Assembly (NCBI RefSeq): GCF_030068475.1
Contig: NZ_JAQOSP010000133.1
Location: 1 to 64,000, forward strand
Source: Roseofilum acuticapitatum BLCC-M154
Lineage (GTDB): Bacteria > Cyanobacteriota > Cyanobacteriia > Cyanobacteriales > Desertifilaceae
DNA length: 64,000 nucleotides
Direction of reading: 5' to 3'
Each line of letters begins with the position of its first letter. Position 1 is the first letter of the stretch. Shown piece by piece: positions 1 to 64,000 of this stretch. A program made the translations under genes and the position numbers. Under the pieces are notes generated by a model. That model was not told the origin of the DNA. It ran no database searches and saw only the letters and a program-made list of their open reading frames with translations.

Positions 1-160
1 ATTCATGTCCGCGAAGCGGAAATACCCTAATTAAAAATCCAGGGAGCAAGATGCTCCCACTCCAGTCAGATCAAAGAATTCGAGGAGTGCGGGCATCTTG
101 CCCGCTTCTTAACAAATTTTCAAGTCCGCTTGCGGAAACCGGACTTGATATGATATGATA
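1..160. repeat. Composite palindromic dispersed element, copy A
   Basis: This non-coding stretch contains three short hairpins: tccgcgaagcgga near 8-20, gggagcaagatgctccc near 42-58, and gcgggcatcttgcccgc near 89-105. It ends in tccgcttgcgga followed by ccggacttgatat. The same modules in the same order recur at about 58437-58560, and truncated copies lie near 16577 and 38456. It looks like a MITE- or REP-like element with no coding capacity. The left end may be cut by the window edge. Confidence 0.7.
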
Positions 161-240
161 TGCCTCTTCTGTCACTTTCCCAAAAAGGGGGTTCAAACCC
201 TTATTCTTTCGTTCAGGATTAAGTTTTAGAGTTAAACCCT

Positions 241-444
241 ATGAAATGGCGTGTCGTGTTAGAAGTAGATCCCCAAACCCATGATTGGGCGGTTTGGTGT
301 CCAGAATTACCGGGTTGTGTCTCAGCCGGAGAAACAGAAGCAGAAGCGTTAGAGAATATTCGGGAGGCGATCGCACTGTATCTAGAACCAGATAAGATTG
401 AACTGAAATCTGGTGAGATTTTGCGAGAGGTATCTGTAGGATGA
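241..444 (+). CDS. hicB: HicB-family antitoxin (short form)
   Basis: This 67-aa protein has the HicB N-terminal beta-alpha fold. It reads MKWRVVLEVD, then WAVWCPELPGCVSAGET and EALENIREAIALYLE, the pattern of HicB antitoxins that bind and neutralise HicA. It stops right after this domain, so it has no separate ribbon-helix-helix or HTH DNA-binding domain. The gene order is antitoxin first, toxin second, with a 4-bp ATGA overlap with hicA at 441-444. That overlap implies translational coupling in one operon. A diverged remnant of its 5' end may lie upstream of the glutaminase gene (see findings). Family assignment is confident; activity is inferred. Confidence 0.85.
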   Translation: MKWRVVLEVDPQTHDWAVWCPELPGCVSAGETEAEALENIREAIALYLEPDKIELKSGEILREVSVG

Positions 445-665
445 CTCGTATTCAACGTATGAACGCCGATCAAGTAGAGCGTATCTTAACTGAATATGGG
501 TTTGAATTAGTGTCACAAAAAGGAAGTCATCGTAAATGGAGAAATACTGAAGAACAACTTCAGGCAATCGTTCCTTATCATAAAGGAAAAGACCTCCCCA
601 TTGGAACTCTACGCAACATTATGATAAGCGCCAATATTCCAGAAACGGAATGGAAAACAGAGTAG
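441..665 (+). CDS. hicA: HicA-family mRNA interferase toxin
   Basis: This 74-aa protein has the double-stranded-RNA-binding-like HicA (YcfA) fold. It shows an N-terminal helix (NADQVERILTEYGFELV), then the signature KGSHRKW with the catalytic histidine, then VPYHKGKDLPIGTLRNI. Members cleave mRNA when not bound by HicB. The length is normal for the family and every hallmark residue is present, so it looks intact. It overlaps the upstream hicB by 4 bp, which supports a functional type II toxin-antitoxin pair. No transcription terminator is obvious after it. Confidence 0.88.
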   Translation: MTRIQRMNADQVERILTEYGFELVSQKGSHRKWRNTEEQLQAIVPYHKGKDLPIGTLRNIMISANIPETEWKTE

Positions 666-832
666 ATCAAATTTCTTTTAAGTGCCTCTTTGAACACCTA
701 TCTGCATAACCTAGAGAAAAACCTAGCAAAAGGCAGCGAGCGCAGCCATTTAACTGGGGGCTGTCGTTGCGATTGTGGTAAAATATTCCCAGTTAAATTT
801 TAGAGTCAAATCCATAATTGGGCGGTTTTAGA

Positions 833-1732
833 GTGAAACATCTCAATACAATCTCCCGGTCTCTGATCGAGCAGTGGTTAACGGAAATTGAACAGTTAAA
901 TTTATCGGGTAGCTTGCCTCGTTATATCCCTCAATTGGCTCAGGTCGATCCTAGACATATGGGTATTTATGCCAAAAGTTTAGAGCGTCCGGGTGATGGA
1001 TGGGGGGAAAGTTATGTGCCGTTGATGAGTGTGATTAAGCCGTTTGTGTTGCTGTATGCTTTAGAACAGTTCGGTTTAGGGAAAATTAAGACGATGGTGG
1101 GTGATTTGCCTTCGGATTTACCCTATAATTCGGTGGAGCAATTACGAGTGGATGGGGGATTTCCCCGGAATCCGATGATCAATAGTGGGGCGATCGCCCT
1201 TTGTTCCCATTTTCCCGGTACGACGGGTATAGAAAAATGCGAACAGTTCTGTAATTGGCTCAATGATTATGGTCAAACTCAGTTGTTTTTAGATCGACAA
1301 CTTCTCGCCTCTGTCGAGTCTTTACCGAATGTCATCAATCAGAATTTAACGGAACTTCTAGCCCAATCGGGATATTTAGGCAGTTCTGAAGCAGTGGCAT
1401 TAGATACTTATCAACGGGTGTGTTGTTTATCATCGAGTCTTGAGGATTTAGTTCAATTGGGATTAGGGTTAATTGATTCACAAGCCAAAATTCAGTCAGA
1501 GCATCAACTCTGGGTAACGGAGTTAATCCGAACCTGTGGCTTATATGAATATTCTAGGGACTTTTCTCGTTTAGTGGAATTACCGACAAAATCCGGTGTT
1601 AGTGGAGTATTATTGTCTTTGGTTCCCCAGCAGGGGGCGATCGCCATTTATAGCCCCCGTCTCGACTCTACCGGAAATTCAGTCGTAGGAATGGCATTAT
1701 TAAAACGCATAGCCGCTTACTTGCAGGATTAA
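833..1732 (+). CDS. glsA: Glutaminase (serine-dependent, glutaminase A family)
   Basis: The enzyme hydrolyses L-glutamine to glutamate and ammonia in the cytoplasm. Family motifs are clear: the SxxK nucleophile/base pair as SVIK near residues 66-69, YNSVEQL, the strongly conserved NPMINSGAIAL, and C-terminal KSGVSGVLL and STGNSVVG. An upstream in-frame TTG at 818 would add five residues. I prefer the GTG at 833 because the 818-832 segment resembles a remnant of hicB upstream sequence rather than protein. The resulting 299 aa is typical for bacterial glutaminases. It is a stand-alone gene that converges on the minus-strand cyclase operon. Confidence 0.88.
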   Translation: MKHLNTISRSLIEQWLTEIEQLNLSGSLPRYIPQLAQVDPRHMGIYAKSLERPGDGWGESYVPLMSVIKPFVLLYALEQFGLGKIKTMVGDLPSDLPYNSVEQLRVDGGFPRNPMINSGAIALCSHFPGTTGIEKCEQFCNWLNDYGQTQLFLDRQLLASVESLPNVINQNLTELLAQSGYLGSSEAVALDTYQRVCCLSSSLEDLVQLGLGLIDSQAKIQSEHQLWVTELIRTCGLYEYSRDFSRLVELPTKSGVSGVLLSLVPQQGAIAIYSPRLDSTGNSVVGMALLKRIAAYLQD

Positions 1733-1758
1733 CATCCTCAATTTCATGATCTATGCCG

Positions 1759-3282
1759 CTATTTTTCCGTAAAAACCCATACTCCTTGCCAATCTTCTGG
1801 CACACCCTGCTCCAGTAATTGATCGATTCGTTCTACATAGAGCAAAGCCGTTTTATCTTCTGGATTGACGGCAATCACCCTCTCAAAACAGGCTCTAGCG
1901 GCTTCAAGTTGGTCTTTTTGCTGATATAACTGTAACCCCTCCTCAAAATCCGGTTGGGTTTTCAGCTTCAGTTCTCTGATGGTATCATCGGCTGCATCTA
2001 AAACCTCATAAACAGAGATGGCCTCATTTCGTCCCTTAACAATAGCTCGGTCTAAAAAGCGCAACTGAAATTCATCCGCATTCGTTGCATGGTCTAAAAC
2101 TTCCCCCGAAATTAACAGAGAAACCCCATAAAACTTAGTCAATCCTTCTAACCGTGCCGTTAAATTAATACTATCAGAAAATGCATCCCCCTGCATCCGA
2201 TTTTGTTCTCCCACCATCCCCAACATAATATGACCCACATGCAGGCCAATCCCAATTTCAATCGGTTTTTCTCCCGCTTTACATCGTCCCTGATTCCATT
2301 CTTTCACCGCTTGCAACACATCAACCCCAGCCACCAGTGCATCATTCGCTGTCTCTGGAAAAACGGCCATAATTCCATCTCCCAGAAACTTGACAATTAA
2401 CCCATGATGAACATGAATTCTGGGTGTAACCAGTTGCAAATAAGTATTAATAAAAGCAAAATTATCCTTAGCGCTCATGGACTCTGAAAGAGTTGTAAAC
2501 GAGCGAATATCAGAAAACATCACCGCCATCACCTTACTGACATGATCCCCTAACTGCACTTCAGTGATACTTTCTTTCCGCAAAAAACGTAGATACTCAT
2601 GGGGAACAAAGCGACCAAAAGCCGTCAGCAATTCCTCCAATTTTTGATTGGCTTCAGTTAATTCTTTTTCCCTTGCCTTAACGGTTTTCACCATCTGACT
2701 AAACACTCGCGCCAGTTGTCCCAGTTCATCACTGCGTTGGGCAACTTCTGCTAGGGCATCGGGCTGAAAATTATCCCGTTCTACTTCTGAGGCGGCTGTA
2801 GTGACTTTTCCCACTTGTTCAATATAGGCAGCTTGACGCATAATTTCTGCTTTAAACAATTGTTCCGCTTCCTGTCGTTTGAGGAAATTTAAGTAAGCTT
2901 TAGAATGATAGCGGATGCGAGCAATGATTTCCCGGCGATCGGGTAGTTTCACGAGGTAGTCATTGGCTCCCAATTCAAAAGCTTTCGCTTTGATCGTCGG
3001 ATCTTCCTTACTCGACAAGACGATTAAAGGAATATGGGAGGTTAAGGAGTCATGAGAGCGCAGAAACTTGACTAATAACAGTCCATCCATTTGCGGCATC
3101 ACTAAATCTTGTAAGATGACCGTCGGCTGGGACTTTTCAACCCAATCAAAGGCTTCAGTGGGGTCGCTACAATAGCAAAAGGTAATATCCTCTTCATCAG
3201 CTAACATGCGACTAATGGCTTCACTAATAATGGGTTGATCGTCGATGAGTAAAACGGTGATTTTTTCTTCTGTAGAATTCAT
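1759..3282 (-). CDS. Response regulator with class III adenylate cyclase domain
   Basis: This is a cytoplasmic signalling protein that should make cAMP under phosphorelay control. The receiver domain (residues about 8-125) has the acidic pair D14/D15, phospho-acceptor D59 and K112, so it looks active. A coiled linker (about 130-220) follows, then the cyclase domain (about 248-430). That domain has metal-binding D258 and D302, adenine-specifying K298 and D370, and the N373/R377 pair, all expected for an adenylate rather than guanylate cyclase. The C-terminal 60 residues look like a TPR-type helical pair. It is the last gene of a minus-strand operon behind cheB (39-bp gap). The TPR tail may bind a partner; that is inference. 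Confidence 0.88.
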   Translation of the reverse strand: MNSTEEKITVLLIDDQPIISEAISRMLADEEDITFCYCSDPTEAFDWVEKSQPTVILQDLVMPQMDGLLLVKFLRSHDSLTSHIPLIVLSSKEDPTIKAKAFELGANDYLVKLPDRREIIARIRYHSKAYLNFLKRQEAEQLFKAEIMRQAAYIEQVGKVTTAASEVERDNFQPDALAEVAQRSDELGQLARVFSQMVKTVKAREKELTEANQKLEELLTAFGRFVPHEYLRFLRKESITEVQLGDHVSKVMAVMFSDIRSFTTLSESMSAKDNFAFINTYLQLVTPRIHVHHGLIVKFLGDGIMAVFPETANDALVAGVDVLQAVKEWNQGRCKAGEKPIEIGIGLHVGHIMLGMVGEQNRMQGDAFSDSINLTARLEGLTKFYGVSLLISGEVLDHATNADEFQLRFLDRAIVKGRNEAISVYEVLDAADDTIRELKLKTQPDFEEGLQLYQQKDQLEAARACFERVIAVNPEDKTALLYVERIDQLLEQGVPEDWQGVWVFTEK

Positions 3283-3321
3283 ATGTGTCTATTAAAAATA
3301 ATCAGTAATTTCCAAGCTAAT

Positions 3322-4314
3322 CTATCTCCCCATCCGAGAAGCGATCCCTTTAGCAATAGCATCGAGGGACAAAACCTCGATCGCCGCGTTTAACTCTATC
3401 GCGGCTTTGGGCATTCCGTAGACTGCACAACTGTCTCGATCTTGGGCAATGGTATGCCAACCTTGACGCTTAAGTAAGTGTAATCCTTCGGCTCCATCTC
3501 GCCCCATGCCCGTGAGTAAAATGGCGATACCCTGACGGGTAGAATGTTCGGCTAGACTCTTGAAAAATACATCCACTGAGGGACGATAGGGGTTATGGCG
3601 AGGATCTGGGGTATAGGCAAGGGTTAAGTCGGGTTTGAGATAGAGGTGATCGTTTGTACCGGCAACTAAAACGGTTCCGGAGAGCAGGCGATCGCCCTTA
3701 ACCGCTATTCTGACCGGTAACTGGCTCTGTTGTCGCAACCACTCTACTAAGCCACTCGAAAATTGGGCATCCACATGCTGAACAATCACAATAGCACCCC
3801 TAAAATTCACGGGCAGTTGGGAAAGTATACTGGCTAAGGCTTTCGGCCCCCCCGTTGATGAGCCAATGGCGACTAAAGGAGGAGATTGGGTTTTAGGGAG
3901 ATGAACAGATGTTGATGAGGAGTGTTTCAGCAATTTCCCCATGCGAGCGACTTTAGACAGGAATACATCAGTGGGATCGGCAGTTGTGTCACTCAAAAGG
4001 GGCATTTCCACCGCATCGATCGCCCCCTGTTCTAGGGCAGCATAGACTTGGGCAATCTTTGGTTTGCCATTAGCCGTCAGGATCACAATGGCACAGGGAC
4101 ATTTTTTCATGATTTGTTGAGTCGCTTCTACCCCATTGAAGTCCGGCAACTCCATATCCATTAAGAGCAGATCCGGTCGATTTTGATGGCACTTAGCCAC
4201 CGCTTCTACCCCATCTGATGCTGTCCAAATCACTTGGTAGTTAGCCACACTTTCTAGCATCCGTCGTAAGGCAGCCGTGGCGATCGCCCCATGATGAACA
4301 ATTGCAATTCTCAT
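3322..4314 (-). CDS. cheB: CheB-type chemotaxis methylesterase
   Basis: The protein has an N-terminal receiver domain and a C-terminal methylesterase that demethylates or deamidates glutamates on chemoreceptors. The catalytic triad is visible: S153 in GSSTGG, H180 in VQHVD and D273 in TGMGRDG. In the receiver, phospho-acceptor D53 is present. However, the usual acidic residues after strand one are replaced by H7 and H8, so Mg2+-dependent phosphorylation may be weakened or lost. It lies 6 bp after the TPR gene and before the receiver-cyclase gene, so the three are probably co-transcribed. This suggests a chemosensory or cAMP-linked motility pathway. No cheA, cheR or receptor gene is in the window. 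Confidence 0.88.
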   Translation of the reverse strand: MRIAIVHHGAIATAALRRMLESVANYQVIWTASDGVEAVAKCHQNRPDLLLMDMELPDFNGVEATQQIMKKCPCAIVILTANGKPKIAQVYAALEQGAIDAVEMPLLSDTTADPTDVFLSKVARMGKLLKHSSSTSVHLPKTQSPPLVAIGSSTGGPKALASILSQLPVNFRGAIVIVQHVDAQFSSGLVEWLRQQSQLPVRIAVKGDRLLSGTVLVAGTNDHLYLKPDLTLAYTPDPRHNPYRPSVDVFFKSLAEHSTRQGIAILLTGMGRDGAEGLHLLKRQGWHTIAQDRDSCAVYGMPKAAIELNAAIEVLSLDAIAKGIASRMGR

Positions 4315-4320
4315 TAAGAT

Positions 4321-5436
4321 TTAATCTCCTTGGCGAAAGAAGACCAAGCCACTGTACAAGGCAAAAGCCCGATCCCAATCTGTTTCTGCCCTGCGAAAGA
4401 TATCAATATAGGGGCGAATTGCGCCAAAGAGATCCCTCATATCTGCTACCACTTTAGCCTCCTGTAAGACCATTTCCCCAAAAGGCGTAAAATCTGACCA
4501 AATCGGAATCTGGGGTAAATTTTTGACCATCACTTGGATTAAACGATTCCATTGCAAACGAGTCGTCAGTTGCGATCGCGGAATCTCTGGAGAAACAATG
4601 CCCACACTCTGATGAAACTCAAAGGAGCGATCGCAAAACCGCAATAAACAATTTCTCTGGGGAAGATGTAAATCACACAAATAAACATAATCCTGGGTGC
4701 GCTCCACCCTCTCCTGTTTACCCTTACTATCCAACATCACCACCGATTCAAAAATGGGTACTCGCCCCTCTACCCGTTGCGCCACTTCTGACCATTGAAA
4801 ACTCAAAGTTCCCAACTGATTCGACTCATCATGGCACATAATACCCACACTTTTTCCCAATTCCGAAATCGACTGCACCCGAAACACCCGAATCTGTTCA
4901 ATTTTCTCCAAATTGACCCAAAATGCCGGAATACCTGCCTCTCGCAATTCTTGACCATAAACCCCCAACGCCCCTATATTCCCAGTCCGGTGCAAACGCC
5001 AAAACCTCCCAGGAAGTTGCCGTTGGGCGCTATAAGAATCTAAATTCATGATCCGGGCAAACTCTTTTGCCGCCGCTTTACGCCCTTCTCCAACTACCGG
5101 CTCAATAATCAAGAGTCCAGGTTTAGCTTGATTAGGATCTTGAGTCGCTTGGGCGATCGCCTGTTGCCGTCTTTGCTGTTCCTGAGCCTCTTTTTGGCTT
5201 TGCAGCCGTTGCAGTCCCGAACGAGCTTGAGACACAATTTTCGGATGTTCTGCTTTCCGTAATAACTGCCGATAAATCGGTTCAGCTAAATCCGGTTTCC
5301 CTCGTTCCTCATACAACCGCCCCGCATAAAGTCGCCCCCAAGGATTTTGGGGTTCTTTCTGCAAGAAACTCTTGAGCAAATTCTGAGCTGTACGATAATC
5401 CTTACGTTCAAAGGCTTTAGCAATTTGATCGAGCAT
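4321..5436 (-). CDS. TPR-containing cyanobacterial protein of unknown function
   Basis: This 371-aa protein begins with tetratricopeptide-like helices (residues about 1-85), with alternating small residues as in GRLYAGRLYEERGKPDLAEP. A charged Gln/Arg-rich helix (about 85-110) follows. The rest, about 260 residues, is a cyanobacterial region I cannot assign to a named family. There is no signal peptide or membrane segment. It is the first gene of the operon with cheB and the receiver-cyclase, so a scaffold role in that signalling pathway is plausible but unproven. Its upstream side abuts short palindromes and a 54-bp tandem array, so the promoter must lie close to or within repeats. Confidence 0.7.
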   Translation of the reverse strand: MLDQIAKAFERKDYRTAQNLLKSFLQKEPQNPWGRLYAGRLYEERGKPDLAEPIYRQLLRKAEHPKIVSQARSGLQRLQSQKEAQEQQRRQQAIAQATQDPNQAKPGLLIIEPVVGEGRKAAAKEFARIMNLDSYSAQRQLPGRFWRLHRTGNIGALGVYGQELREAGIPAFWVNLEKIEQIRVFRVQSISELGKSVGIMCHDESNQLGTLSFQWSEVAQRVEGRVPIFESVVMLDSKGKQERVERTQDYVYLCDLHLPQRNCLLRFCDRSFEFHQSVGIVSPEIPRSQLTTRLQWNRLIQVMVKNLPQIPIWSDFTPFGEMVLQEAKVVADMRDLFGAIRPYIDIFRRAETDWDRAFALYSGLVFFRQGD

Positions 5437-5456
5437 GGTAGGGGAGTGGGGAATGG

Positions 5457-5520
5457 GGAGTGCCCTTCGACTTCGCTCAGGGCGAGGGGAATAGGCAATA
5501 GGGAGTGCGAGCGTCTCGCT
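5457..5520. repeat. Short palindromic repeats upstream of the TPR gene
   Basis: The stretch carries cttcgacttcgctcagggcga and gcgagcgtctcgctcgc, the latter a near-perfect inverted repeat. Related gcgtctcgctccc sequences occur near 38549. These are dispersed intergenic palindromes, and no gene is supported here. Confidence 0.55.
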
Positions 5521-5556
5521 CGCTACAAGTCAAAAACGAGCTATAACACTACCGAT

Positions 5557-5934
5557 TTAAACTTAAAGCCAACAGCGAGCAAGATGCTCGCACTACTAGC
5601 TGTAAATCATTTAAATTTAAAGCCAACAGCGAGCAAGATACTCGGACTACTGGCTGTAAATCATTTAAATTTAAAGCCAACAGCGAGCAAGATGCTCGCA
5701 CTACTAGCTGTAAATCATTTAAATTTAAAGCCAACAACGAGCAAGATACTCGGACTACTGGCTGTAACTCATTTAAATTTAAAGCCAACAGCGAGCAAGA
5801 TACTCGGACTACTGGCTGTAACTCATTTAAATTTAAAGCCAACAGCGAGCAAGATGCTCGCACTACTGGCTGTAAATCATTTAAATTTAAAGCCAACAGC
5901 GAGCAAGATGCTCGCACTAGCTATAACTTATTTT
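5557..5934. repeat. 54-bp tandem repeat array, seven units
   Basis: Seven consecutive 54-bp units start at 5557, 5611, 5665, 5719, 5773, 5827 and 5881; the last is degenerate at its 3' end. Each unit carries ttaaatttaaagccaac followed by a 17-bp motif. That motif is either a perfect hairpin (gcgagcaagatgctcgc) or a mutated version (gcgagcaagatactcgg). Because 54 is a multiple of three, the array stays open on both strands and creates long false reading frames of 18-residue repeats. The hairpin core is the same one found in other intergenic palindromes of this window, so the array looks like local amplification of a dispersed element. Confidence 0.85.
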
Positions 5935-5941
5935 AGCCCAG

Positions 5942-6763
5942 TCACACCCTAGCGACTTCCCCTAAAACGCGATTGAGTTTGCCACTGACATACCCTTCTA
6001 AGTCCAGGGTGACATAAAGAAAACCAAATCCCTGAAACTGTTTCACCAGTGTTGGTAAGTCTGTAGAGAGAACAAAAGATTGAATCTGTTCTGGCGGTAA
6101 TTCAATTCTGGCGGTTTCTCCCTCCGATCGCACCCGCACTTGAGTTAAACCCAGTTGTCGTAAATAGCGCTCGGCTCGCCCCACCCGTTGTAATTTAGAC
6201 AGGGTAATTTCTTCACCATAGGGAAAGCGGGAACTCAGACAAGGTTGAGCGGGTTTATCCCACCAGGGAAGTTCTAGATATTTCGAGAGTTCCCGAACCT
6301 CAGCTTTAGTTACCCCAACTTCCGCTAAAGGCGATCTAGCTCCCCGCTCTTTTGCCGCTTGAATTCCCGGACGATAATCTTGTAAATCATCCCCATTCAC
6401 CCCATCAATGACATAGGGATATCCCCAAGCTTGGGCTAGGGGTTTGAGGGTATCATGGAGTTCGCTTTTACAAAAATAGCAACGGTTAACGGGATTAGAC
6501 GTATAGTTTGGATTGTCCATTTCGTGGGTTAAGACAACCTTGTGGGTAATTCCGATCGCCTCCGCCTGCACTTTAGCATCCTCTAAATCTTCCGGCAACA
6601 GGGAGGGAGATTCAGCAGTGACAGCGAGGGCGCGATCTCCCAGGCGATCGTAAGCAATTTTCGCCACCAACGTACTATCAATTCCCCCGGAATAGGCAAT
6701 CAGCGCCCGATCCATCTCAGTAAATAAGGTTTGTAGACGATTGAGTTTTTCCCTGATATCCAT
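5942..6763 (-). CDS. larE: ATP-dependent sacrificial sulfur transferase LarE
   Basis: LarE-family enzymes add sulfur to the pyridinium precursor of the nickel-pincer cofactor. The 273-aa protein has the PP-loop ATP pyrophosphatase motif SGGIDS at residues 25-30, the NRCYFCKSEL segment, and PAQPCLSSRFPYG with the cysteine that donates sulfur in characterised enzymes. Length and motif order fit the family. No larB, larC or lactate racemase gene is nearby, so its physiological product here is unknown. It is 19 bp downstream of fraE and may share that transcript. Its 3' end abuts the tandem repeat array. Confidence 0.87.
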   Translation of the reverse strand: MDIREKLNRLQTLFTEMDRALIAYSGGIDSTLVAKIAYDRLGDRALAVTAESPSLLPEDLEDAKVQAEAIGITHKVVLTHEMDNPNYTSNPVNRCYFCKSELHDTLKPLAQAWGYPYVIDGVNGDDLQDYRPGIQAAKERGARSPLAEVGVTKAEVRELSKYLELPWWDKPAQPCLSSRFPYGEEITLSKLQRVGRAERYLRQLGLTQVRVRSEGETARIELPPEQIQSFVLSTDLPTLVKQFQGFGFLYVTLDLEGYVSGKLNRVLGEVARV

Positions 6764-6782
6764 ATTCTGTATTAATTAGGAA

Positions 6783-7565
6783 TCAAAATTCCCGTTGGGC
6801 AAAAATAATCGTGGCTAAAGCTAATAATGCCATCGTGTAAACTATACCATATCCCGCATTAACTGTCAGCGTCAAAGCATCCGGCAAAGAGTTCATCCCA
6901 TACACCGCTAAGTTTTTCACATCTAAGCGCGATAGATCGGGCACAATGATAAATAAAACTTGGCTCAGACGGGAAAACAGGGGATTTTCGACTAAGGCAT
7001 TAAGCTTCACCATATCGGCACTTAAATTGCCCATGAAATAAATGCCAAACGTGAGGAATAGCGCCACTAAGGAACGGGTAAAAACTCCAAATAAAATCGC
7101 TGCGGCTGTAATTAAACAGAGCTTCAGAATCAAGAACAGAGCAGAAATAATCAGGGCAGTTAAGGATGGATAGCTCGTTTGATTCAGGCTTAAAATCCCT
7201 AGATAAATAGCCATCATCCCCGTGACTAAGATGCTTAAAACCGCCGCAATTCCCAAGAATTTACCGGCAATGAGTTCAGAGGTATTCAGGGGTTTAGCAA
7301 TCAGTAAATAGATGGTACGTTGGTCAATTTCTTTATTAATTAATCCCGTACTGATAAACACCGTTACTGCCACTCCTAGAATTTCCATCAATCCTAAGCC
7401 TACATCCAAGATGATTTTATCTTCTACGGTAGAGGCAACTTCCCGAATGAGGGGAATCATGAATACTACAACGATCGCGAATAATCCCAGCACATAGAGA
7501 ATACGATCGCGGATGGTTTCGGCGAATACATTATTGGCAACAACCCTGAGTCGATTAAAATTCAT
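6783..7565 (-). CDS. fraE: FraE-like ABC-2 type permease
   Basis: This is an integral membrane protein of 260 aa with about six hydrophobic segments, for example YVLGLFAIVVVFMIPLI near residue 25 and the C-terminal GYGIVYTMALLALATIIFA. It carries the ABC-2 permease signature region EIDQRTIYLLIAKPLNTSEL. It closes a fraC-fraD-fraE gene order on the minus strand. In heterocyst-forming cyanobacteria that operon is needed for filament integrity and cell-cell communication. No ATPase gene is adjacent, consistent with that operon. The symbol rests mainly on gene order plus family, since ABC-2 permeases alone are not diagnostic. Confidence 0.75.
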   Translation of the reverse strand: MNFNRLRVVANNVFAETIRDRILYVLGLFAIVVVFMIPLIREVASTVEDKIILDVGLGLMEILGVAVTVFISTGLINKEIDQRTIYLLIAKPLNTSELIAGKFLGIAAVLSILVTGMMAIYLGILSLNQTSYPSLTALIISALFLILKLCLITAAAILFGVFTRSLVALFLTFGIYFMGNLSADMVKLNALVENPLFSRLSQVLFIIVPDLSRLDVKNLAVYGMNSLPDALTLTVNAGYGIVYTMALLALATIIFAQREF

Positions 7566-7595
7566 AGGTCTATCGAACAGCAGTTCAAATAAGTG

Positions 7596-8186
7596 TTAGT
7601 TAATTAGTTTGCGGATATTTTCTAGGTTTAATGGTATCACAAATAAACTATTTTTCATCTTTTCCACATCCATTAATTCTGAATGACATTGCCCCCATTC
7701 ATTAATCATAAAGTACAAGTAAATCCAGCAAGTGACCAGTAAACTACTGAGGAGAATGATGATATTTCTTTGTAAGCGTTGCTTGCTTTCTCTTGATTGT
7801 ATATCTACAGAGTATATTTTGATGACATCAGGTAAGATCTCGGTTAGGGCAATCGCTTGCGGATAGGTTATCCAAAGGATTTTTTCGGCCCACCGATCAT
7901 CTACATTTATTTTTTTACTAATCGCTATGCAAAACAATAACCAAACAATAATTGATTTTAAGTCTATTCCTAAATAGCGCAAATTCCATTGATTGAGGAA
8001 AACCCATAGGGTAGAGAGTAAACTGATAAATCCCAATAGAGCCATCAGTTCTTGGAGTTCTTCCTTTTGAAAGATGAGCATCAGAGCTGCCATAGCCCAG
8101 AAGCCAAAACTGATCGTAAATAGAATTTGCCAGAGGGTGGGAGGTCGAGAAAATAGAACATTGAACAGTTGAATTAAGTGTTTCAT
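7596..8186 (-). CDS. fraD: FraD-like septal membrane protein, short form
   Basis: The 196-aa protein has about five transmembrane segments, starting FSRPPTLWQILFTISFGFW and ending NIIILLSSLLVTCWIYLYF (about residues 142-160). Only some 35 residues follow the last membrane segment. As I recall, FraD of Anabaena continues into a long periplasmic part with a coiled coil at the septum. Here that part is nearly absent and the gene ends cleanly 30 bp before fraE. It could be a natural short FraD of non-heterocystous filaments or a truncation. The identity comes from membrane topology and from its place between fraC-like and fraE-like genes. Confidence 0.65.
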   Translation of the reverse strand: MKHLIQLFNVLFSRPPTLWQILFTISFGFWAMAALMLIFQKEELQELMALLGFISLLSTLWVFLNQWNLRYLGIDLKSIIVWLLFCIAISKKINVDDRWAEKILWITYPQAIALTEILPDVIKIYSVDIQSRESKQRLQRNIIILLSSLLVTCWIYLYFMINEWGQCHSELMDVEKMKNSLFVIPLNLENIRKLIN

Positions 8187-8227
8187 AAACTCCTTAGAAC
8201 ATCAGGGAGATAGAGAGCCTAAACGAG

Positions 8228-8749
8228 CTATTGTCCATGACCAGAGTTTAGCGCTATCAGTTGAACAATGACGATCGTTAAAATTACACTGTTGCTGATC
8301 AAATGGGCATTAAAGACAGTACGAGAAATGGTTTTTTGGATGAAAGCTTCACTGGCGGCATTACTAAATCCGCCTTCTCCATATTTTTTTTCAATCCAAA
8401 AGTTACGAATAGTGCGGAGAAGGGCTAACCCTTGTCTTTTGACCAACCAACCTATGAAAAAAGCACTGATAATTCCGAGTAAAATCCAGGATGAATTCGA
8501 TTGATCTAATTCTCCGAGTAGGATTACACGCATCAAGCTTTGGCGAATGGGAGAGGGTAGTAGTTTTTCTAAACTAAAGAATAAAAACCAACCGAGCAAG
8601 TTCGCCAGTAGATTGAGTGTGGCGGCATAAAAAATGCTGAAGCGGCGATGGAGTTGGAGCTGAGTGTGAAGCAGATAGGATTCAATGGCGATCGCCACCC
8701 ATAAGAATAGCATTTGTAAGGCGATCGCCCGTAGAGGCAGGATAACCAT
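8228..8749 (-). CDS. fraC: FraC-like filament integrity membrane protein
   Basis: From the ATG at 8749 this is a 173-aa membrane protein with three or four hydrophobic segments. It has the FraC-like stretches LFLWVAIAIESYLLHTQL and FYAATLNLLANLLGWFLFF. FraC is required to hold vegetative cells together in filaments and for septal junctions. A longer frame starting TTG at 8788 exists. Its extra residues are encoded by the heptamer repeat at 8763-8822, so I reject that start. It is the first gene of fraC-fraD-fraE, with 41 bp to fraD. The position downstream of two PspA/IM30 genes suggests a membrane-maintenance neighbourhood. Confidence 0.78.
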   Translation of the reverse strand: MVILPLRAIALQMLFLWVAIAIESYLLHTQLQLHRRFSIFYAATLNLLANLLGWFLFFSLEKLLPSPIRQSLMRVILLGELDQSNSSWILLGIISAFFIGWLVKRQGLALLRTIRNFWIEKKYGEGGFSNAASEAFIQKTISRTVFNAHLISNSVILTIVIVQLIALNSGHGQ

Positions 8750-8762
8750 CACCAAAATAAGT

Positions 8763-8822
8763 AACAATGAACAATTAACAATGAACAATTACTTTAAATT
8801 ATTAATTGTTCATTGTTCATTT
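8763..8822. repeat. AACAATG heptamer repeat forming an inverted repeat
   Basis: Repeats of the heptamer aacaatg on the left and cattgtt on the right create perfect 14-bp arms at 8777-8790 and 8804-8817. The sequence lies between the PspA-family gene and fraC, both on the minus strand. It could form a hairpin in the transcript, but there is no T-run to call a terminator. The same heptamer occurs near 33211 and 46438. Confidence 0.75.
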
Positions 8823-8826
8823 GATC

Positions 8827-9588
8827 CTAGCTTTTATCCAATTCCCGACGCAGTTGCTCAAGTTCGTCATCGACGGGAGGCGTTGAGCTGCTTGAACCCC
8901 TATCTTGGGGAAGAGCCGCTTGATTCGGGGATGCGCCACTTAACTGCGCTTTCATAGCTGCCAGTTCATCATCCACATCGCTCCCTTCCAAAGCCGCAAA
9001 CTGTTCTTCAAGCCCCGTTCCCCCAATTTCATAGGCTGCCTGGCTTCTAGCTTCCATTTGCAGCACCTTTTCTTCCATCCGGTCAAATGCTGCCAAGGAA
9101 CTGCTCGTTCCGATATTCGAGACCGTATTCTGCAAGTTTTCTTGGGCTTTAGCCGCTTGCATCCGTGCTTTGAGCATATCTTTCTTGGTTTTAGCCTCAG
9201 AAATTTTGCTCTCTAGCTGCATTAAATTTTTCTTCAGGGTATCGACCTGGGCGATTTGTTGGTCTAAAGAAACTTTAATGGTATTAGCACTATCCATCTG
9301 GGCTTTTTTGCGCTGCAAGGCTTCCCGTGCCAAATTCTCGTCCCCCTTCTGGAGAGCCAGTTGCGCCCGTTGTTGCCATTTATTGGCCTCATTCTGGGCT
9401 GTATTATATTGTTGCTGGCTTTTCTTTTGGCTGGCGATCGCACTGGCAACCGCTTGTCGGAGTTGCACTAGATCTTCCTGCATGTCAATAATAGACTGCT
9501 CTAGTATCTTCTCCGGGTCTTCTGCTTTGCTAACGAGATCGTTTATATTAGCTCTCAGAACTCGGCTGATCCGGTCGAATAATCCCAT
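8827..9588 (-). CDS. PspA/IM30 (Vipp1-like) membrane-remodelling protein
   Basis: This 253-aa, almost entirely helical coiled-coil protein belongs to the PspA/Vipp1 (IM30) family of ESCRT-III-like membrane remodellers. It starts with the amphipathic helix MGLFDRISRVLRANINDLV, which binds membranes, then AEDPEKILEQSIIDMQEDL, typical of the family. A flexible Ser/Pro-rich linker (about residues 210-235) leads to a final helix DDELEQLRRELDKS. That tail is the feature that separates Vipp1 from classical PspA, so I lean to Vipp1, which supports thylakoid maintenance. A second paralogue lies 108 bp upstream on the same strand; which one is the true Vipp1 is not certain. Confidence 0.85.
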   Translation of the reverse strand: MGLFDRISRVLRANINDLVSKAEDPEKILEQSIIDMQEDLVQLRQAVASAIASQKKSQQQYNTAQNEANKWQQRAQLALQKGDENLAREALQRKKAQMDSANTIKVSLDQQIAQVDTLKKNLMQLESKISEAKTKKDMLKARMQAAKAQENLQNTVSNIGTSSSLAAFDRMEEKVLQMEARSQAAYEIGGTGLEEQFAALEGSDVDDELAAMKAQLSGASPNQAALPQDRGSSSSTPPVDDELEQLRRELDKS

Positions 9589-9672
9589 AATTCTAATTCT
9601 GCTTTGCTGTCAGGGTCTATATACAGATTATAGTGGAGGATAAAAGCCAATAGGGAGTGGCAAGAGATCCCC

Positions 9673-9700
9673 AATTACTCATTACTCATTACTCAATTAC
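9673..9700. repeat. ATTACTC heptamer tandem repeat
   Basis: Direct repeats of the heptamer attactc overlap the stop codon of the upstream PspA-family gene. A second block of the same heptamer is at 18860-18877. This is a short tandemly repeated repetitive sequence of the kind common in filamentous cyanobacteria. Confidence 0.75.
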
Positions 9701-10428
9701 AATTCATTAAGACGCGATCGCAACTCCTCCAATTCGCGATCGTATTCCGATTCGCTCCGAGTACCCTGGCTTTTGAGTTGCGTTTTAATCGCCGTCAACT
9801 CCTCCTCTACAGAATTCTGCTCTCCTGATTCTAGAGCTTGGAACTCTTTTTCCACCGGATCTTGTCCCCATTGGGCCAGTTCCGCTTGTGCTTCGAGTTG
9901 GTGTACCTTATTTTCCATCCGCTCTAAAGCCGCTAATGTCCCCCTAGGATGCAACTGATTCATCACTTGGTGTAACTGTTCAGAGGTTTTAGCAGCACGG
10001 GCACGGGCGATATAGAGGTCTTTCTTCGCTTTAGCCTCCGCTATTTTCCCCTCCAACGTGCGTAAATCCTGCTTCATCCGATCCACCACAACCCCCTGCT
10101 GTTGCAGGTGTTCCTGGAACAGTCGCGCCGTTTCCAGGTAAGGCTTGCGGCGGGTTAACGCTTCCCTAGCCAAAGTTTCATCTTGTTTTTCTAGGGCGAG
10201 TTCGGCCCGTTTGTGCCAATCTTCCGCACTCCTCGTGGCTCGATCGTATTGTCGCTCTGTCCGTTTTTGTACGGCGATCGCCTGAGCCACCGATTGCCGT
10301 AGAGACACCAAGTCATCCTGCAATTCCAAGATAGCCGTTTCTAACAGCTTTTCCGGGTCTTGCCGTTGGGTAATCCAATCATTTACCTGGGCACGAACAG
10401 CACGAATTAGGCGATCGACAACACTCAT
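9697..10428 (-). CDS. PspA/IM30-family paralogue
   Basis: The 243-aa protein has the same architecture as its downstream neighbour. It has an N-terminal amphipathic helix (MSVVDRLIRAVRAQVNDWI), the RQDPEKLLETAILELQDDL element, a long coiled coil and a short C-terminal helix (YDRELEELRSRLNEL). The first helix is less conserved than in the downstream copy and the linker before the last helix is shorter. Cyanobacteria commonly encode both PspA and Vipp1, and this pair probably arose by tandem duplication. The SPOR-like gene ends 14 bp upstream, so co-transcription is likely. Assignment to the family is firm; the division of labour is inference. Confidence 0.85.
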   Translation of the reverse strand: MSVVDRLIRAVRAQVNDWITQRQDPEKLLETAILELQDDLVSLRQSVAQAIAVQKRTERQYDRATRSAEDWHKRAELALEKQDETLAREALTRRKPYLETARLFQEHLQQQGVVVDRMKQDLRTLEGKIAEAKAKKDLYIARARAAKTSEQLHQVMNQLHPRGTLAALERMENKVHQLEAQAELAQWGQDPVEKEFQALESGEQNSVEEELTAIKTQLKSQGTRSESEYDRELEELRSRLNEL

Positions 10429-10442
10429 AATCCCCTCTCAGT

Positions 10443-11846
10443 TTACTCACCCTCATAAATTTTGGCAGAAATTCCCTCAATCTTCAGCTCATCCAAAAAC
10501 GCTTCCGCCATACCCCGATGATCGAATACCCCCAACTGCACATAAATTCCATCCGCAAAATTGCGTAAATAGGCATCCGGAACCAACGCTTGAATTTTCG
10601 CCATAGCCGTTCCATCCTCATAGTTCGCCACCACATAATAGGACTCCAGATCCTGCACTTCCGGCACAGTCGCCACCGGTTCTGGCATCCATTCCTGCTC
10701 TGGAGGCATATCTACCGGAATAGGAATCGACCCCGCAAAACCCTGAAGCTGACTTTGAGGAGGTACAGGTTCAGCAAAAGACGGAGCTTGCGGGGGGACA
10801 ATCGGAGCCGCCGCTTGCAACTGCGGCAACTCTTGCGGATTCAGAGGAGCAGTTGCCGCCACCGGTGGAGGAGGTAGGGGTGCTGGAGCTTCTACCGCTT
10901 GCGGCGCTTGCGGTGGAGCAGACGGAGGTTCAGGAGCAGCAGAAAACACCGGTAAACTCAACACCCGCAAATTCAGGCCTGATTTTTGATTCGACTTCGA
11001 GGCTGTAGTAGACGGCTCTTCTACAGGACTTTTCGCCACCACCGGCGAAGCCACTGGGGAAGGCTGGGGGGGCTGCTTGGGGTCTAGAATACTCAAACTC
11101 TCTAGCGTTAACTGGCCAAATTCCGAAGTAGGACGGTTCAGGGACTGGGAAACCTCAGAAGAATTAGCCGGAGTTGGTGTTGATTCTGGAGCAGATTCAG
11201 GAACAGTGGGATTAGGCTCCCTGAAGGGACGATTCGGGAACAAATAACGCATCAGGGAAGGATTGAAAAAAATCACCCCAAATGTAATGCACAGCAGAAT
11301 CAAGAGCAGAGTAGAACCAATACCCAGGGGAGTCAGCCAGGGGTTAAAAGCTGGAGTAGTAACGGGCATTTCGTCTTCCTCTTCCTCCTCCGCCAAACTT
11401 CTGAGCAGCTCTTCTGAAGATTCTAGGTAATCGTCTGGGGGACTATCGGGTTCAAACCCCGTATCCGGTTCTGCCAGGTGTTGATCGGCAAAAGAGGTGG
11501 ATAGGGCAGATCCCAAATCTGGATTAGCCGAAGGGGATAGAGAAGCTGGAGATTCTGAAGCCGTTTCTAGAGTCTCTTGAACCGGGGATGAGTTCGGTTT
11601 TGGCCGTTCTGGAGGCGGAGGCGAGACTAAATCTAAAGTTTTTCTACCCTCACCTTGAGGGGTCTGGCTCAGGGCATAGCTTTTCAGGGGGGGAGTATAG
11701 CCCTGGCGATAGCGCCGATAGCGGGTTAACTCCTCCTCCAGACTGACATTGAGACTGGTTAGAGCTGCTTGCAGGGGTAAGGGGATGGCATCGGTCTGAT
11801 GGGGTTGGGTCGGGGGTTTTCCAGGAAAACGGTTACTCATCGCCAA
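10443..11846 (-). CDS. Proline-rich single-pass membrane protein with SPOR-like C terminus
   Basis: The 467-aa protein has a cytoplasmic acidic and Pro/Ser-rich N-terminal half (residues 1-165). One transmembrane helix follows at about 168-195 (GIGSTLLLILLCITFGVIFF), then a long Pro/Ala-rich periplasmic linker. The C-terminal ~70 residues read YYVVANYEDGTAMAKI, then IYVQLGVFDHRGMAEAF. This resembles a SPOR-type repeat fold that binds denuded peptidoglycan. Such an anchor-linker-SPOR layout is typical of cell-division or septal proteins and would suit its neighbourhood with PspA/IM30 and fra genes. The SPOR call is by pattern only. A second ATG two codons downstream is an alternative start. 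Confidence 0.6.
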   Translation of the reverse strand: MAMSNRFPGKPPTQPHQTDAIPLPLQAALTSLNVSLEEELTRYRRYRQGYTPPLKSYALSQTPQGEGRKTLDLVSPPPPERPKPNSSPVQETLETASESPASLSPSANPDLGSALSTSFADQHLAEPDTGFEPDSPPDDYLESSEELLRSLAEEEEEDEMPVTTPAFNPWLTPLGIGSTLLLILLCITFGVIFFNPSLMRYLFPNRPFREPNPTVPESAPESTPTPANSSEVSQSLNRPTSEFGQLTLESLSILDPKQPPQPSPVASPVVAKSPVEEPSTTASKSNQKSGLNLRVLSLPVFSAAPEPPSAPPQAPQAVEAPAPLPPPPVAATAPLNPQELPQLQAAAPIVPPQAPSFAEPVPPQSQLQGFAGSIPIPVDMPPEQEWMPEPVATVPEVQDLESYYVVANYEDGTAMAKIQALVPDAYLRNFADGIYVQLGVFDHRGMAEAFLDELKIEGISAKIYEGE

Positions 11847-12302
11847 AGTCTCGCCGGTAGGGATTCAGTGAATCTGCTTATTTAAGCGTTGATTGTATCT
11901 TATTCTGATGCGTAATGATAGAGAATCCCTAGATTTTTATTCACAAAAATTTAAAGTAAAGCCATCTTTAGCTTAATTTTTTGTAATGCTGGCTACTTTT
12001 TGGCGATCGCTCTAATGCAAAGGTTTAGAGTCCTTTATGCTTAGTTTTAGCCCTCAGATTACAGCATTTGAGATCTAGATCGAACCTAGCTTCAATTGCG
12101 GTGGTCTCATTGATCCCCAATGGGTTTTTCCCAGAAATCCCCCCTTATCCCTGAAAAAATGATAGTGCCAACCGGGAATTTATGTCCGAATTTAAAGCAA
12201 AGATAAAAAAAGTATGAAGCTATTTTCATTTTCTCTAGAAGATAACTGAAAATATAGAGGAAGCCGATACTCGCCCCTTCTTCCCTAAATTGAGGATTCC
12301 CC
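11847..12302. other. 456-bp intergenic region between divergent genes
   Basis: The gap separates the minus-strand SPOR-like gene from a plus-strand small Cys protein and so should hold two promoters. It is AT-rich with one HIP1 site near 12003. No tandem repeat, RNA gene or convincing reading frame was seen. Confidence 0.5.
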
Positions 12303-12611
12303 ATGAGCAACTCCAATTGTCAAACATCCGCCTGTCGGTATTGCCGCCACTTTACTCCCGAAGGGCGGCGAGGGGGTAATTGCCAACAGCTTGGTGTTCC
12401 TGTACGCGGCGGATGGAAAGCCTGTTCCTTAGCGCTGCCAGCCTTTGCCCCATCTTGGGAAGGTTTAGAAGGCTTAGGTCTCTGGCAATATCAACCCTTA
12501 ACCGTGGTTGAAGCCCAGTCTAAGTCCTTAGAACCCCTTTCCCTGAAAGAGTCCCGTCCTAGTTTGAGTGTTGTAGAAGATGACTTAGATCAAGGTCTAG
12601 CCTTAGCTTAA
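12303..12611 (+). CDS. Conserved cyanobacterial small cysteine protein, unknown function
   Basis: This 102-aa protein has four cysteines in its N-terminal third: CRYCRHFTPEGRRGG, then C in GNCQQLGVPVRGG, then C in WKACSLALP, with an additional C at residue 5. Such spacing suggests metal binding, possibly zinc. The rest is poorly conserved and acidic at the end. I recognise the N-terminal block as widespread in cyanobacteria but know of no function. It is a single gene, followed by the convergent cysK. Confidence 0.7.
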   Translation: MSNSNCQTSACRYCRHFTPEGRRGGNCQQLGVPVRGGWKACSLALPAFAPSWEGLEGLGLWQYQPLTVVEAQSKSLEPLSLKESRPSLSVVEDDLDQGLALA

Positions 12612-12690
12612 GCAAACAACCGATAAACGAACCCTTTTTAAAATCAAAAGTTTCAAAGACCCTATAGTATACCCATTCTCGATGCAACCT

Positions 12691-12723
12691 AGAAACCGGT
12701 TTTCTTCAAAAGAGCCGGTTTCT
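12691..12723. repeat. Hairpin with agaaaccgg arms between convergent genes
   Basis: The arms agaaaccgg (12691-12699) and ccggtttct (12715-12723) are perfectly complementary. Similar gaaaccgggtttc sequences occur near 33128, so this is a dispersed cyanobacterial repeat. It sits just after the cysK stop and could act in transcript ends, but it lacks a T-tract. Confidence 0.5.
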
Positions 12724-12733
12724 CTATGGAAGC

Positions 12734-13672
12734 TCAAGGATTCAATCCAAACAATGCTGTACTCAAATAGCGCTCCCCTCCACTCGGTTGAATCACCGCA
12801 ATCATCTGCCCCTGATGCTCTGGAAGTTGGGCGACTTGCAGCGCCGCATAAACTGCTGCTCCCGTAGAAATGCCACTGAGAATACCCTCTTCCTTCGCTA
12901 AACGGCGACCGATATCATAGGCTTGTTCCTCGGAAATGGTCATCACTTCATCAATCAAGTCTACCCGCAGGACATCAGGGATAAAGCCCGCGCCAATGCC
13001 TTGGAGATTATGAATACTGGGTTTTTCTCCTGTTAAAACTGCACTGGTTTTCGGTTCGATCGCCACAATTTTAAGGCCTGGCTTCTTTTTTTTCAAATAG
13101 CGACCCGCTCCCGTGAGGGTTCCCCCCGTTCCCACTCCCACTACCAACACATCTAGCTTACCCTCCGTATCTGACCAGAGTTCCGGCCCCGTGGTTTGAT
13201 AGTGGATTTTCGGGTTGGCAGGATTACTAAACTGTTGGGGAGAAAAAGAATTAGGCGTACTTGCCAGCAACTCATTCGCCCGTTGAATGGCTCCCACCAT
13301 ATCCAAATGACTCGGAGTCAACACCACCTCTGCCCCATAAGCAGTGACCATCTGTTGACGCTCGCGGCTCATATTCTCTGGCATCGTCAGAATTAAGCGA
13401 TAGTTTTTCGCCGCGCACACCATGGCCAAGCCTATTCCCGTATTGCCGGATGTGGCTTCAATAATCGTAGATACGCCAGGGGTAATGAGTCCTGCTTGTT
13501 CAGCCTCTGTAATCATGCTGAGGGCAATGCGGTCTTTGACTGATTTTGCCGGATTCATCCCTTCTAATTTCAGGACAATTTCGGCTTGACAATTAAACGC
13601 TTTCGGCAGGTGGCGCAAGTGGACTAGGGGAGTTGCGCCAATGAGTTCGGTAATGTTTTGGTAAATTTTCAT
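12734..13672 (-). CDS. cysK: Cysteine synthase A (O-acetylserine sulfhydrylase)
   Basis: This PLP enzyme makes cysteine from O-acetylserine and sulfide, the last step of assimilatory sulfate reduction. The PLP lysine lies in NPAKSVKDRIA near residue 45. The substrate loop is EATSGNTGIGLAM, the phosphate loop is GTGGTLTGAGR, and the C-terminal IQPSGGERYLST is typical. The 312-aa length is normal. Sulfite reductase, which supplies the sulfide, is also in this window but 25 kb away. It is preceded by the membrane redox fusion gene on the same strand, separated by a 136-bp gap that contains a palindromic repeat. Confidence 0.93.
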   Translation of the reverse strand: MKIYQNITELIGATPLVHLRHLPKAFNCQAEIVLKLEGMNPAKSVKDRIALSMITEAEQAGLITPGVSTIIEATSGNTGIGLAMVCAAKNYRLILTMPENMSRERQQMVTAYGAEVVLTPSHLDMVGAIQRANELLASTPNSFSPQQFSNPANPKIHYQTTGPELWSDTEGKLDVLVVGVGTGGTLTGAGRYLKKKKPGLKIVAIEPKTSAVLTGEKPSIHNLQGIGAGFIPDVLRVDLIDEVMTISEEQAYDIGRRLAKEEGILSGISTGAAVYAALQVAQLPEHQGQMIAVIQPSGGERYLSTALFGLNP

Positions 13673-13696
13673 GATCGATTAGAAATTAAAATGGTT

Positions 13697-13780
13697 GCCC
13701 TCATCCCCCAACCCCTTCTCCCGTGGGAGAAGGGGAGTAGAAGTCCCTCTCCCCTGGGAGAGGGATATAGGGAGAGGGCA
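13697..13780. repeat. Double-hairpin dispersed repeat (copy 1)
   Basis: Two hairpins stand side by side: ccttctcccgtgggagaagg and ccctctcccctgggagaggg. The same element occurs in opposite orientation at about 58591-58678. It lies between two minus-strand genes and contains no coding sequence. It is a widely dispersed non-autonomous palindromic repeat. Confidence 0.75.
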
Positions 13781-13808
13781 TTGCCAGTTCAGATCTCAAA
13801 TGAAAACC

Positions 13809-16436
13809 CTATAACAGCAGTTGGAAAAAGATAAAGGTTAATGCTGCCATCAGGAATAGATGGGGCAGGTTGCTCCAGAGAGGGCGTTGAGTAATTTTGA
13901 ATAGGGGATAGATACTAAAGGCGATCGCCGCCAATAGGGTCACCCCTTGTAAAAAAGCTGCCACATCTCCACTCCAGGTCAGCACTGGCCAACTCGCCCC
14001 CGAAAAGCCAAACGTGCGAGCTGTAACAGGCAACAGTTGCCCGGCTTCTGTCATGGCTGCTGGGATATAATGGGCTAAATTGGCTCCCAACGTCATCGGT
14101 AGATAGGCGTAGATGGTGACCAAATAGGGGGGCATGTCCCGGTCAAAGAATCGGGCGATCGCATGAACCCCATAGGTTAAAATCCAAGGAATACTTAGCA
14201 ACACCAGCACCACCGGCAAAGCCATAAACCAGGGTTGTCCCGTAATCAGAGCTACATCCAGGCCAAAAAAGCCTAAAACTTTGTCGCCAGAATGCATAAA
14301 CACCCCACCGAACAAAAGCAGCAACAGCGCCACTTCTGCCCAAAACGGCTGATGATTTTCCAACAAATCCGCCGCCACAAACCGCAAGTTGAACTGTACC
14401 GAGCGACTCGGACAAGCCTTTAAGCAGGTCATACACAACACACAATCGCGGTTATCCCGCAGTTGGGCCGGGTGGGAATAGAGGGGACATCCCCCGGTAG
14501 CTTGGCCCTCATTCGGTAGGGAGTCGGCAAACGTCACCGGAGTCACATCACTGCCTTTGTAACAGCTAAACGTGCTGCATTGACTGCCACAAATTTGCTG
14601 AGTCGATCGCAACTCCGTCAAGGCCAGTTTGGCAAACATGCCATTCATCCCACCAATGGGACAGAGATACCGACACCATAAACGGCGCTCATAAATCAGG
14701 CTACAAATCACTGCGCCTGCGGTAATAATCAGCAATAAATCAGAAGAGAGATGGGGGGTATGGGGCAAATCCGCCAGTTTCTCCCAGAGATAAATGGCCA
14801 CAAACCCGGCCCAGAGTAGCCATGCTCCCCAGCGATTCATCCATTTAGTCGGCCAAGGGAGCAGTTTACGGGGCCAAATCCATAGAGAGATTTTTCTGAT
14901 CCATTCTCCCGTCACCATAAATGGACAAACGGCACACCACAACCGACCAATAATTGGGAAAAGCAACAGATAGAAGGGCCACCACCAGGCCCAAAAGAGA
15001 TTGAGCGTCATGCTAGAGTCACGGGTTTGGGGGCCCAGATAACCCATGAGGGTGACGGGGATAAACAGGAGCATGACGATAACCCAGAACCGTTCTGGCC
15101 ACCAGTCACTGAGCAGAAATCTGCGTAACCAGGGAAATTGATTGAGTAAATCGACACGAAAGGCATTTTTTTTCGATTCAACCGACCAAAGGACTTGTTC
15201 GGAAATAATGTCTTGTTCGGGGGGAGTCATGACCACCGCCCGTTTGAGGATGCTTTCGAGTTCCGCAATATTGGCGGGATAGTCGTAGCTAATCAGACGG
15301 CGTAAATCGGCTTGACTGAGTTTTACGGGCGATCGCTGGCTTTCTTGGCAGTATTTATCCAGGAAATAGCGGGCAAAACTAGGGATATCTAGTTTGCGCT
15401 GTTTCAGGGAGGAGAGTTTGATCGAGTGACTGGGGATATCCCCCAGGGAGAGGGAGGAGGGACTACTGAGGATCAGCCTTACCCAGGACTGGATCGGGGG
15501 GCCTTCGGGGTTGGGGGTAAGGGTGTTCGTTTGCAGATAGTCTAACAGGCGATCGCGGTCTTTTTGGCTCAGGAGCTGATAATTGGCAATTAACAGGGTT
15601 CCTCGCTCCAGTAGTTCAATTACCCCCAATTGTTGGCCCACCCGGCCAAACAGATTATCTGTATTCAAGGCCCCACTCTCATCACGGGGAAGTAAGGCAC
15701 AGTCAATTTCAGCCCAAGGATGGTCTTTAATCCCCGAACGGTGATGAATGTAGCCCGCGAGAAAGGTTTTTCCGCCTCCGGGAGGGGATTGGAGTTGGAT
15801 CGGTTTTAGGTCTAGGGTCGCTTTTTCAATTTGGGCGGCCAGTTTTTGGCTGACTTTACTTTTACCAATAATCAGGTTATCGGTGGGGATGGGGCGAATA
15901 AACGGTTGTAATCCTTGGATGCGGATTTGTTCGGTGGCGATGCGATTTGCAAAATGCTCTAAATCTTGAGCTAGAAAGGTATTGAAGGCTTTTTCGATGG
16001 AAGGATATCGATCGGTGAGCTGCTCAAAGTCCGTTTGACTGAGAAACCAGAGTTCGCTTTTGGCGATCGCCACCGCATTCGTATTATAAGTCGCCGTTGT
16101 TGGGTTCAGAGCTAAAGGAATATAGCCAAACAGCTCCCCCGCGCTGTAATAGCGAATATGGGTTTTGCCCACCAAGGAAGAGCGATAAATCTCTACCGAA
16201 CCCCATTTGATCAGGTATAACCCAATCGGTTCTAGACCTTCATGATAGATGTCTTGGTTGGGTTCGACTTTCAGCAGACGTAGGGATTTGGCGATCGCCT
16301 CAATCACCTCATCGCTCAATTGCCCCCATACCCGATGGAAGCTTAACCAGTCGATACCGTCTGTAATCTCTTTCTCTTCTAGGAATGTATCCTGCTCTGG
16401 ATGGGGCTGTAATGGGAGGAGTGAACTGGGAATCAT
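13809..16436 (-). CDS. Fusion: cyclic-nucleotide domain, degenerate AAA domain and membrane polyferredoxin
   Basis: The 875-aa protein joins three modules. Residues about 30-165 form a cNMP-binding (Crp-like) sensor. Residues about 185-420 match the sigma-54-activator AAA fold, with Walker A (SPPGGGKT, 217-224), LFGRVG, and C-terminal YPANIAELESILKRAVV. However, the Walker B acidic pair is lost (GTLLIANYQ) and the GAFTGA sigma-54 loop is absent. From about 445 on it is a NapH/CcoG-like membrane redox protein, with CAVCP at 501, CRYLCPIGG, CGSQC and a CVLCMTCLKACP cluster site, plus further membrane helices. Cyanobacteria lack sigma-54, so the AAA part probably regulates electron transfer rather than transcription. 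Its electron partner is unknown. Confidence 0.82.
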   Translation of the reverse strand: MIPSSLLPLQPHPEQDTFLEEKEITDGIDWLSFHRVWGQLSDEVIEAIAKSLRLLKVEPNQDIYHEGLEPIGLYLIKWGSVEIYRSSLVGKTHIRYYSAGELFGYIPLALNPTTATYNTNAVAIAKSELWFLSQTDFEQLTDRYPSIEKAFNTFLAQDLEHFANRIATEQIRIQGLQPFIRPIPTDNLIIGKSKVSQKLAAQIEKATLDLKPIQLQSPPGGGKTFLAGYIHHRSGIKDHPWAEIDCALLPRDESGALNTDNLFGRVGQQLGVIELLERGTLLIANYQLLSQKDRDRLLDYLQTNTLTPNPEGPPIQSWVRLILSSPSSLSLGDIPSHSIKLSSLKQRKLDIPSFARYFLDKYCQESQRSPVKLSQADLRRLISYDYPANIAELESILKRAVVMTPPEQDIISEQVLWSVESKKNAFRVDLLNQFPWLRRFLLSDWWPERFWVIVMLLFIPVTLMGYLGPQTRDSSMTLNLFWAWWWPFYLLLFPIIGRLWCAVCPFMVTGEWIRKISLWIWPRKLLPWPTKWMNRWGAWLLWAGFVAIYLWEKLADLPHTPHLSSDLLLIITAGAVICSLIYERRLWCRYLCPIGGMNGMFAKLALTELRSTQQICGSQCSTFSCYKGSDVTPVTFADSLPNEGQATGGCPLYSHPAQLRDNRDCVLCMTCLKACPSRSVQFNLRFVAADLLENHQPFWAEVALLLLLFGGVFMHSGDKVLGFFGLDVALITGQPWFMALPVVLVLLSIPWILTYGVHAIARFFDRDMPPYLVTIYAYLPMTLGANLAHYIPAAMTEAGQLLPVTARTFGFSGASWPVLTWSGDVAAFLQGVTLLAAIAFSIYPLFKITQRPLWSNLPHLFLMAALTFIFFQLLL

Positions 16437-16519
16437 GATATCTGTGCCCGATGTGGCTCAGATATCATTTTAATATAGTTATTCAGTAATAGGAAGCAGC
16501 GATCGCCCGCTCTCTAGAA

Positions 16520-16605
16520 ACAATCTGTAGGGGCGGGTTATACCCAAGTCTTGTAGACTGACAACTATTTTTGTATTCATGTCCGCTTGCGGAAAACCGC
16601 ACGAA
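16520..16605. repeat. Truncated dispersed repeat before the first Uma2 gene
   Basis: The segment contains tctgtaggggcgggtt and then catgtccgcttgcggaaaaccgc. Both belong to repeat families found elsewhere in the window (1-160, 21111, 58437). It produces an artefactual N-terminal extension of the following reading frame. Confidence 0.6.
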
Positions 16606-16662
16606 CCCACTACTCCAGCTATAATTAACATAGCCTTTGTAGCATATCCAGACCATTCAACC

Positions 16663-17226
16663 ATGCCATTGATGACTATAAAAGACTTAGAAAAAGTCCA
16701 AGCTAATCTCCAACAATCTGGACAAGATTACCGCGTAGAACTTGAAGATGGAAAAATCATTGTTATGGGGCCCTCAGATATTGTCTCTAGCGAAATTGGA
16801 TCGATCTTGATTAGCCTGCTGATTACTTGGGTTTATCCTCGGCGTTTAGGACGAGTCTTTGATTCTTCTGGTGGCTTTATCTTACCCAATAGCGACCTGA
16901 CGGCCCCCGATGTTTCCTTTGTCCGTGCGGAACGACTGAAAACCACCCCTCGTTATTTCGGCGATCTGGTTCCCGATCTAGTCGTCGAAATCAAATCTCA
17001 GAGCGATCGCATCAAACCCCTAGAAGACAAGCTCCAATTATTCCTCAGTCTGGGAAGTACAGTCGGTCTCCTCATCGATCCCGATCTCCAAACCGTAACG
17101 ATCTATCGCTCGAATGCTCAACCCATTATTTTACGAGACCAACAAGAGTTAACCCTTCCCGAACTCTTACCCGGTTGGTCAATACAAATTAACCAAATCT
17201 GGCCCCCTATTTTTACAGATGAATAG
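16663..17226 (+). CDS. Uma2-family putative endonuclease (DUF820), first copy
   Basis: The 187-aa protein has the PD-(D/E)xK-like Uma2 fold that is hugely expanded in cyanobacteria. It shows LTAPDVSFVRAERL, DLVVEIKSQSDRIKPLEDKL with the D..ExK core, and a C-terminal GWSIQI. The reading frame is open from 16579, but the first 28 residues come from a dispersed repeat. The ATG at 16663 also gives the usual family length. Nuclease activity is predicted by fold only; roles for this family remain unknown. A second Uma2 gene follows 56 bp downstream. Confidence 0.82.
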   Translation: MPLMTIKDLEKVQANLQQSGQDYRVELEDGKIIVMGPSDIVSSEIGSILISLLITWVYPRRLGRVFDSSGGFILPNSDLTAPDVSFVRAERLKTTPRYFGDLVPDLVVEIKSQSDRIKPLEDKLQLFLSLGSTVGLLIDPDLQTVTIYRSNAQPIILRDQQELTLPELLPGWSIQINQIWPPIFTDE

Positions 17227-17282
17227 AGGCGAGAATCAATGGCAATGAGTCCCATGGCAACATAACGGATCGGTAAGGCTAC

Positions 17283-17846
17283 ATGGTACAAGCACCATCT
17301 AAACCGCTTACATTGGCAGAATTTCTCAGATTGCCAGAAATAGAACCGGCAAATGAATATATTGACGGACAGATTATCCAGAAGCCTATGCCACGAGGGA
17401 AACACAGTGCCATTCAAGCAGAATTGGTTCCTGCGATCAACAGTGTAGTCAAAACTAAGCGGATTGCTCGTGCGTTTCCTGAACTTCGTTGTACTTTTGG
17501 CGATCGCTCAACTGTTCCCGATATTTCTGTTTTTATTTGGAGTCGCATTCCTAGGGATGAGAATGGGGAAATTGCCAATACATTCGATATAGCACCAGAC
17601 TGGACAATTGAAATTTTGTCTCCCGATCAAAACCAGACCAAAGTTACCAAAAATATTCTGCACTGTCTCAAGCATGGAACTCAAATGGGTTGGTTAATCG
17701 ATCCCGATGAAAAAACCGTATTTGTCTATCGTCCCAAGCAAGAAACTGAAGTATTTGACAAGCCTAATTCAATTCTTCCCATGCCATCCTTTGCCAGTGA
17801 ACTATACTTGACCGTTAAGGATTTGTTTGCTTGGTTATTGGATTAA
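17283..17846 (+). CDS. Uma2-family putative endonuclease, second copy
   Basis: Another 187-aa Uma2 protein, with LAEFLRLPEIEPANEYIDG at the N terminus, the core VPDISVF and WTIEILSPDQNQTKVTKNI (catalytic-type E and Q/K region), and GWLIDPDEKTVFVYRP. It shares family pattern but little sequence with the preceding copy, so the two are not a recent duplication. In the expected ExK position it carries EILSPDQ rather than EIKSQ, a common Uma2 variant. It opens a run of small plus-strand genes. Confidence 0.82.
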   Translation: MVQAPSKPLTLAEFLRLPEIEPANEYIDGQIIQKPMPRGKHSAIQAELVPAINSVVKTKRIARAFPELRCTFGDRSTVPDISVFIWSRIPRDENGEIANTFDIAPDWTIEILSPDQNQTKVTKNILHCLKHGTQMGWLIDPDEKTVFVYRPKQETEVFDKPNSILPMPSFASELYLTVKDLFAWLLD

Positions 17847-17890
17847 TAACCCCCTAACTAGACCGTTATCCAAAACCGATAAGACTAAAA

Positions 17891-18328
17891 ATGAACAGCG
17901 ATCCTTATAACCTGAAACGTTTTTTAGATGCACAAGCGACGATTTATGAGAAAGTCTTGGCTGAACTAAGTTCTGGTCAGAAGAAATCCCATTGGATGTG
18001 GTATATTTTCCCCCAGTATCAAGGCTTAGGCTTGAGCATGATGTCGAAAAAGTATGCAATTCAAAGCCTAGAGGAAGCTAGAGCGTATTTAGAGCATCCG
18101 GTATTAGGCGATCGCTTGCTCGAATGTACAACAACGGTTTTAGGTATTACGGGGCGATCGGCGTATGAGATTTTTGGCTCCCCGGATGATCTGAAATTGC
18201 GATCGTGTGCCACCTTATTTGCAGTGGTGTCACCGCCCGATTCTGTATTTGTGCAATTGTTAGAGCAGTTTTACAATGGGCAAAGAGATACCAAGACGTT
18301 GGAGTGGTTAGGATTCGAGCATCTATAA
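17891..18328 (+). CDS. DUF1810 family protein
   Basis: The 145-aa protein matches DUF1810 (calpastatin-like). It starts DPYNLKRFLDAQATIYEKVL and contains the signature KKSHWMWYIFPQYQGLG, then YAIQSLEEARAYLEHPVLG and SCATLFAVV. Members are soluble, about 140-150 aa, and have no established biochemical function. The gene looks complete. It ends only 7 bp before the truncated DUF4258-like gene, an arrangement consistent with a deletion junction (see findings). Confidence 0.87.
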   Translation: MNSDPYNLKRFLDAQATIYEKVLAELSSGQKKSHWMWYIFPQYQGLGLSMMSKKYAIQSLEEARAYLEHPVLGDRLLECTTTVLGITGRSAYEIFGSPDDLKLRSCATLFAVVSPPDSVFVQLLEQFYNGQRDTKTLEWLGFEHL

Positions 18329-18335
18329 CAGTTTC

Positions 18336-18530
18336 ATGAAATTTGAAATTTCTACACCGGACGAGGTTCGACGCAGTAGCCGGGATGCAGAAGTATTATT
18401 GTTTTATCGGGTACGGCCAGAAGAACGTTGGGTTGTTGCAGTTGCGCGACGCTTAAATGGAGATGGATTTTTGATCACAGCCTACCAAACGGATGCGATT
18501 AAGGAGGGGGAAACAGTATGGCTCAAATAA
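18336..18530 (+). CDS. Short DUF4258-like protein, probable toxin-side remnant
   Basis: This 64-aa protein reads TPDEVRRSSRDAEVLLFYR, then WVVAVARRLNGDGFLITAY and EGETVW. It matches what I recall as the C-terminal half of DUF4258-like proteins of about 100-120 aa that pair with DUF2283. The frame is closed by a stop only eight codons upstream of the ATG, so the N-terminal half is absent. It overlaps the DUF2283 gene by 13 bp. It may be a 5'-truncated toxin-like gene, or a short functional variant; the sequence cannot decide. Confidence 0.6.
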   Translation: MKFEISTPDEVRRSSRDAEVLLFYRVRPEERWVVAVARRLNGDGFLITAYQTDAIKEGETVWLK

Positions 18531-18754
18531 AAGTGTTTTATGAACCAGAAACGGAGCTATTGAGTGTGTTTTGGCAAGTTCCACGAATGAATCAAATTGG
18601 TACTGAGCTTGGAGATGGGGTGATTTTGATCAAGGATGGGGTAAGTGGTGAGCCAATTGGATTAGAAGTGCTATCTTACCATCCTGGTGACGATCGCTTT
18701 GATGCCGTAAGTGTTGAATTCGGGCAAATGAGTTCTAGGAATGTCGTTACCTAG
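18518..18754 (+). CDS. DUF2283 family protein, putative antitoxin
   Basis: The 78-aa protein begins MAQIKVFYEPETELLSVFW and continues with GDGVILIKDGVSGEPIGLEVLSY, the standard DUF2283 pattern. These small proteins are commonly encoded next to DUF4258-like proteins and are suspected antitoxins. It starts 13 bp inside the preceding gene, so the two are translationally coupled. An in-frame GGAGG-type ribosome site (aaggaggggg) lies just before its ATG. Confidence 0.8.
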   Translation: MAQIKVFYEPETELLSVFWQVPRMNQIGTELGDGVILIKDGVSGEPIGLEVLSYHPGDDRFDAVSVEFGQMSSRNVVT

Positions 18755-18761
18755 CAAAGTG

Positions 18762-18814
18762 AGGAGTGCGAGCATCTTGCTCGCTGCCTTTCTCTAGCGA
18801 GCAAGATGCTCCCA
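18762..18814. repeat. Inverted pair of gcgagcaagatgctcgc-type hairpins
   Basis: The segment has gtgcgagcatcttgctcgct followed by agcgagcaagatgctccc, so the two hairpin motifs are themselves arranged as an inverted repeat. It belongs to the same family as the 54-bp tandem array at 5557-5934. It follows the DUF2283 stop codon closely. Confidence 0.65.
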
Positions 18815-18876
18815 ATCCTAAAGTACCAAATTAGCTGTGTCAAGGCACTACAATTCCCTCATTACTCATTACTCAT

Positions 18877-20619
18877 TTGAAGGACAAACTAAGGGTGAAA
18901 CCGCGCTCAAGCTATTACGATTTAATTCCTTATCTGCGTCAAGAGTGGCAAACGATCGCCCAAGCTCTGTTTTGTACGCTTGTGTTTACGGGCTTTTGGC
19001 CGATTTTAGCCCAACTTGCGGGCGAGATTGCCGAGTTGATCGCACAGGGTTTGGTGGTGCAAATTGCCCAAGTTGCGGCGATCGCGGCGGGGGTGTTTCT
19101 CTTGCGAGGCTTGGTACAATACGGCCAAGATGCTCTGATGGCCAAAGCTGCATTTCTGATTGCCCGCGATTTACGGCAAGAAGTCTATCGCCATTTACAT
19201 CGCCTCAGTTTAGATTACTTTGAAACCGCTAAAACCGGCGATTTATCCTATCGACTCACGGAAGATGTGGATCGCATTGGCGAAGCCATTAACAAGATCT
19301 TTCACCAGTTTATTCCCAGCATTCTCCAGCTCATTGTCGTCATTGGCTACATGGTTTACATTAACTGGCAGCTTACCCTAGCCGTTGCCATTGTCGCCCC
19401 TTTAATGGCTCTGTTGGTGGGATGGTTTGGGGAACAATTGCTTCAGTATTCTCGCCGCAGTCAAAATCGAGTCTCGGATTTAGCCTCTTTGATTTCCGAG
19501 GTCTTGGGCGGCATTCGTTTAGTGCAAGCCTTTGGTGCGGCTGATTATGAAGTCGAGCGCTTTAGTCTAGAAGCCGAACGTAATCGCCGGGCTAAGTATA
19601 ATGCCGAACGTCTAAAGGCAATTCAGTTTCCCGTGGTGGGTTTCCTAGAAGCCATGAGCATCATCTTCCTGTTGTTTCTGGGAGGATGGCAAATTCAACA
19701 GGGAAATCTGACGGGGAATGGCTTCTTGCGCTATGTGGTAGCAACTGCCATGCTCATCGATCCGATTTCCTTTGCTACCAGCAATTTTAATGAGTTTAAG
19801 CAAGCTGAAGCCTCTGTAGACCGGGTATTTGAGTTAATGAAGATTGCCCCCCAGGTGGTGGAGAGTCCAGAGGCGATCGCCTTACCCAGAGTTGAAGGAA
19901 CGGTAGAATACAACCAGGTTTACTTTGCCTACGATCGCCACAAACCCGTCCTACAAGGTCTCAGTTTTCAGGTTAAACCCGGTCAAGTGATCGCCCTCGT
20001 GGGGCCTTCCGGCGCAGGTAAAACCACCCTGGTGAACCTGCTCTTACGATTTTATGATGTGCAGAGCGGTGAAATTCTCATCGATGGAATGGATATCCGC
20101 AAAGTAACCTTAAACTCCCTACGGCAACAAATCGGCATCGTGCCCCAAGAAACGATCCTCTTTTCGGGCACAGTAGCGCAAAATATCGCTTTTGGTCAAA
20201 AAGACTTCAATCTTGAGCAAGTCGAAGAAGCGGCTAAAATTGCCAATGCTCACTCGTTTATCGAACAACTGCCCGAAGGCTATCAGACGTGGATGGGAGA
20301 GCGAGGAATGACGTTATCGGGGGGACAACGACAGCGAGTGGCGATCGCCCGTGCAGTCTATCTCAATCCTCGGATCTTAATTCTTGATGAAGCCACCTCT
20401 GCCCTAGACTCAGAATCAGAGAGCTTGGTACAAGAAGCCCTAGAGCGGGTGATGAACCATCGCACCGTCTTCATTATTGCCCACCGGTTAGCCACCGTGC
20501 GCCGAGCCGATCGCATCCTAGTGGTTGAACAGGGGCAAATTGTCGAGTCTGGAACCCATCAGGAACTCTTGGATAAAGGCGATCGCTATGCCCTCTTTCA
20601 TGCTCGCCAATTCAATTAA
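18877..20619 (+). CDS. ABC exporter, fused membrane and ATPase domains
   Basis: The 580-aa half-transporter of the MsbA/lipid-exporter type should act as a homodimer in the inner membrane. Residues about 1-320 hold six membrane helices. The ATPase domain has Walker A GPSGAGKTTLV, the signature LSGGQRQRVAIARA, Walker B ILILDEATSAL and the H-loop IIAHRLATVR. The substrate is unknown; possibilities include lipid, peptide or exopolysaccharide precursors. The frame starts at TTG 18877, preceded by the heptamer repeat at 18860-18877. GTG at 18895 (six codons later) is an equally possible start. It stands alone between the DUF2283 gene and the STAND module. Confidence 0.9.
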   Translation: MKDKLRVKPRSSYYDLIPYLRQEWQTIAQALFCTLVFTGFWPILAQLAGEIAELIAQGLVVQIAQVAAIAAGVFLLRGLVQYGQDALMAKAAFLIARDLRQEVYRHLHRLSLDYFETAKTGDLSYRLTEDVDRIGEAINKIFHQFIPSILQLIVVIGYMVYINWQLTLAVAIVAPLMALLVGWFGEQLLQYSRRSQNRVSDLASLISEVLGGIRLVQAFGAADYEVERFSLEAERNRRAKYNAERLKAIQFPVVGFLEAMSIIFLLFLGGWQIQQGNLTGNGFLRYVVATAMLIDPISFATSNFNEFKQAEASVDRVFELMKIAPQVVESPEAIALPRVEGTVEYNQVYFAYDRHKPVLQGLSFQVKPGQVIALVGPSGAGKTTLVNLLLRFYDVQSGEILIDGMDIRKVTLNSLRQQIGIVPQETILFSGTVAQNIAFGQKDFNLEQVEEAAKIANAHSFIEQLPEGYQTWMGERGMTLSGGQRQRVAIARAVYLNPRILILDEATSALDSESESLVQEALERVMNHRTVFIIAHRLATVRRADRILVVEQGQIVESGTHQELLDKGDRYALFHARQFN

Positions 20620-20725
20620 AAATTAAAACTTCCACTATGTTCGACCCATAGCCTTTTATAGGGTATAACAAAGACAATTAGGGAATCAGTGAACTGTAAA
20701 TTATTTATCCGAGTGGAGAAAAAGT

Positions 20726-21094
20726 ATGGAACCTCTCTCTTTAATTATGGCGGCGTTAGTGGCTGGTGCGGCTAAGGCGGCGGGTGATGCTGCACCGGAT
20801 GCCTATCAAGGGCTGAAGGCGTTGATTAAGCGCAAGTTTGGCGGGGAACCGAAGGCAGAAATGGTGTTAGAAGAACATGAGAGCGATCCGGAAACTTACG
20901 AAGACCCTCTGAAGAAAAAGTTACTTGAAGCTGGAGCCGATCAGGATGAGGCAATTTTGGCGGCAGCTCGTAAGTTGCTGGAGGAGATGGAGTCGAAAGA
21001 CTCAACCCCTGGGGGCTTTCAGACCACCTTTGAAGGGGAAGTGAAAGGGGCGCAAGTTGGGACTCATAACCAACAAACCAATACGTTTAGTTAA
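20726..21094 (+). CDS. Small putative effector with C-terminal RHIM/BASS-like amyloid motif
   Basis: The 122-aa protein starts with a hydrophobic Ala-rich helix (MEPLSLIMAALVAGAAKAAG, residues 1-20) and an amphipathic Lys-rich helix (QGLKALIKRKFGG). An acidic helical region (40-90) follows. It ends in a Gly/Asn/Gln motif, FEGEVKGAQVGTHNQQTNTF (102-121). That tail aligns with residues 8-31 of the neighbouring STAND protein, with 11 of 24 positions identical. AQVGTHN resembles the VQVGxxN core of RHIM amyloids. Small helical effectors with such tails beside NLR genes are known as amyloid-signalling partners. I infer a membrane-active effector; there is no direct proof. A strong ribosome site is not obvious. 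Confidence 0.65.
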   Translation: MEPLSLIMAALVAGAAKAAGDAAPDAYQGLKALIKRKFGGEPKAEMVLEEHESDPETYEDPLKKKLLEAGADQDEAILAAARKLLEEMESKDSTPGGFQTTFEGEVKGAQVGTHNQQTNTFS

Positions 21095-21470
21095 GTCCCA
21101 GGTGGGGGTAGGGCGGGTTCAGGTTATTGATGGTGCGTTTCCTAGATTTGGGTGAACCCGCCCCTACAAGTCGAAAAATGGGTAGGGGCGGGTTTGTTTA
21201 TCCGTGAGGAGACTAACCTGTAACCTTCCTAAACCCGCCCTCCCCACCGGTTATGTCCATAGAAATGTGCTGGGGTGGGGCGGGTTCAGGTTATTGATGG
21301 TGGGTTTCCTAGATATGGGTAAAACCCGCCCCTACAAGTCGAAAAATGGGTAGGTCATCATAGCTAAACAGTTGTCATTGCGACCGCAGGGAAGCAATCG
21401 CTACAATTAGCGAAATAGTCGAGCAATACCCATTTTTAATTTTTAATTTTTAATTTTTAATTGAAACCAT
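21095..21470. other. 376-bp repeat-rich spacer between effector and STAND genes
   Basis: The spacer holds two ~75-bp direct repeats (21111-21185 and 21278-21353). Each runs from gggcgggttc through aacccgcccctaca to gaaaaatgggtag, and each is palindromic at its ends. A partial tcattgcgacc element lies near 21376-21420, and a tttttaa heptamer run at 21433-21462. No gene is seen. The repeats would separate the two genes unless transcription reads through. Confidence 0.75.
21433..21462. repeat. TTTTTAA heptamer tandem repeat before the STAND start
   Basis: About four copies of the heptamer end 8 bp before the ATG at 21471. This leaves little room for a ribosome site; the sequence gaaaccat precedes the start. 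The same heptamer occurs at 37495, 46461 and 47243. Confidence 0.75.
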
Positions 21471-24400
21471 ATGGCTGACGATACTTCTCAATTTGATTCC
21501 CAGTTTCAGGGAGACGTTAAGGGAGTGTCCATTGGTACGGGCAATGTTATTTACAATTACTTCTACAGTTATCAGAGCCAGGCTACAACGGAAGAGGTTG
21601 CAGAAACGGATAACCTGCCTTGTCCCTATCGGGGGTTATTTCATTTTGGCCCCAATGATGTCGAATTTTTCTTTGGGCGCGAGGATTTTATTAAGGAACT
21701 CTATCAGGCGACGAAAACGGAGCGGTTGATTCCGGTGTTGGGAGCGTCGGGGAGTGGTAAGTCTTCGGTGGTGTTGGCGGGGTTAGTGCCGAAACTGGTA
21801 CAGGAGGGTCATTGGCAGTTTACCCATTGTCGTCCGGGTTCGGAGCCGTTTCATAGTTTGGCATTATCCTTGGTTCCTTTGTATGCTCCGGGGTTGAATA
21901 AGACGGAGCAGATGGCTCAAGCGCGGCAATTGGCGGGTTATTTGCAGAAGGGGGAACTGCCGTTGGGGGATGTGTTTGCACAGATTCGGCAGAATTATCC
22001 CACTGACCAAATTTTACTGATTATCGATCAATTTGAGGAACTCTATACCCTCTGTGGTGAGGTGGAGATACGCCACCGGTTTTTAGATGCCCTGATTGCC
22101 GATTTACCGGGTACGGTGGTGATGACGATGCGGGCGGATTTTCTGGGGAATGCCCTGTCCTATCGGCCGTTTGCGGATGTGTTGAATGACCAGGATTACC
22201 TGTTGGGGCCGATGAACCGGGAGGAGTTGACGGAGGTGATTGTTAAGCCTGCGGAAGCTCAGGGGGTGGGGTTTGAAGCGGGGTTAGTGGAGCGCATTTT
22301 AGACGATGTGGATCATCAACCGGGGAATTTACCGTTATTGGAGTTTGCCTTAACGCAATTGTGGCATCAGCGACGGGGGAAGACGTTAACCCATGAGGTT
22401 TATGCCGCCATTGGTGAGGTGGAAGGCGCTCTCGCTCGTCATGCGGATGAGACCTATGGCACGTTGACGGAGGGGGAAAAGGAGAGGGTACACCAGATTT
22501 TTATTCAATTGGTGCGTCCGGGTGAAGGAGCGGAAGATACGCGACGGGTGGCGGTGAAAGGGGAGTTAGGGGAGCAGAGTTGGTCGTTGGTGAAACAATT
22601 GGCGGATGCTCGGTTGGTGGTTACCAGTCGGGATGGGCAAAAACAGGAAACGGTGGAAGTAGTTCACGAGGCGCTGATTCGGAATTGGGGTGAGTTGCGC
22701 GGTTGGATGGAGACGGATAGGACATTTCGCGCCTGGCAGGAGCGACTCAGGGGGGCGAAGCGACAATGGGAAGTCACGGGGAAAGATGCGGGGTCATTGT
22801 TGCGAGGAGCATTTTTAGCGGAGGCTCAGGAGAGGCTAGAGGAGCGTCCCCAGGACTTGGGCGCTGAGGCAGAGTTTATTCGGTTGAGTGTGGCGGAGAA
22901 AGAGAAAGTCAAGCGACGGGCGACAATGACAGTATCGGGGATTGTCATTGGTTCTTTGACCGCAGTTGTGATTAGCACTAGCTTATTTTTCACGGCTCGG
23001 CATCAGCAGAAGCAGGCAGAATTGAGTGAAGCAGATTCCCTAGCTCGGTATTCTCTGGCTCTGTCTAACGAAGGTACAAAAGACCTGGAAGCAGCCATTG
23101 AAGTGATTAAAGCTGGAAAAATCCTGCAAAAACACCAATCTAGCGATCTAGAGGTAATGAGCGCCCTAATGACTCAGGTCTATCAGAGTAGAGAGCGGCA
23201 GAGTTTTTATAGCAATCAGGGGTCGGTCTACAGTGTCAGTTACAGCCCGGATGGCCAGACTTTAGCTTCTGGGGGTAATGACGGAACGATCAAGGTGTGG
23301 AACCTAGAGACTCAGGCAGAAGTGGCTACCCTTACCGGTCATCAGGAGTGGGTCTACAGTGTCAGTTACAGCCCCGATGGAAAGACTTTAGCTTCTGGGG
23401 GTGCGGACGGAACGATCAAGCTGTGGAACCTAGAGACTCAGGCAGAAGTGGCTACCCTTACCGGTCATCCGGGGGGGGTCAGCAGTGTCAGTTACAGCCC
23501 CGATGGACAGACTTTAGCTTCTGGGGGTAATGACGGAACGATCAAGGTGTGGAACCTAGAGACTCAGGCAGAAGTGGCTACCCTTCCCGGTCATCCGGGG
23601 GGGGTCAGCAGTGTCAGTTACAGCCCCGATGGACAGACCTTGGCTTCTGGGGGTGGGGATGCAACGATCAAGGTGTGGAATCTAGAGACTCAGGAAGAAG
23701 TGGCTACCCTTACCGGTCATCAGTATTGGGTCAACAGTGTCAGTTACAGCCCCGATGGAAAGACCTTGGCTTCTGGGGGTAGGGACGCAACGATCAAGGT
23801 GTGGAACCTAGAGACTCAGGCAGAAGTGGCTACCCTTACCGGTCATCCGGGGGGGGTCACCAGTGTCAGTTACAGCCCGGATGGAAAGACTTTGGCTTCT
23901 GGGAGTGGGGACGGAACGATCAAGGTGTGGAACCTAGAGACTCAGGAAGAAGTGGCTACCCTTCCCGGTCATCTAGGGGGGGTCAACAGTGTCAGTTACA
24001 GCCCCGATGGAAAGACCCTGGCTTCTGGGGGTAGGGACGCAACGATCAAGGTGTGGAACCTAGAGACTGAGGAAGAAGTGGCTACCCTTCCCGGTCATCT
24101 AGGGGGGGTCTACAGTGTCAGTTACAGCCCCGATGGAAAGACCTTGGCTTCTGGGGGTGATGACGGAACGATCAAGGTGTGGAACCTAGAGACTCAGGAA
24201 GAAGTGGCTACCCTTCCCGGTCATCTAGGGGGGGTCTACAGTGTCAGTTACAGCCCCGATGGAAAGACCTTGGCTTCTGGGGGTGGGGGTCGGGACGGAA
24301 CGATCAAGGTGTGGAACCTAGAGGCTCAGGAAGAAGTGGCTACCCTTACCGGTCATCAGTGGGGGGTCACCAGTGTCAGTTACAGCCCGGATGGAAAGAC

Positions 24401-24692
24401 TTTGGCTTCTGGGAGTGGGGACGGAACGATCAAGGTGTGGAACCTAGAGACTCAGGAAGAGGTGGCTACCCTTCCCGGTCATCCGGGGTGGGTCAGCAGT
24501 GTCAGTTACAGCCCGGATGGAAAGACCTTGGCTTCTTCTTGGAGTGGGGACGGAACGATCAAGGTGTGGGATGTGGACTTTGACTCTTTAATGCAGAGAA
24601 CTTGCCAGAGAATTCGCCCTTATTTAGATAATCCTAATGCTCCTTTGACTAAAGAAGAGCGCCGCTTATGCGATGGAATCGGGGAAGAATGA
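21471..24692 (+). CDS. nSTAND1-WD40 receptor with N-terminal amyloid-like motif
   Basis: The 1073-aa STAND/NLR-like protein starts with the motif FQGDVKGVSIGTGNVIYNYF (residues 12-31), shared with the adjacent small protein. The nSTAND1 NTPase follows, with CPYRGLFHFGP and GREDF, Walker A GASGSGKS at 91-98 and Walker B LLIIDQFEEL. A winged-helix-like part reaches about residue 470. A hydrophobic helix follows near 485-507 (VSGIVIGSLTAVVISTSLFF), then eleven WD40 repeats (about 583-1040) that are almost identical. The layout is a sensor (WD40), switch (NTPase) and output motif (N terminus). It probably acts in conflict or defence signalling. The membrane helix suggests a membrane-tethered receptor. 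Confidence 0.88.
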   Translation: MADDTSQFDSQFQGDVKGVSIGTGNVIYNYFYSYQSQATTEEVAETDNLPCPYRGLFHFGPNDVEFFFGREDFIKELYQATKTERLIPVLGASGSGKSSVVLAGLVPKLVQEGHWQFTHCRPGSEPFHSLALSLVPLYAPGLNKTEQMAQARQLAGYLQKGELPLGDVFAQIRQNYPTDQILLIIDQFEELYTLCGEVEIRHRFLDALIADLPGTVVMTMRADFLGNALSYRPFADVLNDQDYLLGPMNREELTEVIVKPAEAQGVGFEAGLVERILDDVDHQPGNLPLLEFALTQLWHQRRGKTLTHEVYAAIGEVEGALARHADETYGTLTEGEKERVHQIFIQLVRPGEGAEDTRRVAVKGELGEQSWSLVKQLADARLVVTSRDGQKQETVEVVHEALIRNWGELRGWMETDRTFRAWQERLRGAKRQWEVTGKDAGSLLRGAFLAEAQERLEERPQDLGAEAEFIRLSVAEKEKVKRRATMTVSGIVIGSLTAVVISTSLFFTARHQQKQAELSEADSLARYSLALSNEGTKDLEAAIEVIKAGKILQKHQSSDLEVMSALMTQVYQSRERQSFYSNQGSVYSVSYSPDGQTLASGGNDGTIKVWNLETQAEVATLTGHQEWVYSVSYSPDGKTLASGGADGTIKLWNLETQAEVATLTGHPGGVSSVSYSPDGQTLASGGNDGTIKVWNLETQAEVATLPGHPGGVSSVSYSPDGQTLASGGGDATIKVWNLETQEEVATLTGHQYWVNSVSYSPDGKTLASGGRDATIKVWNLETQAEVATLTGHPGGVTSVSYSPDGKTLASGSGDGTIKVWNLETQEEVATLPGHLGGVNSVSYSPDGKTLASGGRDATIKVWNLETEEEVATLPGHLGGVYSVSYSPDGKTLASGGDDGTIKVWNLETQEEVATLPGHLGGVYSVSYSPDGKTLASGGGGRDGTIKVWNLEAQEEVATLTGHQWGVTSVSYSPDGKTLASGSGDGTIKVWNLETQEEVATLPGHPGWVSSVSYSPDGKTLASSWSGDGTIKVWDVDFDSLMQRTCQRIRPYLDNPNAPLTKEERRLCDGIGEE
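23217..24570 (+). repeat. Eleven 126-bp near-identical WD40 repeats
   Basis: Units of 42 codons start every 126 bp from 23217 (23217, 23343, 23469 and so on). Units nine and eleven are slightly longer by small insertions. Most codons, including third positions, are identical between units (for example agtgtcagttacagc and acgatcaaggtgtgg). Differences concentrate in the 2-4 codons after each TxGH and in the residues before the Asp of the GxDGT turn. This indicates recent unit duplication or gene conversion with diversification at exposed positions. Confidence 0.9.
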
Positions 24693-24816
24693 GTTGAGTA
24701 ATGAGTAAGAAGTTATCCCTCTTCGGTCACTTTCGGCGATCGCTCTATCCCTCTATTGAGGAGCGTTTGTTAGAATCAGAGCAATGTTCACGTTCTATGC
24801 ATACAGAGGTTTTTAC

Positions 24817-25092
24817 ATGACGATTATTCTTGATGATCTTGAGCCAGATCTATTAGCAAAGCTCAAAGACCAGGCAGTTGCTCACGGTCGAACCTTGGCC
24901 GAAGAAATCAAGGTTATTTTAACCCAAGAGTTAGATCAATCCCAAAAAATGAAAACTCCAGAAGAATTAGGATGGAGTGAAGGATTCTTTGAGAAAACAG
25001 CAGGAGCTTGTGCGGATGATCCGATTAGGCTTGACAGTGGAGGCATTGACTCGAACTTAGATCAGTCTTTGGCCAATGTCTTTAATGAGTAA
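24817..25092 (+). CDS. FitA-like ribbon-helix-helix antitoxin
   Basis: The protein starts MTIILDDLEPDLLAKLKDQA and continues AHGRTLAEEIKVILTQEL, the FitA/RHH pattern that binds DNA and neutralises a PIN toxin. A longer frame opens at 24784, but the ATG at 24817 starts exactly at the RHH domain and gives 91 aa. The C-terminal part (residues 45-91) is acidic and should wrap the toxin. The downstream PIN gene begins about 5 bp after, or overlaps, its stop. This is a standard type II pair in a toxin-antitoxin-rich area. Confidence 0.82.
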   Translation: MTIILDDLEPDLLAKLKDQAVAHGRTLAEEIKVILTQELDQSQKMKTPEELGWSEGFFEKTAGACADDPIRLDSGGIDSNLDQSLANVFNE

Positions 25093-25096
25093 TCTC

Positions 25097-25498
25097 ATGA
25101 GATATTTGTTAGACACCAATGTAATTATTACATACCTAAACAATCGCTCTACCGCTATTAGAGGACGCTTGCAGCAAATACCGGTTCAGGATATTTGTGT
25201 TTGTTCTGTTGTTAAATCTGAATTGTTTTATGGGGCAAACAAAAGCAATAATCCGGTTAAGACATTATCCAAGCAAAAGGAGTTTTTGTCAGAATTTGTC
25301 TCGCTTCCATTTGACGATCGTTCAGCAGAAGTCTATGGAAGCATTCGAGCGGATTTAGAGCGAAAAGGAACGCCGATTGGTGCGTATGATTTGCAAATTG
25401 CAGCGATCGCCATTTCCCATAACTTAACCCTGGTAACCCATAATACCAGGGAGTTTGCCCGAATTGATAGGTTGAATCACGAAGATTGGGATGCTTAG
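25097..25498 (+). CDS. vapC: VapC-type PIN-domain ribonuclease toxin
   Basis: The protein has the PIN-domain acidic set: D in YLLDTNVII near the N terminus, E in SVVKSELFYGA, D in GAYDLQIAAIA and the terminal TLVTHNTREFARI. Such toxins cleave RNA, often tRNA. Two further in-frame ATGs lie at 25076 and 25085, inside the antitoxin gene. The ATG at 25097 gives a start directly before the first beta strand (133 aa) and is preferred, though 25085 cannot be excluded. The family is certain and activity is likely, since all acidic residues are kept. Confidence 0.85.
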   Translation: MRYLLDTNVIITYLNNRSTAIRGRLQQIPVQDICVCSVVKSELFYGANKSNNPVKTLSKQKEFLSEFVSLPFDDRSAEVYGSIRADLERKGTPIGAYDLQIAAIAISHNLTLVTHNTREFARIDRLNHEDWDA

Positions 25499-25528
25499 AT
25501 ATAGCGCTGTGCGCTAGGGTTAGAAAAT

Positions 25529-26086
25529 ATGCTTTCTAAACGGTTTGAAAATGCCTTGATCTTGGCGCACCAACTGCACCAAACCCAAATCCGTAAGGGT
25601 TCGGGAGTTCCTTATATTGCCCATTTATTGGGAGTGGCCAGCATTGCCTTAGAATACGGTGCAACCGAAGATGAGGCGATCTCGGCACTGTTGCATGATG
25701 CCATAGAAGACCAAGGAGGAAAAGCAACCCGCGATCGCATTCGAGAAGAATTTGGAGATACCGTAACCGCTATAGTCGAAGGATGCACCGACGCTGATAC
25801 GACACCTAAACCCCCTTGGCGACAACGCAAAGAAGCCTATATCGCCCACCTTCCCCAAGCTTCTGCCTCTGTTCGCCTCGTCTGTGCTGCCGATAAACTC
25901 TATAATGCTCGTTCCATCCTCAAAGACTATCGCCAAGTCGGAGAGAGCATTTGGGACAGATTTAAAGGTGGAAAAGCCGGAACCCTATGGTACTATCAAG
26001 CTTTAGTTCAAGCCTTTCAACAAGCAGATAACACCCCCCTTGTCCAAGAACTTGCCCAAGTAGTCGCCGAAATGCAAAACCTATAA
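25529..26086 (+). CDS. HD-domain hydrolase, RelA/SpoT-hydrolase-like (MESH1 type)
   Basis: This 185-aa HD protein has KGSGVPYIAHLLGVASI with H32, LLHDAIED with H56/D57, and a downstream D in LVCAADKLYNARSIL. The spacing and the HDAIED sequence match the hydrolase half of RelA/SpoT and small alarmone hydrolases of the MESH1 type. It may therefore degrade (p)ppGpp or a similar nucleotide. There is no synthetase or TGS domain. It sits 30 bp after the VapC gene. Substrate is inferred from the family; other HD phosphohydrolase substrates are possible. Confidence 0.8.
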   Translation: MLSKRFENALILAHQLHQTQIRKGSGVPYIAHLLGVASIALEYGATEDEAISALLHDAIEDQGGKATRDRIREEFGDTVTAIVEGCTDADTTPKPPWRQRKEAYIAHLPQASASVRLVCAADKLYNARSILKDYRQVGESIWDRFKGGKAGTLWYYQALVQAFQQADNTPLVQELAQVVAEMQNL

Positions 26087-26172
26087 TGCTTTGCGCGGTA
26101 ATCGGACACTCCCCCATTCCCCCATTCCCCCCTATCATAGGAAAGACAGCACATTTTCTTAAGACGCAGACT

Positions 26173-26592
26173 ATGGCAGAAGAACAAAGCACAGCACCCA
26201 AAAAAGAAAAGCCACCAGCCCCAGAAGACAAACCCTTCGCGGACTTTATTCAACAGGATTATCTCCCTGCCCTACAAGCGGGACTCGAAAAACAGGGCAT
26301 TAGTGACCTAAAGCTCAACTTTACCCAAGCCAAAATAGCTGTACAGGGTATGGAAAAAGAACCCCCCTGTTGGCAAGTGATCGGAACTTGGAAAAAGGGC
26401 CAGCACCAATTTAATGTTTACTTTTTTAAAGAAGACATCACTGGACAACGGGCCTTTTCCTACTCCCTGAATGGTGCTAAACCCAGTACCCTCGAACCGT
26501 TCTTGATTGATGAGCGTAAAATTAATCTGGGTCTATTGGTCTTTGGGGTTGTCACTCGTTTGAATGGACAAAAGTGGTTGACGCTCAATTAA
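26173..26592 (+). CDS. DUF2996 family protein
   Basis: The 139-aa protein starts MAEEQSTAPKKEKPPAPEDK, a Lys/Pro-rich N terminus, then PFADFIQQDYLPALQAGLEK. It has a C-terminal beta-rich part with GTWKKGQHQFNVYFFKED and FLIDERKINLGLLVFGVV. This is the DUF2996 family, which I recall from cyanobacteria and plastids, with no known activity. A longer frame from 26086 includes low-complexity intergenic sequence and is rejected. It is a single gene. Confidence 0.8.
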   Translation: MAEEQSTAPKKEKPPAPEDKPFADFIQQDYLPALQAGLEKQGISDLKLNFTQAKIAVQGMEKEPPCWQVIGTWKKGQHQFNVYFFKEDITGQRAFSYSLNGAKPSTLEPFLIDERKINLGLLVFGVVTRLNGQKWLTLN

Positions 26593-26876
26593 TCCATCTT
26601 TAGAGCCAAGGAGGGGAATCTTCCCCTCTAAGCATTTATTCTGGGTGAATCCCCATCGATACCCATCAAGGTGGCAGGCGATCCCCATCTAGTCATGAAA
26701 TGCTGATAGACTGAGGATCGCGACAAATCCCCAAAAACCGCACGATCCCCAAATCCTAATTTTAAGAATTAACAAGACTCTAAAATATGCATTAAATTGT
26801 GTGGATTATTGGAAAATAGAAGCGATACAATTCAAAGACTACTAAACAAGGCAAGCAAGCTGAAGGAGACCGACCT

Positions 26877-28709
26877 ATGCAGGCCACAACACTAATAGCC
26901 ACTCGAAGAACGGGCGCATATGCCCTTATGGATAGCTTAAAACGGCACGGAGTCAAGCACATTTTTGGTTATCCAGGAGGAGCAATTCTACCGATTTATG
27001 ATGAATTGTATCGCTGCGAAGCCAATGGAGAAATGAAACATTTCTTGGTTAGACATGAACAGGGGGCTTCCCATGCGGCGGATGCTTACTCCCGTGCCAC
27101 TGGTAAAGTGGGCGTGTGTTTTGGCACGTCTGGCCCTGGTGCAACGAACTTAGTGACGGGTATCGCTACGGCTCAAATGGACTCGATTCCCATGGTCGTC
27201 ATTACTGGACAGGTGACTAGGGCAGCCATTGGTACAGATGCGTTCCAAGAAACGGATATTTATGGCATCACCTTGCCTGTGGTTAAACATTCCTATGTGG
27301 TGCGTCGGGCCCAAGATATGGCTCGGATTGTGGCGGAAGCGTTCCATATTGCTAGTACCGGACGGCCGGGGCCTGTTTTGATTGATGTGCCCAAGGATGT
27401 GGGAACAGAAGAGTGTGATTATGTGCCAGTAGAGCCGGGAACGATTAAGTTACCGGGGTATCGGCCTACTATTAAGGGTAATCCTCGGCAAATTAATCAG
27501 GCGATCGCCTTAATCCAAAATGCAGAACGGCCCTTACTCTATGTGGGCGGTGGGGCGATCGCCTCTGGGGCCCATGCTGAACTGAAAAAACTGGCGGAAT
27601 TGTTCCAAATTCCAGTAACCACGACGTTTATGGCTAAGGGGGCCTTTGATGAAAAACACCCCTTATCTGTAGGCATGTTGGGAATGCATGGTACAGCCTA
27701 TGCTAACTTTGCGGTGAGTGAATGTGACTTATTGTTGGCTGTCGGGGCCCGCTTTGATGACCGGGTAACCGGGAAACTGGATGAGTTTGCTTCCCGTGCC
27801 CAGGTGATCCATATCGATATTGACCCGGCGGAAGTAGGTAAAAACCGCACTCCAGATGTGCCTATTGTTGGTGATGTGCGTCAAGTGTTGCTGGATCTTT
27901 TGGCTCGCTGCCATCAAATGGGTTTATCGGGTCAACCGGCTAAAACGACTTTGTGGTTAGAGCGGATTAATCGCTGGCGTACGGACTATCCTTTGGTTAT
28001 TCCCCGTCCGGAAGGGCAACTCTCTCCCCAAGAGGTGATTTATGCGGTGGGTCAACAAGCTCCGGATGCGTTTTATACCACGGATGTGGGTCAACACCAG
28101 ATGTGGGGAGCGCAGTTCCTGGAAAATGGCCCTCGGCAATGGGTTTCTAGTGGTGGCTTAGGAACTATGGGCTTTGGGATGCCTGCGGCTATGGGGGTTA
28201 AGGTGGCTTTACCGGATGAGCAGGTGATCTGTATTGCTGGAGATGCCAGTATCCAGATGAATATTCAGGAACTGGGAACGATCGCCCAATATGGCATTAA
28301 TGTCAAAGTGGTGATTATTAATAATGGTTGGCAAGGGATGGTACGCCAGTGGCAGGAAACGTTCTATGGTGAGCGCTATTCTGCCTCGAATATGGAAATG
28401 GGAATGCCTGATTTTGTCAAACTCGCTGATGCTTATGGCATTAAAGGCATGAAAATCGATAGCCGAGATCAGCTTGAAGGGGCGATCGCCGAAATGCTTG
28501 CCTATAATGGCCCCGTCATCCTCGATGCTCATGTCACCCGCAACGAAAACTGTTATCCCATGGTGGCTCCAGGTAAGAGCAATGCCCAAATGATTGGCTT
28601 GCCTACTCTGAATAAAGAACAGCCCTTAGAGTTACTCTATTGTGCTAGTTGTGGAGCGAAGAACGTCACCAGTAACAAGTTCTGCCCTGAATGTGGCGCG
28701 AAACTCTAA
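26877..28709 (+). CDS. ilvB: Acetolactate synthase large subunit with C-terminal zinc ribbon
   Basis: This ThDP enzyme catalyses the first common step of valine, leucine and isoleucine synthesis. Family motifs are [15 protein letters not shown], the ThDP glutamate in [13 protein letters not shown], and the metal/ThDP site [12 protein letters not shown] ... [11 protein letters not shown]. The last ~25 residues form CASCGAKN...CPECGAKL, a zinc ribbon attached to the catalytic body. Many bacterial large subunits lack such a tail. At 610 aa it is otherwise normal. The ribosome site gaaggag precedes the ATG at 26877. The regulatory subunit (ilvN) is not in the window. Confidence 0.93.
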
Positions 28710-28813
28710 AAAATCGGGAATGGGAAAGATGGGAATATTACCCTCTTCCCCATTGCCTACCCCATCTCCCCATCTGCCCTTAAGATAGAACAGATGGCTA
28801 TGGCATTTGGGTT

Positions 28814-29644
28814 ATGAAAAAAGCAATCTGCACCGCTTTCGTCCTTCTTGGTTTCAGTTTAGCGGCTCCTGTAGCCGCAGAAGATTTAGAACATCTGAGA
28901 CAACTGCTCTCTTCTAAACAATGTCCGATGTGTAACCTGAGCGAGTCAGGGTTAAGTATGGCTCAGTTAGAAAATGCCGACTTAACGCAAGCGGATTTAA
29001 GTTTTGCTAATTTGGATAATGCTGATTTAAGTGGGGCGAATTTGAGCGGCGCAGATCTGACGGGAGCGCTGTTGTATAAGGCAGATTTGCGACGGGCGAA
29101 TTTAGCGGGAGCCAATTTAGCGGGAGCCAATTTAATTGGGGCAGATTTATCTTATGCTGACCTGACGGGGGCGAATTTGGCTGGGGCAAATTTGAGTGGC
29201 TCGAATATGGCTAATGCTCAAATTGAAGGAGCGATTATTAATACGGCTATTCTCAATGGGGTGATTGACTTTCCGGGTGGGGTGCTGAGTCCGGAGGATT
29301 ATTATCGGTTAGCGTTTGTGGATGCTCGTGCGGGAAATCATCAAGGAGCGTTGCAAAAGCATAGTTTAGCCTTACAGATCGATCCCAATTTTGCTCCCGC
29401 TTATTTGGGACGGGGGGTGAGTCGCTTGCAACTCGGAGATGGCAGTGGGGCGATCGCCGATTGGACAGTAGCCCGTACTATTTTTGAAACTCAAGGCAAT
29501 GAAGAAGGCTCCCAAATCTCTCAAGAGTTTATTGAAGTGACGGAAAAGGCGATCGAAGAAAGCAAAAAAACGAGACGACGGGGAGGTGGGTTTATGGGTA
29601 TTGTGAATCAACTCGCTCCGATGTTGCTGCAATTCCTCTTGTAA
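28814..29644 (+). CDS. Secreted pentapeptide-repeat and TPR protein
   Basis: The 276-aa protein has a signal peptide (MKKAICTAFVLLGFSLAAP, cut near AAA/AED). A CPMC pair follows, then about 18 pentapeptide repeats of A(D/N)LSxA type (residues 50-140). These fold into a right-handed quadrilateral beta helix. One or two TPR units follow (YRLAFVDARAGNHQGALQKHSLALQIDP). The C-terminal end has a Gly/Met/Leu-rich tail. A periplasmic or lumen location is likely. Function is not known. It stands alone after ilvB. Confidence 0.82.
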   Translation: MKKAICTAFVLLGFSLAAPVAAEDLEHLRQLLSSKQCPMCNLSESGLSMAQLENADLTQADLSFANLDNADLSGANLSGADLTGALLYKADLRRANLAGANLAGANLIGADLSYADLTGANLAGANLSGSNMANAQIEGAIINTAILNGVIDFPGGVLSPEDYYRLAFVDARAGNHQGALQKHSLALQIDPNFAPAYLGRGVSRLQLGDGSGAIADWTVARTIFETQGNEEGSQISQEFIEVTEKAIEESKKTRRRGGGFMGIVNQLAPMLLQFLL

Positions 29645-30173
29645 GGCAGAATCAAGGCTCTAGCATCTTCCTCTTCTCAGCATAATCCACAGGTAGTAAA
29701 AACTCAGTGATATTACTGAGTTCAAGGATTGAGTCTGCCCTAGGTTGTGGCTATTTCTAAGGGACAAAAACTTCCAGAACAACCTCTAGCACAGTCATAA
29801 CCGTCTGTTCAGCCAGCCTAGAGCCGAGAAAACGGCCCGTCAATTCCCCAAGTATACTTCCTGAAAAATACGGATATAAGAACTTCATCATTTTTGAGTA
29901 ATTCAGAAAATTTGCCCTCCAAATCTTTAAATATTTTTTAAAACTCCTGTGGATTTTAGTGGATTCTAAAAACTTTGCGTAAAATTCATGAAATTGCAAA
30001 GATTCGGTCAAGATTGGAGCTTTAACCTTGTCAGATAAAAAATAAAACGACTATGCTAATAGGTGAAATCTTAAAGCTCATGCTTTTTTAGAGTATCAAC
30101 ATCAGCGATCGCTCAATCGAGCAACTAAACCAGAAAAAGCAAGCATCTACTTGAGTTACGGAAGCACCCCATT
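29645..30173. other. 529-bp intergenic region with minus-strand hairpin
   Basis: The gap is AT-rich. A hairpin with arms aactcagt (29701-29708) and actgagtt (29715-29722) is followed by a T-tract only when read on the minus strand. An 84-codon minus-strand frame at 29757-30011 lies just upstream of that hairpin, but it has no recognisable domain. Confidence 0.5.
29695..29722 (-). terminator. Possible minus-strand terminator hairpin
   Basis: The 8-bp stem is followed by tttttac in the minus-strand direction. It has no confident gene upstream, so it may end antisense transcription into the pentapeptide gene. Confidence 0.35.
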
Positions 30174-30365
30174 ATGAACAAGATCCTTAAAAACCGGAAA
30201 TCCTCTTCTTCTACTAATGAAGCCTGGGACGGAGAATTTAAATCAGAGGCTCCTAAGTGGGCAGAAAGACTAATCAGAGAAGAATCGGTCGATAGTGACT
30301 GGGAATGGGGAAAAGTGATCCCCATTTTGCGGAGTAATAGATTTGAAACCTGTAATGTCAATTAG
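30174..30365 (+). CDS. Uncertain small hydrophilic protein
   Basis: The 63-aa frame reads MNKILKNRKSSSSTNEAWDG and ends with a Trp/Glu-rich stretch (WAERLIREESVDSDWEWGKV). No family is recognised. Support comes from its sequence composition and from a strong terminator hairpin 72 bp downstream on the same strand. It could be a small expressed protein or chance. Confidence 0.35.
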   Translation: MNKILKNRKSSSSTNEAWDGEFKSEAPKWAERLIREESVDSDWEWGKVIPILRSNRFETCNVN

Positions 30366-30436
30366 GTTAGGTAGAGTGATATTCAGAATCTTTTTTATTT
30401 CAAGATAGCACCATTTTGCGGTTAGATAACTGGGTG

Positions 30437-30463
30437 ATGACCGACTTCAGTCGGTCATTTTTC
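30437..30463 (+). terminator. Rho-independent terminator hairpin
   Basis: The 9-bp stem atgaccgac/gtcggtcat with a ttca loop is followed by tttttct on the plus strand. It would end transcription of the small gene at 30174-30365. It sits just before the convergent RuvX-like gene. Confidence 0.7.
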
Positions 30464-30488
30464 TGGGAAAGTGTGGAGTTATCGTCAT

Positions 30489-30887
30489 TTAGAATGAAGC
30501 GAAATACCGTTCAATCAGGATAATCGCCACGATATCATCAATGGGACGGGGGGGTTGGCGCATTCCTTGAGGAATCAGACGAGTGAATCCTTGAGGAGGA
30601 TACATGAGCCAATAGCGATCGCGAGCTTCTAAAGTAGAATATCTCTCATCCACCTTAATGATTGGGACAGTATCGGCAAACTCCGGTTTCAGCTTGGCTT
30701 CCCATGCTTTCGAGGTGGTTTGATTTCCCATCACCAATACCGAAACTCCATACTGTTGGCACCATAGCTTTAAAGTGGCGATCGCCCGATCCGACGCAAC
30801 CACCTCATGCTCCCATACCTGGCGATCTTCGGACATCACGGCAATACCACACTTATCCTTACCCGGATCAAAGCCTAGAATCATCAA
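30489..30887 (-). CDS. RuvX/YqgF-like RNase H-fold protein
   Basis: The 132-aa protein has the RNase H-like fold of YqgF/RuvX: GFDPGKDKCGIAV with the first catalytic Asp, KVDERYSTLEARDRYW and PIDDIVAIILIERYF with the last Asp. Canonical YqgF processes the 5' end of pre-16S rRNA or acts as a resolvase-like nuclease. This sequence differs from the canonical one (for example ERYST in place of ERLTT). It may be a cyanobacterial side branch with its own substrate. It runs convergent to the preceding terminator and divergent from pepF. Confidence 0.75.
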   Translation of the reverse strand: MMILGFDPGKDKCGIAVMSEDRQVWEHEVVASDRAIATLKLWCQQYGVSVLVMGNQTTSKAWEAKLKPEFADTVPIIKVDERYSTLEARDRYWLMYPPQGFTRLIPQGMRQPPRPIDDIVAIILIERYFASF

Positions 30888-30992
30888 TTATTCGACTTCC
30901 TGCTTCTTCATATCCTCTCATTGTACGCTAGGGAAGAGACGAAGACTATGAGACAATCTAAAGCAAAATAGCATCAACAAAACTCACTGACT

Positions 30993-32795
30993 ATGACAAC
31001 ACTCACCAACTCACTAGAATCCCCCCAAGAATGGGATCTTTCCGACCTCTATCATGGCTTAGACGACCCCAAAATCCAACAAGATCTCGATCGCCTCCAA
31101 CAACAAGCAACCACCTTTCGCCAAACCTATCGCGGCCAAATTGCCCAACTCTCCCCAGAGCAAATCCTCAACTGCTTACAACAACTCGAAACCCTCTTTC
31201 AGGCTTGTGGATACCTTTGGGCCTATCCCAGCTTAGTCTTTTCCGCCGATACCCGCAACAGCGCCGCCAAACAACTCCTCGACCGGGTAATGGAAGCCGT
31301 TACCACCCTAGAAAATGATGTCCTATTTTTTGATTTAGAACTCAAACAATTACCCGAATCACAACTCAATCAACTGCAACAATCTCCCGAATTAGCATCC
31401 TATCACCATTACCTGCAACAAATTGCCAAATTTCGCCCCTACGCTCTTTCTGAAGCCGTTGAACAAACCCGAAATCAAGATAACTTAACCGGTCGTAGCG
31501 CCTTTATTCAACTCCGTTCTTTACATCTGGGCGAACAAAACTATACTCCAGTAACCACCCCAGAAGGAAAAACAGCCGAAACCGAAGCCGATCTTTCTGC
31601 CCTGCGTTTGCATCCTTCCCCAGAAATCCGTTATCAATCCTATCTCTCCTTACGGGAAGTCATGCAGGAACATAACTTGCTCTATGGCTATATTCTCAAC
31701 AGTATTGCCCAAGATCATAAGCTCGAAAACAAAATGCGAGGTTATGACTCTACCCTCAGAAAACAACTCTTAGAAGATCACGTTTCTGAACCCGTCTTTC
31801 AAGCCATTATGACGGGCATGGCTGACCGCTACGATCTATTTCAACGCTATTACCATCTCAAGGCGAAAACCCTAGGGGAAACCATTCGTAGTTGTGATAT
31901 TTATGCTCCTTGGACACAAGACCCTAGCCCATCTTTACCCTATAAATCAGGAGTTGAAATCCTCTTAAATGCCCTAGAGAAATTTGATATTAACTATGCT
32001 CGTCGTGCTGAAGAATTTTTCCTGAAAAACTGGGTTGATGCCAAAGTCAGACCGGGAAAACGGGGGGGTGCGTTTTGTGCTTATAGTCATGGCAAACATA
32101 GTTATTTATTGCTCTCTTATACTGAGGACTATAACTCCCTATTTACCCTAGCCCATGAAATGGGTCATGGTTTACATTTTGCCTGGATTGATGACCACCA
32201 AAGTTATTTTAACAGCAATCCGCCTATGGTGATGGCTGAAGTGGCTTCCACATTTAATGAATTGTTGTTATTAGATTTTCTGCTTGACTCTTCCGATCCC
32301 GCTTTGAAGCTCTCTATTTTAACCGGACAACTCGAAGATCAATTAAGCTTACTGTTTCGTCAGAGTACCATTAGTCGGCTAGAATTGCTGATCCATGAGC
32401 GAGCCACAGAAGGCAGTTTTGACCACCATTTTGTGAATCAAAAGTGGATGGAGTTATATGAACAGCTTTGTGGAGATTCCGTTACTTTATTGCCTGAACA
32501 CCAATATGATTGGGCGAGAGTTGGTCATATTTTCTTTAAGCCTTTCTATTGCTATCAATATACCGCTTCCCATATTGTCAGCTTGGCCTGTTATCAACAG
32601 TATCGACAAGTAGGTAAGGAGTTTGTGCCCGGATATTTAGACTTATTATCCACAGGGGGAAGTGTAGATCAGGTTGAGGCTCTTAAGCAGTATGTGGGGA
32701 TTGATTTGACGGATTCAGCGACCATTTATCATGCTCTGGAGTATGTTCAAGGCTTAATCGATCAGTTGGAAGAAACGTTAAAAGCTAGTTTTTGA
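30993..32795 (+). CDS. pepF: M3-family oligoendopeptidase F
   Basis: This cytoplasmic zinc metallopeptidase degrades short peptides. The zinc site HEMGHGLHF is visible about two-thirds along, with the third ligand Glu in MAEVASTFNE. The N-terminal part (LESPQEWDLSDLYHGLDD) matches the M3B/PepF family. The length of 600 aa is normal. Its stop codon (tttTGA) is embedded in a dispersed repeat, so transcription may run into the repeat-rich gap. No partner genes are nearby. Confidence 0.9.
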   Translation: MTTLTNSLESPQEWDLSDLYHGLDDPKIQQDLDRLQQQATTFRQTYRGQIAQLSPEQILNCLQQLETLFQACGYLWAYPSLVFSADTRNSAAKQLLDRVMEAVTTLENDVLFFDLELKQLPESQLNQLQQSPELASYHHYLQQIAKFRPYALSEAVEQTRNQDNLTGRSAFIQLRSLHLGEQNYTPVTTPEGKTAETEADLSALRLHPSPEIRYQSYLSLREVMQEHNLLYGYILNSIAQDHKLENKMRGYDSTLRKQLLEDHVSEPVFQAIMTGMADRYDLFQRYYHLKAKTLGETIRSCDIYAPWTQDPSPSLPYKSGVEILLNALEKFDINYARRAEEFFLKNWVDAKVRPGKRGGAFCAYSHGKHSYLLLSYTEDYNSLFTLAHEMGHGLHFAWIDDHQSYFNSNPPMVMAEVASTFNELLLLDFLLDSSDPALKLSILTGQLEDQLSLLFRQSTISRLELLIHERATEGSFDHHFVNQKWMELYEQLCGDSVTLLPEHQYDWARVGHIFFKPFYCYQYTASHIVSLACYQQYRQVGKEFVPGYLDLLSTGGSVDQVEALKQYVGIDLTDSATIYHALEYVQGLIDQLEETLKASF

Positions 32796-32918
32796 TATCA
32801 AGTCCGTTGGATATAGTATGTCATTGCGAGTGGAACGAAAGCAATCTCAGCAATATCGGGAGATGTGGAGATTGCTTCCCGGAGGTCGCAATGACAACTG
32901 TTTAATCGGACTTGATAT
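32796..32918. repeat. Nested palindromic element with tatcaagtccg ends
   Basis: The outer inverted repeats tatcaagtccg (32796) and cggacttgata (32908) flank an inner inverted pair. The inner pair runs from tgtcattgcgag with gaaagcaatctc to gagattgctt with gtcgcaatgaca. The inner part also occurs near 21376, and the outer arms recur in the 1-160 and 58437-58560 elements. It has the size and shape of a MITE inserted in another repeat. Confidence 0.7.
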
Positions 32919-33210
32919 GAGTTAAATGTAGGGGCAGGTTTATCCATATCTCTCGCTTCCCACCGATAACCTTGGTGAACCTGCCCTCAAACGTTCGCGG
33001 GAGTGGGAGCGGGTGGGATTACCGATGGGTGGGGCGGGTTCAGAAAATTGATCGTTTTGTGTCCTAATTTTTGGTTAAACCCGCCCCTACGAAATGGATG
33101 AATAATGATCAATCTTGGGGGCAAAGAAACCGGGTTTCTGCCAAAGTTGAGTAGACGAACGAGAAAATAAACAAGAAACCCGATTTCTGGGTTAAGAATG
33201 GAGGGATAAA

Positions 33211-33241
33211 TTGTTAATTGTTCATTGTTAATTGTTCATTG
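33211..33241. repeat. ATTGTTC/ATTGTTA heptamer repeat
   Basis: Alternating heptamers ttgttaa and ttgttca form about four units. It belongs to the same family as 8763-8822. Confidence 0.7.
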
Positions 33242-33356
33242 ATTACAGGTTACAATCTACAAGTCTCGACGCGAGAGAAGAGACCCCCGGCAACATCCAC
33301 CACCCACCCATACTACCAACCCACAACCAAACACACACGGTAGGTGACCGTTTATA

Positions 33357-33545
33357 CTAAGAGAAAAATCGAGGTCTTCGTAGTTCATCATCCGCTTCCT
33401 TCCACTGTTGCTGCTGCAACAGGTGCTGCAAGTAGCGATAATCAACCTCTTTATCCGACCTGTGTCTGAAGGTGGGGCCAGCTAGGGATGGCGATCGCAG
33501 GGTAGAATAGAGAGCGGACTTCAACCGAACTTTTAAAATCTCCAA
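33357..33545 (-). pseudogene. Possible GUN4-domain fragment
   Basis: On the minus strand the stretch at about 33386-33449 encodes DYRYLQHLLQQQQWKEADDE, the start of a GUN4-like helical domain, which binds chlorophyll precursors. The frame ends nine residues later and the N-terminal side has no recognised domain. GUN4 domains are ~150 aa, so this is at most a fragment, perhaps left from a Ser/Thr kinase-GUN4 fusion. Identification is by eye on about 20 residues. Confidence 0.4.
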
Positions 33546-33595
33546 TAGTATTAACGGTTTTCAAATGGTCTTTACTGTACATTCTATAGATAATC

Positions 33596-34477
33596 GTGGT
33601 TGACCAACCCCCCAATTCAGTTGAGGTAAAGAATGTGGATGAACTAAGAGCAGCCCTAGAACTAGCCACAGAAGAAGAGTTACAACAGTTAACCCATCTC
33701 CTATTTCAGCGCAAACTAAACCCCCTAGATTATGTTTATACCCCCGATCCGATCGCCGTTCAAAGTCAAAATCGCCAACAGTGGATTGATGCCATAGAAG
33801 AGCGCTTCCAATTCTTGGCGGCTGATGGCTTCACGGTTTTACGCGGACAAACTCAGAATATTACCTATCGTCAAGTCCTCATTCAAGTCTGTCAATACCT
33901 GAAACTTGCCTATTGCGAAGCCCTCTCCACCACAGAACTCGAAGCGGAAGTCTTTTTACACCTGATTCGTCGCTCCTGGAAAAAGCTACCAGCCGAGCAA
34001 AAACGGGGCTTAAAAGAGCGTATCCGTAAAGCGCTTGTACAATCAAATTTTGCCGAACCCCTGCCTTTATCGGCTCAGAAAGACCCGATCGCCGTATTTT
34101 TAAAAGGGGGATGCGCCTTTGCCGTTAATTCCGTCATCCGCCCCGTGGTCGTGCAGAAACTCGCCCAACAATTTGCCCTCCACTTTGCCGCCTATCAAGC
34201 CGCCAAACAAGCCCTAGTTCGCGGTGGGGCGATCGCCGCCACCAAGCTCCAATCCCAAATTGTCCTGCAAAAAGCCACCCTGGGCATGGCTGGCAATGCC
34301 GCTCGCTATGGGGCAGCCAGAACCCTATTTGCCGTCCTCGGCCCCGCCCTGTGGGCCTGGTTTTTCGCCGATCTCGGTTGGCGGGCGATCGCCACCAACT
34401 ACACCCGCATCATCCCCACAATCTTTGCCCTCGCCCAAATTCGGCTCACCCGTTCCACCGCTTGGGAAATGGCATGA
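33596..34477 (+). CDS. YaaW-family protein
   Basis: The 293-aa protein starts at GTG 33596 and matches the cyanobacterial YaaW family. It has VDELRAALELATEEELQQLT, PLDYVYTPDPIAVQSQ, AEVFLHLIRRSWKKLP and a C-terminal hydrophobic part with LFAVLGPALWAWFFADLGWR. The N-terminal two-thirds is soluble and helical; the end has one or two membrane-associating helices. No activity is known. Its stop overlaps the start of the next gene by 4 bp (ATGA at 34474), so both are translated from one message. Confidence 0.83.
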   Translation: MVDQPPNSVEVKNVDELRAALELATEEELQQLTHLLFQRKLNPLDYVYTPDPIAVQSQNRQQWIDAIEERFQFLAADGFTVLRGQTQNITYRQVLIQVCQYLKLAYCEALSTTELEAEVFLHLIRRSWKKLPAEQKRGLKERIRKALVQSNFAEPLPLSAQKDPIAVFLKGGCAFAVNSVIRPVVVQKLAQQFALHFAAYQAAKQALVRGGAIAATKLQSQIVLQKATLGMAGNAARYGAARTLFAVLGPALWAWFFADLGWRAIATNYTRIIPTIFALAQIRLTRSTAWEMA

Positions 34478-35706
34478 CCCCAGCATCGGCTCAAAGACCC
34501 TGGTTCTGTCTCCAAGGTTGGTTAGCCACCTTTGTCTTTAGCCCCTTCATCGGCGCATTATGGGGGCTGGTTTTCCTCTTCGATGTGGCACGAAACCGAG
34601 GAGACCAAGCCCTCCGTCGTCCCTTCACCCAAGGGCTGATCTTTTTCGCGCTCGGCCTCATCTTCACCTGTTTAATGGCAGAATTTCCCGGAGAAGCAGC
34701 CCTCGGTTTAGCCCATTTTCTGCCCTTTATCCTCATATTGGTCTTTCTCGGAGAAATCATCAACACCCCCGGTCATCTACGCCGCATGGCTTCCTGGGTG
34801 GTCTTCTCTTCCCTCCCCGTCGCCATCATCGGCTTAGGACAACAGTTTTGGGCATGGTCAGGGCCGATCCGATGGCTAGGTATCGTCATTGACTGGCCCT
34901 TAACCGCAGGAGGGATGCCCCCCGGCCGTATCTCTTCCGTCTTTAGCTATGCCAATGACTTAGCTGCTTATTTGGTAGTGGTTTGGATACTTGCATTAGG
35001 ATTATTACTCGAAAAACGCCCCAAAAAACGCTGGTTTTGGATCGGGTTAGGAGTGACTACAGTTTTAGATGGCATCACCCTATTTTTAACCCATTCTCGC
35101 AATGCCTGGGCGATCGCCACCTTAGCCATTTTAGCCTACGCCCTCTATTGGGGATGGGGCAAACTCGTAGCCGCAGTTATAGCCCTCTGTGGACTCATTC
35201 TCTGGTCAGCCTTTGGCATCGATCCCTCCCGACAATGGGCGCGGATCGTCGTCCCTCCCTACATTTGGGCTAGACTCAGCGATGAAATGTTTCCCGACCG
35301 CCCCATTGCCCAACTGCGATCGACCCAATGGCAATTTGCCCTAAATCTCACCCATCAACGGCCCTTTCTCGGTTGGGGACTGCGGAGTTTTTCCCCCCTC
35401 TACGAAACCCAGATGAACTATTGGATTGGCCATCCCCACAATTTACCCTTAATGCTGTTAGCCGAAATCGGTATTCCCTTAACCATTTGGCTCTTCTGTT
35501 TAGTCGGTTGGATCTTAGCCAAAGCCGCCCTTCTCCTCTCCCGTTTACCCCGTCAAACTGAAGGCGCAATCTTGTTTACTTATTTACTTGCCTTTGCCGG
35601 AATCACTCTCTTTCACCTCTTAGATATTCCCCTCTTTGACTCTCGGATCAATTTCCTCGGTTGGTGGCTTTTAGGGTCAATTTTAGGATTAGTTTATAGG
35701 GATTAA
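34474..35706 (+). CDS. O-antigen ligase-family (Wzy_C) membrane protein
   Basis: From the ATG at 34474 this is a 410-aa protein with about ten membrane helices. The Wzy_C region includes a periplasmic loop and HNLPLMLLAEIGIPLTIWL near the end. LTHSRNAWAIATLAI in the middle is typical of O-antigen ligase and IctB-like proteins. It may join or polymerise surface glycans, but cyanobacterial homologues are also called IctB without clear function. An ORF reading back to 34351 overlaps the YaaW gene in another frame and is rejected. It is coupled to YaaW. Confidence 0.83.
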   Translation: MTPASAQRPWFCLQGWLATFVFSPFIGALWGLVFLFDVARNRGDQALRRPFTQGLIFFALGLIFTCLMAEFPGEAALGLAHFLPFILILVFLGEIINTPGHLRRMASWVVFSSLPVAIIGLGQQFWAWSGPIRWLGIVIDWPLTAGGMPPGRISSVFSYANDLAAYLVVVWILALGLLLEKRPKKRWFWIGLGVTTVLDGITLFLTHSRNAWAIATLAILAYALYWGWGKLVAAVIALCGLILWSAFGIDPSRQWARIVVPPYIWARLSDEMFPDRPIAQLRSTQWQFALNLTHQRPFLGWGLRSFSPLYETQMNYWIGHPHNLPLMLLAEIGIPLTIWLFCLVGWILAKAALLLSRLPRQTEGAILFTYLLAFAGITLFHLLDIPLFDSRINFLGWWLLGSILGLVYRD

Positions 35707-35717
35707 CACTTACTTAA

Positions 35718-36137
35718 CTAGACTGACCAATCCTCAAGGGCTAAACCAGGGATACGCTCAAAATCTTTTCGATTCCGCGTGATTAGTCTTGCTCTTTGGC
35801 TTAAGGCGATCGCTGCAATTTTCAAATCTTGTGTACCAACCCGAATTTTCTGAGCCAGTAGCGATTGAAAACAATCTTCTGCTTGAGCATCATAATCCAA
35901 GACTCTAAAATTTTGTAAAAAATCAATAGTTTTATTGAACCAGTAATAAGAATAAATGCGTTCTTGAGGCTGATTGGCTTTACGAATTTGTGCCAAACGA
36001 CCTCGAATTAATTCTTCAACACTAATCACCGTGATAGCAATTTGCTCAGGTCGAATCACCAGGAGTTGATATCCTAAAGCTTGATGACCTCGTTGATAGA
36101 GACTTAAGTGATCGCTGTCCAAAATGTATAATGTCAT
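35718..36137 (-). CDS. PIN-domain toxin
   Basis: This 139-aa PIN protein starts YILDSDHLSLYQRG with the first Asp and has ISVEELIRGR with the conserved Glu. GTQDLKIAAIALSQRARLIT carries another Asp, followed by NRKDFERIPGL, the usual C-terminal pattern. It should cleave RNA. The antitoxin candidate precedes it by 5 bp on the same strand but is HicB-like in its N-terminal part rather than RHH- or AbrB-like. The toxin looks intact. Confidence 0.85.
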   Translation of the reverse strand: MTLYILDSDHLSLYQRGHQALGYQLLVIRPEQIAITVISVEELIRGRLAQIRKANQPQERIYSYYWFNKTIDFLQNFRVLDYDAQAEDCFQSLLAQKIRVGTQDLKIAAIALSQRARLITRNRKDFERIPGLALEDWSV

Positions 36138-36142
36138 TGAAG

Positions 36143-36460
36143 TTATGAGATGGCTCGATCCAATCCAGTTTCTCGATCGATCTCGTCTCTATAGGCTTGA
36201 ATTTCAGCTTGTAGATCGTCAAAGGTAGGATCGTCTTTAAACCAACCAAATTTGTCTATACAAGGATTGCCGGTCTGGGTTGCTAGTGGAAGATCAACTT
36301 GAATGACTTCAACTTTATTCGTTAGATAGTCCAGCAGTTGGGATTTAAGCCGATCGATCGCGGCATCACGGCTATTTTCGACAACCATGACTTCAGGCCA
36401 TTCTTTGGCACGAGCAATATACTTATCATCTTCTCGACTGAGAATTACGTCATACATCAT
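36143..36460 (-). CDS. HicB-like antitoxin paired with a PIN toxin
   Basis: The 105-aa protein begins MYDVILSREDDKYIARAKEW (start at the first or second Met) and EVMVVENSRDAAIDRLKSQL, the beta-beta-alpha pattern of HicB-type antitoxins. It has an acidic C-terminal tail (DLQAEIQAYRDEIDRETG) that could cover the toxin. Its partner is a PIN protein rather than HicA. Such HicB-like/PIN pairings occur in cyanobacteria, so the pair is plausible, but pairing is inferred from adjacency alone. Confidence 0.7.
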   Translation of the reverse strand: MMYDVILSREDDKYIARAKEWPEVMVVENSRDAAIDRLKSQLLDYLTNKVEVIQVDLPLATQTGNPCIDKFGWFKDDPTFDDLQAEIQAYRDEIDRETGLDRAIS

Positions 36461-36539
36461 TCGCGTATCTCCTGCTCATCATTAGATGTAATATAGCGCT
36501 AGGTGCTGGTAATGGGTAATGGGTAATCCGTAAATTAAC

Positions 36540-37451
36540 ATGACTTTTTTTCATAAAGATAAAGACTTAGCCCATCTGGGATATCAGATCCTGGATAATA
36601 CTTGGACAGCCTTTCCGCAATTGAGCCAAGATCAAGTCGCTCTGACTTGGGTGGTGTACGATCCTCCCATTTGGGTGAATACCGGGGGAGCGCTATCGGC
36701 ACAAGAGTTTTGGAAACATCCGGTGAGGGGGTTTGAATATCGGGGAAAACAGGCGATCGCCTCCGCGCATATCGTCACCCTGTTCTATTTAGTTGCTATC
36801 TATGAGTGGTTAGAAACCGGGATGGCGGTTTCTAGTCCAGAATTAGAACGGGCAATTCGGGATATGATCCGCGATCGCAACCCCGATGCTACCAGTTTAG
36901 TTCTCGATGTCTTAACCGGAACCACCAGCGGCCCGGAGTTTTCCGGAGGCCCCTTTGAAACCTGGAAGTCCCAGCGCAATATTGTTAACCGCTATTTTCA
37001 AGCCTTGGGATGGCCAGAATTAGAAGCCATTAATGTCAACCAAAAAAACTGGCATCATGGTGCTTATGGCCGCGATCGCCTCTTTTTAGGCCCGCAAATG
37101 GAAAACCAAAATCGTCTCACCACCAACGCCACCGCTCGCCTATTGCACAGTATCATTGGTGGCGTAGCCGTCTCCTCTAAAGCCTCTCAAGAAATGATGG
37201 CCCTGATGCGTCGGGAAATTGACCCCAACCAAGACTCAATTCTCGGTTTTCTCGGTCAAGGGTTACCCCCAACGGCTGCCCTGTGGTCAAAATCAGGATT
37301 GATGGGAACCTTGCGCCATGAAAGCGCCTATATTGAAATGGGCGATCGCCAGCCCTATTTACTGGTCATTTTTACCGAACAAAGTGAAAATCCCCATCTC
37401 CTTCCCTTTATTTCCCAGCAAGTAGTAGCCGCCATGGGCAATCTAGCTTAA
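36540..37451 (+). CDS. Serine hydrolase-like protein, beta-lactamase/transpeptidase fold
   Basis: The 303-aa protein resembles cyanobacterial class A-like serine hydrolases. It has YRGKQAIASAHIVTLFYLV at the place of the usual SxxK helix and WSKSGLMGT at the place of the KTG strand. In the first motif the lysine after Ser is missing (SAHI), so catalytic activity is doubtful. There is no signal peptide or lipobox, unlike secreted beta-lactamases. Its function is not known. It is preceded by a short intergenic stretch after the toxin-antitoxin pair. Confidence 0.65.
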   Translation: MTFFHKDKDLAHLGYQILDNTWTAFPQLSQDQVALTWVVYDPPIWVNTGGALSAQEFWKHPVRGFEYRGKQAIASAHIVTLFYLVAIYEWLETGMAVSSPELERAIRDMIRDRNPDATSLVLDVLTGTTSGPEFSGGPFETWKSQRNIVNRYFQALGWPELEAINVNQKNWHHGAYGRDRLFLGPQMENQNRLTTNATARLLHSIIGGVAVSSKASQEMMALMRREIDPNQDSILGFLGQGLPPTAALWSKSGLMGTLRHESAYIEMGDRQPYLLVIFTEQSENPHLLPFISQQVVAAMGNLA

Positions 37452-37494
37452 GATATCCCTGGAGCGACTATCCCGTTCATCGAGGAGTGAGATC

Positions 37495-37525
37495 AATTAA
37501 AAATTAAAAATTAAAAATTAAAAAT
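37495..37525. repeat. ATTAAAA heptamer tandem repeat
   Basis: About four copies of the attaaaa heptamer lie between the serine hydrolase-like and outer membrane protein genes. It is the reverse complement of the run at 21433-21462. Confidence 0.75.
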
Positions 37526-37634
37526 GGGTAGGCGTTGGGGATAATGACCTCTAGCGACGCTAATACAGGATATACAGGGCCGCCCTGACCTTTTTCACCC
37601 CCATTCAATCGTAGTCAACATTTAAGGATTTGAT

Positions 37635-38453
37635 ATGACATTGATCATCACGGTTTTAAGGCGTATTAATTTATATTTATTCCTAAACTTGGCGGCCATT
37701 GTAGCGATCGCCCCCCAATCCGCATCCGCCCAAACTTCAGGGTATGCCCCCCTAGAAGCCCCCTATCTGGCTCCAGAGATTCCCGTAACCCCCACTGCCA
37801 TCAGTCCAGAAGCCTTTGAAGCTACCCTCGACACAGTACGCACCCAAACCCTCCCCAGCGCTCCTGTAACAGCTCCCCAGCAAATAAAAGCCACCTCTGA
37901 CTACGAAATACCCGGACAAGGGAGCGCCAACGCCCAAGAACTCGGAGAAACGCCCGTTTCTGGAGCATTCGCCCAAGCTCCAGAAGGTCAGAATAGCTAC
38001 TCAGTGGAACGGCGACGTTATGAAAGGAGCCAATACTACAACGGCTTTAGCTATATCGGTTTAGGCGCAACCATTGGCTTGCATGGTGAATCTTCTATGG
38101 GTAATGTTGGAGGTACAATTTTAAGCCGCGTTGCCTTTACCGAAAACTTCTCCTTCCGTCCCTCGGTCATTATTGGCGATGGTACGAGCATTACCATCCC
38201 CTTTACCTATGATATTCCCTTCAGCCGCGAACCCTACGGCCCGCCAGTAACTCTGTTTCTTGGTGGTGGATTTGGCTTAGACCTGAAAAATGGCACGCAT
38301 GGGCCGTTAATCACCACAGGGATTGATATTCCGTTTAGTAAAAATTTCACCTTTAATGCCACGTTAAACACAGGCTTTTGGGATGTGCGGGCGTTGGATT
38401 GGGGCTTAACTTTGGGAGTTGGGTATAATTTTCCGGGTTTGTTCGATCGCTAA
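37635..38453 (+). CDS. Secreted or outer-membrane-type protein of unknown function
   Basis: The 272-aa protein starts with a long signal peptide (hydrophobic stretch YLFLNLAAIVAIAP, cut near ASA/QTS). A Pro/Ala-rich linker (residues 35-125) follows, then a beta-rich C-terminal domain. Alternating hydrophobic residues (YNGFSYIGLGATIGLHG, VTLFLGGGFGLDL) and a terminal LGVGYNFPGLFDR suggest an outer-membrane beta-barrel of about eight strands. No family name can be given. It is followed closely by palindromic repeats. Confidence 0.65.
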   Translation: MTLIITVLRRINLYLFLNLAAIVAIAPQSASAQTSGYAPLEAPYLAPEIPVTPTAISPEAFEATLDTVRTQTLPSAPVTAPQQIKATSDYEIPGQGSANAQELGETPVSGAFAQAPEGQNSYSVERRRYERSQYYNGFSYIGLGATIGLHGESSMGNVGGTILSRVAFTENFSFRPSVIIGDGTSITIPFTYDIPFSREPYGPPVTLFLGGGFGLDLKNGTHGPLITTGIDIPFSKNFTFNATLNTGFWDVRALDWGLTLGVGYNFPGLFDR

Positions 38454-38455
38454 TC

Positions 38456-38670
38456 TCAAGTCCGGTTAATGGAAAAAGAAGCGGGCAAGATGCAAGTCCG
38501 GTTAATGGGATCAACAGAAGCGGGCAAGATGCCCGCACTGCTGGAGTGGGAGCGTCTCGCTCCCTACCTAAATTTTTAATGAGCGTTGCGCTCCCTAGAA
38601 ATCTAAATGAGCGTTGCGCTCCCTAGATTTCTAAATGAGCGTCGCGCTCCCTAGATTTCTAATGATGGTG
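38456..38670. repeat. Repeat cluster: agtccgg units, palindromes and gcgttgcgctccc units
   Basis: Two copies of agtccggttaatgg with agaagcgggcaagatgc are followed by ggagcgtctcgctccc. Three tandem copies of about 33 bp containing gagcg(t)tgcgctccctag then run to 38657. All are palindromic and intergenic, between the secreted protein and sulfite reductase genes, which converge. Confidence 0.7.
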
Positions 38671-38671
38671 T

Positions 38672-40612
38672 TTAACCTTTGTTAGCAATGTAGGCTTCTA
38701 AGACCTCCGTGGCTAATTGGGTCATGGACTTACCTTCCTGAGCGGCTAAGTCTTTAAACTGCTGATACACCGTATCGCGTACTCCAATCCGGTATCGGGC
38801 TTTACCCGATTCTTTGCCCGCAGCAACTAAGCCTGAGCCAGGAATATAACTCTCAGAAAAGGCTCTGAGCGCGTCAAAACCGACTCGATGACAAAAATCT
38901 CCAAAACTCTCAACTTTGCCGTTATTGAGGCGATCTTGCTTGAAATAGACGAATAATGGCTCTAGGGTGGACTCGATATCCTCATCCTTGACTTTATCTA
39001 GGAAGGGTTCGGAGAGCCGGTTTTGATTGGGGTCTGCTCCCAGCCAGACCTGGTATGCTCCAGGGGTTTGACCGACGAATCCTAATTCGGCAATATAGGG
39101 CCGAGCGCAACCGTTGGGACATCCGGTCATGCGGACGACAAAGTGTTCTTTGGGTAGTCCAACTCTCTTGAGTAAGGTGCGGATGCGAGCGAGAATGCCG
39201 GGTAGGGCCCGTTCTGATTCGGTTACAGCTAGGCCACATAAGGGGAGTGCTGGACAGGCCATGGAATAGCGGACTAGGGGATCGAGCCGTTCGGCATTAG
39301 TTTCGACTCCGTGTTTTTTGAAGATGTCGGTAATGGCCCCTCGATCTTTGGGATCGATTTCATAGATAATCAGATTATGATTGGGGGTGAGGCGTATGGG
39401 TAACTGAAACTGGGTGATGATTTCCCGCAGAGCGCTCTTGAGCTGGAATTTACCCTCATCTTTGACGCGACCATTTTCAATGGATAAGCCAAAGAATTTT
39501 TTACCATCGCCTTGATCGTGCCAACCTAGATAATCTTGATATTGAAATTCCGGTAGGGGTTTGAAGGGGGAGATGGGTTTACCGAAATAGTGTTCGACCT
39601 GAGCGCGGAATTTCTCCACACCCCAATCATGGAGCAGATATTTCATTCTGGCATGACGGCGGTTGTGGCGATCGCCATAATCTCGCTGAGTCGCCACAAT
39701 GGCCTTGACCAGATCGTACACATCTTCCTTCTCCACATAGCCAATGCGATCGGCCGCCCTTGCAAAAGTTTCCTCCTTATTATGGGTGCGACCTAAGCCA
39801 CCTCCAGCATAAACATTAAACCCTTCCAACTCTCCCGAATCATTCGTCATCACCACCAAGCTAATATCTTGAGTCAAAATATCAACCGAATTATCCCCCG
39901 GCACAGTCAAACAAATCTTGAATTTACGGGGCATATAATGCGTACCATAAATCGGCTCTTCTTTATCTGTGAAATTCGTGCCATTGATATTTTGATTACG
40001 GGCCGCCTTCACTTCTGGTGCTTCTTCCGCACTAATCACCTTTTCCCCATCCAGCCAAATCTCGTAATAGGCTCCCGTTTGTGGGGTGAGCAAATCGGCA
40101 ATCCGATTCGCATATTCCCAAGCATATTGATATTCTGGCTTGGTTTTATAAGGAGCAGCCGGAGCCATGACATTCCGATTTAAATCTCCACAAGCGCCTA
40201 GGGTAGACCCCATATTTTTAACGATCGTAGAAATCACCGTTTTTAGATTTTTCTTCAGAATTCCATGAATCTGAAACCCTTGGCGAGTCGTCGTTCTTAG
40301 GGTATGATTTCCATAGGTTTCCGATAAATTATCCAGCGCCAAATAGAGTTCTGGCGGAATAAAGCCCCCCGGACTCCGAGTCCTGAGCATCATTTGATAA
40401 TCTTTTTCTTCTCCTTTTTTGCGATTATCTCGATTATCTTGTTGATAGGAGCCATGAAACTTGAGAATTTGAATCGCATCGCCAGAAAAATGGGTCGTAT
40501 CTTCCAATAATTCAGAAGCAACCGGTTCTCGGAGAAAATCGCTATTTTCTTTGAGAACTTCTACCTTAGACGGCTTAGATGTGGTAGCGGGAGAATTCAA
40601 CGATGAAACCAT
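38672..40612 (-). CDS. sir: Ferredoxin-dependent sulfite reductase
   Basis: The enzyme reduces sulfite to sulfide with six electrons from ferredoxin, using siroheme and a [4Fe-4S] cluster. Ligand cysteines are in [16 protein letters not shown] and [16 protein letters not shown]. The N-terminal substrate-binding part has [10 protein letters not shown] and [14 protein letters not shown]. The 646-aa length is typical. An unusual end of about 40 residues ([20 protein letters not shown]) looks like a ribbon-helix-helix segment fused to the enzyme. It is divergent from crr7 with a 286-bp gap that should hold its promoter. Confidence 0.92.
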
Positions 40613-40898
40613 AGAACAAATGAGTGATTTTTTGCTACAATACCGAAGGATCTAACCCCACAGGGATTAGAAAACAAACCGAACGGTGTCATTCACTCCA
40701 AATTTACTTAACTTGGGTGATAATGACTAAACATCCAGTGAGATGATAATTGGGGTTTCTTTTCATTTTATCGGAAGTGGGGCCTCAAATTCAGAGAAGA
40801 TTAGATTTTCTTAAACTCACCTTTATAATGGGGATGGAGGAAAAAGAGCAGCTTCAAGTGCTGTCCTTTCAATTAATCACTTAAATCGAGGGACTAAA

Positions 40899-41159
40899 AT
40901 GCCTGATTCTCTAATGTATCAGTCCGATGGGTTTGTAGTTTTAGAACCGAATCAACCAGAGCAATTTCTGACGGAAGCTGAATTACTTGATAAGCTTAAG
41001 GCCCGTTTGAGTGAGAGCCAAGAGGAACTCCCCAGAGATTTACAAAAGTTTACTACTTTAGAAGACCAGGCCAAGTATTTGATGGAAACCTCTTGCGAAC
41101 TCGATCTTGGCCCGGGAACCTTCTTACAGTGGTATGTGGTGCGCTTAGAAAAATCCTAG
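40899..41159 (+). CDS. crr7: CRR7-like NDH-1 biogenesis protein
   Basis: The 86-aa protein matches the chlororespiratory reduction 7 family, needed for NDH-1 complex accumulation in chloroplasts. It contains MYQSDGFVVLEPNQPEQFLT, LPRDLQKFTTLEDQAKYLM and DLGPGTFLQWYVVRLEK. Cyanobacterial members are thought to share this role at the thylakoid, but that is by homology. It is followed 7 bp later by the convergent DUF2854 gene. Confidence 0.83.
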   Translation: MPDSLMYQSDGFVVLEPNQPEQFLTEAELLDKLKARLSESQEELPRDLQKFTTLEDQAKYLMETSCELDLGPGTFLQWYVVRLEKS

Positions 41160-41166
41160 GGAGGGT

Positions 41167-41736
41167 TTAACTGACGGGAGCGGGTTCACAGACGGCAATT
41201 AAGAATACATCAAAACAATCTTCTTCGCCGTCTTGGGGGGCAACTTCGACCCGCAAACCAGGGCCAAAAAAGCGTTCAATTTTCTCTCGTTTCTCTTGCC
41301 AACCCTCTAAGGAGACAAAAGGCGACTCAAACTCTAAAACCAAAGCATAACAGCCATCAACAGCGACTTCTCGAAGGCCAATTAAGAGGGGTCGTTCTTC
41401 GTCAGTGGGACTTAAGCCTAAACTTTTGAGAGACTCGTCTAAATGGGCTTCTTGGCCATAGCGATAGCGGGTCACATCTTTCCAGACTTGCAATTGAGTA
41501 TCAGTTCCCTGTTGGTCACGTAGGGCTAAAACCTCAGCAGAAGGTTCTTGAGTAACCGGGATGGGTTTTAATTCTGAGGCTTTTAGGGCTAGTCCTCCGA
41601 GTAAGAGGGGAATACCATAAAAAAATCCGGCTAAGTTGAGGGTAGGATGATTCGTAAAATAGGCAACAAAGCCTCCGATGGTTAAGAGACCACCCACATA
41701 TAAACCCACAGTGCCCAAGGAAATTTTGCGTAACAT
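41167..41736 (-). CDS. DUF2854 membrane protein
   Basis: The 189-aa protein begins MLRKISLGTVGLYVGGLLTI and has two membrane helices within the first 55 residues (GFVAYF, GIPLLLGGLAL). A soluble domain follows with VWKDVTRYRYGQEAHL and FESPFVSLEGWQ. This matches DUF2854, a family I recall from cyanobacteria and plastids. A thylakoid location is likely. Its role is not established. It converges on crr7. Confidence 0.8.
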   Translation of the reverse strand: MLRKISLGTVGLYVGGLLTIGGFVAYFTNHPTLNLAGFFYGIPLLLGGLALKASELKPIPVTQEPSAEVLALRDQQGTDTQLQVWKDVTRYRYGQEAHLDESLKSLGLSPTDEERPLLIGLREVAVDGCYALVLEFESPFVSLEGWQEKREKIERFFGPGLRVEVAPQDGEEDCFDVFLIAVCEPAPVS

Positions 41737-41860
41737 AATCGTCTTATTTAAGGAATCAATGACTACTTTATCGTTTCTGGAGAGCTACGACCAAACACCA
41801 GAGACGATCCACAACTATTATTATTGAGATAGTGTCGCAACGTTTTAGGGAGATTTTCTA

Positions 41861-42118
41861 ATGGTCACCAATAAGGACTTTAGTTCGTCCAAAACTCGTC
41901 AGTTACTCGATCAAATCAACTCCCTCAAGCGTGAAGATGAAACGCTCTATAATATTTTAGCGGTGGATGTGTGGGCGTTGGCGAAAACGATGGATGAGTT
42001 TCAGCCGGGGTTTTGGACGGCGTTTATGAAAAATCGGGAAAAGGCTCTGAAGCGGTTTATGAGTGAGGCGGCTAGAAATAAACAGGCTGATGGGAATACT
42101 CATCCATTTTTGCGCTAG
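41861..42118 (+). CDS. Conserved hypothetical small helical protein
   Basis: The 85-aa protein has SSSKTRQLLDQINSLKREDE and VWALAKTMDEFQPGFWTAFM, which looks like two helices. No family name is recognised. It overlaps the 3' end of the histone-deacetylase-like gene by 4 bp in convergent orientation. Its composition and predicted helices look like a real protein. Confidence 0.55.
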   Translation: MVTNKDFSSSKTRQLLDQINSLKREDETLYNILAVDVWALAKTMDEFQPGFWTAFMKNREKALKRFMSEAARNKQADGNTHPFLR

Positions 42119-43038
42119 AGCCGATAGTGATAATAGACATCTCTGGCGGCGCGGTGTAGGAGGGAGTGACGATAGACTAAGGCGGACATATCTTTGGCGT
42201 ATCCGCCGCCAATGACGCAAGCGACGGGGTATCCGGCGGCTAAACAGGTGCTGAGGACTTGCATGTCTCGGCGAAAGAGTCCGGTGTCGGTGAGGGCGAG
42301 TTTGCCGAGGGCATCATGGATATGGGGGTCAACACCGGCATCGTAGAGAATGAGGTCGGGTTTGAGTTGGCTGAGGAGGTCGGGGAGATAGGTGGCAAGG
42401 GTTTGTAGGTAGGGTTCGTCTTCCATGCCGAGGGGTAGGGGGATGTCGAGGTCGCTGGGGGGTTTGTGGCTGGGAAAGTTGATGTCGCAGTGCATGGAGA
42501 AGGTGAATACGCTGGGGTCGTCTCGAAATATCCAGGCGGTTCCGTCGCCTTGGTGTACGTCTAGGTCTACGATGAGGATTTTTTGGGCTAGGTTTAAGTG
42601 TTGGAGGACGCGGGCGGCGATCGCCAAATCGTTGAAGATACAGAAGCCGGTTCCGCGATCGGGGAAAGCGTGATGGGTTCCTCCGGCAGTATTACAGGCG
42701 AGGCCATGTTTAAGGGCGAGTTGACTGGTGAGAATGAAGCCACCAACGGCTCGACAGGTGCGCTGGGCTAGGGCCGGACTCCAGGGTAAACCGATGCGTC
42801 GCTGGGCCTTGGGGTCTAGGGTTCCTTGGCAGTAGGCTTGGATGTAGTCGGGGGTATGGACGAGTTGCAGCCATTCTACGGGGGGTAGTTCGGGGCTATG
42901 GACTTGGGAGGGGGTGATGATGCGATCGCTCAGAAGTAACTCATAGAGCAGCTTAAATTTGGCCATGGGAAACCGATGACCTGGGGGCAGAGGTGCTACA
43001 TAATCGGGGTGATAAACGATGGGAACAGATGTAGTCAA
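42115..43038 (-). CDS. Histone deacetylase-family (AcuC-like) hydrolase
   Basis: The 307-aa protein is a zinc-dependent deacetylase of the HDAC/AcuC class. It has GGTHHAFPDRGTGFCIFND with the catalytic His pair, LIVDLDVHQGDGTAWIF with metal ligands Asp and His, and YDAGVDPH with the third ligand Asp. In bacteria these act on acetylated proteins or small amines. The substrate here is unknown. It is divergent from the NtcB-like regulator; the 172-bp gap carries the NtcA-type site. Confidence 0.88.
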   Translation of the reverse strand: MTTSVPIVYHPDYVAPLPPGHRFPMAKFKLLYELLLSDRIITPSQVHSPELPPVEWLQLVHTPDYIQAYCQGTLDPKAQRRIGLPWSPALAQRTCRAVGGFILTSQLALKHGLACNTAGGTHHAFPDRGTGFCIFNDLAIAARVLQHLNLAQKILIVDLDVHQGDGTAWIFRDDPSVFTFSMHCDINFPSHKPPSDLDIPLPLGMEDEPYLQTLATYLPDLLSQLKPDLILYDAGVDPHIHDALGKLALTDTGLFRRDMQVLSTCLAAGYPVACVIGGGYAKDMSALVYRHSLLHRAARDVYYHYRL

Positions 43039-43129
43039 GGTAAGAAGACAAAATGAAAAAATTAAACTAAAGCACTTTATCTTGTATTGTTGAGTATACC
43101 TTGAGATTGTGACGGCTCATGGTTTATTT

Positions 43130-43171
43130 GTAGTCTTAAATACTAAATCCTGGTTCCAGGTTCGCTAAGGT
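43130..43171 (+). promoter_or_regulatory. NtcA-activated promoter (GTA-N8-TAC with -10 box)
   Basis: The sequence gta at 43130-43132, eight bases, then tac at 43141-43143 fits the NtcA box GTA-N8-TAC exactly. After 22 bases comes taaggt (43166-43171), which fits the -10 consensus TAN3T. This is the geometry of NtcA-activated promoters in cyanobacteria. It lies 40 bp before the regulator start codon at 43211, leaving a short leader. This supports nitrogen control of the operon, but is sequence-only evidence. Confidence 0.72.
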
Positions 43172-43210
43172 CTTGAAATAACTTAACACTGGGGATAGGC
43201 TGGGTAGCCT

Positions 43211-44170
43211 ATGCGTTTAGAGCAATTACAAGCCTTTTTATCTGTTGCTAAAACAGGAAATTTTCAACAAGCAGCGCATGAGTGCGGGGTAACCCAATCC
43301 ACAGTTAGCCGACAAATTCAAGGACTAGAGGCAGATTTGGGAATTCCCTTATTTCATCGTTCCTCGATCGCCAAATTGACGGTTGGGGGAGAGGTGCTAC
43401 TTCCCCATGCTCGACGGATCTGCCAAGAATGGCAAACGGCGCAACAGGAAGTCTCGGAACTGTTGGCTGGAAAACAGCAGGAACTGTGTGTAGCGGCGAT
43501 TCCTTCCTTGTGTTCCTATGGATTACCTTTAGTTTTACAGCGATTTTGTTGGTCTTATCCAGAGGTGCAATTGCGAGTGACGGCTTTAGGGAGCGATCGC
43601 GCTCTCAAAGTGCTTAAAGATGGTCTAGTAGACTTAGCACTAATTATGCACAACCGCTTTTTAACCCATAGTGCTGAATTAGTGGTCGATCCCTTGTTTG
43701 AAGAAACTATTGCCGTATTAATGGCGGCCGATCATGCTTTAGCTGGGGAAAAACTGTTATCTTGGGAGGCCATTTCTCACTATCCGCAGGTGGTCTTTAA
43801 GGATGGATATGGGATGCAAAGATTGGTTCATGAGCAGTTTAGTAAACATAATCTTCAATATCGAGCGGTTTTAGAACTCAATACTTTAGATGCTTTTCGA
43901 GGAGTGATTCGTCAAGGAGAATTTCTAGCGGTTTTACCGGAATCGGCCGTAAAATTAGCCTGTGAAGACCCTAGGGTAATTTTTCGTCCTCTACAACCGA
44001 GTCTTCAGGATGGGGGAAAAACGTTAAGTCGTCAAGTGGTGTTAGTAACCACTAGAGACCGACTTTCTATTCCACCTATTGAAAGCTTCCGCGCCTTAGC
44101 CCTAGAATATATTCCGCCCCAGTTTACTCGACAAGCGGCGATCGCCACGGGAATAGGGAATAGGAAATAG
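43211..44170 (+). CDS. ntcB: LysR-type regulator, NtcB-like
   Basis: The 319-aa LysR protein has the N-terminal HTH (MRLEQLQAFLSVAKTGNFQQ, then CGVTQSTVSRQIQGLEADLG) and a C-terminal effector domain. I recognise LRVTALGSDRALKVLKDGLV and VVFKDGYGMQRLV as NtcB-like. NtcB enhances nitrate-assimilation genes in cyanobacteria when nitrate or nitrite is used. The exact NtcA-type promoter upstream agrees, as ntcB is known to be NtcA-controlled. It is followed 10 bp later by the TrpD-like gene, so they form an operon. No nir or nar genes are in the window. Confidence 0.75.
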   Translation: MRLEQLQAFLSVAKTGNFQQAAHECGVTQSTVSRQIQGLEADLGIPLFHRSSIAKLTVGGEVLLPHARRICQEWQTAQQEVSELLAGKQQELCVAAIPSLCSYGLPLVLQRFCWSYPEVQLRVTALGSDRALKVLKDGLVDLALIMHNRFLTHSAELVVDPLFEETIAVLMAADHALAGEKLLSWEAISHYPQVVFKDGYGMQRLVHEQFSKHNLQYRAVLELNTLDAFRGVIRQGEFLAVLPESAVKLACEDPRVIFRPLQPSLQDGGKTLSRQVVLVTTRDRLSIPPIESFRALALEYIPPQFTRQAAIATGIGNRK

Positions 44171-44180
44171 GGAAGAAATT

Positions 44181-45257
44181 ATGAGTGATTCATTCCGAGA
44201 GCTGTTAAAAAAAGTAGGCAGTGGCCCCCATACGGGAAAGCTGCTGACCCGCACAGAATCAGCCCAAGCCGCACGACAGATGTTGCTCCAAGAAGCTACT
44301 CCGGCGCAAATTGGGGCGTTTATGATTGCTCACCGCATGAGACGACCGACACCGGAAGAGTTAGCGGGAATTTTGGATACTTATGAGGAGTTAGGGCCAA
44401 AATTGCAACCCCGTCAGGAAGGGGAAAAAGTTGTAATTTTGGGAATTCCTTATGATGGGCGATCGCGCTTCATTCCTGTCAATATAATCACAGCTTTGAT
44501 GCTGGTGACGGTGGGTATACCGGTCATTCTCCATGGAGGCCCCCGGATGCCGACTAAATATGGAATTCCCCTGATTAAGCTGTGGCAAGGATTAGGAGTC
44601 CATTGGCAATCCCTTTCCCTGGATCGAACTCAGGATATTTTTAATCAAACGGGTTTAGGGTTTATTTATTTGCCTCAGCATTTCCCCGAAGCCAATAGTT
44701 TAATTATTTACCGGGAACAAATCGGTAAGCGGCCTCCTTTGGCAACGGTTGAATTGATGTGGTGTCCCTATGCTGGACAAGTTCATCTAATGGCTGGGTA
44801 TGTGCATCCTCCCACCGAAAGTTTATTTAAGCGCACCTTAGCGCTCCGGGGTGTTGAGGAACTGACTACCATCAAAGGACTCGAAGGTAGTTGCGATTTA
44901 CCCCTTTCGCGCACCGCTATTCTTGGACTGAGTAGGGATCGCTCGGCAGAGATTTCTGAAACTGGAGAGCCGGAAATAGCTCTGGAACGGCTTTGTATTA
45001 ATTGTCGAGAGTATGACTTCACGCCATCAGATGTAACCTTAGACTCAGAAGCAGGGGCGATCGCCTCCTTAAAAGCAATTTTAGACCATCAACCCACCCC
45101 TCTTTTGCGCTCGGCAATCTGGAATGGCGGATTTTATCTCTGGCGCTGTGGCTGTTGTGATAGCTTGGAAGCAGGTTTATCAATGGCTAAAGATCTCCTT
45201 TCTGGGGACACAATAGCTAGAACCCTGGATGATCTGCACAGAAAAATTAATCATTAA
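44181..45257 (+). CDS. Anthranilate phosphoribosyltransferase-like (TrpD2-type) protein
   Basis: The 358-aa protein resembles the glycosyltransferase family 3/TrpD fold. It starts FRELLKKVGSGPHTGKLLTR and continues ATPAQIGAFMIAHRMRRPTPEEL, followed by a beta-rich domain with VILGIPYDGRSRF and VILHGGPRMPTKYG. The usual GTGGD-type phosphate site of true TrpD is changed (PYDGRSR), so it probably does not make phosphoribosyl-anthranilate. Its place behind the NtcB-like gene suggests a nitrogen-related role. That is inference. Confidence 0.78.
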   Translation: MSDSFRELLKKVGSGPHTGKLLTRTESAQAARQMLLQEATPAQIGAFMIAHRMRRPTPEELAGILDTYEELGPKLQPRQEGEKVVILGIPYDGRSRFIPVNIITALMLVTVGIPVILHGGPRMPTKYGIPLIKLWQGLGVHWQSLSLDRTQDIFNQTGLGFIYLPQHFPEANSLIIYREQIGKRPPLATVELMWCPYAGQVHLMAGYVHPPTESLFKRTLALRGVEELTTIKGLEGSCDLPLSRTAILGLSRDRSAEISETGEPEIALERLCINCREYDFTPSDVTLDSEAGAIASLKAILDHQPTPLLRSAIWNGGFYLWRCGCCDSLEAGLSMAKDLLSGDTIARTLDDLHRKINH

Positions 45258-45259
45258 CA

Positions 45260-46435
45260 ATGCATAAGTGGTTTAGGGTGAGTGAGTGGTTTAAGGTGAG
45301 TGAGGAGCAAATTGCCGAAATTCTCGATCGGGTGCGATCGGAATTACCGACAACAGAAGCGTTGCTCATTGGCAAACCGCAGACGGGAAAAAGCTCAATT
45401 GTGCGGGGACTAACGGGAGTATCGGCGGAAATTGTCGGTCAAGGGTTCCGTCCCCATACCCAACATACAGAACGCTATGCTTATCCCTCGGAGGATTTAC
45501 CCCTACTGATTTTTACGGATACGGTGGGGTTGGGAGATGTAGAGCAGGATACCGATCGCATTATTGAGGAATTAGCTCAGGAATTGGCAGGCGAAACCGT
45601 TGGCGCTAGAGTCTTAATTTTGACGGTTAAGATTAATGATTTTGCCACCGATAGCTTGCGTCAAGTGGTGCAAAAACTGCGGCAAAAGTATCCCCAAGTG
45701 CCCTGTTTATTGGCGATTACTTGTTTGCATGAACTGTATCCTCCGGATGTGGAGAATCACCCCCCTTATCCTCCAGAGTTCGAGGCTCTACAACGGGCAG
45801 CCTCTGCTATTGAGGAGGGGTTTAAGGGCGATCGCGCCCTAGAACCGGATCGGGTGATTCTCATTGATTTTACCCTAGAAGAAGATGGGTATACCCCCGT
45901 ATTTTATGGACTCGATCAACTGCGGGATACCCTGGGGGATTTGCTCCCAGAAGCAGAGTCTCGCGCCATTTATCAACTTTTGGATGGAGGAGTAGGCAAG
46001 CAGTTAGGCAATTTATATCGAGATGTGGGACGGCGCTATATTGCCGCTTTCGCGGTGATGGCGGCAACGGTGGCGGCTGTTCCTTTACCCTTTGCTACTA
46101 TGCCCGTATTGACGGCTTTGCAAGTGTCGATGGTGGGAGTGTTGGGTAAACTGTATGGTCAAACCTTGAGTGTGTCTCAGGCTGGTGGGGTGGTGAGTGC
46201 GATCGCCGGTGGATTCTTAGCCCAAGCCATTGGCCGAGAGTTGATCAAATTTATTCCGGGTTTGGGCAGTGCGATCGCTGCATCTTGGGCAGCCGCTTAT
46301 ACCTTCGCCCTAGGGGAGAGCGCTTGTGTTTATTTTGGTGATTTAATGGGCGGCAAAAAACCCGATCCCCATAAAATTCAATCGGTCATGCGCGAAGCCT
46401 TTCAAGGCGCAAAGGAACGGTTTAAGAATAATTAA
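45260..46435 (+). CDS. GTPase with C-terminal membrane domain (YcjF/DUF697 type)
   Basis: The 391-aa protein has a GTPase domain with the P-loop GKPQTGKSSIVRGLTG (about residues 39-54) and switch DTVGLGDVEQDTDR. A C-terminal region has hydrophobic helices (AAFAVMAATVAAVPLPFATM, GGVVSAIAGGFLAQAIG) typical of DUF697. The G4 motif is degenerate (ITCLHELY), so nucleotide specificity may be altered. The gene begins 2 bp after the TrpD-like stop and so belongs to the same operon. Function is unknown; membrane-linked signalling is likely. Confidence 0.8.
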   Translation: MHKWFRVSEWFKVSEEQIAEILDRVRSELPTTEALLIGKPQTGKSSIVRGLTGVSAEIVGQGFRPHTQHTERYAYPSEDLPLLIFTDTVGLGDVEQDTDRIIEELAQELAGETVGARVLILTVKINDFATDSLRQVVQKLRQKYPQVPCLLAITCLHELYPPDVENHPPYPPEFEALQRAASAIEEGFKGDRALEPDRVILIDFTLEEDGYTPVFYGLDQLRDTLGDLLPEAESRAIYQLLDGGVGKQLGNLYRDVGRRYIAAFAVMAATVAAVPLPFATMPVLTALQVSMVGVLGKLYGQTLSVSQAGGVVSAIAGGFLAQAIGRELIKFIPGLGSAIAASWAAAYTFALGESACVYFGDLMGGKKPDPHKIQSVMREAFQGAKERFKNN

Positions 46436-46437
46436 TA

Positions 46438-46493
46438 ATGAACAATGAACAATGAACAATTAATTTTTAATTTTTAATTTTTAATTTTTAATT
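46438..46493. repeat. Two adjoining heptamer repeats (AATGAAC, then TTTTTAA)
   Basis: Three aatgaac units are followed directly by four taatttt units. Both repeat families seen separately elsewhere are joined here, downstream of the GTPase gene. Confidence 0.75.
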
Positions 46494-46536
46494 GATAAGG
46501 TAAAATAAGGTCTGGCGTTTTGGATTCAACCAATTT

Positions 46537-46839
46537 ATGAATGTACTGTCAATTCCCACTTGGGTGATTCATGTCTCCAGTGTAATTGAATGGCTCATGG
46601 CCATTTGGCTGATTTGGCGTTATGGAGAATTAACCGGCGATCGCCGTTGGTCATGGTTTGCCCTCGCCATGCTCCCCGCCCTCATCAGCGCCATGTCTGC
46701 CTGCACCTGGCACTTCTTCGACAACGATCCCAACCTCGAATGGATCGTCACCCTACAAGCGGCCATGACCGTCCTCGGCAATTGTACCCTTTGTGCTGCC
46801 GGTTGGCTCCTCTGGCGACAAACCCAATCTCAAGCTTAA
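46537..46839 (+). CDS. DUF2499 membrane protein
   Basis: The 100-aa protein has three hydrophobic segments. It has the family start SIPTWVIHVSSVIEWLMAIW, ALAMLPALISAMSACTWHFF and GNCTLCAAGWLLWR. DUF2499 (Ycf49-like) is widespread in cyanobacteria and plastids and has no fixed function. Its close position to the DUF3593 gene suggests they work together. Confidence 0.83.
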   Translation: MNVLSIPTWVIHVSSVIEWLMAIWLIWRYGELTGDRRWSWFALAMLPALISAMSACTWHFFDNDPNLEWIVTLQAAMTVLGNCTLCAAGWLLWRQTQSQA

Positions 46840-46879
46840 ACCTCAACCCGACTCCCCTTTCTTCCTCCATAACATAACC

Positions 46880-47179
46880 ATGTCTAAAGATGCCCTATTT
46901 GCAATATCCTTATTTCCCTATTTGGGATTTCTATGGTTTATCACCCGCTCTGGACAAATGCCCCGGTTAGCCCTCATCGGCTTTTATATGACCTTAGTCT
47001 TTGTCGGCGTAACCATTCCCGCCGGAATTTATGCCCAAGTTGTCTACCATGAAGCCCTAGCCAATGTAGACTGGCTCCATGGCGGCGCGGAAGTTTTCTT
47101 AAGTATTTCTAATATTTTAATCGTGGTGGGATTTTATCAAGCCGTTAGATCTCAACGAGCAAAAGTCTCTGACAGTTAA
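46880..47179 (+). CDS. DUF3593 membrane protein
   Basis: The 99-aa protein begins MSKDALFAISLFPYLGFLWF and has about three membrane helices, with FYMTLVFVGVTIPAGIYAQV and SNILIVVGFYQAV. It matches DUF3593, usually next to DUF2499. The longer frame from 46793 overlaps the DUF2499 gene in another frame and is rejected; the ATG at 46880 is preferred. Function is unknown. Confidence 0.82.
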   Translation: MSKDALFAISLFPYLGFLWFITRSGQMPRLALIGFYMTLVFVGVTIPAGIYAQVVYHEALANVDWLHGGAEVFLSISNILIVVGFYQAVRSQRAKVSDS

Positions 47180-47242
47180 GCCAATTGTAGGGGCGGGTAA
47201 GGTGGGCATTGCCCACCCTACAAATCCAAAACCCATCGACTG

Positions 47243-47275
47243 TAATTTTTAATTTTTAATTTTTAATTTTTAATT
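47243..47275. repeat. TTTTTAA heptamer tandem repeat after dnaE
   Basis: About four heptamers end 4 bp before the dnaE stop codon side. Just upstream is a palindrome, gtaggggcgggtaaggtgggc with its partner gcccaccctac, near 47188-47220. Confidence 0.72.
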
Positions 47276-47279
47276 GATC

Positions 47280-50200
47280 TTACACGCGCAAGTTTTCCAA
47301 CTCTAACGACTTAAATTCAGCCGCAACCTGTTCTTGGCGCAGTCGTGCCACCAGAGCATCCGGATCTTGAACTTGCCATTGTTGAGGCAGCTTCACCCCT
47401 TGCAAAAACCCAAAGCGATCGCCTTTAATCACAATCAGAACCGGATAAGTTTGCGTATTCGTTTGTCCAGAATACTCCTCTAACAACAACTTCAGCCGAT
47501 TTCGCATCACCGGTTCAGAGGCATCTTCTGATGGCAGACTAATCACCACCCAAGATTGGGGAACTTCAGCTACAGCAGGTGAAGCAACCTCCTCAGAAGC
47601 TTGACTGCCAACTTTAGGCGCAGAAGTTTGGTGAATTTCCGGCTCAACCGATAATTCCAATTCACCTCCTGCCGACTCTTGCATCACTTCTAAATCCACC
47701 TTTTCCGCCTCGCTCACCGTAAGCTGAGTTTGCTCATTCCATCGGCCAACTTTTCCCGTCAAAATCACCGGCACATCAGTCACCAAATTCCTTTTTACCC
47801 GTTCATAATCATCTCCCCAAACCTTCGCTTCTCCCTTCGTCGTCAAATCTTCCAAATTCAGAATCACCATTAACTTCCCTGACTTAGTGGTAATTTCCTT
47901 AATCTCCGTAATCATCACCACTACTTTAACCGGCTTGCGACTACTCGCTGCTTCTAGTTGAGCTAAAGTAATCGGTTTTGGATCTAAGGTTTCAGCCAGT
48001 TTAGCCACAGAATTTAGGGGATGTTCAGAGACATAAAATCCGAGTAACTCCTTCTCCATTTGCAGCTTATCCGCTAACGTGATTTCTGGCACAGGAGCGG
48101 CTTTTGGGGCAACTTCATGGGCGCGACCATTGGTGTTTTGACTACTAAAAGGAGTATTGCCCAACATATCAAATAAATTGGGGCCGCTTTCCCGATCTTT
48201 GGCTCGACTATGGGCCCAAGGAACAATCTTTTCTAAATCGGCTAAAAGTTGAGCGCGATTATCATCAAAACCATCAAACGCACCGCATTTAATCAGCGAT
48301 TCTAAAGCGCGGTTATTCACCGTTCGTAAATCCACGCGATCGCACAAATCAGCTAATGCCTTAAACTCCCCTTCTTCTCTAGCTTTTAAGATACAATCAA
48401 TCGCCCCTTGTCCTAAATTTTTCACTGCCGATAAGCCAAATAAAATAGTTTGATTTTTAGTCGGCGTAAATTCCACACCCGATCGATTAACATCCGGTGG
48501 TTCAATCTTTATACCCATTTCTCGACAATTGGCGATATATTTCCCCACCTTATCCTGATCGCCACTATTAGAAGTCAGCAACGCTGCCATGTATTCCACC
48601 GGATAATTGGCTTTCAGATAAGCCGTCTGATAGGTCACATAAGCATAGGCGGTAGAGTGAGATTTATTGAAGCAATATTCAGCAAACTTAACCATCTGAT
48701 CGAACAAACTTTCAGCAATGGTTTTATCAATGCCATTTTTCGCTGCCCCATCCATAAAAATATTGCGATGTTTTTGCATTTCTGACATCTTCTTTTTACC
48801 CATGGCACGGCGCAATAAATCCGCTTCCCCTAGGGAATAGCCCGCTAAATCCTGAGCCACTTTCATGATCTGTTCTTGATAGACCAAAACTGCATAGGTT
48901 TCATTCAAAATTGGCTCTAACAGTTGATGCTCATAAACAATTTTTTCCGTTCCATGTTTGCGGTTAATAAACTTGGGAATTAGACCCGCATCCAGCGGCC
49001 CTGGTCGATAGAGAGCCAGAATAGAAGAAATATCTTCAATACAAGAGGGTTTTAGTTCCCGAACGACTTGCCGCATTCCGGAAGATTCCAACTGAAAAAT
49101 GCCTTCTAAATCTCCTTTTTCCAGCACTTTATAAGTTTTGTTTACATCTGGGGGTAATTTCTTAATTCGCAGATAAGTTTGCTGCGCTTTGCGTTCTTCA
49201 GCCGGTATATCATAGGGGTCAAGCTTCCGGTCATAATTTCGCTCTACATATTCCAAAGCCTTTTGAATCGTGGTCAGATTTTTTAATCCCAGAAAGTCCA
49301 TTTTCAGCAATCCCAAGGCTTCAATGTTCTCCATGGAATATTGGGTGATGACGGCTCCATCATTATTGCGTTGCAAGGGAACAATTTCATCTAAGGGTTC
49401 TTTAGAAATGACCACTCCAGCAGCATGAACCCCAAAAGTTTTGTTGGTTCCTTCAATTCTCATTGCCATGTCTATCCACTGACGAACCCGCTCATCTGAG
49501 TCATATTTTTGCTTGAATTCCGGTGTTGGCGTTTGATCGGAAACCATGATTTTCAGCTTGGTGGGTTTCCCCCTAGAAACGGGAATCATTTTCGCCATTT
49601 GATCCGCTTCTGAGTAGGGAATATCCAAAACTCGTGCCACATCTTTCAGAACGGCTTTTGAGGTCATGCGGTTAAAGGTGATAATTTGTGCAACCCGTTC
49701 TTTACCGTATTTTTCGGTTACATATTCAATCACATCATCTCGCCGTTCAATGCAGAAATCTGTATCAATATCCGGCATAGATTTCCGTTCAGGATTCAAA
49801 AATCGCTCGAATAAAAGTCCATGATGAACGGGGTCAATGTTGGTAATTCTTAAGGCATAGGCAACTAATGAACCCGCAGCAGAACCGCGACCGGGGCCGA
49901 CGGGGATGTTATGATCTCTGGCATATTTGATATAATCCCAAACGACTAAAAAATAAGTGGAAAATCCCATCCGTTGGAGCATTTTGAGTTCATATTCTAG
50001 TCGCTCTTTATAAACGGGTTTAAGTTCTTCGCGATGTTTGAGTTCTAAGCGCTCTAGGAGTCCATCCCAAGCTTGTTTTTCTACATAGGTGTCGGGGGTA
50101 TGATCTTTGGGGATGGGATAATCTGGGATGCGAGGCTCTCCGAGAATGCCTTTGTAGGGTTCGATTTTTGACGCGACTTCCAGGGTATTGGCGATCGCCT

Positions 50201-50996
50201 CCTGAATCACCTCTTCCGGAAGATGATCCCGGAATAACAATGCCATTTCCTCAGCCGTTTTTAGGTACTCCGTCCCGCTATAGCGCATCCGCTTCTCATC
50301 GCTAATTAAACTCGCCGTATTAATGCACAATAGCGCGTCATGGGCTTCTGTATCATAACAGGAAATAAAGTGGGAGTCATTCGTAGCGACCAGTTTAATC
50401 CCCAATTCTTGACCGATTTTCATCAATTCTACATTCACAATTCGGTCTTCTTGCGATCCATGGTCTTGAATTTCCAAATAATAATCATCCCGGAATAAAT
50501 TCTGATACCATTTCGCCACTTCTCGCGCTTTTTCCATCTCTCCCATGAGGATCAACTGGGGGATTTCGCTGCCTAAACAACCACTGGTTAAAATCAGCCC
50601 CTCGTGATATTCTTCGAGGAGTTCCTTATTGATGCAAGGACGGGAAAAAATTCCTTTTCCTTGAATTCCGTTTAAGTTAGATATAGTGGTTAATTTAACT
50701 AGATTTTTATAGCCTTGGGTATTTTTCGTGAGAACCAGTTGGTGATATTTTTTGATTTTCTTATATTTGGTTTCAATATCCCCATTAATGATATACATTT
50801 CATTGCCAATAATGGGGTTTACCGGACTATTGCGACAGGCTTTAATTAACTCAATTGCTCCATACATCACCCCATGATCGGTAATGGCGATCGCGGGCAT
50901 TCCTAATTCCTCCGCTTTGCCCACCAATTGGGCAATTTGAGACGCACCATCAAGGAGGCTATAGTCGGTGTGAATATGTAATCCTACGAAAGACAT
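47280..50996 (-). CDS. dnaE: DNA polymerase III alpha subunit, unsplit and intein-free
   Basis: This is the replicative polymerase catalytic subunit. It shows the N-terminal PHP domain ([13 protein letters not shown]), polymerase core motifs [13 protein letters not shown] and [12 protein letters not shown], and a C-terminal OB domain (about residues 1000-1075) with [20 protein letters not shown]. In many cyanobacteria dnaE is split by an intein between FAEY and CFN. Here [12 protein letters not shown] is continuous (junction near 48674), so no intein is present. I prefer ATG at 50996 (1238 aa) because the PHP domain starts there. In-frame upstream ATGs at 51011 and 51050 are alternatives. Confidence 0.94.
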
Positions 50997-51266
50997 AATC
51001 GAGTTGGCCATGAAGCAACAATGATGGCTATTATATCGCACTCTCCTCAAAATCCGCTATTACTACCTTCAAGAGAAATGGTATAATTTAAGATTAGCTG
51101 GATAAAAACAAGAGAGTTAACCATTGATGAACTTTTTCATCAAATGTGAGAAGAACGAAGTCAAGATTTTTTTCAAGCTTGTTCACTCAAACAGCAGGTG
51201 AAACGATGACAGATTACATTTGTATGGCTGTCTCAGCTATGTTGAGATCAGACCATCCATTGAACA

Positions 51267-51701
51267 TCACCCTTCTTCGGACTTGAGATAAAACGGAAAT
51301 ACCATACTGCGGGGATCGTGAGTGGCCCGAATTTCATATTGAATCATCAGATCCACTCGCCCTTCTCCTTGACGAGGAAGGGTTAAAACTTGGCGCACAA
51401 TAATTCGCGGTTCCCACTGTTCTAGGGCTTCTTGCACCCAAATTCGCATCAGAGTTAAAGTTTCTCGGTTCATGGGTGCAAAGGCTAATTCGGATAACCG
51501 ACAGCCAAAGTTAGGGCGATAAACCCTCTCCCCCAGGTCAGTCATCAGAATAATCACCATAGACTCCCGAATATTGAGATCTTCGGCACTCAAGGCTAAA
51601 CTGCCTTGGCGAGTCACTTGTAAGGGGAAGGAGACTCCCTGACCGACGAAGGGACGACGCTGTTTAGATAAACGAGATGAATTGACCATAGGGTATGGCA
51701 C
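51267..51701 (-). CDS. GPW/gp25-like baseplate protein, orphan
   Basis: The 144-aa protein has the gp25 fold of contractile phage tails and extracellular injection systems: LNIRESMVIILMTDLGERVY, FGCRLSELAF and WVQEALEQWEPRIIV. In those systems it forms part of the baseplate wedge. No sheath, tube or other tail gene is in the window, and the flanks are ordinary housekeeping genes. It may serve a cyanobacterial eCIS-type apparatus encoded elsewhere, as such loci are often scattered. Its role here is inference; the family is clear. Confidence 0.82.
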   Translation of the reverse strand: MPYPMVNSSRLSKQRRPFVGQGVSFPLQVTRQGSLALSAEDLNIRESMVIILMTDLGERVYRPNFGCRLSELAFAPMNRETLTLMRIWVQEALEQWEPRIIVRQVLTLPRQGEGRVDLMIQYEIRATHDPRSMVFPFYLKSEEG

Positions 51702-51827
51702 TGTACGCTGGGGACATCACTCTTATATAATAGAGTAGAAATAGGTGAAAAATCTCCTTTTTTAGGTCAGACAGATAAGCCTAAATGTTGTTTGAAGTAT
51801 TGCAGAAACTTGAGCAAGGTGCTTTCT

Positions 51828-52355
51828 ATGAGTAGTGAATTAGTTGTCTTAGCCTTCGATAATGAGGCAGATGCTTATGCCATGCGGGATAAACTAGCCC
51901 AATTACAAAAAGAATATCTGATTGAGCTGGGAGATGCTGCTATTGTTAAACGTAATGCTAAGGGTAAAGTCAAAATTGATCAAGCCGTTGATCTGGTTAC
52001 TGCGGGTGCATTAGGTGGCGCATTTTGGGGAATGTTAATTGGACTGTTGTTTTTTGTTCCCTGGTTTGGCGCGGCTGTTGGAGCCATTACCGGTGCTTTG
52101 AGTGGTAAAGCAACCGATTATGGGGTAGATGATACTTTTATCAAGGATGTAGGTAAAACCATTGAACCCGGTCATGCAGCTCTGTTTCTATTGATTCGGA
52201 AATGGACAGAAGATAAAGTGATGGAGCAATTGACCCAGTTTAATGCCAAAGTTTTGCGAACTTCTTTGTCTAAAGAAGATGAAGAAAAACTGGCTAAAGC
52301 TTTATCGAAAGAACAAAAAGAGCAAGTTATTAGTGCTTTAGAAAAAGAAGAGTAG
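51828..52355 (+). CDS. DUF1269 membrane protein
   Basis: The 175-aa protein begins MSSELVVLAFDNEADAYAMR and has one or two adjacent hydrophobic segments (ALGGAFWGMLIGLLFFVPWF, AAVGAITGALSGKATDYG). An acidic tail rich in Glu/Lys follows. This is the DUF1269 family of predicted membrane proteins. The frame also opens at a TTG at 51792. The ATG at 51828, with aaggtg before it, begins exactly at the conserved domain and is preferred. The role is unknown. Confidence 0.82.
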   Translation: MSSELVVLAFDNEADAYAMRDKLAQLQKEYLIELGDAAIVKRNAKGKVKIDQAVDLVTAGALGGAFWGMLIGLLFFVPWFGAAVGAITGALSGKATDYGVDDTFIKDVGKTIEPGHAALFLLIRKWTEDKVMEQLTQFNAKVLRTSLSKEDEEKLAKALSKEQKEQVISALEKEE

Positions 52356-52509
52356 TCTGAAGGATTGAAGAGTTGACTTAATTTTCAACTTATTACCAAT
52401 AAATTCAAGATGAATAGGGTGGTTGGGTGATGGCCCGATCGCCCTAAATTCATAAATTGATCCCAAAATTGGTTACAATAGCAAGATTAACCCTATCGCT
52501 TAAAACTCT

Positions 52510-53187
52510 ATGTCAGCAAAACTGTTATTGGTGGATGATGAACCGGGACTGCGGGAGGCTGTACAAGATTATCTCGAAGATTCAGGGTTCACAGTAGAAG
52601 TAGCGAATAATGCCATTGAAGGTTGGGAAAAAGTTCAACACATTGTCCCAGATTTAGTGATTTCGGATATTATGATGCCGCAAGTGGATGGCTATCAGTT
52701 CTTGAAACAGTTGCGGGAAGATGACCGATTTAAGGCTTTACCGGTAGTATTTTTAACGGCTAAGGGGATGACTTCCGATCGCATCCAAGGCTATCAAGCG
52801 GGATGCGATGCCTATTTACCGAAACCTTTTGATCCAGAAGAATTAGAAGTAATCATCAAAAACTTACTCGAACGACGAGCAGCAGCGAGTAATTCAACAG
52901 AATTGGATGATATTAAACAACAACTCAATCAAATTCAGGGCATTCTGCAACAAGGGCATACGGTATCGACTCAAACCAGCCCGATTCAAATTGATTTTAC
53001 CCCTAGGGAGCAAAGTGTTTTGAACTTAGTCACAGAAGGCTTGATGAATAAGGAAATTGCTCGCCGTCTGGAAACCAGCGTGCGGAATGTGGAAAAATAT
53101 GTGAGCCGATTGTTTGTCAAAACGGGAACCAACAGCCGCACGGAGTTAGTCCGGTTTGCGATCGAGCATGGATTAAATCAATCTTGA
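52510..53187 (+). CDS. NarL-type response regulator, Ycf29/Rre1-like
   Basis: The 225-aa protein has a receiver domain with the acidic pair D9/D10, phospho-acceptor D53 and K-containing LPKPF. A linker helix and a LuxR-type HTH (FTPREQSVLNLVTEGLMNKE, then EKYVSRLFVKT) follow. I think it is the Rre1/Ycf29 regulator that works with the kinase Hik2 in stress control in cyanobacteria. The kinase is not here. Start is at the clear ATG 52510. The next gene rsmI is 48 bp downstream. Confidence 0.8.
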   Translation: MSAKLLLVDDEPGLREAVQDYLEDSGFTVEVANNAIEGWEKVQHIVPDLVISDIMMPQVDGYQFLKQLREDDRFKALPVVFLTAKGMTSDRIQGYQAGCDAYLPKPFDPEELEVIIKNLLERRAAASNSTELDDIKQQLNQIQGILQQGHTVSTQTSPIQIDFTPREQSVLNLVTEGLMNKEIARRLETSVRNVEKYVSRLFVKTGTNSRTELVRFAIEHGLNQS

Positions 53188-53235
53188 GGGGAATGGGGGA
53201 ATGGGTATATGCCCTATGACCCATAATTTTTAATA

Positions 53236-54072
53236 ATGACGTTATATATAGTAGCAACACCCATCGGCAATTTAGAGGATATGACGTTTCGGGCGGTGAA
53301 AGTTTTGCAGTCGGTGGAGATTGTTGCTGCTGAAGATACTCGCCATACGGGTAAGCTGTTGCAACATTTCCAAATTCAGACGCGGCAAATGAGCTGCCAT
53401 GAACATAATCAGCAGCAGCGTATTCCGGAACTGTTGGCACTGATGCAAGAGGGAAAGGCGATCGCCTTAGTCAGTGATGCGGGTATTCCTGGTATTTCCG
53501 ATCCAGGGTATGAATTGATTCAAGCTACATTAGAAGCGGGACTGGATGTGATTCCTATTCCTGGGGCAAATGCGGCTCTAACGGCTCTGTCTGCTTCCGG
53601 GTTGGGGAGCGATCGCTTCTGTTTTGAGGGCTTTTTACCCCCCAAAGGGAAACCCCGTCAACAACGTTTAGAGATGCTCAAAACGGAAACTCGCACGGTT
53701 ATTCTCTATGAAGCGCCCCACCGCTTGCAAGCTACTCTACAAGATTTAAGCAATACTTGTGGAGAAGAGCGAAAAATCACCATTGCTCGCGAATTGACGA
53801 AACTCTACGAACAGTTTTGGCGAGGGACATTAAAGGAAGCGATCCAATATTATCAAGAGCATCACCCCAAAGGAGAGTTTACCCTAGTGTTGGCAGGTGC
53901 AGATCTGGAGAATGTAGCGTTATCTGAAAGTGCCCTGAAAGCCGAGTTAGCTGATTTATTAGAGCAAGGATGGTCGCGATCGCAAGCCAGCCGTCACTTA
54001 GCGCAACTTACCCATCTTCCCAAACGGCAATTGTACCAAATGGCCTTAGAACTGCCGGATGCGATCGATTAA
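53236..54072 (+). CDS. rsmI: 16S rRNA (cytidine-2'-O)-methyltransferase RsmI
   Basis: The enzyme methylates the ribose of C1402 in 16S rRNA with S-adenosylmethionine. The start MTLYIVATPIGNLEDMTFRA and VAAEDTRHTGKLLQHF are typical of the SpoU-unrelated TP-methylase (tetrapyrrole methylase) fold. VSDAGIPGISDPGYEL and IPGANAALTALSASGL follow, and a C-terminal extension with SQASRHLAQLTHLPKRQLYQ is also characteristic. Length is normal. Its stop overlaps the convergent DUF4126 gene by 4 bp. Confidence 0.92.
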   Translation: MTLYIVATPIGNLEDMTFRAVKVLQSVEIVAAEDTRHTGKLLQHFQIQTRQMSCHEHNQQQRIPELLALMQEGKAIALVSDAGIPGISDPGYELIQATLEAGLDVIPIPGANAALTALSASGLGSDRFCFEGFLPPKGKPRQQRLEMLKTETRTVILYEAPHRLQATLQDLSNTCGEERKITIARELTKLYEQFWRGTLKEAIQYYQEHHPKGEFTLVLAGADLENVALSESALKAELADLLEQGWSRSQASRHLAQLTHLPKRQLYQMALELPDAID

Positions 54073-54671
54073 TCAGGATTACTTTTATGACGACGGGGAT
54101 GGCTTCCACTATCGTCGGGTTTTGCCTGCTCTACATACCAGCGATACCACTCCTTAGAGCTACGAATGGCTAACCATAATAACAATAAAGCAATCAGTCC
54201 CCCTTGTTGGGGAGCATCAAAGGCGAATAAGACTAAAAATACACAGAGTAGATCTTGCAGGAAAATGGCCCATAGGGGAATTCCTCGAAGACGATAGAAC
54301 CATCCCGCTTGTACCAGTTGTAGAACAAGGGCTAAGATCCCGCCAACTCCACCAACGATCCAAATCATCCAGGGGGTTTGTTCGAGGGCAGTTTGGGCGA
54401 TCGCCATTCCCATGATCGTTCCCACCACAGGACTAAACACCACCTGGAGCAACTGCTGCACCCGTTGACCCAAAAGTTTCTTAGGTGCAACCAATTCAAA
54501 CAACGACCAACTCACTAACACCGCCAATACAACTTGGGGAGGAATTAAAGATAGAATAGGAACGCGAGACCATAGGGAGTCGCCATGTAATAGACCAATC
54601 ACTAACAGGGGCAGGGCAATTCTGAGGCCAGCCGATGCAGAAGCTGAGAGGGCTGCTAAAAGCTCAACCAT
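54069..54671 (-). CDS. DUF4126 membrane protein
   Basis: The 200-aa protein is mostly hydrophobic with about five membrane helices. It begins LLAALSASASAGLRIALPLL and ends with a basic, His/Lys-rich tail (HPRRHKSNPD). The pattern fits DUF4126. No function is known. It is convergent to rsmI and divergent from the hybrid kinase gene. Confidence 0.78.
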   Translation of the reverse strand: MVELLAALSASASAGLRIALPLLVIGLLHGDSLWSRVPILSLIPPQVVLAVLVSWSLFELVAPKKLLGQRVQQLLQVVFSPVVGTIMGMAIAQTALEQTPWMIWIVGGVGGILALVLQLVQAGWFYRLRGIPLWAIFLQDLLCVFLVLFAFDAPQQGGLIALLLLWLAIRSSKEWYRWYVEQAKPDDSGSHPRRHKSNPD

Positions 54672-54880
54672 AATTTATCCACTTGTACAATCTTTATTAT
54701 GAAGTATCAATGGTGGGACATCCCATATTTGGATCGGAACAGAGACCAACATGATGATCTAGATCGCACCTGGAGTCCCTTCAGATGTTCCTCATCAGTC
54801 AGCACTCCTCCTCTATGTTCAAACTTGCCGATAGGGAACTCCTAAAGTTAGTCTAACAAAAGAGATTGGAGAAATAACCT

Positions 54881-56236
54881 ATGGAGATGGAGACGGCGAA
54901 ACAAGACTTAATCTTAATTGTCGATGATAATCCGACAAATATCAAAGTCCTCTTTAGCTTTTTAAAAGAATCAGGGTTTAAAGTCCTGGTGGCGAAGGAT
55001 GGGGAAAGCACCTTAGAAAAGCTCAAGGAAATTACCCCAGATTTGATCTTATTAGATGTGATGATGCCGGGGATTGATGGGTTTGAGACCTGCCGTCGGA
55101 TTAAAGAGTCTCCCCAAACCCAGGAGATTCCGGTGATTTTCATGACAGCCTTATCGGATACGGTTGATAAGGTCAAAGGGTTGAAGATTGGCGCAGTAGA
55201 CTATATCACTAAGCCCTTTCAACAAGATGAAGTCTTAGCTCGGATGAATATTCATCTTCAGTTACAAAACTTAACCCGTAAATTCAAAATTCAAAATGAA
55301 CAGTTAAAAAGCTTAACAGAAGATCTCGAACAACGGGTAGAAGATCGCACAGCACAATTAAAAGAGTCCCTCAGTCAACTTCAACAAGCTCAAATTCAAC
55401 TGATTCAAAGTGAAAAAATGTCCAGTTTAGGGGAGTTGGTGGCTGGGGTTGCTCATGAAATCAATAATCCAGTGGGATTTATTGCGGGCAATATTAGTAT
55501 GGCGATGGAATATACGGAAGATATTTTTGAGCATTTGAAGTTATATCAAAAACAGTTTACCGATCCAGGAGATGAAATTGCTGAACATGCAGAAGATATT
55601 GAATTAGATTATTTGATGGAAGATTTGCCTAATATGCTCTCTTCTATGGAGTCGGGAATTGAACGAATTCGCAATATTAGTTTATCCCTGCGAAATTTTT
55701 CTCGGTCAGATAGTAATACTTGTACGGATTTGGATATCCATGAAGGATTGGAAAGTACATTAATGATTTTGAGGCATCGTTTAAAGGCGAACGATCAACG
55801 ACCGGAAATTAAGATTAATAAAAATTATGGAGATTTGCCGATTGTAAATTGTTATGCTGGCCCCTTAAATCAGGTGTTTATGAATCTTTTAGCGAATGCT
55901 ATTGATGCCCTGGATGAGGAAAATGAGAAACAACAGAGAAGTTATGATGATTTGAAAGATCATCCCAATGAAATTACCTTAACGACTAAGGCGATCAGTG
56001 GGGGGAAGGTAGAAATTAAGATTGCTGATAATGGCCCAGGAATTCCGGAAGAGACAATTCCGGAAATTTTTAGTCCTTTTGTGACGACGAAACCGGTAGG
56101 AAAAGGGACAGGTTTAGGGTTATCGATTAGTCATTCTATTGTGGTGGAAAAACACCAGGGTTTTCTAGGGTGCAATTCGGAGTTAGGGAAGGGTACAGAG
56201 TTTGTGATTCAAGTGCCGGTTAAACAGGCCGATTAA
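54881..56236 (+). CDS. Response-regulator histidine kinase hybrid
   Basis: The 451-aa cytoplasmic protein has an N-terminal receiver domain with D15/D16, phospho-acceptor D59 and K111. A coiled coil (130-180) follows, then a HisKA H-box with H192 (GVAHEINNPVG) and an ATPase domain (NLLANAIDALDEE, then IADNGPGIPEE, then GTGLGLSISHSI). Receiver-first kinases like this relay signals between histidine kinases. There is no input domain other than the receiver. The urease accessory gene ureF starts 3 bp after its stop. Confidence 0.9.
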   Translation: MEMETAKQDLILIVDDNPTNIKVLFSFLKESGFKVLVAKDGESTLEKLKEITPDLILLDVMMPGIDGFETCRRIKESPQTQEIPVIFMTALSDTVDKVKGLKIGAVDYITKPFQQDEVLARMNIHLQLQNLTRKFKIQNEQLKSLTEDLEQRVEDRTAQLKESLSQLQQAQIQLIQSEKMSSLGELVAGVAHEINNPVGFIAGNISMAMEYTEDIFEHLKLYQKQFTDPGDEIAEHAEDIELDYLMEDLPNMLSSMESGIERIRNISLSLRNFSRSDSNTCTDLDIHEGLESTLMILRHRLKANDQRPEIKINKNYGDLPIVNCYAGPLNQVFMNLLANAIDALDEENEKQQRSYDDLKDHPNEITLTTKAISGGKVEIKIADNGPGIPEETIPEIFSPFVTTKPVGKGTGLGLSISHSIVVEKHQGFLGCNSELGKGTEFVIQVPVKQAD

Positions 56237-56238
56237 TT

Positions 56239-56913
56239 ATGGATGATTTGGTTTTACTGTCCTTATTACAATTGGCTAGTCCTGCTTTACCGGTAGGTGC
56301 TTACAGCTATTCCGAAGGGTTGGAAACTTTAGTAGAAGAGGGAAAAATTAGGGATGAATGGTCTTTAGAGGGTTGGTTAAGGGATGGCTTACGGTTAGGC
56401 TCGATTCGGATTGAAGGGGCGGTTTTGATCCGGGGATGGGAGGCGATGGAAAAATGCGATCGCGAAGCTCTACGCTATTGGAATTATTGGGTTTTGGCGA
56501 TGCGAGAAACGGAAGAGTTGCGGCAACAAACGGTGCAAATGGGGCGATCGCTGGGACTGCTGCTGCAAAGTTTGGAACCAGAGCTTACGCCGGTTTTGCA
56601 GGACTTGGGCAGAGAATGGAGTTATCCCCTAGTGTTTGCGATCGCCGCCCAACATTGGCAGATTCCCCCCACAGAGGCACTGTTAGCCTATCTACAAAGC
56701 TGGATCTCTAACCTGATTACGGCTGGTGTAAAACTGATTCCCCTGGGTCAAACTACGGGCCAAAAACTGCTGTTTCGGCTTCATCCGCACATGGGGGCGA
56801 TCGTTCCTGAAATTCTAGCCCTAGAGGATGATAACCTTTATAGTTGTAACTGGGGCTTTGCTCTCTCCTGCATGGCCCATGAAACCCAATATACTCGACT
56901 GTTTAGAAGCTAA
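56239..56913 (+). CDS. ureF: Urease accessory protein UreF
   Basis: The 224-aa protein helps insert nickel into urease together with UreG and UreD/H. Family marks are LLQLASPALPVGAYSYSEGL at the start, and GVKLIPLGQTTGQKLLFRL with the C-terminal helix. It begins 3 bp after the kinase gene and is followed 15 bp later by ureG, so they form one transcript. Urease subunits are not in the window. Confidence 0.9.
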   Translation: MDDLVLLSLLQLASPALPVGAYSYSEGLETLVEEGKIRDEWSLEGWLRDGLRLGSIRIEGAVLIRGWEAMEKCDREALRYWNYWVLAMRETEELRQQTVQMGRSLGLLLQSLEPELTPVLQDLGREWSYPLVFAIAAQHWQIPPTEALLAYLQSWISNLITAGVKLIPLGQTTGQKLLFRLHPHMGAIVPEILALEDDNLYSCNWGFALSCMAHETQYTRLFRS

Positions 56914-56934
56914 AAGAATGGCTCTGGTTTGCTT

Positions 56935-57528
56935 ATGACTCAATTGCGTGTGGGAGTAGCTGGCCCGGTTGGATCGGGAAAAACGGCTTTAGTGAATTTA
57001 CTGTGTCAGACCCTACGAGACCAGTATCAAATTGCTGTAGTCACTAATGATATCTATACCCAAGAAGATGCCCAGTTTTTGGTGCGATCGGGTGCTTTAT
57101 CTAGCGATCGCATCCTTGGCGTAGAAACGGGAGGCTGTCCCCATACGGCGATTCGAGAAGATGCTTCCATTAATTTAGTGGCGATCGAGCAACTAGAGCA
57201 ACAATTCAATCATTTAGATCTGCTCTTTGTTGAAAGCGGCGGCGATAATTTAGCCGCTACCTTTAGCCCTGAATTAGTCGATATCACCCTTTATGTCATT
57301 GATGTGGCCGCTGGAGATAAAATCCCCCGCAAAGGTGGCCCAGGCATTACCAAATCTGATTTATTAGTGATTAATAAAATCGACCTTGCGCCCTTAGTCG
57401 GAGCAGATCTCCAGGTCATGGAACGGGATGCAAAAAAAATGCGCGGTGACAAACCCTTTATCTTTACCAACCTGAAAAATAATACCGGACTAGCAGAAGT
57501 CATCGAATTTATTGAGTGCTATTTGTAA
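56935..57528 (+). CDS. ureG: Urease accessory GTPase UreG
   Basis: The 197-aa SIMIBI GTPase provides GTP hydrolysis for nickel delivery to urease. Motifs: P-loop [14 protein letters not shown], nickel-site [33 protein letters not shown] and the G4 motif [13 protein letters not shown]. The frame also opens two codons earlier at TTG 56929. The ATG at 56935 is preferred. The gene's last 20 bases overlap the convergent phosphodiester glycosidase gene. Confidence 0.93.
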
Positions 57529-58423
57529 TCCCTATTCCAAATCCTAAATGATTCCCCACTGGTCGCTGACGCAGGGGAATACGAGTATGAATAGGTGCAT
57601 TGAGAACCCTAAGATTAGGATCGGCAACCACCAGAGTCGTCGAGCCACCCCCATCTAAATTTAATGCCCTATCTACCCCCAACTCGACAAACAGCGCTTG
57701 TAATTCTGGTAGAGAAATCCCCTCACTATAAAACCGTTGACGGCCATCGACTACCAGAATAAACACTTGCATTCCCGATGCATCCAACCCGATCGCCGTC
57801 CGAGGATAGGGATCATCATAAAACGTTCCTGAATTTAAGGGAACCGCTTTCCCCTCCCAGATTAAAATCGTGCCTCCAGCAAGTCCCTGTTGAGTGTCTG
57901 GGGGACAAGCATCGCTACCGGGAATGACTGCGTGACCTGAAGAGAGGAAACAGAGAACCGGCCAACCTCCATTGACTGGGGAATATTCGATCTCATTGGC
58001 GATCGCCTGGCCCGAAATTCGCACGCGATCGCCCGATTCAGGATACACTTGCCAAGGGGACTTCACCTCAAACGGATAGAAAAAGCTGCCATTGACCGCT
58101 AACTGTACCCCAAATTCCCGCACAAACTCCGAAGTCGTGCGAGCGCTAATTTCCATACCATCAGCTTGCAGATCTCCCGGAGTAACAAAGGGTTGCATCT
58201 GGGCAATATTGAAGTCAATTTTGACCTGATGAATCACCAAGGGACGAGGAGTTGAGCTAATCAAACGGCGATAAATCACCCCTGGAAATAGCTCCTCGAC
58301 TAAGGGAGTGCGAGCCGGACGTGAGAGTAATAAAATCCCATAAATCCCCCCAGGAATCCCCAATAGTAAACCGACAACAATTAACCCAATTTTCCAAAGT
58401 TTTTTAGAAAACAATTTACCCAT
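57509..58423 (-). CDS. Phosphodiester glycosidase-family protein (NAGPA domain)
   Basis: From the ATG at 58423 this 304-aa protein starts with a membrane anchor or signal ([20 protein letters not shown]). The NAGPA-type domain follows, with [52 protein letters not shown] and a C-terminal [10 protein letters not shown]. The frame reads back to 58504, but those residues come from a dispersed repeat. The family splits phosphodiester-linked sugars, and some bacterial members act on cell-wall glycans; the substrate here is unknown. It overlaps the end of ureG by 20 bp. Confidence 0.83.
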
Positions 58424-58436
58424 TCCTAGTCCTAAT

Positions 58437-58560
58437 ATCAAGTCCGCTTGTTCATGTCCGCGAAGCGGAAATACCATAATTAAAAATGTAGGGAGTGCGG
58501 GCATCTTGCCCGCTAGTTTAACTCATTTTCATGTCCGCTTGCGGAAACCGGACTTGATAT
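58437..58560. repeat. Composite palindromic dispersed element, copy B
   Basis: The element has terminal tatcaagtccg and cggacttgata arms. It contains tccgcgaagcgga, a taattaaaaat stretch, the hairpin gcgggcatcttgcccgc and tccgcttgcgga, in the same order as the copy at 1-160. Length is about 124 bp. It is inserted upstream of the glycosidase gene and makes an artefactual N-terminal extension there. It has no coding content. Confidence 0.75.
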
Positions 58561-58590
58561 AGCTAGTCTAAATGAGTTGTGCAACAGACA

Positions 58591-58678
58591 ATGCCCTCTC
58601 CCTATATCCCTCTCCCACGGGATTCTTGACTTTTCCCCCTTCTCCTGCGGGAGAAGGGGGCAGGGGGATGAGGGGCAG
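58591..58678. repeat. Double-hairpin dispersed repeat (copy 2)
   Basis: The region is the reverse-complement counterpart of the repeat at 13697-13780, with ccttctcctgcgggagaagg and a ccctctccc region. One of its two hairpins is partly degenerate. It lies 30 bp from the composite element B. Confidence 0.72.
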
Positions 58679-58721
58679 CCATTACATAACTCATTTAGGT
58701 TTGCTATATAACACCCAGCAC

Positions 58722-58751
58722 GATAAAAAACCACAGCTTCAAAAGCTGTGG
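58722..58751 (-). terminator. Terminator after the thrC-MoaD operon
   Basis: The stem ccacagctt/aagctgtgg (58731-58751) is followed on the minus strand by ttttttatcg. It lies about 50 bp after the MoaD/ThiS-like stop codon. This fits a rho-independent terminator. Confidence 0.75.
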
Positions 58752-58799
58752 CTCAATGGAGTTGAGTTCATGCAAATCTGTAATCAGAAAGAAGAAAAC

Positions 58800-59072
58800 C
58801 TAACCGCCAGCAACTGCGGGGACAATACTCACTTCATCCCCATCGCTCAGTTGGGTTTGCGTATTATCTAAGAAGCGAATATCTTCTTCTTTCACATAAA
58901 TATTCAAGAAGCGGCGCACTTTTCCAGACTCATCGCAGATGCGGTTTTTAATCCCTGGGTACTTGGTTTCTAAAGTATCGATGAGTTCGGCAACTGTGAC
59001 GGCTTCTACTTCCACCGTTGCTTCATCATTGGTGTATTTTTGTAGGGGAGTAGGAATTAAAACTTTAACCAT
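58800..59072 (-). CDS. MoaD/ThiS-like sulfur-carrier protein
   Basis: The 90-aa protein has a beta-grasp fold like ubiquitin, with [20 protein letters not shown] and IVPAVAGG at the end. The terminal Gly-Gly is the feature activated by adenylation and thiocarboxylation in MoaD, ThiS and CysO-type carriers. It is 83 bp downstream of thrC on the same strand and shares its terminator. The usual molybdopterin or thiamine genes are not nearby, so its partner enzyme and product are not known. A link to amino-acid or sulfur metabolism is inferred from its neighbour. Confidence 0.85.
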
Positions 59073-59108
59073 GATTGCAGTATTTTTCTCTCTTTTAGAC
59101 TGAGGGAT

Positions 59109-59130
59109 ACGGGGGAAACTTTTCCCCCGT
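59109..59130. other. Stem-loop between thrC and the MoaD-like gene
   Basis: A perfect 10-bp stem, acgggggaaa/tttcccccgt, lies in the 83-bp gap within the operon. There is no T-tract, so it may stabilise or process the message instead of ending it. Confidence 0.5.
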
Positions 59131-59155
59131 TCCGGATTATAGTGGGACTAAGGGT

Positions 59156-60460
59156 TTAGACCAATACTTGTTGCCATTCTAGGCGATCGAGGGTACGCGC
59201 CCGTTCCATGGCTCTCTCAAAGCTATCCAGGTTCGCGTCAATGGTGAGGGGTTCACCCACATACCCTTGAACCGCTTCTTGAGTTTTCAAGCCATTACCA
59301 GTAATGTAGGCGACGGTGGTTTCATCGGGATCGATTTTACCGGCTTCAACCAGTTTTTTGAGAACCGCAATGGTTGTTCCCCCTGCGGTTTCAGTGAAGA
59401 TACCTTCAGTTTCTGCCAGCAGTTTAATCCCTTGAATCACTTCCGCATCATTAACGGATTCGATATTACCGTTGGTTTTACGGGCTAAATCGAGGGCATA
59501 AACTCCATCAGCAGGATTACCGATGGCGATGGATTTGGCGATGGTGTTGGGTTTGACAGGGGCGATAAAGTCCCGTCCTTCCCGGAATGCGGAGGCGATG
59601 GGAGAGCAACCTTCGGCTTGAGCGCCACTGAAGCGCACCGATTTATCTTCGACTAAGCCGACTTTAATGAATTCTTGGAAGCCTTTGTAAATTTTGGTAT
59701 ACAAGGAGCCGGAAGCTAGGGGGGCGACGACATGATCGGGGAGTTGCCAACCGAGTTGTTCAGCCACTTCATAGCCTAGGGTTTTGGAGCCTTCCGAGTA
59801 GTAGGGACGCAGGTTAATGTTGACGAATCCCCAGCCGTAAGTGTTGGCAACTTCGCTACAGAGGCGATTGACTTGATCGTAGTTGCCTTTGACAGCCATG
59901 AGGGTGGGATTGTAGATCAGGGTTCCCAATACTTTACCGGCTTCGAGGTCGGCGGGAATGAATACGCAACAGTCTAAGCCTGCGTGAGCGGCGATCGCGG
60001 CGGTAGAATTAGCTAAGTTACCCGTACTCGCACAAGATACCGTAGAAAACCCTAATTCCCTTGCTCTCGACAAGGCAACCGATACCACCCGATCCTTAAA
60101 GCTCAGGGTCGGCATATTCACCGCATCATTTTTAATATAAAGATTTTTGAGACCCAACTGCCGCGCCAACCGGTTCGCCTTCAGAAGAGGAGTCATCCCC
60201 GTACCCACATCAATCACGTTATCGCTCAGTAGAGGAAGGAACTGACGATAGCGCCAAATGGAGTTGGGGCCCGCTTCAATAGTTTCACGGGTCACTTGCT
60301 GGCGCAAACGGTCGTAGTTATAACTGACCTCTAAGGGGCCAAAGCATTCTTCACACACATGCTTGGCTTCGAGTTCATAAGTTGTGCCGCACTCTTTACA
60401 GACTAGCTTTTCACAGGCAGCCTGGGAACTCCGGTTTAAGGTTTCGGTGGCAAGGGTCAT
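59156..60460 (-). CDS. thrC: Threonine synthase
   Basis: The PLP enzyme turns O-phosphohomoserine into threonine. The PLP lysine is in PTLSFKDRVVSVA, and CASTGNLANSTAAIAAHAGL and GSLYTKIYKGF match the family. An N-terminal zinc-ribbon-like part (CKECGTTYELEAKHVCEECF) is a known feature of some threonine synthases. The ATG at 60460 (MTLATETL) gives 434 aa; an upstream start at 60529 adds 23 poorly conserved residues. It is co-transcribed with the MoaD-like gene. Confidence 0.9.
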   Translation of the reverse strand: MTLATETLNRSSQAACEKLVCKECGTTYELEAKHVCEECFGPLEVSYNYDRLRQQVTRETIEAGPNSIWRYRQFLPLLSDNVIDVGTGMTPLLKANRLARQLGLKNLYIKNDAVNMPTLSFKDRVVSVALSRARELGFSTVSCASTGNLANSTAAIAAHAGLDCCVFIPADLEAGKVLGTLIYNPTLMAVKGNYDQVNRLCSEVANTYGWGFVNINLRPYYSEGSKTLGYEVAEQLGWQLPDHVVAPLASGSLYTKIYKGFQEFIKVGLVEDKSVRFSGAQAEGCSPIASAFREGRDFIAPVKPNTIAKSIAIGNPADGVYALDLARKTNGNIESVNDAEVIQGIKLLAETEGIFTETAGGTTIAVLKKLVEAGKIDPDETTVAYITGNGLKTQEAVQGYVGEPLTIDANLDSFERAMERARTLDRLEWQQVLV

Positions 60461-60541
60461 AACTTCGTCTTCCTCTCTGTTTAACATGCGATTTGCGATC
60501 CTCGATTTGCATCGTATCACGGGGGTCAAGGCTCGTCAAAC

Positions 60542-60566
60542 AATCCCGACTTTTTTAGTCGGGATT
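60542..60566. other. Palindrome in the thrC-sirB1 divergent gap
   Basis: The arms aatcccgact and agtcgggatt are joined by a short T-rich loop. It lies about 80 bp upstream of thrC and 90 bp upstream of the SirB1-like gene. It could be a leader hairpin of thrC or an operator, but no known regulator motif matches. Confidence 0.5.
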
Positions 60567-60656
60567 AATAAAATCCAGAATTATCAAGCCTTTCAGCCAA
60601 CAGAGGGACGCAAGTGTGCCAAACTAGAAGAAAATGGAAAAAATAAAGTTTAGATT

Positions 60657-61484
60657 ATGGATTTTCCCAGAGCCAGACAACAGTTTTATCAAGAAATACA
60701 GCAGCCAGAAGCCTCCATCTCCCTAGCCAAGGCAGCGCTTTACATTGCGAAAGAAGACTATCCTGAACTCGATCCGGCTGAATCCCTGCAACAACTCGAT
60801 CGCATGGCAGAGGAGATCGAAACCCAGCTCCCCAGTCAGCGCTATCCCCTGCGTGTCATCCAAACCATCAATCATTATCTCTATGAGCAGCTCGGCTTTC
60901 GGGGGAATACAGAAGACTATTACGATCCGCGCAATAGCTTCTTAAATGAAGTCCTCAACCGACGCACCGGTATCCCCATCACCCTTGCTCTCGTCTATTT
61001 AGAGCTTGCCCAACGGTTAGACTTTCCCATGGTGGGGATTGGAATGCCCGGTCATTTTTTGATCCGTCCTGATTTTGAAGATGCCGGAATTTTTGTTGAT
61101 GCTTTTCATCAAGGAGAAGTCCTATTTCCTGAAGACTGTGCCAAACGCCTATCCGAGATTTATAGACAACCGGTTGATTTACAACCCGAATTTCTAGCCC
61201 CTGTCACTCCCCGCCAATTTTTAGCGCGAATGTTGACGAACTTAAAAGTGATCTATCTGCAAAATCATCAAATCGATCAAGCTTTAGCCGCCATTGAGCG
61301 GATTTTGCTCTTATTTCCCCAAGCACCAATGGAATTGCGCGATCGCGGTTTAATCTCCTATGAATTAGGCAACTGGAGTTTAGCCACCCAAGATTTAGAA
61401 GACTATTTGCGCTATCTCCCCCAAGCCCAAGATGGATTAATGATTCGGCAAATTTTAGCCAAAATGGAAGCCGGCCAGGTATAA
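60657..61484 (+). CDS. SirB1-family protein (transglutaminase-like with TPR)
   Basis: The 275-aa protein has an N-terminal transglutaminase-like domain, with INHYLYEQLGFRGNTEDYYD, LNEVLNRRTGIPITLALVYL and VGIGMPGHFLIRP. TPR-like helices are at the end (QIDQALAAIERILLLFPQAP). This matches the SirB1 family, whose biochemical role is unclear. The typical catalytic Cys is replaced by a non-Cys residue in this segment, as usual in SirB1. It is divergent from thrC. Confidence 0.85.
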   Translation: MDFPRARQQFYQEIQQPEASISLAKAALYIAKEDYPELDPAESLQQLDRMAEEIETQLPSQRYPLRVIQTINHYLYEQLGFRGNTEDYYDPRNSFLNEVLNRRTGIPITLALVYLELAQRLDFPMVGIGMPGHFLIRPDFEDAGIFVDAFHQGEVLFPEDCAKRLSEIYRQPVDLQPEFLAPVTPRQFLARMLTNLKVIYLQNHQIDQALAAIERILLLFPQAPMELRDRGLISYELGNWSLATQDLEDYLRYLPQAQDGLMIRQILAKMEAGQV

Positions 61485-61537
61485 TTGAGTATCATTAAGT
61501 ACCCACTCAAAAAACATCCCAAACTACCGATCTGACC

Positions 61538-62266
61538 CTACTTCTTCAACACTCCCGCTTCCCAATTGCCCTCTAACCTCGTGCCATTGGCATAAGTAAA
61601 TACGCCCTGACCCTGTTTCATGCCATTGCGAAAATTGCCCTCATAACGATTTCCACTGGGAAAAATACAAGTGCCAAAGCCATTCAATTGCCCATCCTGA
61701 AACGCTCCACTACACTGAGTTCCATTGGCAAAATTGAGGGAACCGCGACCATCGGGGCGACCATTACGAAAAGCGCCTTGATAGCGATCGCCATTTCCAT
61801 AAACACAAGCCCCTGTTCCATTCAACTGCTGATTCTGAATCGTCCCTTCACAGCGCGTTCGGGTATTCAAAACGATCGCCCCCTGGCCCAAACGCTGGCC
61901 ATTCTGAAACTGTCCTTCATAGCGATATCCTCCGGGAAACGAACAAACCCCATTCCCCTGCAAACGACCATTGCGGAATGTCCCTTGACATTGAACCCCA
62001 TTGCGAAAACGCAGGGTTCCTTGACCCTGAAAGATCCCCTCTACCAGTTGTCCTTGATAGCGAGTGCCACTAGGGAGAGTACAAATCCCTTCACCCGTTA
62101 AAGAGTCATCACTAAAATTCCCTTGACACAGAGAATTAGGGTTAGCTTGTGCAGGGAGGCTAAACCCACCGATAGCAGTCACCGTTATTGCCATCAAGGA
62201 AAGCGCCCATCCCCGATTAAAACCATGATGGCATCCTAGTCTCGGTTGTTCTATCATCCGTTTCAT
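61538..62266 (-). CDS. Secreted MORN-repeat protein
   Basis: The 242-aa protein has a long N-terminal signal region (SLMAITVTAIGGFSLPAQAN). About eight MORN repeats follow, with the YxGxFxNGxxxGxG pattern (YRYEGQFQNGQRLGQGA, RYQGAFRNGRPDGRG, RYEGNFRNGMKQGQGV). Units alternate between Tyr-type and Cys-type (QCQGTF, RCEGTI, QCSGAF). MORN proteins often bind membranes or scaffold. The cysteines could form disulfides in the periplasm. Its function is unknown. Confidence 0.83.
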   Translation of the reverse strand: MKRMIEQPRLGCHHGFNRGWALSLMAITVTAIGGFSLPAQANPNSLCQGNFSDDSLTGEGICTLPSGTRYQGQLVEGIFQGQGTLRFRNGVQCQGTFRNGRLQGNGVCSFPGGYRYEGQFQNGQRLGQGAIVLNTRTRCEGTIQNQQLNGTGACVYGNGDRYQGAFRNGRPDGRGSLNFANGTQCSGAFQDGQLNGFGTCIFPSGNRYEGNFRNGMKQGQGVFTYANGTRLEGNWEAGVLKK

Positions 62267-62290
62267 TGCCCTTTATCCCACGATCTGGTC

Positions 62291-62484
62291 TTAATGTTCA
62301 AACTTCTCTATCATATAGGGTTGAAGTTGATCCGGTTTAATGGGAAAAAATTCCATTAATTGTTGTTCTAAACTTCCCCGATCCCGATCGAGATCCTAGG
62401 GAGTAATGTAGAGCGCTTGGCGCTGGCGATCGGTACTCGATAGTCCGATGCCCAATTTGGGCGATCGCCACCTCATCGAGTTAA
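62291..62484 (-). pseudogene. Coding-like remnant with an in-frame TAG
   Basis: Reading the minus strand from about 62484 to 62291 gives a protein-like sequence. It runs SSTDRQRQALYITP, then TAG at 62396-62398, then DLDRDRGSLEQQLMEFF and PIKPDQLQPYMIEKFEH before a stop. The composition and register on both sides of the TAG look like one protein. It could be a C-terminal gene fragment with a nonsense mutation (CAG to TAG). No family is recognised. Confidence 0.35.
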
Positions 62485-62552
62485 CCCTTGTACACCAAGC
62501 AAGCATCAACCCTTCTGCTGGAGTTCTTGTTAATTCATTCTACCGCAACCCC

Positions 62553-64000
62553 ATGCTGCCATTAGTTTCTGTTTTGATTTTCTCCCAAATTCCAGTTCCC
62601 CCTTCTCAACCCGCTCCCATACCCATAAATCCCGCCCCTAGACCCACCCCTCAACCCAGTCCGAAACCGACTCCACCTCCCCTCCCCCCTCCAGAGCGGT
62701 TAAGTCCTCTTGAACAAATTCCCCAACTCGATCCCTTGCCACAATTTGAATTTTTACAACCCACAGAAGTCCGTCCCCTATCCGGGCAACTGGATCAAAT
62801 TCCGGTCTTTAATAGTAATAGTCCCGAACTGGTGAAAACCGAAGGCATTCTCTTATCCACTTTTCCGCAACAGGGAATGCGCTATCCCCAGGCACACCTC
62901 AATTATCCCTTAGAGGGCAGATTTGATATTTTTGCCCATCATATTTCTCGCGCCCGGACTCAAGCGGAAATTCGCTCATTTTTTCAAGGAATTTTAGTCT
63001 ATAACCCCACAGATAAACCCATAACTCTAAGAGTCTTGGAAGGAGCCAGTTATCTCACTCGCCCGGATGCCATTTTTATCGATTTACCCGAAATTGTTGA
63101 TAATCGCTTAGGAACCATCTTTTCCGGCCCAGGAAGTCGGGCCGTAGGGGATGTTTTGCGCGGTCGCAAACAAGGGACTTGGCCCGATGTGATGGTGATT
63201 CAACCCGGACAGGTGCAGCAATTGATGAATCTTCCCATTCCTGCGGGAACGGTGCTTCCCACTTCCAATGGTCGCTCTACTTTATTGCGGGTACAGACAG
63301 ATGGCCCAGTTCATGTAGCTAATTTAGCCATGCTTTCCCCGAAAAACCCGGATGGTACAGAGCGCGTCCCCACATTGCAGGAATGGCAGAATTTATTGGT
63401 GAATGGGACATTATCAGGCCCAAGGGATTTACGACCGACTCCGATTGACAATAAAACAACAAACTTTCCAGCTCAGTTTATTTATGGTCGAGTGGCGGGA
63501 ATTTCCCAGGGTTCACAATGGACAACCACATTAACAGATAATCCCCAGTCACCCGATTTAACGATTCCTAAAGCGGGACGGGCGATCGCCTATGGATTGA
63601 GTTTACTCCATCGCGGTCGCTTGGGTACAGGGCAAATCCAAAGCGCTCCGATGTTAACCCGCTATCCGGATACGGCCTATTTTGGCCATGGCAACTATGG
63701 AGTTGAATATAATTTAACCCTGCCCTTGTATAACAATACCCAGAAAACCCAAAGGGTTACTATTTCTTTGCAAACCCCCTTAAAAGATGATGGCACACAA
63801 GGACTATTAATGTTTTTAGAGCCTCCAGAAGATCGGATCTTTTTCCGGGGAACCGTGCGAATTGTACATCGCAATTCCCAGGGACAAGAGACAGAACGCT
63901 ATGTGCATCTCGTCCAACAGCGAGGACAACGGGGAGAACCCTTATTAGAGTTAACCCTGGCTCCGGGCGATCGCCAACAAGTGCAAGTCGATCTCATTTA
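62553..64000 (+). CDS. DUF3370 family protein, 3' truncated by the window
   Basis: The reading frame opens at ATG 62553 and stays open for 482 codons to the right edge, so the C terminus is missing. The protein begins MLPLVSVLIFSQIPVPPSQP, a signal-like start followed by a Pro-rich stretch. Then EVRPLSGQLDQIPVFNSNSP, RARTQAEIRSFFQGILVYNP and a long beta-rich domain follow, matching DUF3370. An envelope or periplasmic location is likely. Its activity is not known. Confidence 0.8.
   Translation, partial: MLPLVSVLIFSQIPVPPSQPAPIPINPAPRPTPQPSPKPTPPPLPPPERLSPLEQIPQLDPLPQFEFLQPTEVRPLSGQLDQIPVFNSNSPELVKTEGILLSTFPQQGMRYPQAHLNYPLEGRFDIFAHHISRARTQAEIRSFFQGILVYNPTDKPITLRVLEGASYLTRPDAIFIDLPEIVDNRLGTIFSGPGSRAVGDVLRGRKQGTWPDVMVIQPGQVQQLMNLPIPAGTVLPTSNGRSTLLRVQTDGPVHVANLAMLSPKNPDGTERVPTLQEWQNLLVNGTLSGPRDLRPTPIDNKTTNFPAQFIYGRVAGISQGSQWTTTLTDNPQSPDLTIPKAGRAIAYGLSLLHRGRLGTGQIQSAPMLTRYPDTAYFGHGNYGVEYNLTLPLYNNTQKTQRVTISLQTPLKDDGTQGLLMFLEPPEDRIFFRGTVRIVHRNSQGQETERYVHLVQQRGQRGEPLLELTLAPGDRQQVQVDLI

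Follow-up and report, generated by a model that had tools for sequence, protein, structure and literature searches.

BASS-family NLR/Bell pairs, which include the RHIM-like BASS3 class, are known chiefly from filamentous actinobacteria and cyanobacteria (PMC7889193, PMC8086366). In the HET-D and HET-E repeats of fungi, four codons of the unit (7, 9, 25 and 27) are reported to be under selection (PMC1805685). The cyanobacterial STAND protein WRAP has 14 near-identical WD40 blades and is encoded by a gene coupled to a TIR-STAND gene (PMC9218822). For prokaryotic WD40 proteins of the highly repetitive kind, Hu et al. (2017; PMC5587647) have already reported conserved repeats in which the predicted interaction hotspots are diverse.

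We analyzed a WD40 array encoded in a 64,000-nucleotide stretch of DNA (the window). The array probably serves as the sensor in an NLR-type bacterial receptor whose partner is a small protein encoded just upstream. The first-pass annotation, which dealt with the WD40 units, mentions neither this partner gene nor the motif that the two proteins share, nor the membrane-like segment of the receptor. Judged by their sequences, receptor and effector are a putative bacterial amyloid-type NLR/effector pair, of a kind already known, in which the receptor gene would be the recognizing member of a two-gene switch for cell death or immunity.

The receptor gene

The receptor gene (21471..24692, + strand) encodes 1073 amino acids, arranged as a motif, an nSTAND1 domain, a membrane-like segment, eleven WD40 units and a tail with a cysteine pair. 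The putative N-terminal signalling motif, FDSQFQGDVKGVSIGTGNVIYNYFY (21492..21566, + strand), comes from the pairing test described below. The nSTAND1 NTPase domain (residues 52-440; 21624..22790, + strand) matched Pfam PF20703 with an E-value of 1.6e-120 and 403.7 bits, against a cut-off of 27.1. Of 72 Pfam families matched, 25 were listed, and nSTAND1 was the NTPase among these; the P-loop residues were unchanged throughout an alignment of 12 sequences. PADLOC gave no match to the receptor.

Hydropathy, in the window and its orthologues, predicted a single membrane segment (residues 491-509; 22941..22997, + strand) that is richer in Lys/Arg toward the NTPase side. One membrane-like segment was present in 18 of the 19 aligned rows, the window included; the exception was a 417-aa open frame that ends upstream of the segment. 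The C-terminal tail (24573..24689, + strand) carries Cys1045 and Cys1067, and such a pair, with a spacing of 21-22, was found in 15 of the 19 rows, again including the window. From the single conserved membrane-like segment, together with the cysteine pair, we infer that the WD40 units lie outside the cytoplasm. It is conceivable, if rather doubtful, that the protein is a membrane-spanning NLR with a rapidly changing, disulphide-capped WD40 region outside and the NTPase and a templating motif inside, in which envelope contact with a neighbouring cell or a phage would trigger the motif-matched internal effector. If true, bacteria would have, at the cell surface, a counterpart to the non-self recognition of fungi. 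An extracytoplasmic sensor would also move to the envelope the question of what bacterial NLRs of this type perceive.

The AlphaFold2 model of the receptor (pLDDT 81, pTM 0.48) contained the expected strands, and residues 1-46 had a pLDDT below 50. The fit of the model to the known propellers listed was approximately 6-9 Å, and to 2YMU 15 Å. 2YMU, a WRAP-type propeller that we take to be Npun_R6612, was the best PDB sequence match for the array (E 1.3e-174). Modelled in this way, the eleven blades may form one ring, divide as 7+4, or assemble via an oligomer.

The small upstream gene and motif pairing

An open reading frame upstream of the receptor gene (20726..21094, + strand) encodes the candidate effector, a 122-aa protein with a predicted helical (putatively Bell/HetE-N-like) domain and a C-terminal tail. 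The two genes are adjacent and on one strand, an arrangement that recurs in related genomes, and STAND-like genes adjoin the relatives of the effector in most loci. We found no direct match to the effector in Pfam, PADLOC or NCBIfam. Twelve of 27 effector relatives matched Pfam HetE-N (PF20701) at E <=0.1 (best, 3.2e-21), and 7 of 10 were above the curated cut-off when rescanned; the window effector and its nearest relatives tested had no direct HetE-N match. Through these homologues, the effector family appears to relate to HetE-N. A single-sequence AlphaFold2 model of the effector, of low confidence (mean pLDDT 56; residues 93-122 below 50), had five main helices. The maximum 19-residue hydropathy was 1.44.

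The C-terminal signalling motif of the effector, FQTTFEGEVKGAQVGTHNQQTNTFS (21017..21091, + strand), was recognized by its match to the N-terminal motif of the receptor. By eye, we take the window motif to resemble the RHIM core and to be BASS3-like. We scored motif matches in 18 pairs from across the phylum: the window, locus L158, and 16 of the 28 loci L162-L189. The 12 omitted loci were near duplicates of chosen ones or had no usable pair (L180, L183, L185-L187). For L158, in which the motif is N-terminal, the first 60 residues of the partner were scored; in L163, the receptor frame was scored over its first 90 residues. Each effector's own partner ranked first in 12 of the 18 cases and among the top three in 17; one pair (L182) had no motif match between partners. 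The score of the window's own pair was 58 (median of the others, 20), and it ranked second of 18. The summed own-pair score was reached in none of 20,000 permutations of the 18 pairs, which are not independent because some share a motif class (e.g., L166 and L168). Pairing is not obligate, since some genomes retain the effector but have no intact receptor next to it.

Codon variation and recombination in the WD40 array

Eleven WD40 units (23217..24572, + strand; TRF and unit parsing) were present, as the first-pass annotation had stated, with unit 1 beginning at 23217 and unit 11 at 24483, all in the frame of the one ORF 21471-24692. Each has 42 codons except unit 9 (132 bp, 44 codons) and unit 11, which has a 2-codon insert and holds the consensus only as far as its Trp. 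These two depart from the earlier description of near-identical 126-bp units, which otherwise agrees with a TRF period of 126 (10.7 copies, 91% matches) and a pairwise nucleotide identity among the 11 units of 85-98% (mean 91%). That the units match at nearly all positions, silent ones included, proved incorrect: 28 of 126 nucleotide columns vary, and beyond the seven hot codons defined below there are eight silent changes. The number of repeats was taken from a draft assembly (154 contigs), and arrays of this kind are misread in short-read assemblies, as a study of fungi cautions (PMC12222747).

We found that variation was focused on a few codons and was not uniform along the unit, in keeping with the first-pass annotation. 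The minimal changes given here are hand counts made on the unit codon table. Seven of the 42 codons (1, 2, 3, 5, 20, 21 and 23), a set picked post hoc from the data, carry 16 of the 22 minimal amino-acid changes (binomial p 1e-8). Codons 3, 5, 21 and 23, a set taken from a published paper (PMC1805685), carry 10 of the 22 (binomial p 1e-5); this set was the best among 42 circular shifts, and only 74 of 111,930 four-codon subsets gave equal or better concentration. As mapped here by spacing, these four are the putative equivalents of fungal codons 7, 9, 25 and 27: the spacing is 18 in both, and each pair flanks a conserved codon. Variation beyond the patches was found at codons 14, 34 and 40 (Q/K, A/E and T/P).

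Other WD40 arrays in the same genome vary at the same places. Top-face positions ranked first in 7 of the 8 other rows ranked; two row pairs are identical genes, leaving six distinct arrays, of which five ranked first. These six were unfiltered for nSTAND1. An in-frame P-loop is present in four; of the two arrays without one, L009 ranked first and L016 fifth in the same positional test. Positional ranking was therefore rejected as proof of immune selection. The codon pattern alone is likewise no proof of it, because other WD40 arrays share the ranking and two have raised pN/pS (2.74 in L009, 1.84 in L010).

These observations might also indicate recent amplification with relaxed constraint, that is, a young array with loosely held loop codons in an ordinary scaffold protein. 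Cyanobacteria commonly carry WD40 arrays that are highly repetitive (PMC9218822, PMC5587647). The shared variable positions and the pN/pS of L009, an NTPase-free frame, fit this explanation, and so do two sister genomes that have lost the NTPase by independent deletions. However, relaxed constraint predicts pN approximately equal to pS. Aligning the units by codon, as the first-pass annotation had proposed, gave pN > pS at the four HET-D/HET-E-equivalent codons, with a ratio of 2.9 in the window array (8 parsed units; pS from codons 1-28). The corresponding ratio was 1.8-7.7 in 9 of 9 young arrays (pS <0.35), and in the same nine arrays it was 0.09-0.26 for codons 1-28 minus the six variable codons. 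The four codons had 10-11 nonsynonymous and 0-1 synonymous minimal changes, against 6 and 8 in the 35 codons outside the hot seven (Fisher p 0.003-0.017). We consider relaxed constraint unlikely. The finding of pN > pS in young arrays is more telling than top-face variability.

Arrays of fewer than 5 units were excluded from the cross-genome ranking, from pN/pS and from the nearest-unit comparison below, and the final unit of every array and N-containing units were dropped from pN/pS. Regex parsing recovered 9 of the 11 window units, missing the two that bear inserts; because it misses such units, counts for arrays across genomes are lower bounds. By this parsing, the array in genome G005 has at least 13 units.

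Four-gamete conflicts affected 13 of the 15 pairs of sites that lie outside the hot codons of the window array. In the nine young arrays, 86 of 93 units had their closest unit within their own array, as had 115 of 147 in all 14 arrays; in older arrays this was so for 0 of 8 (L226) and 1 of 7 (L231). Sites thus appear to recombine among units within the array. Recurrent mutation is an alternative source of four-gamete conflicts.

Because the codon pattern is the same as in HET-D/HET-E, we also considered a family-wide, Podospora-like exchange in which units move among several genes. A DNA search of the window's own genome with units 1-10 returned the array alone, so exchange inside this genome is confined to one gene, and we regard the family-wide form as very improbable. 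Programmed mutagenesis by a diversity-generating retroelement (DGR) would be another way of rewriting codons. DGRs diversify nSTAND1-linked sensors of multicellular bacteria (PMC10907252), codon 5 reads NNC (TAC/AGC/AAC/ACC), and the genome has six RVT_1 matches (reverse transcriptases of any class). Against this, the majority base at the 28 variable sites was G at 13, A at 9, C at 5 and T at 1; since it was A at only 9 of the 28, the change is not A-specific. The DNA search also gave no second copy of the array in the genome. On the base pattern and the missing second copy we rejected a DGR origin, to which we give almost no credence.

An intact receptor was found in this genome alone of the genus's six draft assemblies; in the other five it was deleted, decayed or not found, which leaves no series of alleles. 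Arrays of related genomes differ in unit number and content. The earlier proposal of repeat shuffling with diversifying selection gains from these differences, from recombination within the array and from pN > pS; the variability of the top face, which is common elsewhere, adds less to it.

Proposed mechanism and comparison with described systems

We propose that a ligand would bind the WD40 propeller or propellers on their variable top face, and that binding would cause the nSTAND1 NTPases to cluster. The clustered, disordered N-terminal motifs would then enter a templating, amyloid (RHIM/BASS3-like) assembly, which would recruit the 122-aa helical effector by its matching C-terminal motif and convert that motif. 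The converted effector, presumably toxic, would act on the membrane, and the cell would stop or die. Recombination of units within the array would homogenize the scaffold and reshuffle the recognition codons, at which selection would retain new residues.

As in BASS NLR/Bell pairs, an NLR here adjoins a small effector predicted to be helical, and a motif is matched between the N-terminus of the receptor and the C-terminus of the effector. The passages of the BASS literature consulted (PMC7889193, PMC8086366) contain no combination of a high-identity WD40 array with a membrane segment. Unlike WRAP, which has 14 blades and a TIR-STAND partner, the window array has 11 units and a small motif-bearing effector as its partner. 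Its mean nucleotide identity of 91% exceeds the >60% blade identity threshold given for highly repetitive WD40 proteins (PMC9218822). As in the highly repetitive prokaryotic WD40 proteins, diversity is focused on predicted interaction positions; receptor/effector pairing is not mentioned in the passages of Hu et al. 2017 (PMC5587647). What appears to be a motif-matched bacterial NLR/effector pair is now seen to include a WD40 array of high identity whose codons diversify in the fungal manner.

The fungal HNWD receptors HET-D and HET-E likewise join a STAND-type NTPase to C-terminal high-identity WD40 repeats (PMC1805685, PMC2873952, PMC12222747), and the four equivalent codons vary in both (PMC1805685). 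The commonest reactive HNWD alleles also have 11 repeats, and inactive receptors are frequent in fungi as they are here (PMC1805685, PMC2873952, PMC12222747). In contrast to the fungal proteins, whose NTPase is of the NACHT type, the window NTPase is nSTAND1 among the 25 Pfam families listed, a membrane segment is predicted, and the search of its own genome showed no unit exchange between paralogues. The window effector is a separate gene, and the receptor N-terminus, with only 51 residues upstream of the NTPase match, has no fused effector domain. The same four WD40 loop codons vary in the fungal and bacterial receptors, which makes bacterial specificity testable codon by codon.

The WD40 array and the receptor that carries it

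We found that the eleven near-identical WD40 repeats reported in the first-pass annotation are real. They belong to a 1073-aa receptor (21471-24692, + strand) whose best named relatives are mostly cyanobacterial, and the locus is probably a bacterial motif-matched NLR/effector pair carrying a fungal-like variable WD40 sensor. Unit 1 starts at 23217, and the tandem array has a period of 126 (10.7 copies, 91% matches; TRF). Pairwise nucleotide identity between units was 85-98% (mean 91%), with 28 of 126 alignment columns variable. Unit 9 is 132 bp long; unit 11 carries two inserted codons and loses the consensus past its Trp.

Variation was focused on a few codons, as had been claimed. Counting amino-acid changes at each codon as alleles minus one, we found 22 in the array. 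Codons 1, 2, 3, 5, 20, 21 and 23, a set picked after inspection, took 16 of these (p = 1e-8). Codons 3, 5, 21 and 23, a set taken from a published paper, took 10 (p = 1e-5). Unit codons 14, 34 and 40 also varied.

The receptor contains nSTAND1 at residues 52-440 (403.7 bits, Pfam). An AlphaFold2 model had a mean pLDDT of 81 and a pTM of 0.48, with pLDDT under 50 at residues 1-46 and 485-507. One membrane-like segment was predicted between the NTPase and the WD40 region (residues 491-509). Exactly one such segment was present in 18 of 19 receptors compared (the window's and L217-L234), the exception being a 417-aa open frame, and 9 of 11 broader relatives passed the threshold. In 17 of the 18 one-segment receptors the NTPase side was the richer in Lys and Arg, and the remaining one was tied. 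Cys1045 and Cys1067 are the only cysteines beyond the segment. A cysteine pair at spacing 21-22 occurred in 15 of the 19 receptors, the window's included; the four without it (L228, L232-L234) have short open frames or, in one case, 300 N, and sequence extends past the pair in four of the 15 (L223, L227, L229, L230). Among the 11 broader relatives the spacing was 21-22 in six and 24-25 in three, and two had no pair. Based on the positive-inside rule and the expected disulphide, these sequences suggest that the WD40 domain is extracytoplasmic.

Signs of selection and recombination among the units

The claim of diversifying selection at top-surface codons held in part. In the window, pN/pS was 0.76 overall and 0.24 in the 35 codons outside the seven. 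At the four codons it was 6.5 using their own few silent sites, and 2.9 when silent sites across codons 1-28 served as the reference (8 parsed units). Among 14 arrays, pN(four)/pS was 1.8 or more in all nine with pS under 0.35 (young arrays) and 0.82-1.10 in the five with pS of 0.47 or more. Among 42 circular shifts, the four-codon mask came top in the window and in arrays L135 and L136, and first (7) or second (4) in 11 further arrays. However, it also came top in five of the six other distinct WD40 arrays that the window's genome contains, which counts against our main reading. The place of variation is therefore a WD40 property, and such placing was already reported for highly repetitive WD40s (PMC5587647, in excerpt). 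The excess of pN is stronger evidence than position, though from a small sample. It is not confined to the architecture of this receptor, because two comparison arrays of the same genome, L009 and L010, also had raised pN/pS (2.74 and 1.84). We graded the main reading slightly lower because control arrays were few and a second one among them had raised pN/pS.

Repeat shuffling, which the annotation cited for comparable arrays, was favored by two results. Outside the seven hot codons, 13 of the 15 informative site pairs carried all four combinations (54 of 91 when every site is included), although recurrent mutation could contribute to these. Across the nine young arrays, 86 of 93 units had their closest counterpart in their own array, even though six of the receptors (L217-L222) shared 65-71% identity with the window's receptor where they aligned to its first 600 residues. 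Over all 14 arrays the count was 115 of 147, with low values in older arrays (0/8 in L226, 1/7 in L231). A DNA search of the window's own genome with units 1-10 found no further copy of the array, so unit exchange in this genome lies within the receptor gene. A diversity-generating retroelement was considered and rejected; the majority base at the 28 variable sites was G at 13, A at 9, C at 5 and T at 1.

The effector gene and loss of the receptor in the genus

A 122-aa effector gene (20726-21094, + strand) precedes the receptor. Its protein ends in FQTTFEGEVKGAQVGTHNQQTNTFS, and receptor residues 8-32 are FDSQFQGDVKGVSIGTGNVIYNYFY. The effector tail fitted its own neighbor best in 12 of 18 pairs and among the top three in 17; in one pair (L182) the fit was poor, with no match. 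The summed own-pair score (1188) was greater than in all 20,000 permutations (maximum 847). There are several dissimilar motif classes, and by eye most pairs match within themselves.

Of 386 genomes sampled from the phylum, 23 encoded relatives of the small protein, as did 5 of 6 in the genus. Of 27 such relatives, 12 matched Pfam HetE-N with E-values no higher than 0.1 (lowest 3.2e-21); in a rescan of ten, seven were over the curated cut-off, one was below and two had no match. The window's protein did not match HetE-N. It is tied to that family via L220 (63% over 103 residues) and thence L217, the L220-L217 link resting partly on the common motif tail. Some fungal HetE proteins carry an uncharacterised N-terminal effector domain (PMC8195603, in excerpt); we read this domain as PF20701.

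A paralogous receptor of the same genome (L158:2846-5998, contig C6) has a pentapeptide-like sensor and adjoins a 144-aa protein whose N-terminal segment, rather than the usual C-terminal one, matches the receptor N-terminus. Between effector and receptor (21100-21340), a ~70-bp element is present twice; one matching copy adjoins the effector in four other genomes of the genus (G001, G003, G004 and G005).

Among the matches listed for six draft genomes of the genus, such a receptor was intact only in the window's genome. G001 retains the effector at the same site, between flanks 95% (ABC transporter) and 98% (toxin-antitoxin) identical, and there the receptor's first 14 codons join the WD40 region directly, out of frame. 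In G005, at a different site, a deletion whose junction carries TTTCA took out the NTPase, and the receptor start no longer shares a reading frame with the open WD40 stretch (13 parsed units). Each remnant retains bases absent from the other, so the two NTPase losses are independent. In G003 and G004 the effector has no receptor beside it; G004 also contains a fragment of the NTPase, close to an ORF that by eye resembles a transposase. The effector search of G002 gave no match.

Other features were also seen. L136 (2579-5956, in G002) has 14 parsed WD40 units and a C-terminal cap similar to the window's; its N-terminal half did not match the window's receptor, as if the sensor were joined to another NTPase. 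At L185:116-643, an open frame that is likely a deletion product runs from the effector front into a receptor-like stretch past the NTPase. Directly downstream of the window's receptor is a VapBC-like toxin-antitoxin pair (24784-25495, + strand; about 98% identical in G001), with VapC over the NCBIfam cut-off and the FitA-like antitoxin just below that of Pfam. An apparently intergenic 54-bp tandem repeat (5555-5919; 6.8 copies, 94%) contains GCGAGCAAGATGCTCGC in several units and an altered form in others.

Comparison with fungal repeats and known NLR pairs

In Podospora WD40 units, codons 7, 9, 25 and 27 are under strong positive selection, flank conserved codons 8 and 26, and were placed by modeling on the top face (PMC1805685, in excerpt). 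We map these to window codons 3, 5, 21 and 23 because in both cases the pairs lie 18 codons apart and flank conserved residues; this probable correspondence is our own. Fungal repeats are classed by positions 10, 11, 12, 14, 30, 32 and 39 (PMC12222747, in excerpt), which at the same offset become codons 1, 2, 3, 5, 21, 23 and 30. The first six all vary in the window, and codon 30 does so only where unit 11 departs from the consensus. Among reactive fungal alleles, the commonest likewise carry 11 such repeats, which were modeled as a pair of seven-blade propellers, three of the blades being cryptic (PMC12222747, section 17). The equal count may be chance, since eight related arrays (mean amino-acid identity above 70%) had 4 to 17 parsed units, as lower bounds.

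We did not find the combination of a motif-matched NLR/effector pair with a high-identity WD40 sensor in the open-licence literature searched; the founding paper, Dyrka et al. 2020, may contain it. Motif-matched bacterial NLR/effector pairs are already known. In filamentous actinobacteria and cyanobacteria, an NLR bearing a motif at its N-terminus is paired with a Bell-domain protein bearing one at its C-terminus (PMC7889193, in excerpt), the same arrangement of motifs as in the window. The WD40 sensor would work like that of the fungal HNWD family, yet the receptor is not a member, and the locus would add to the known pairs one with a fungal-like WD40 sensor.
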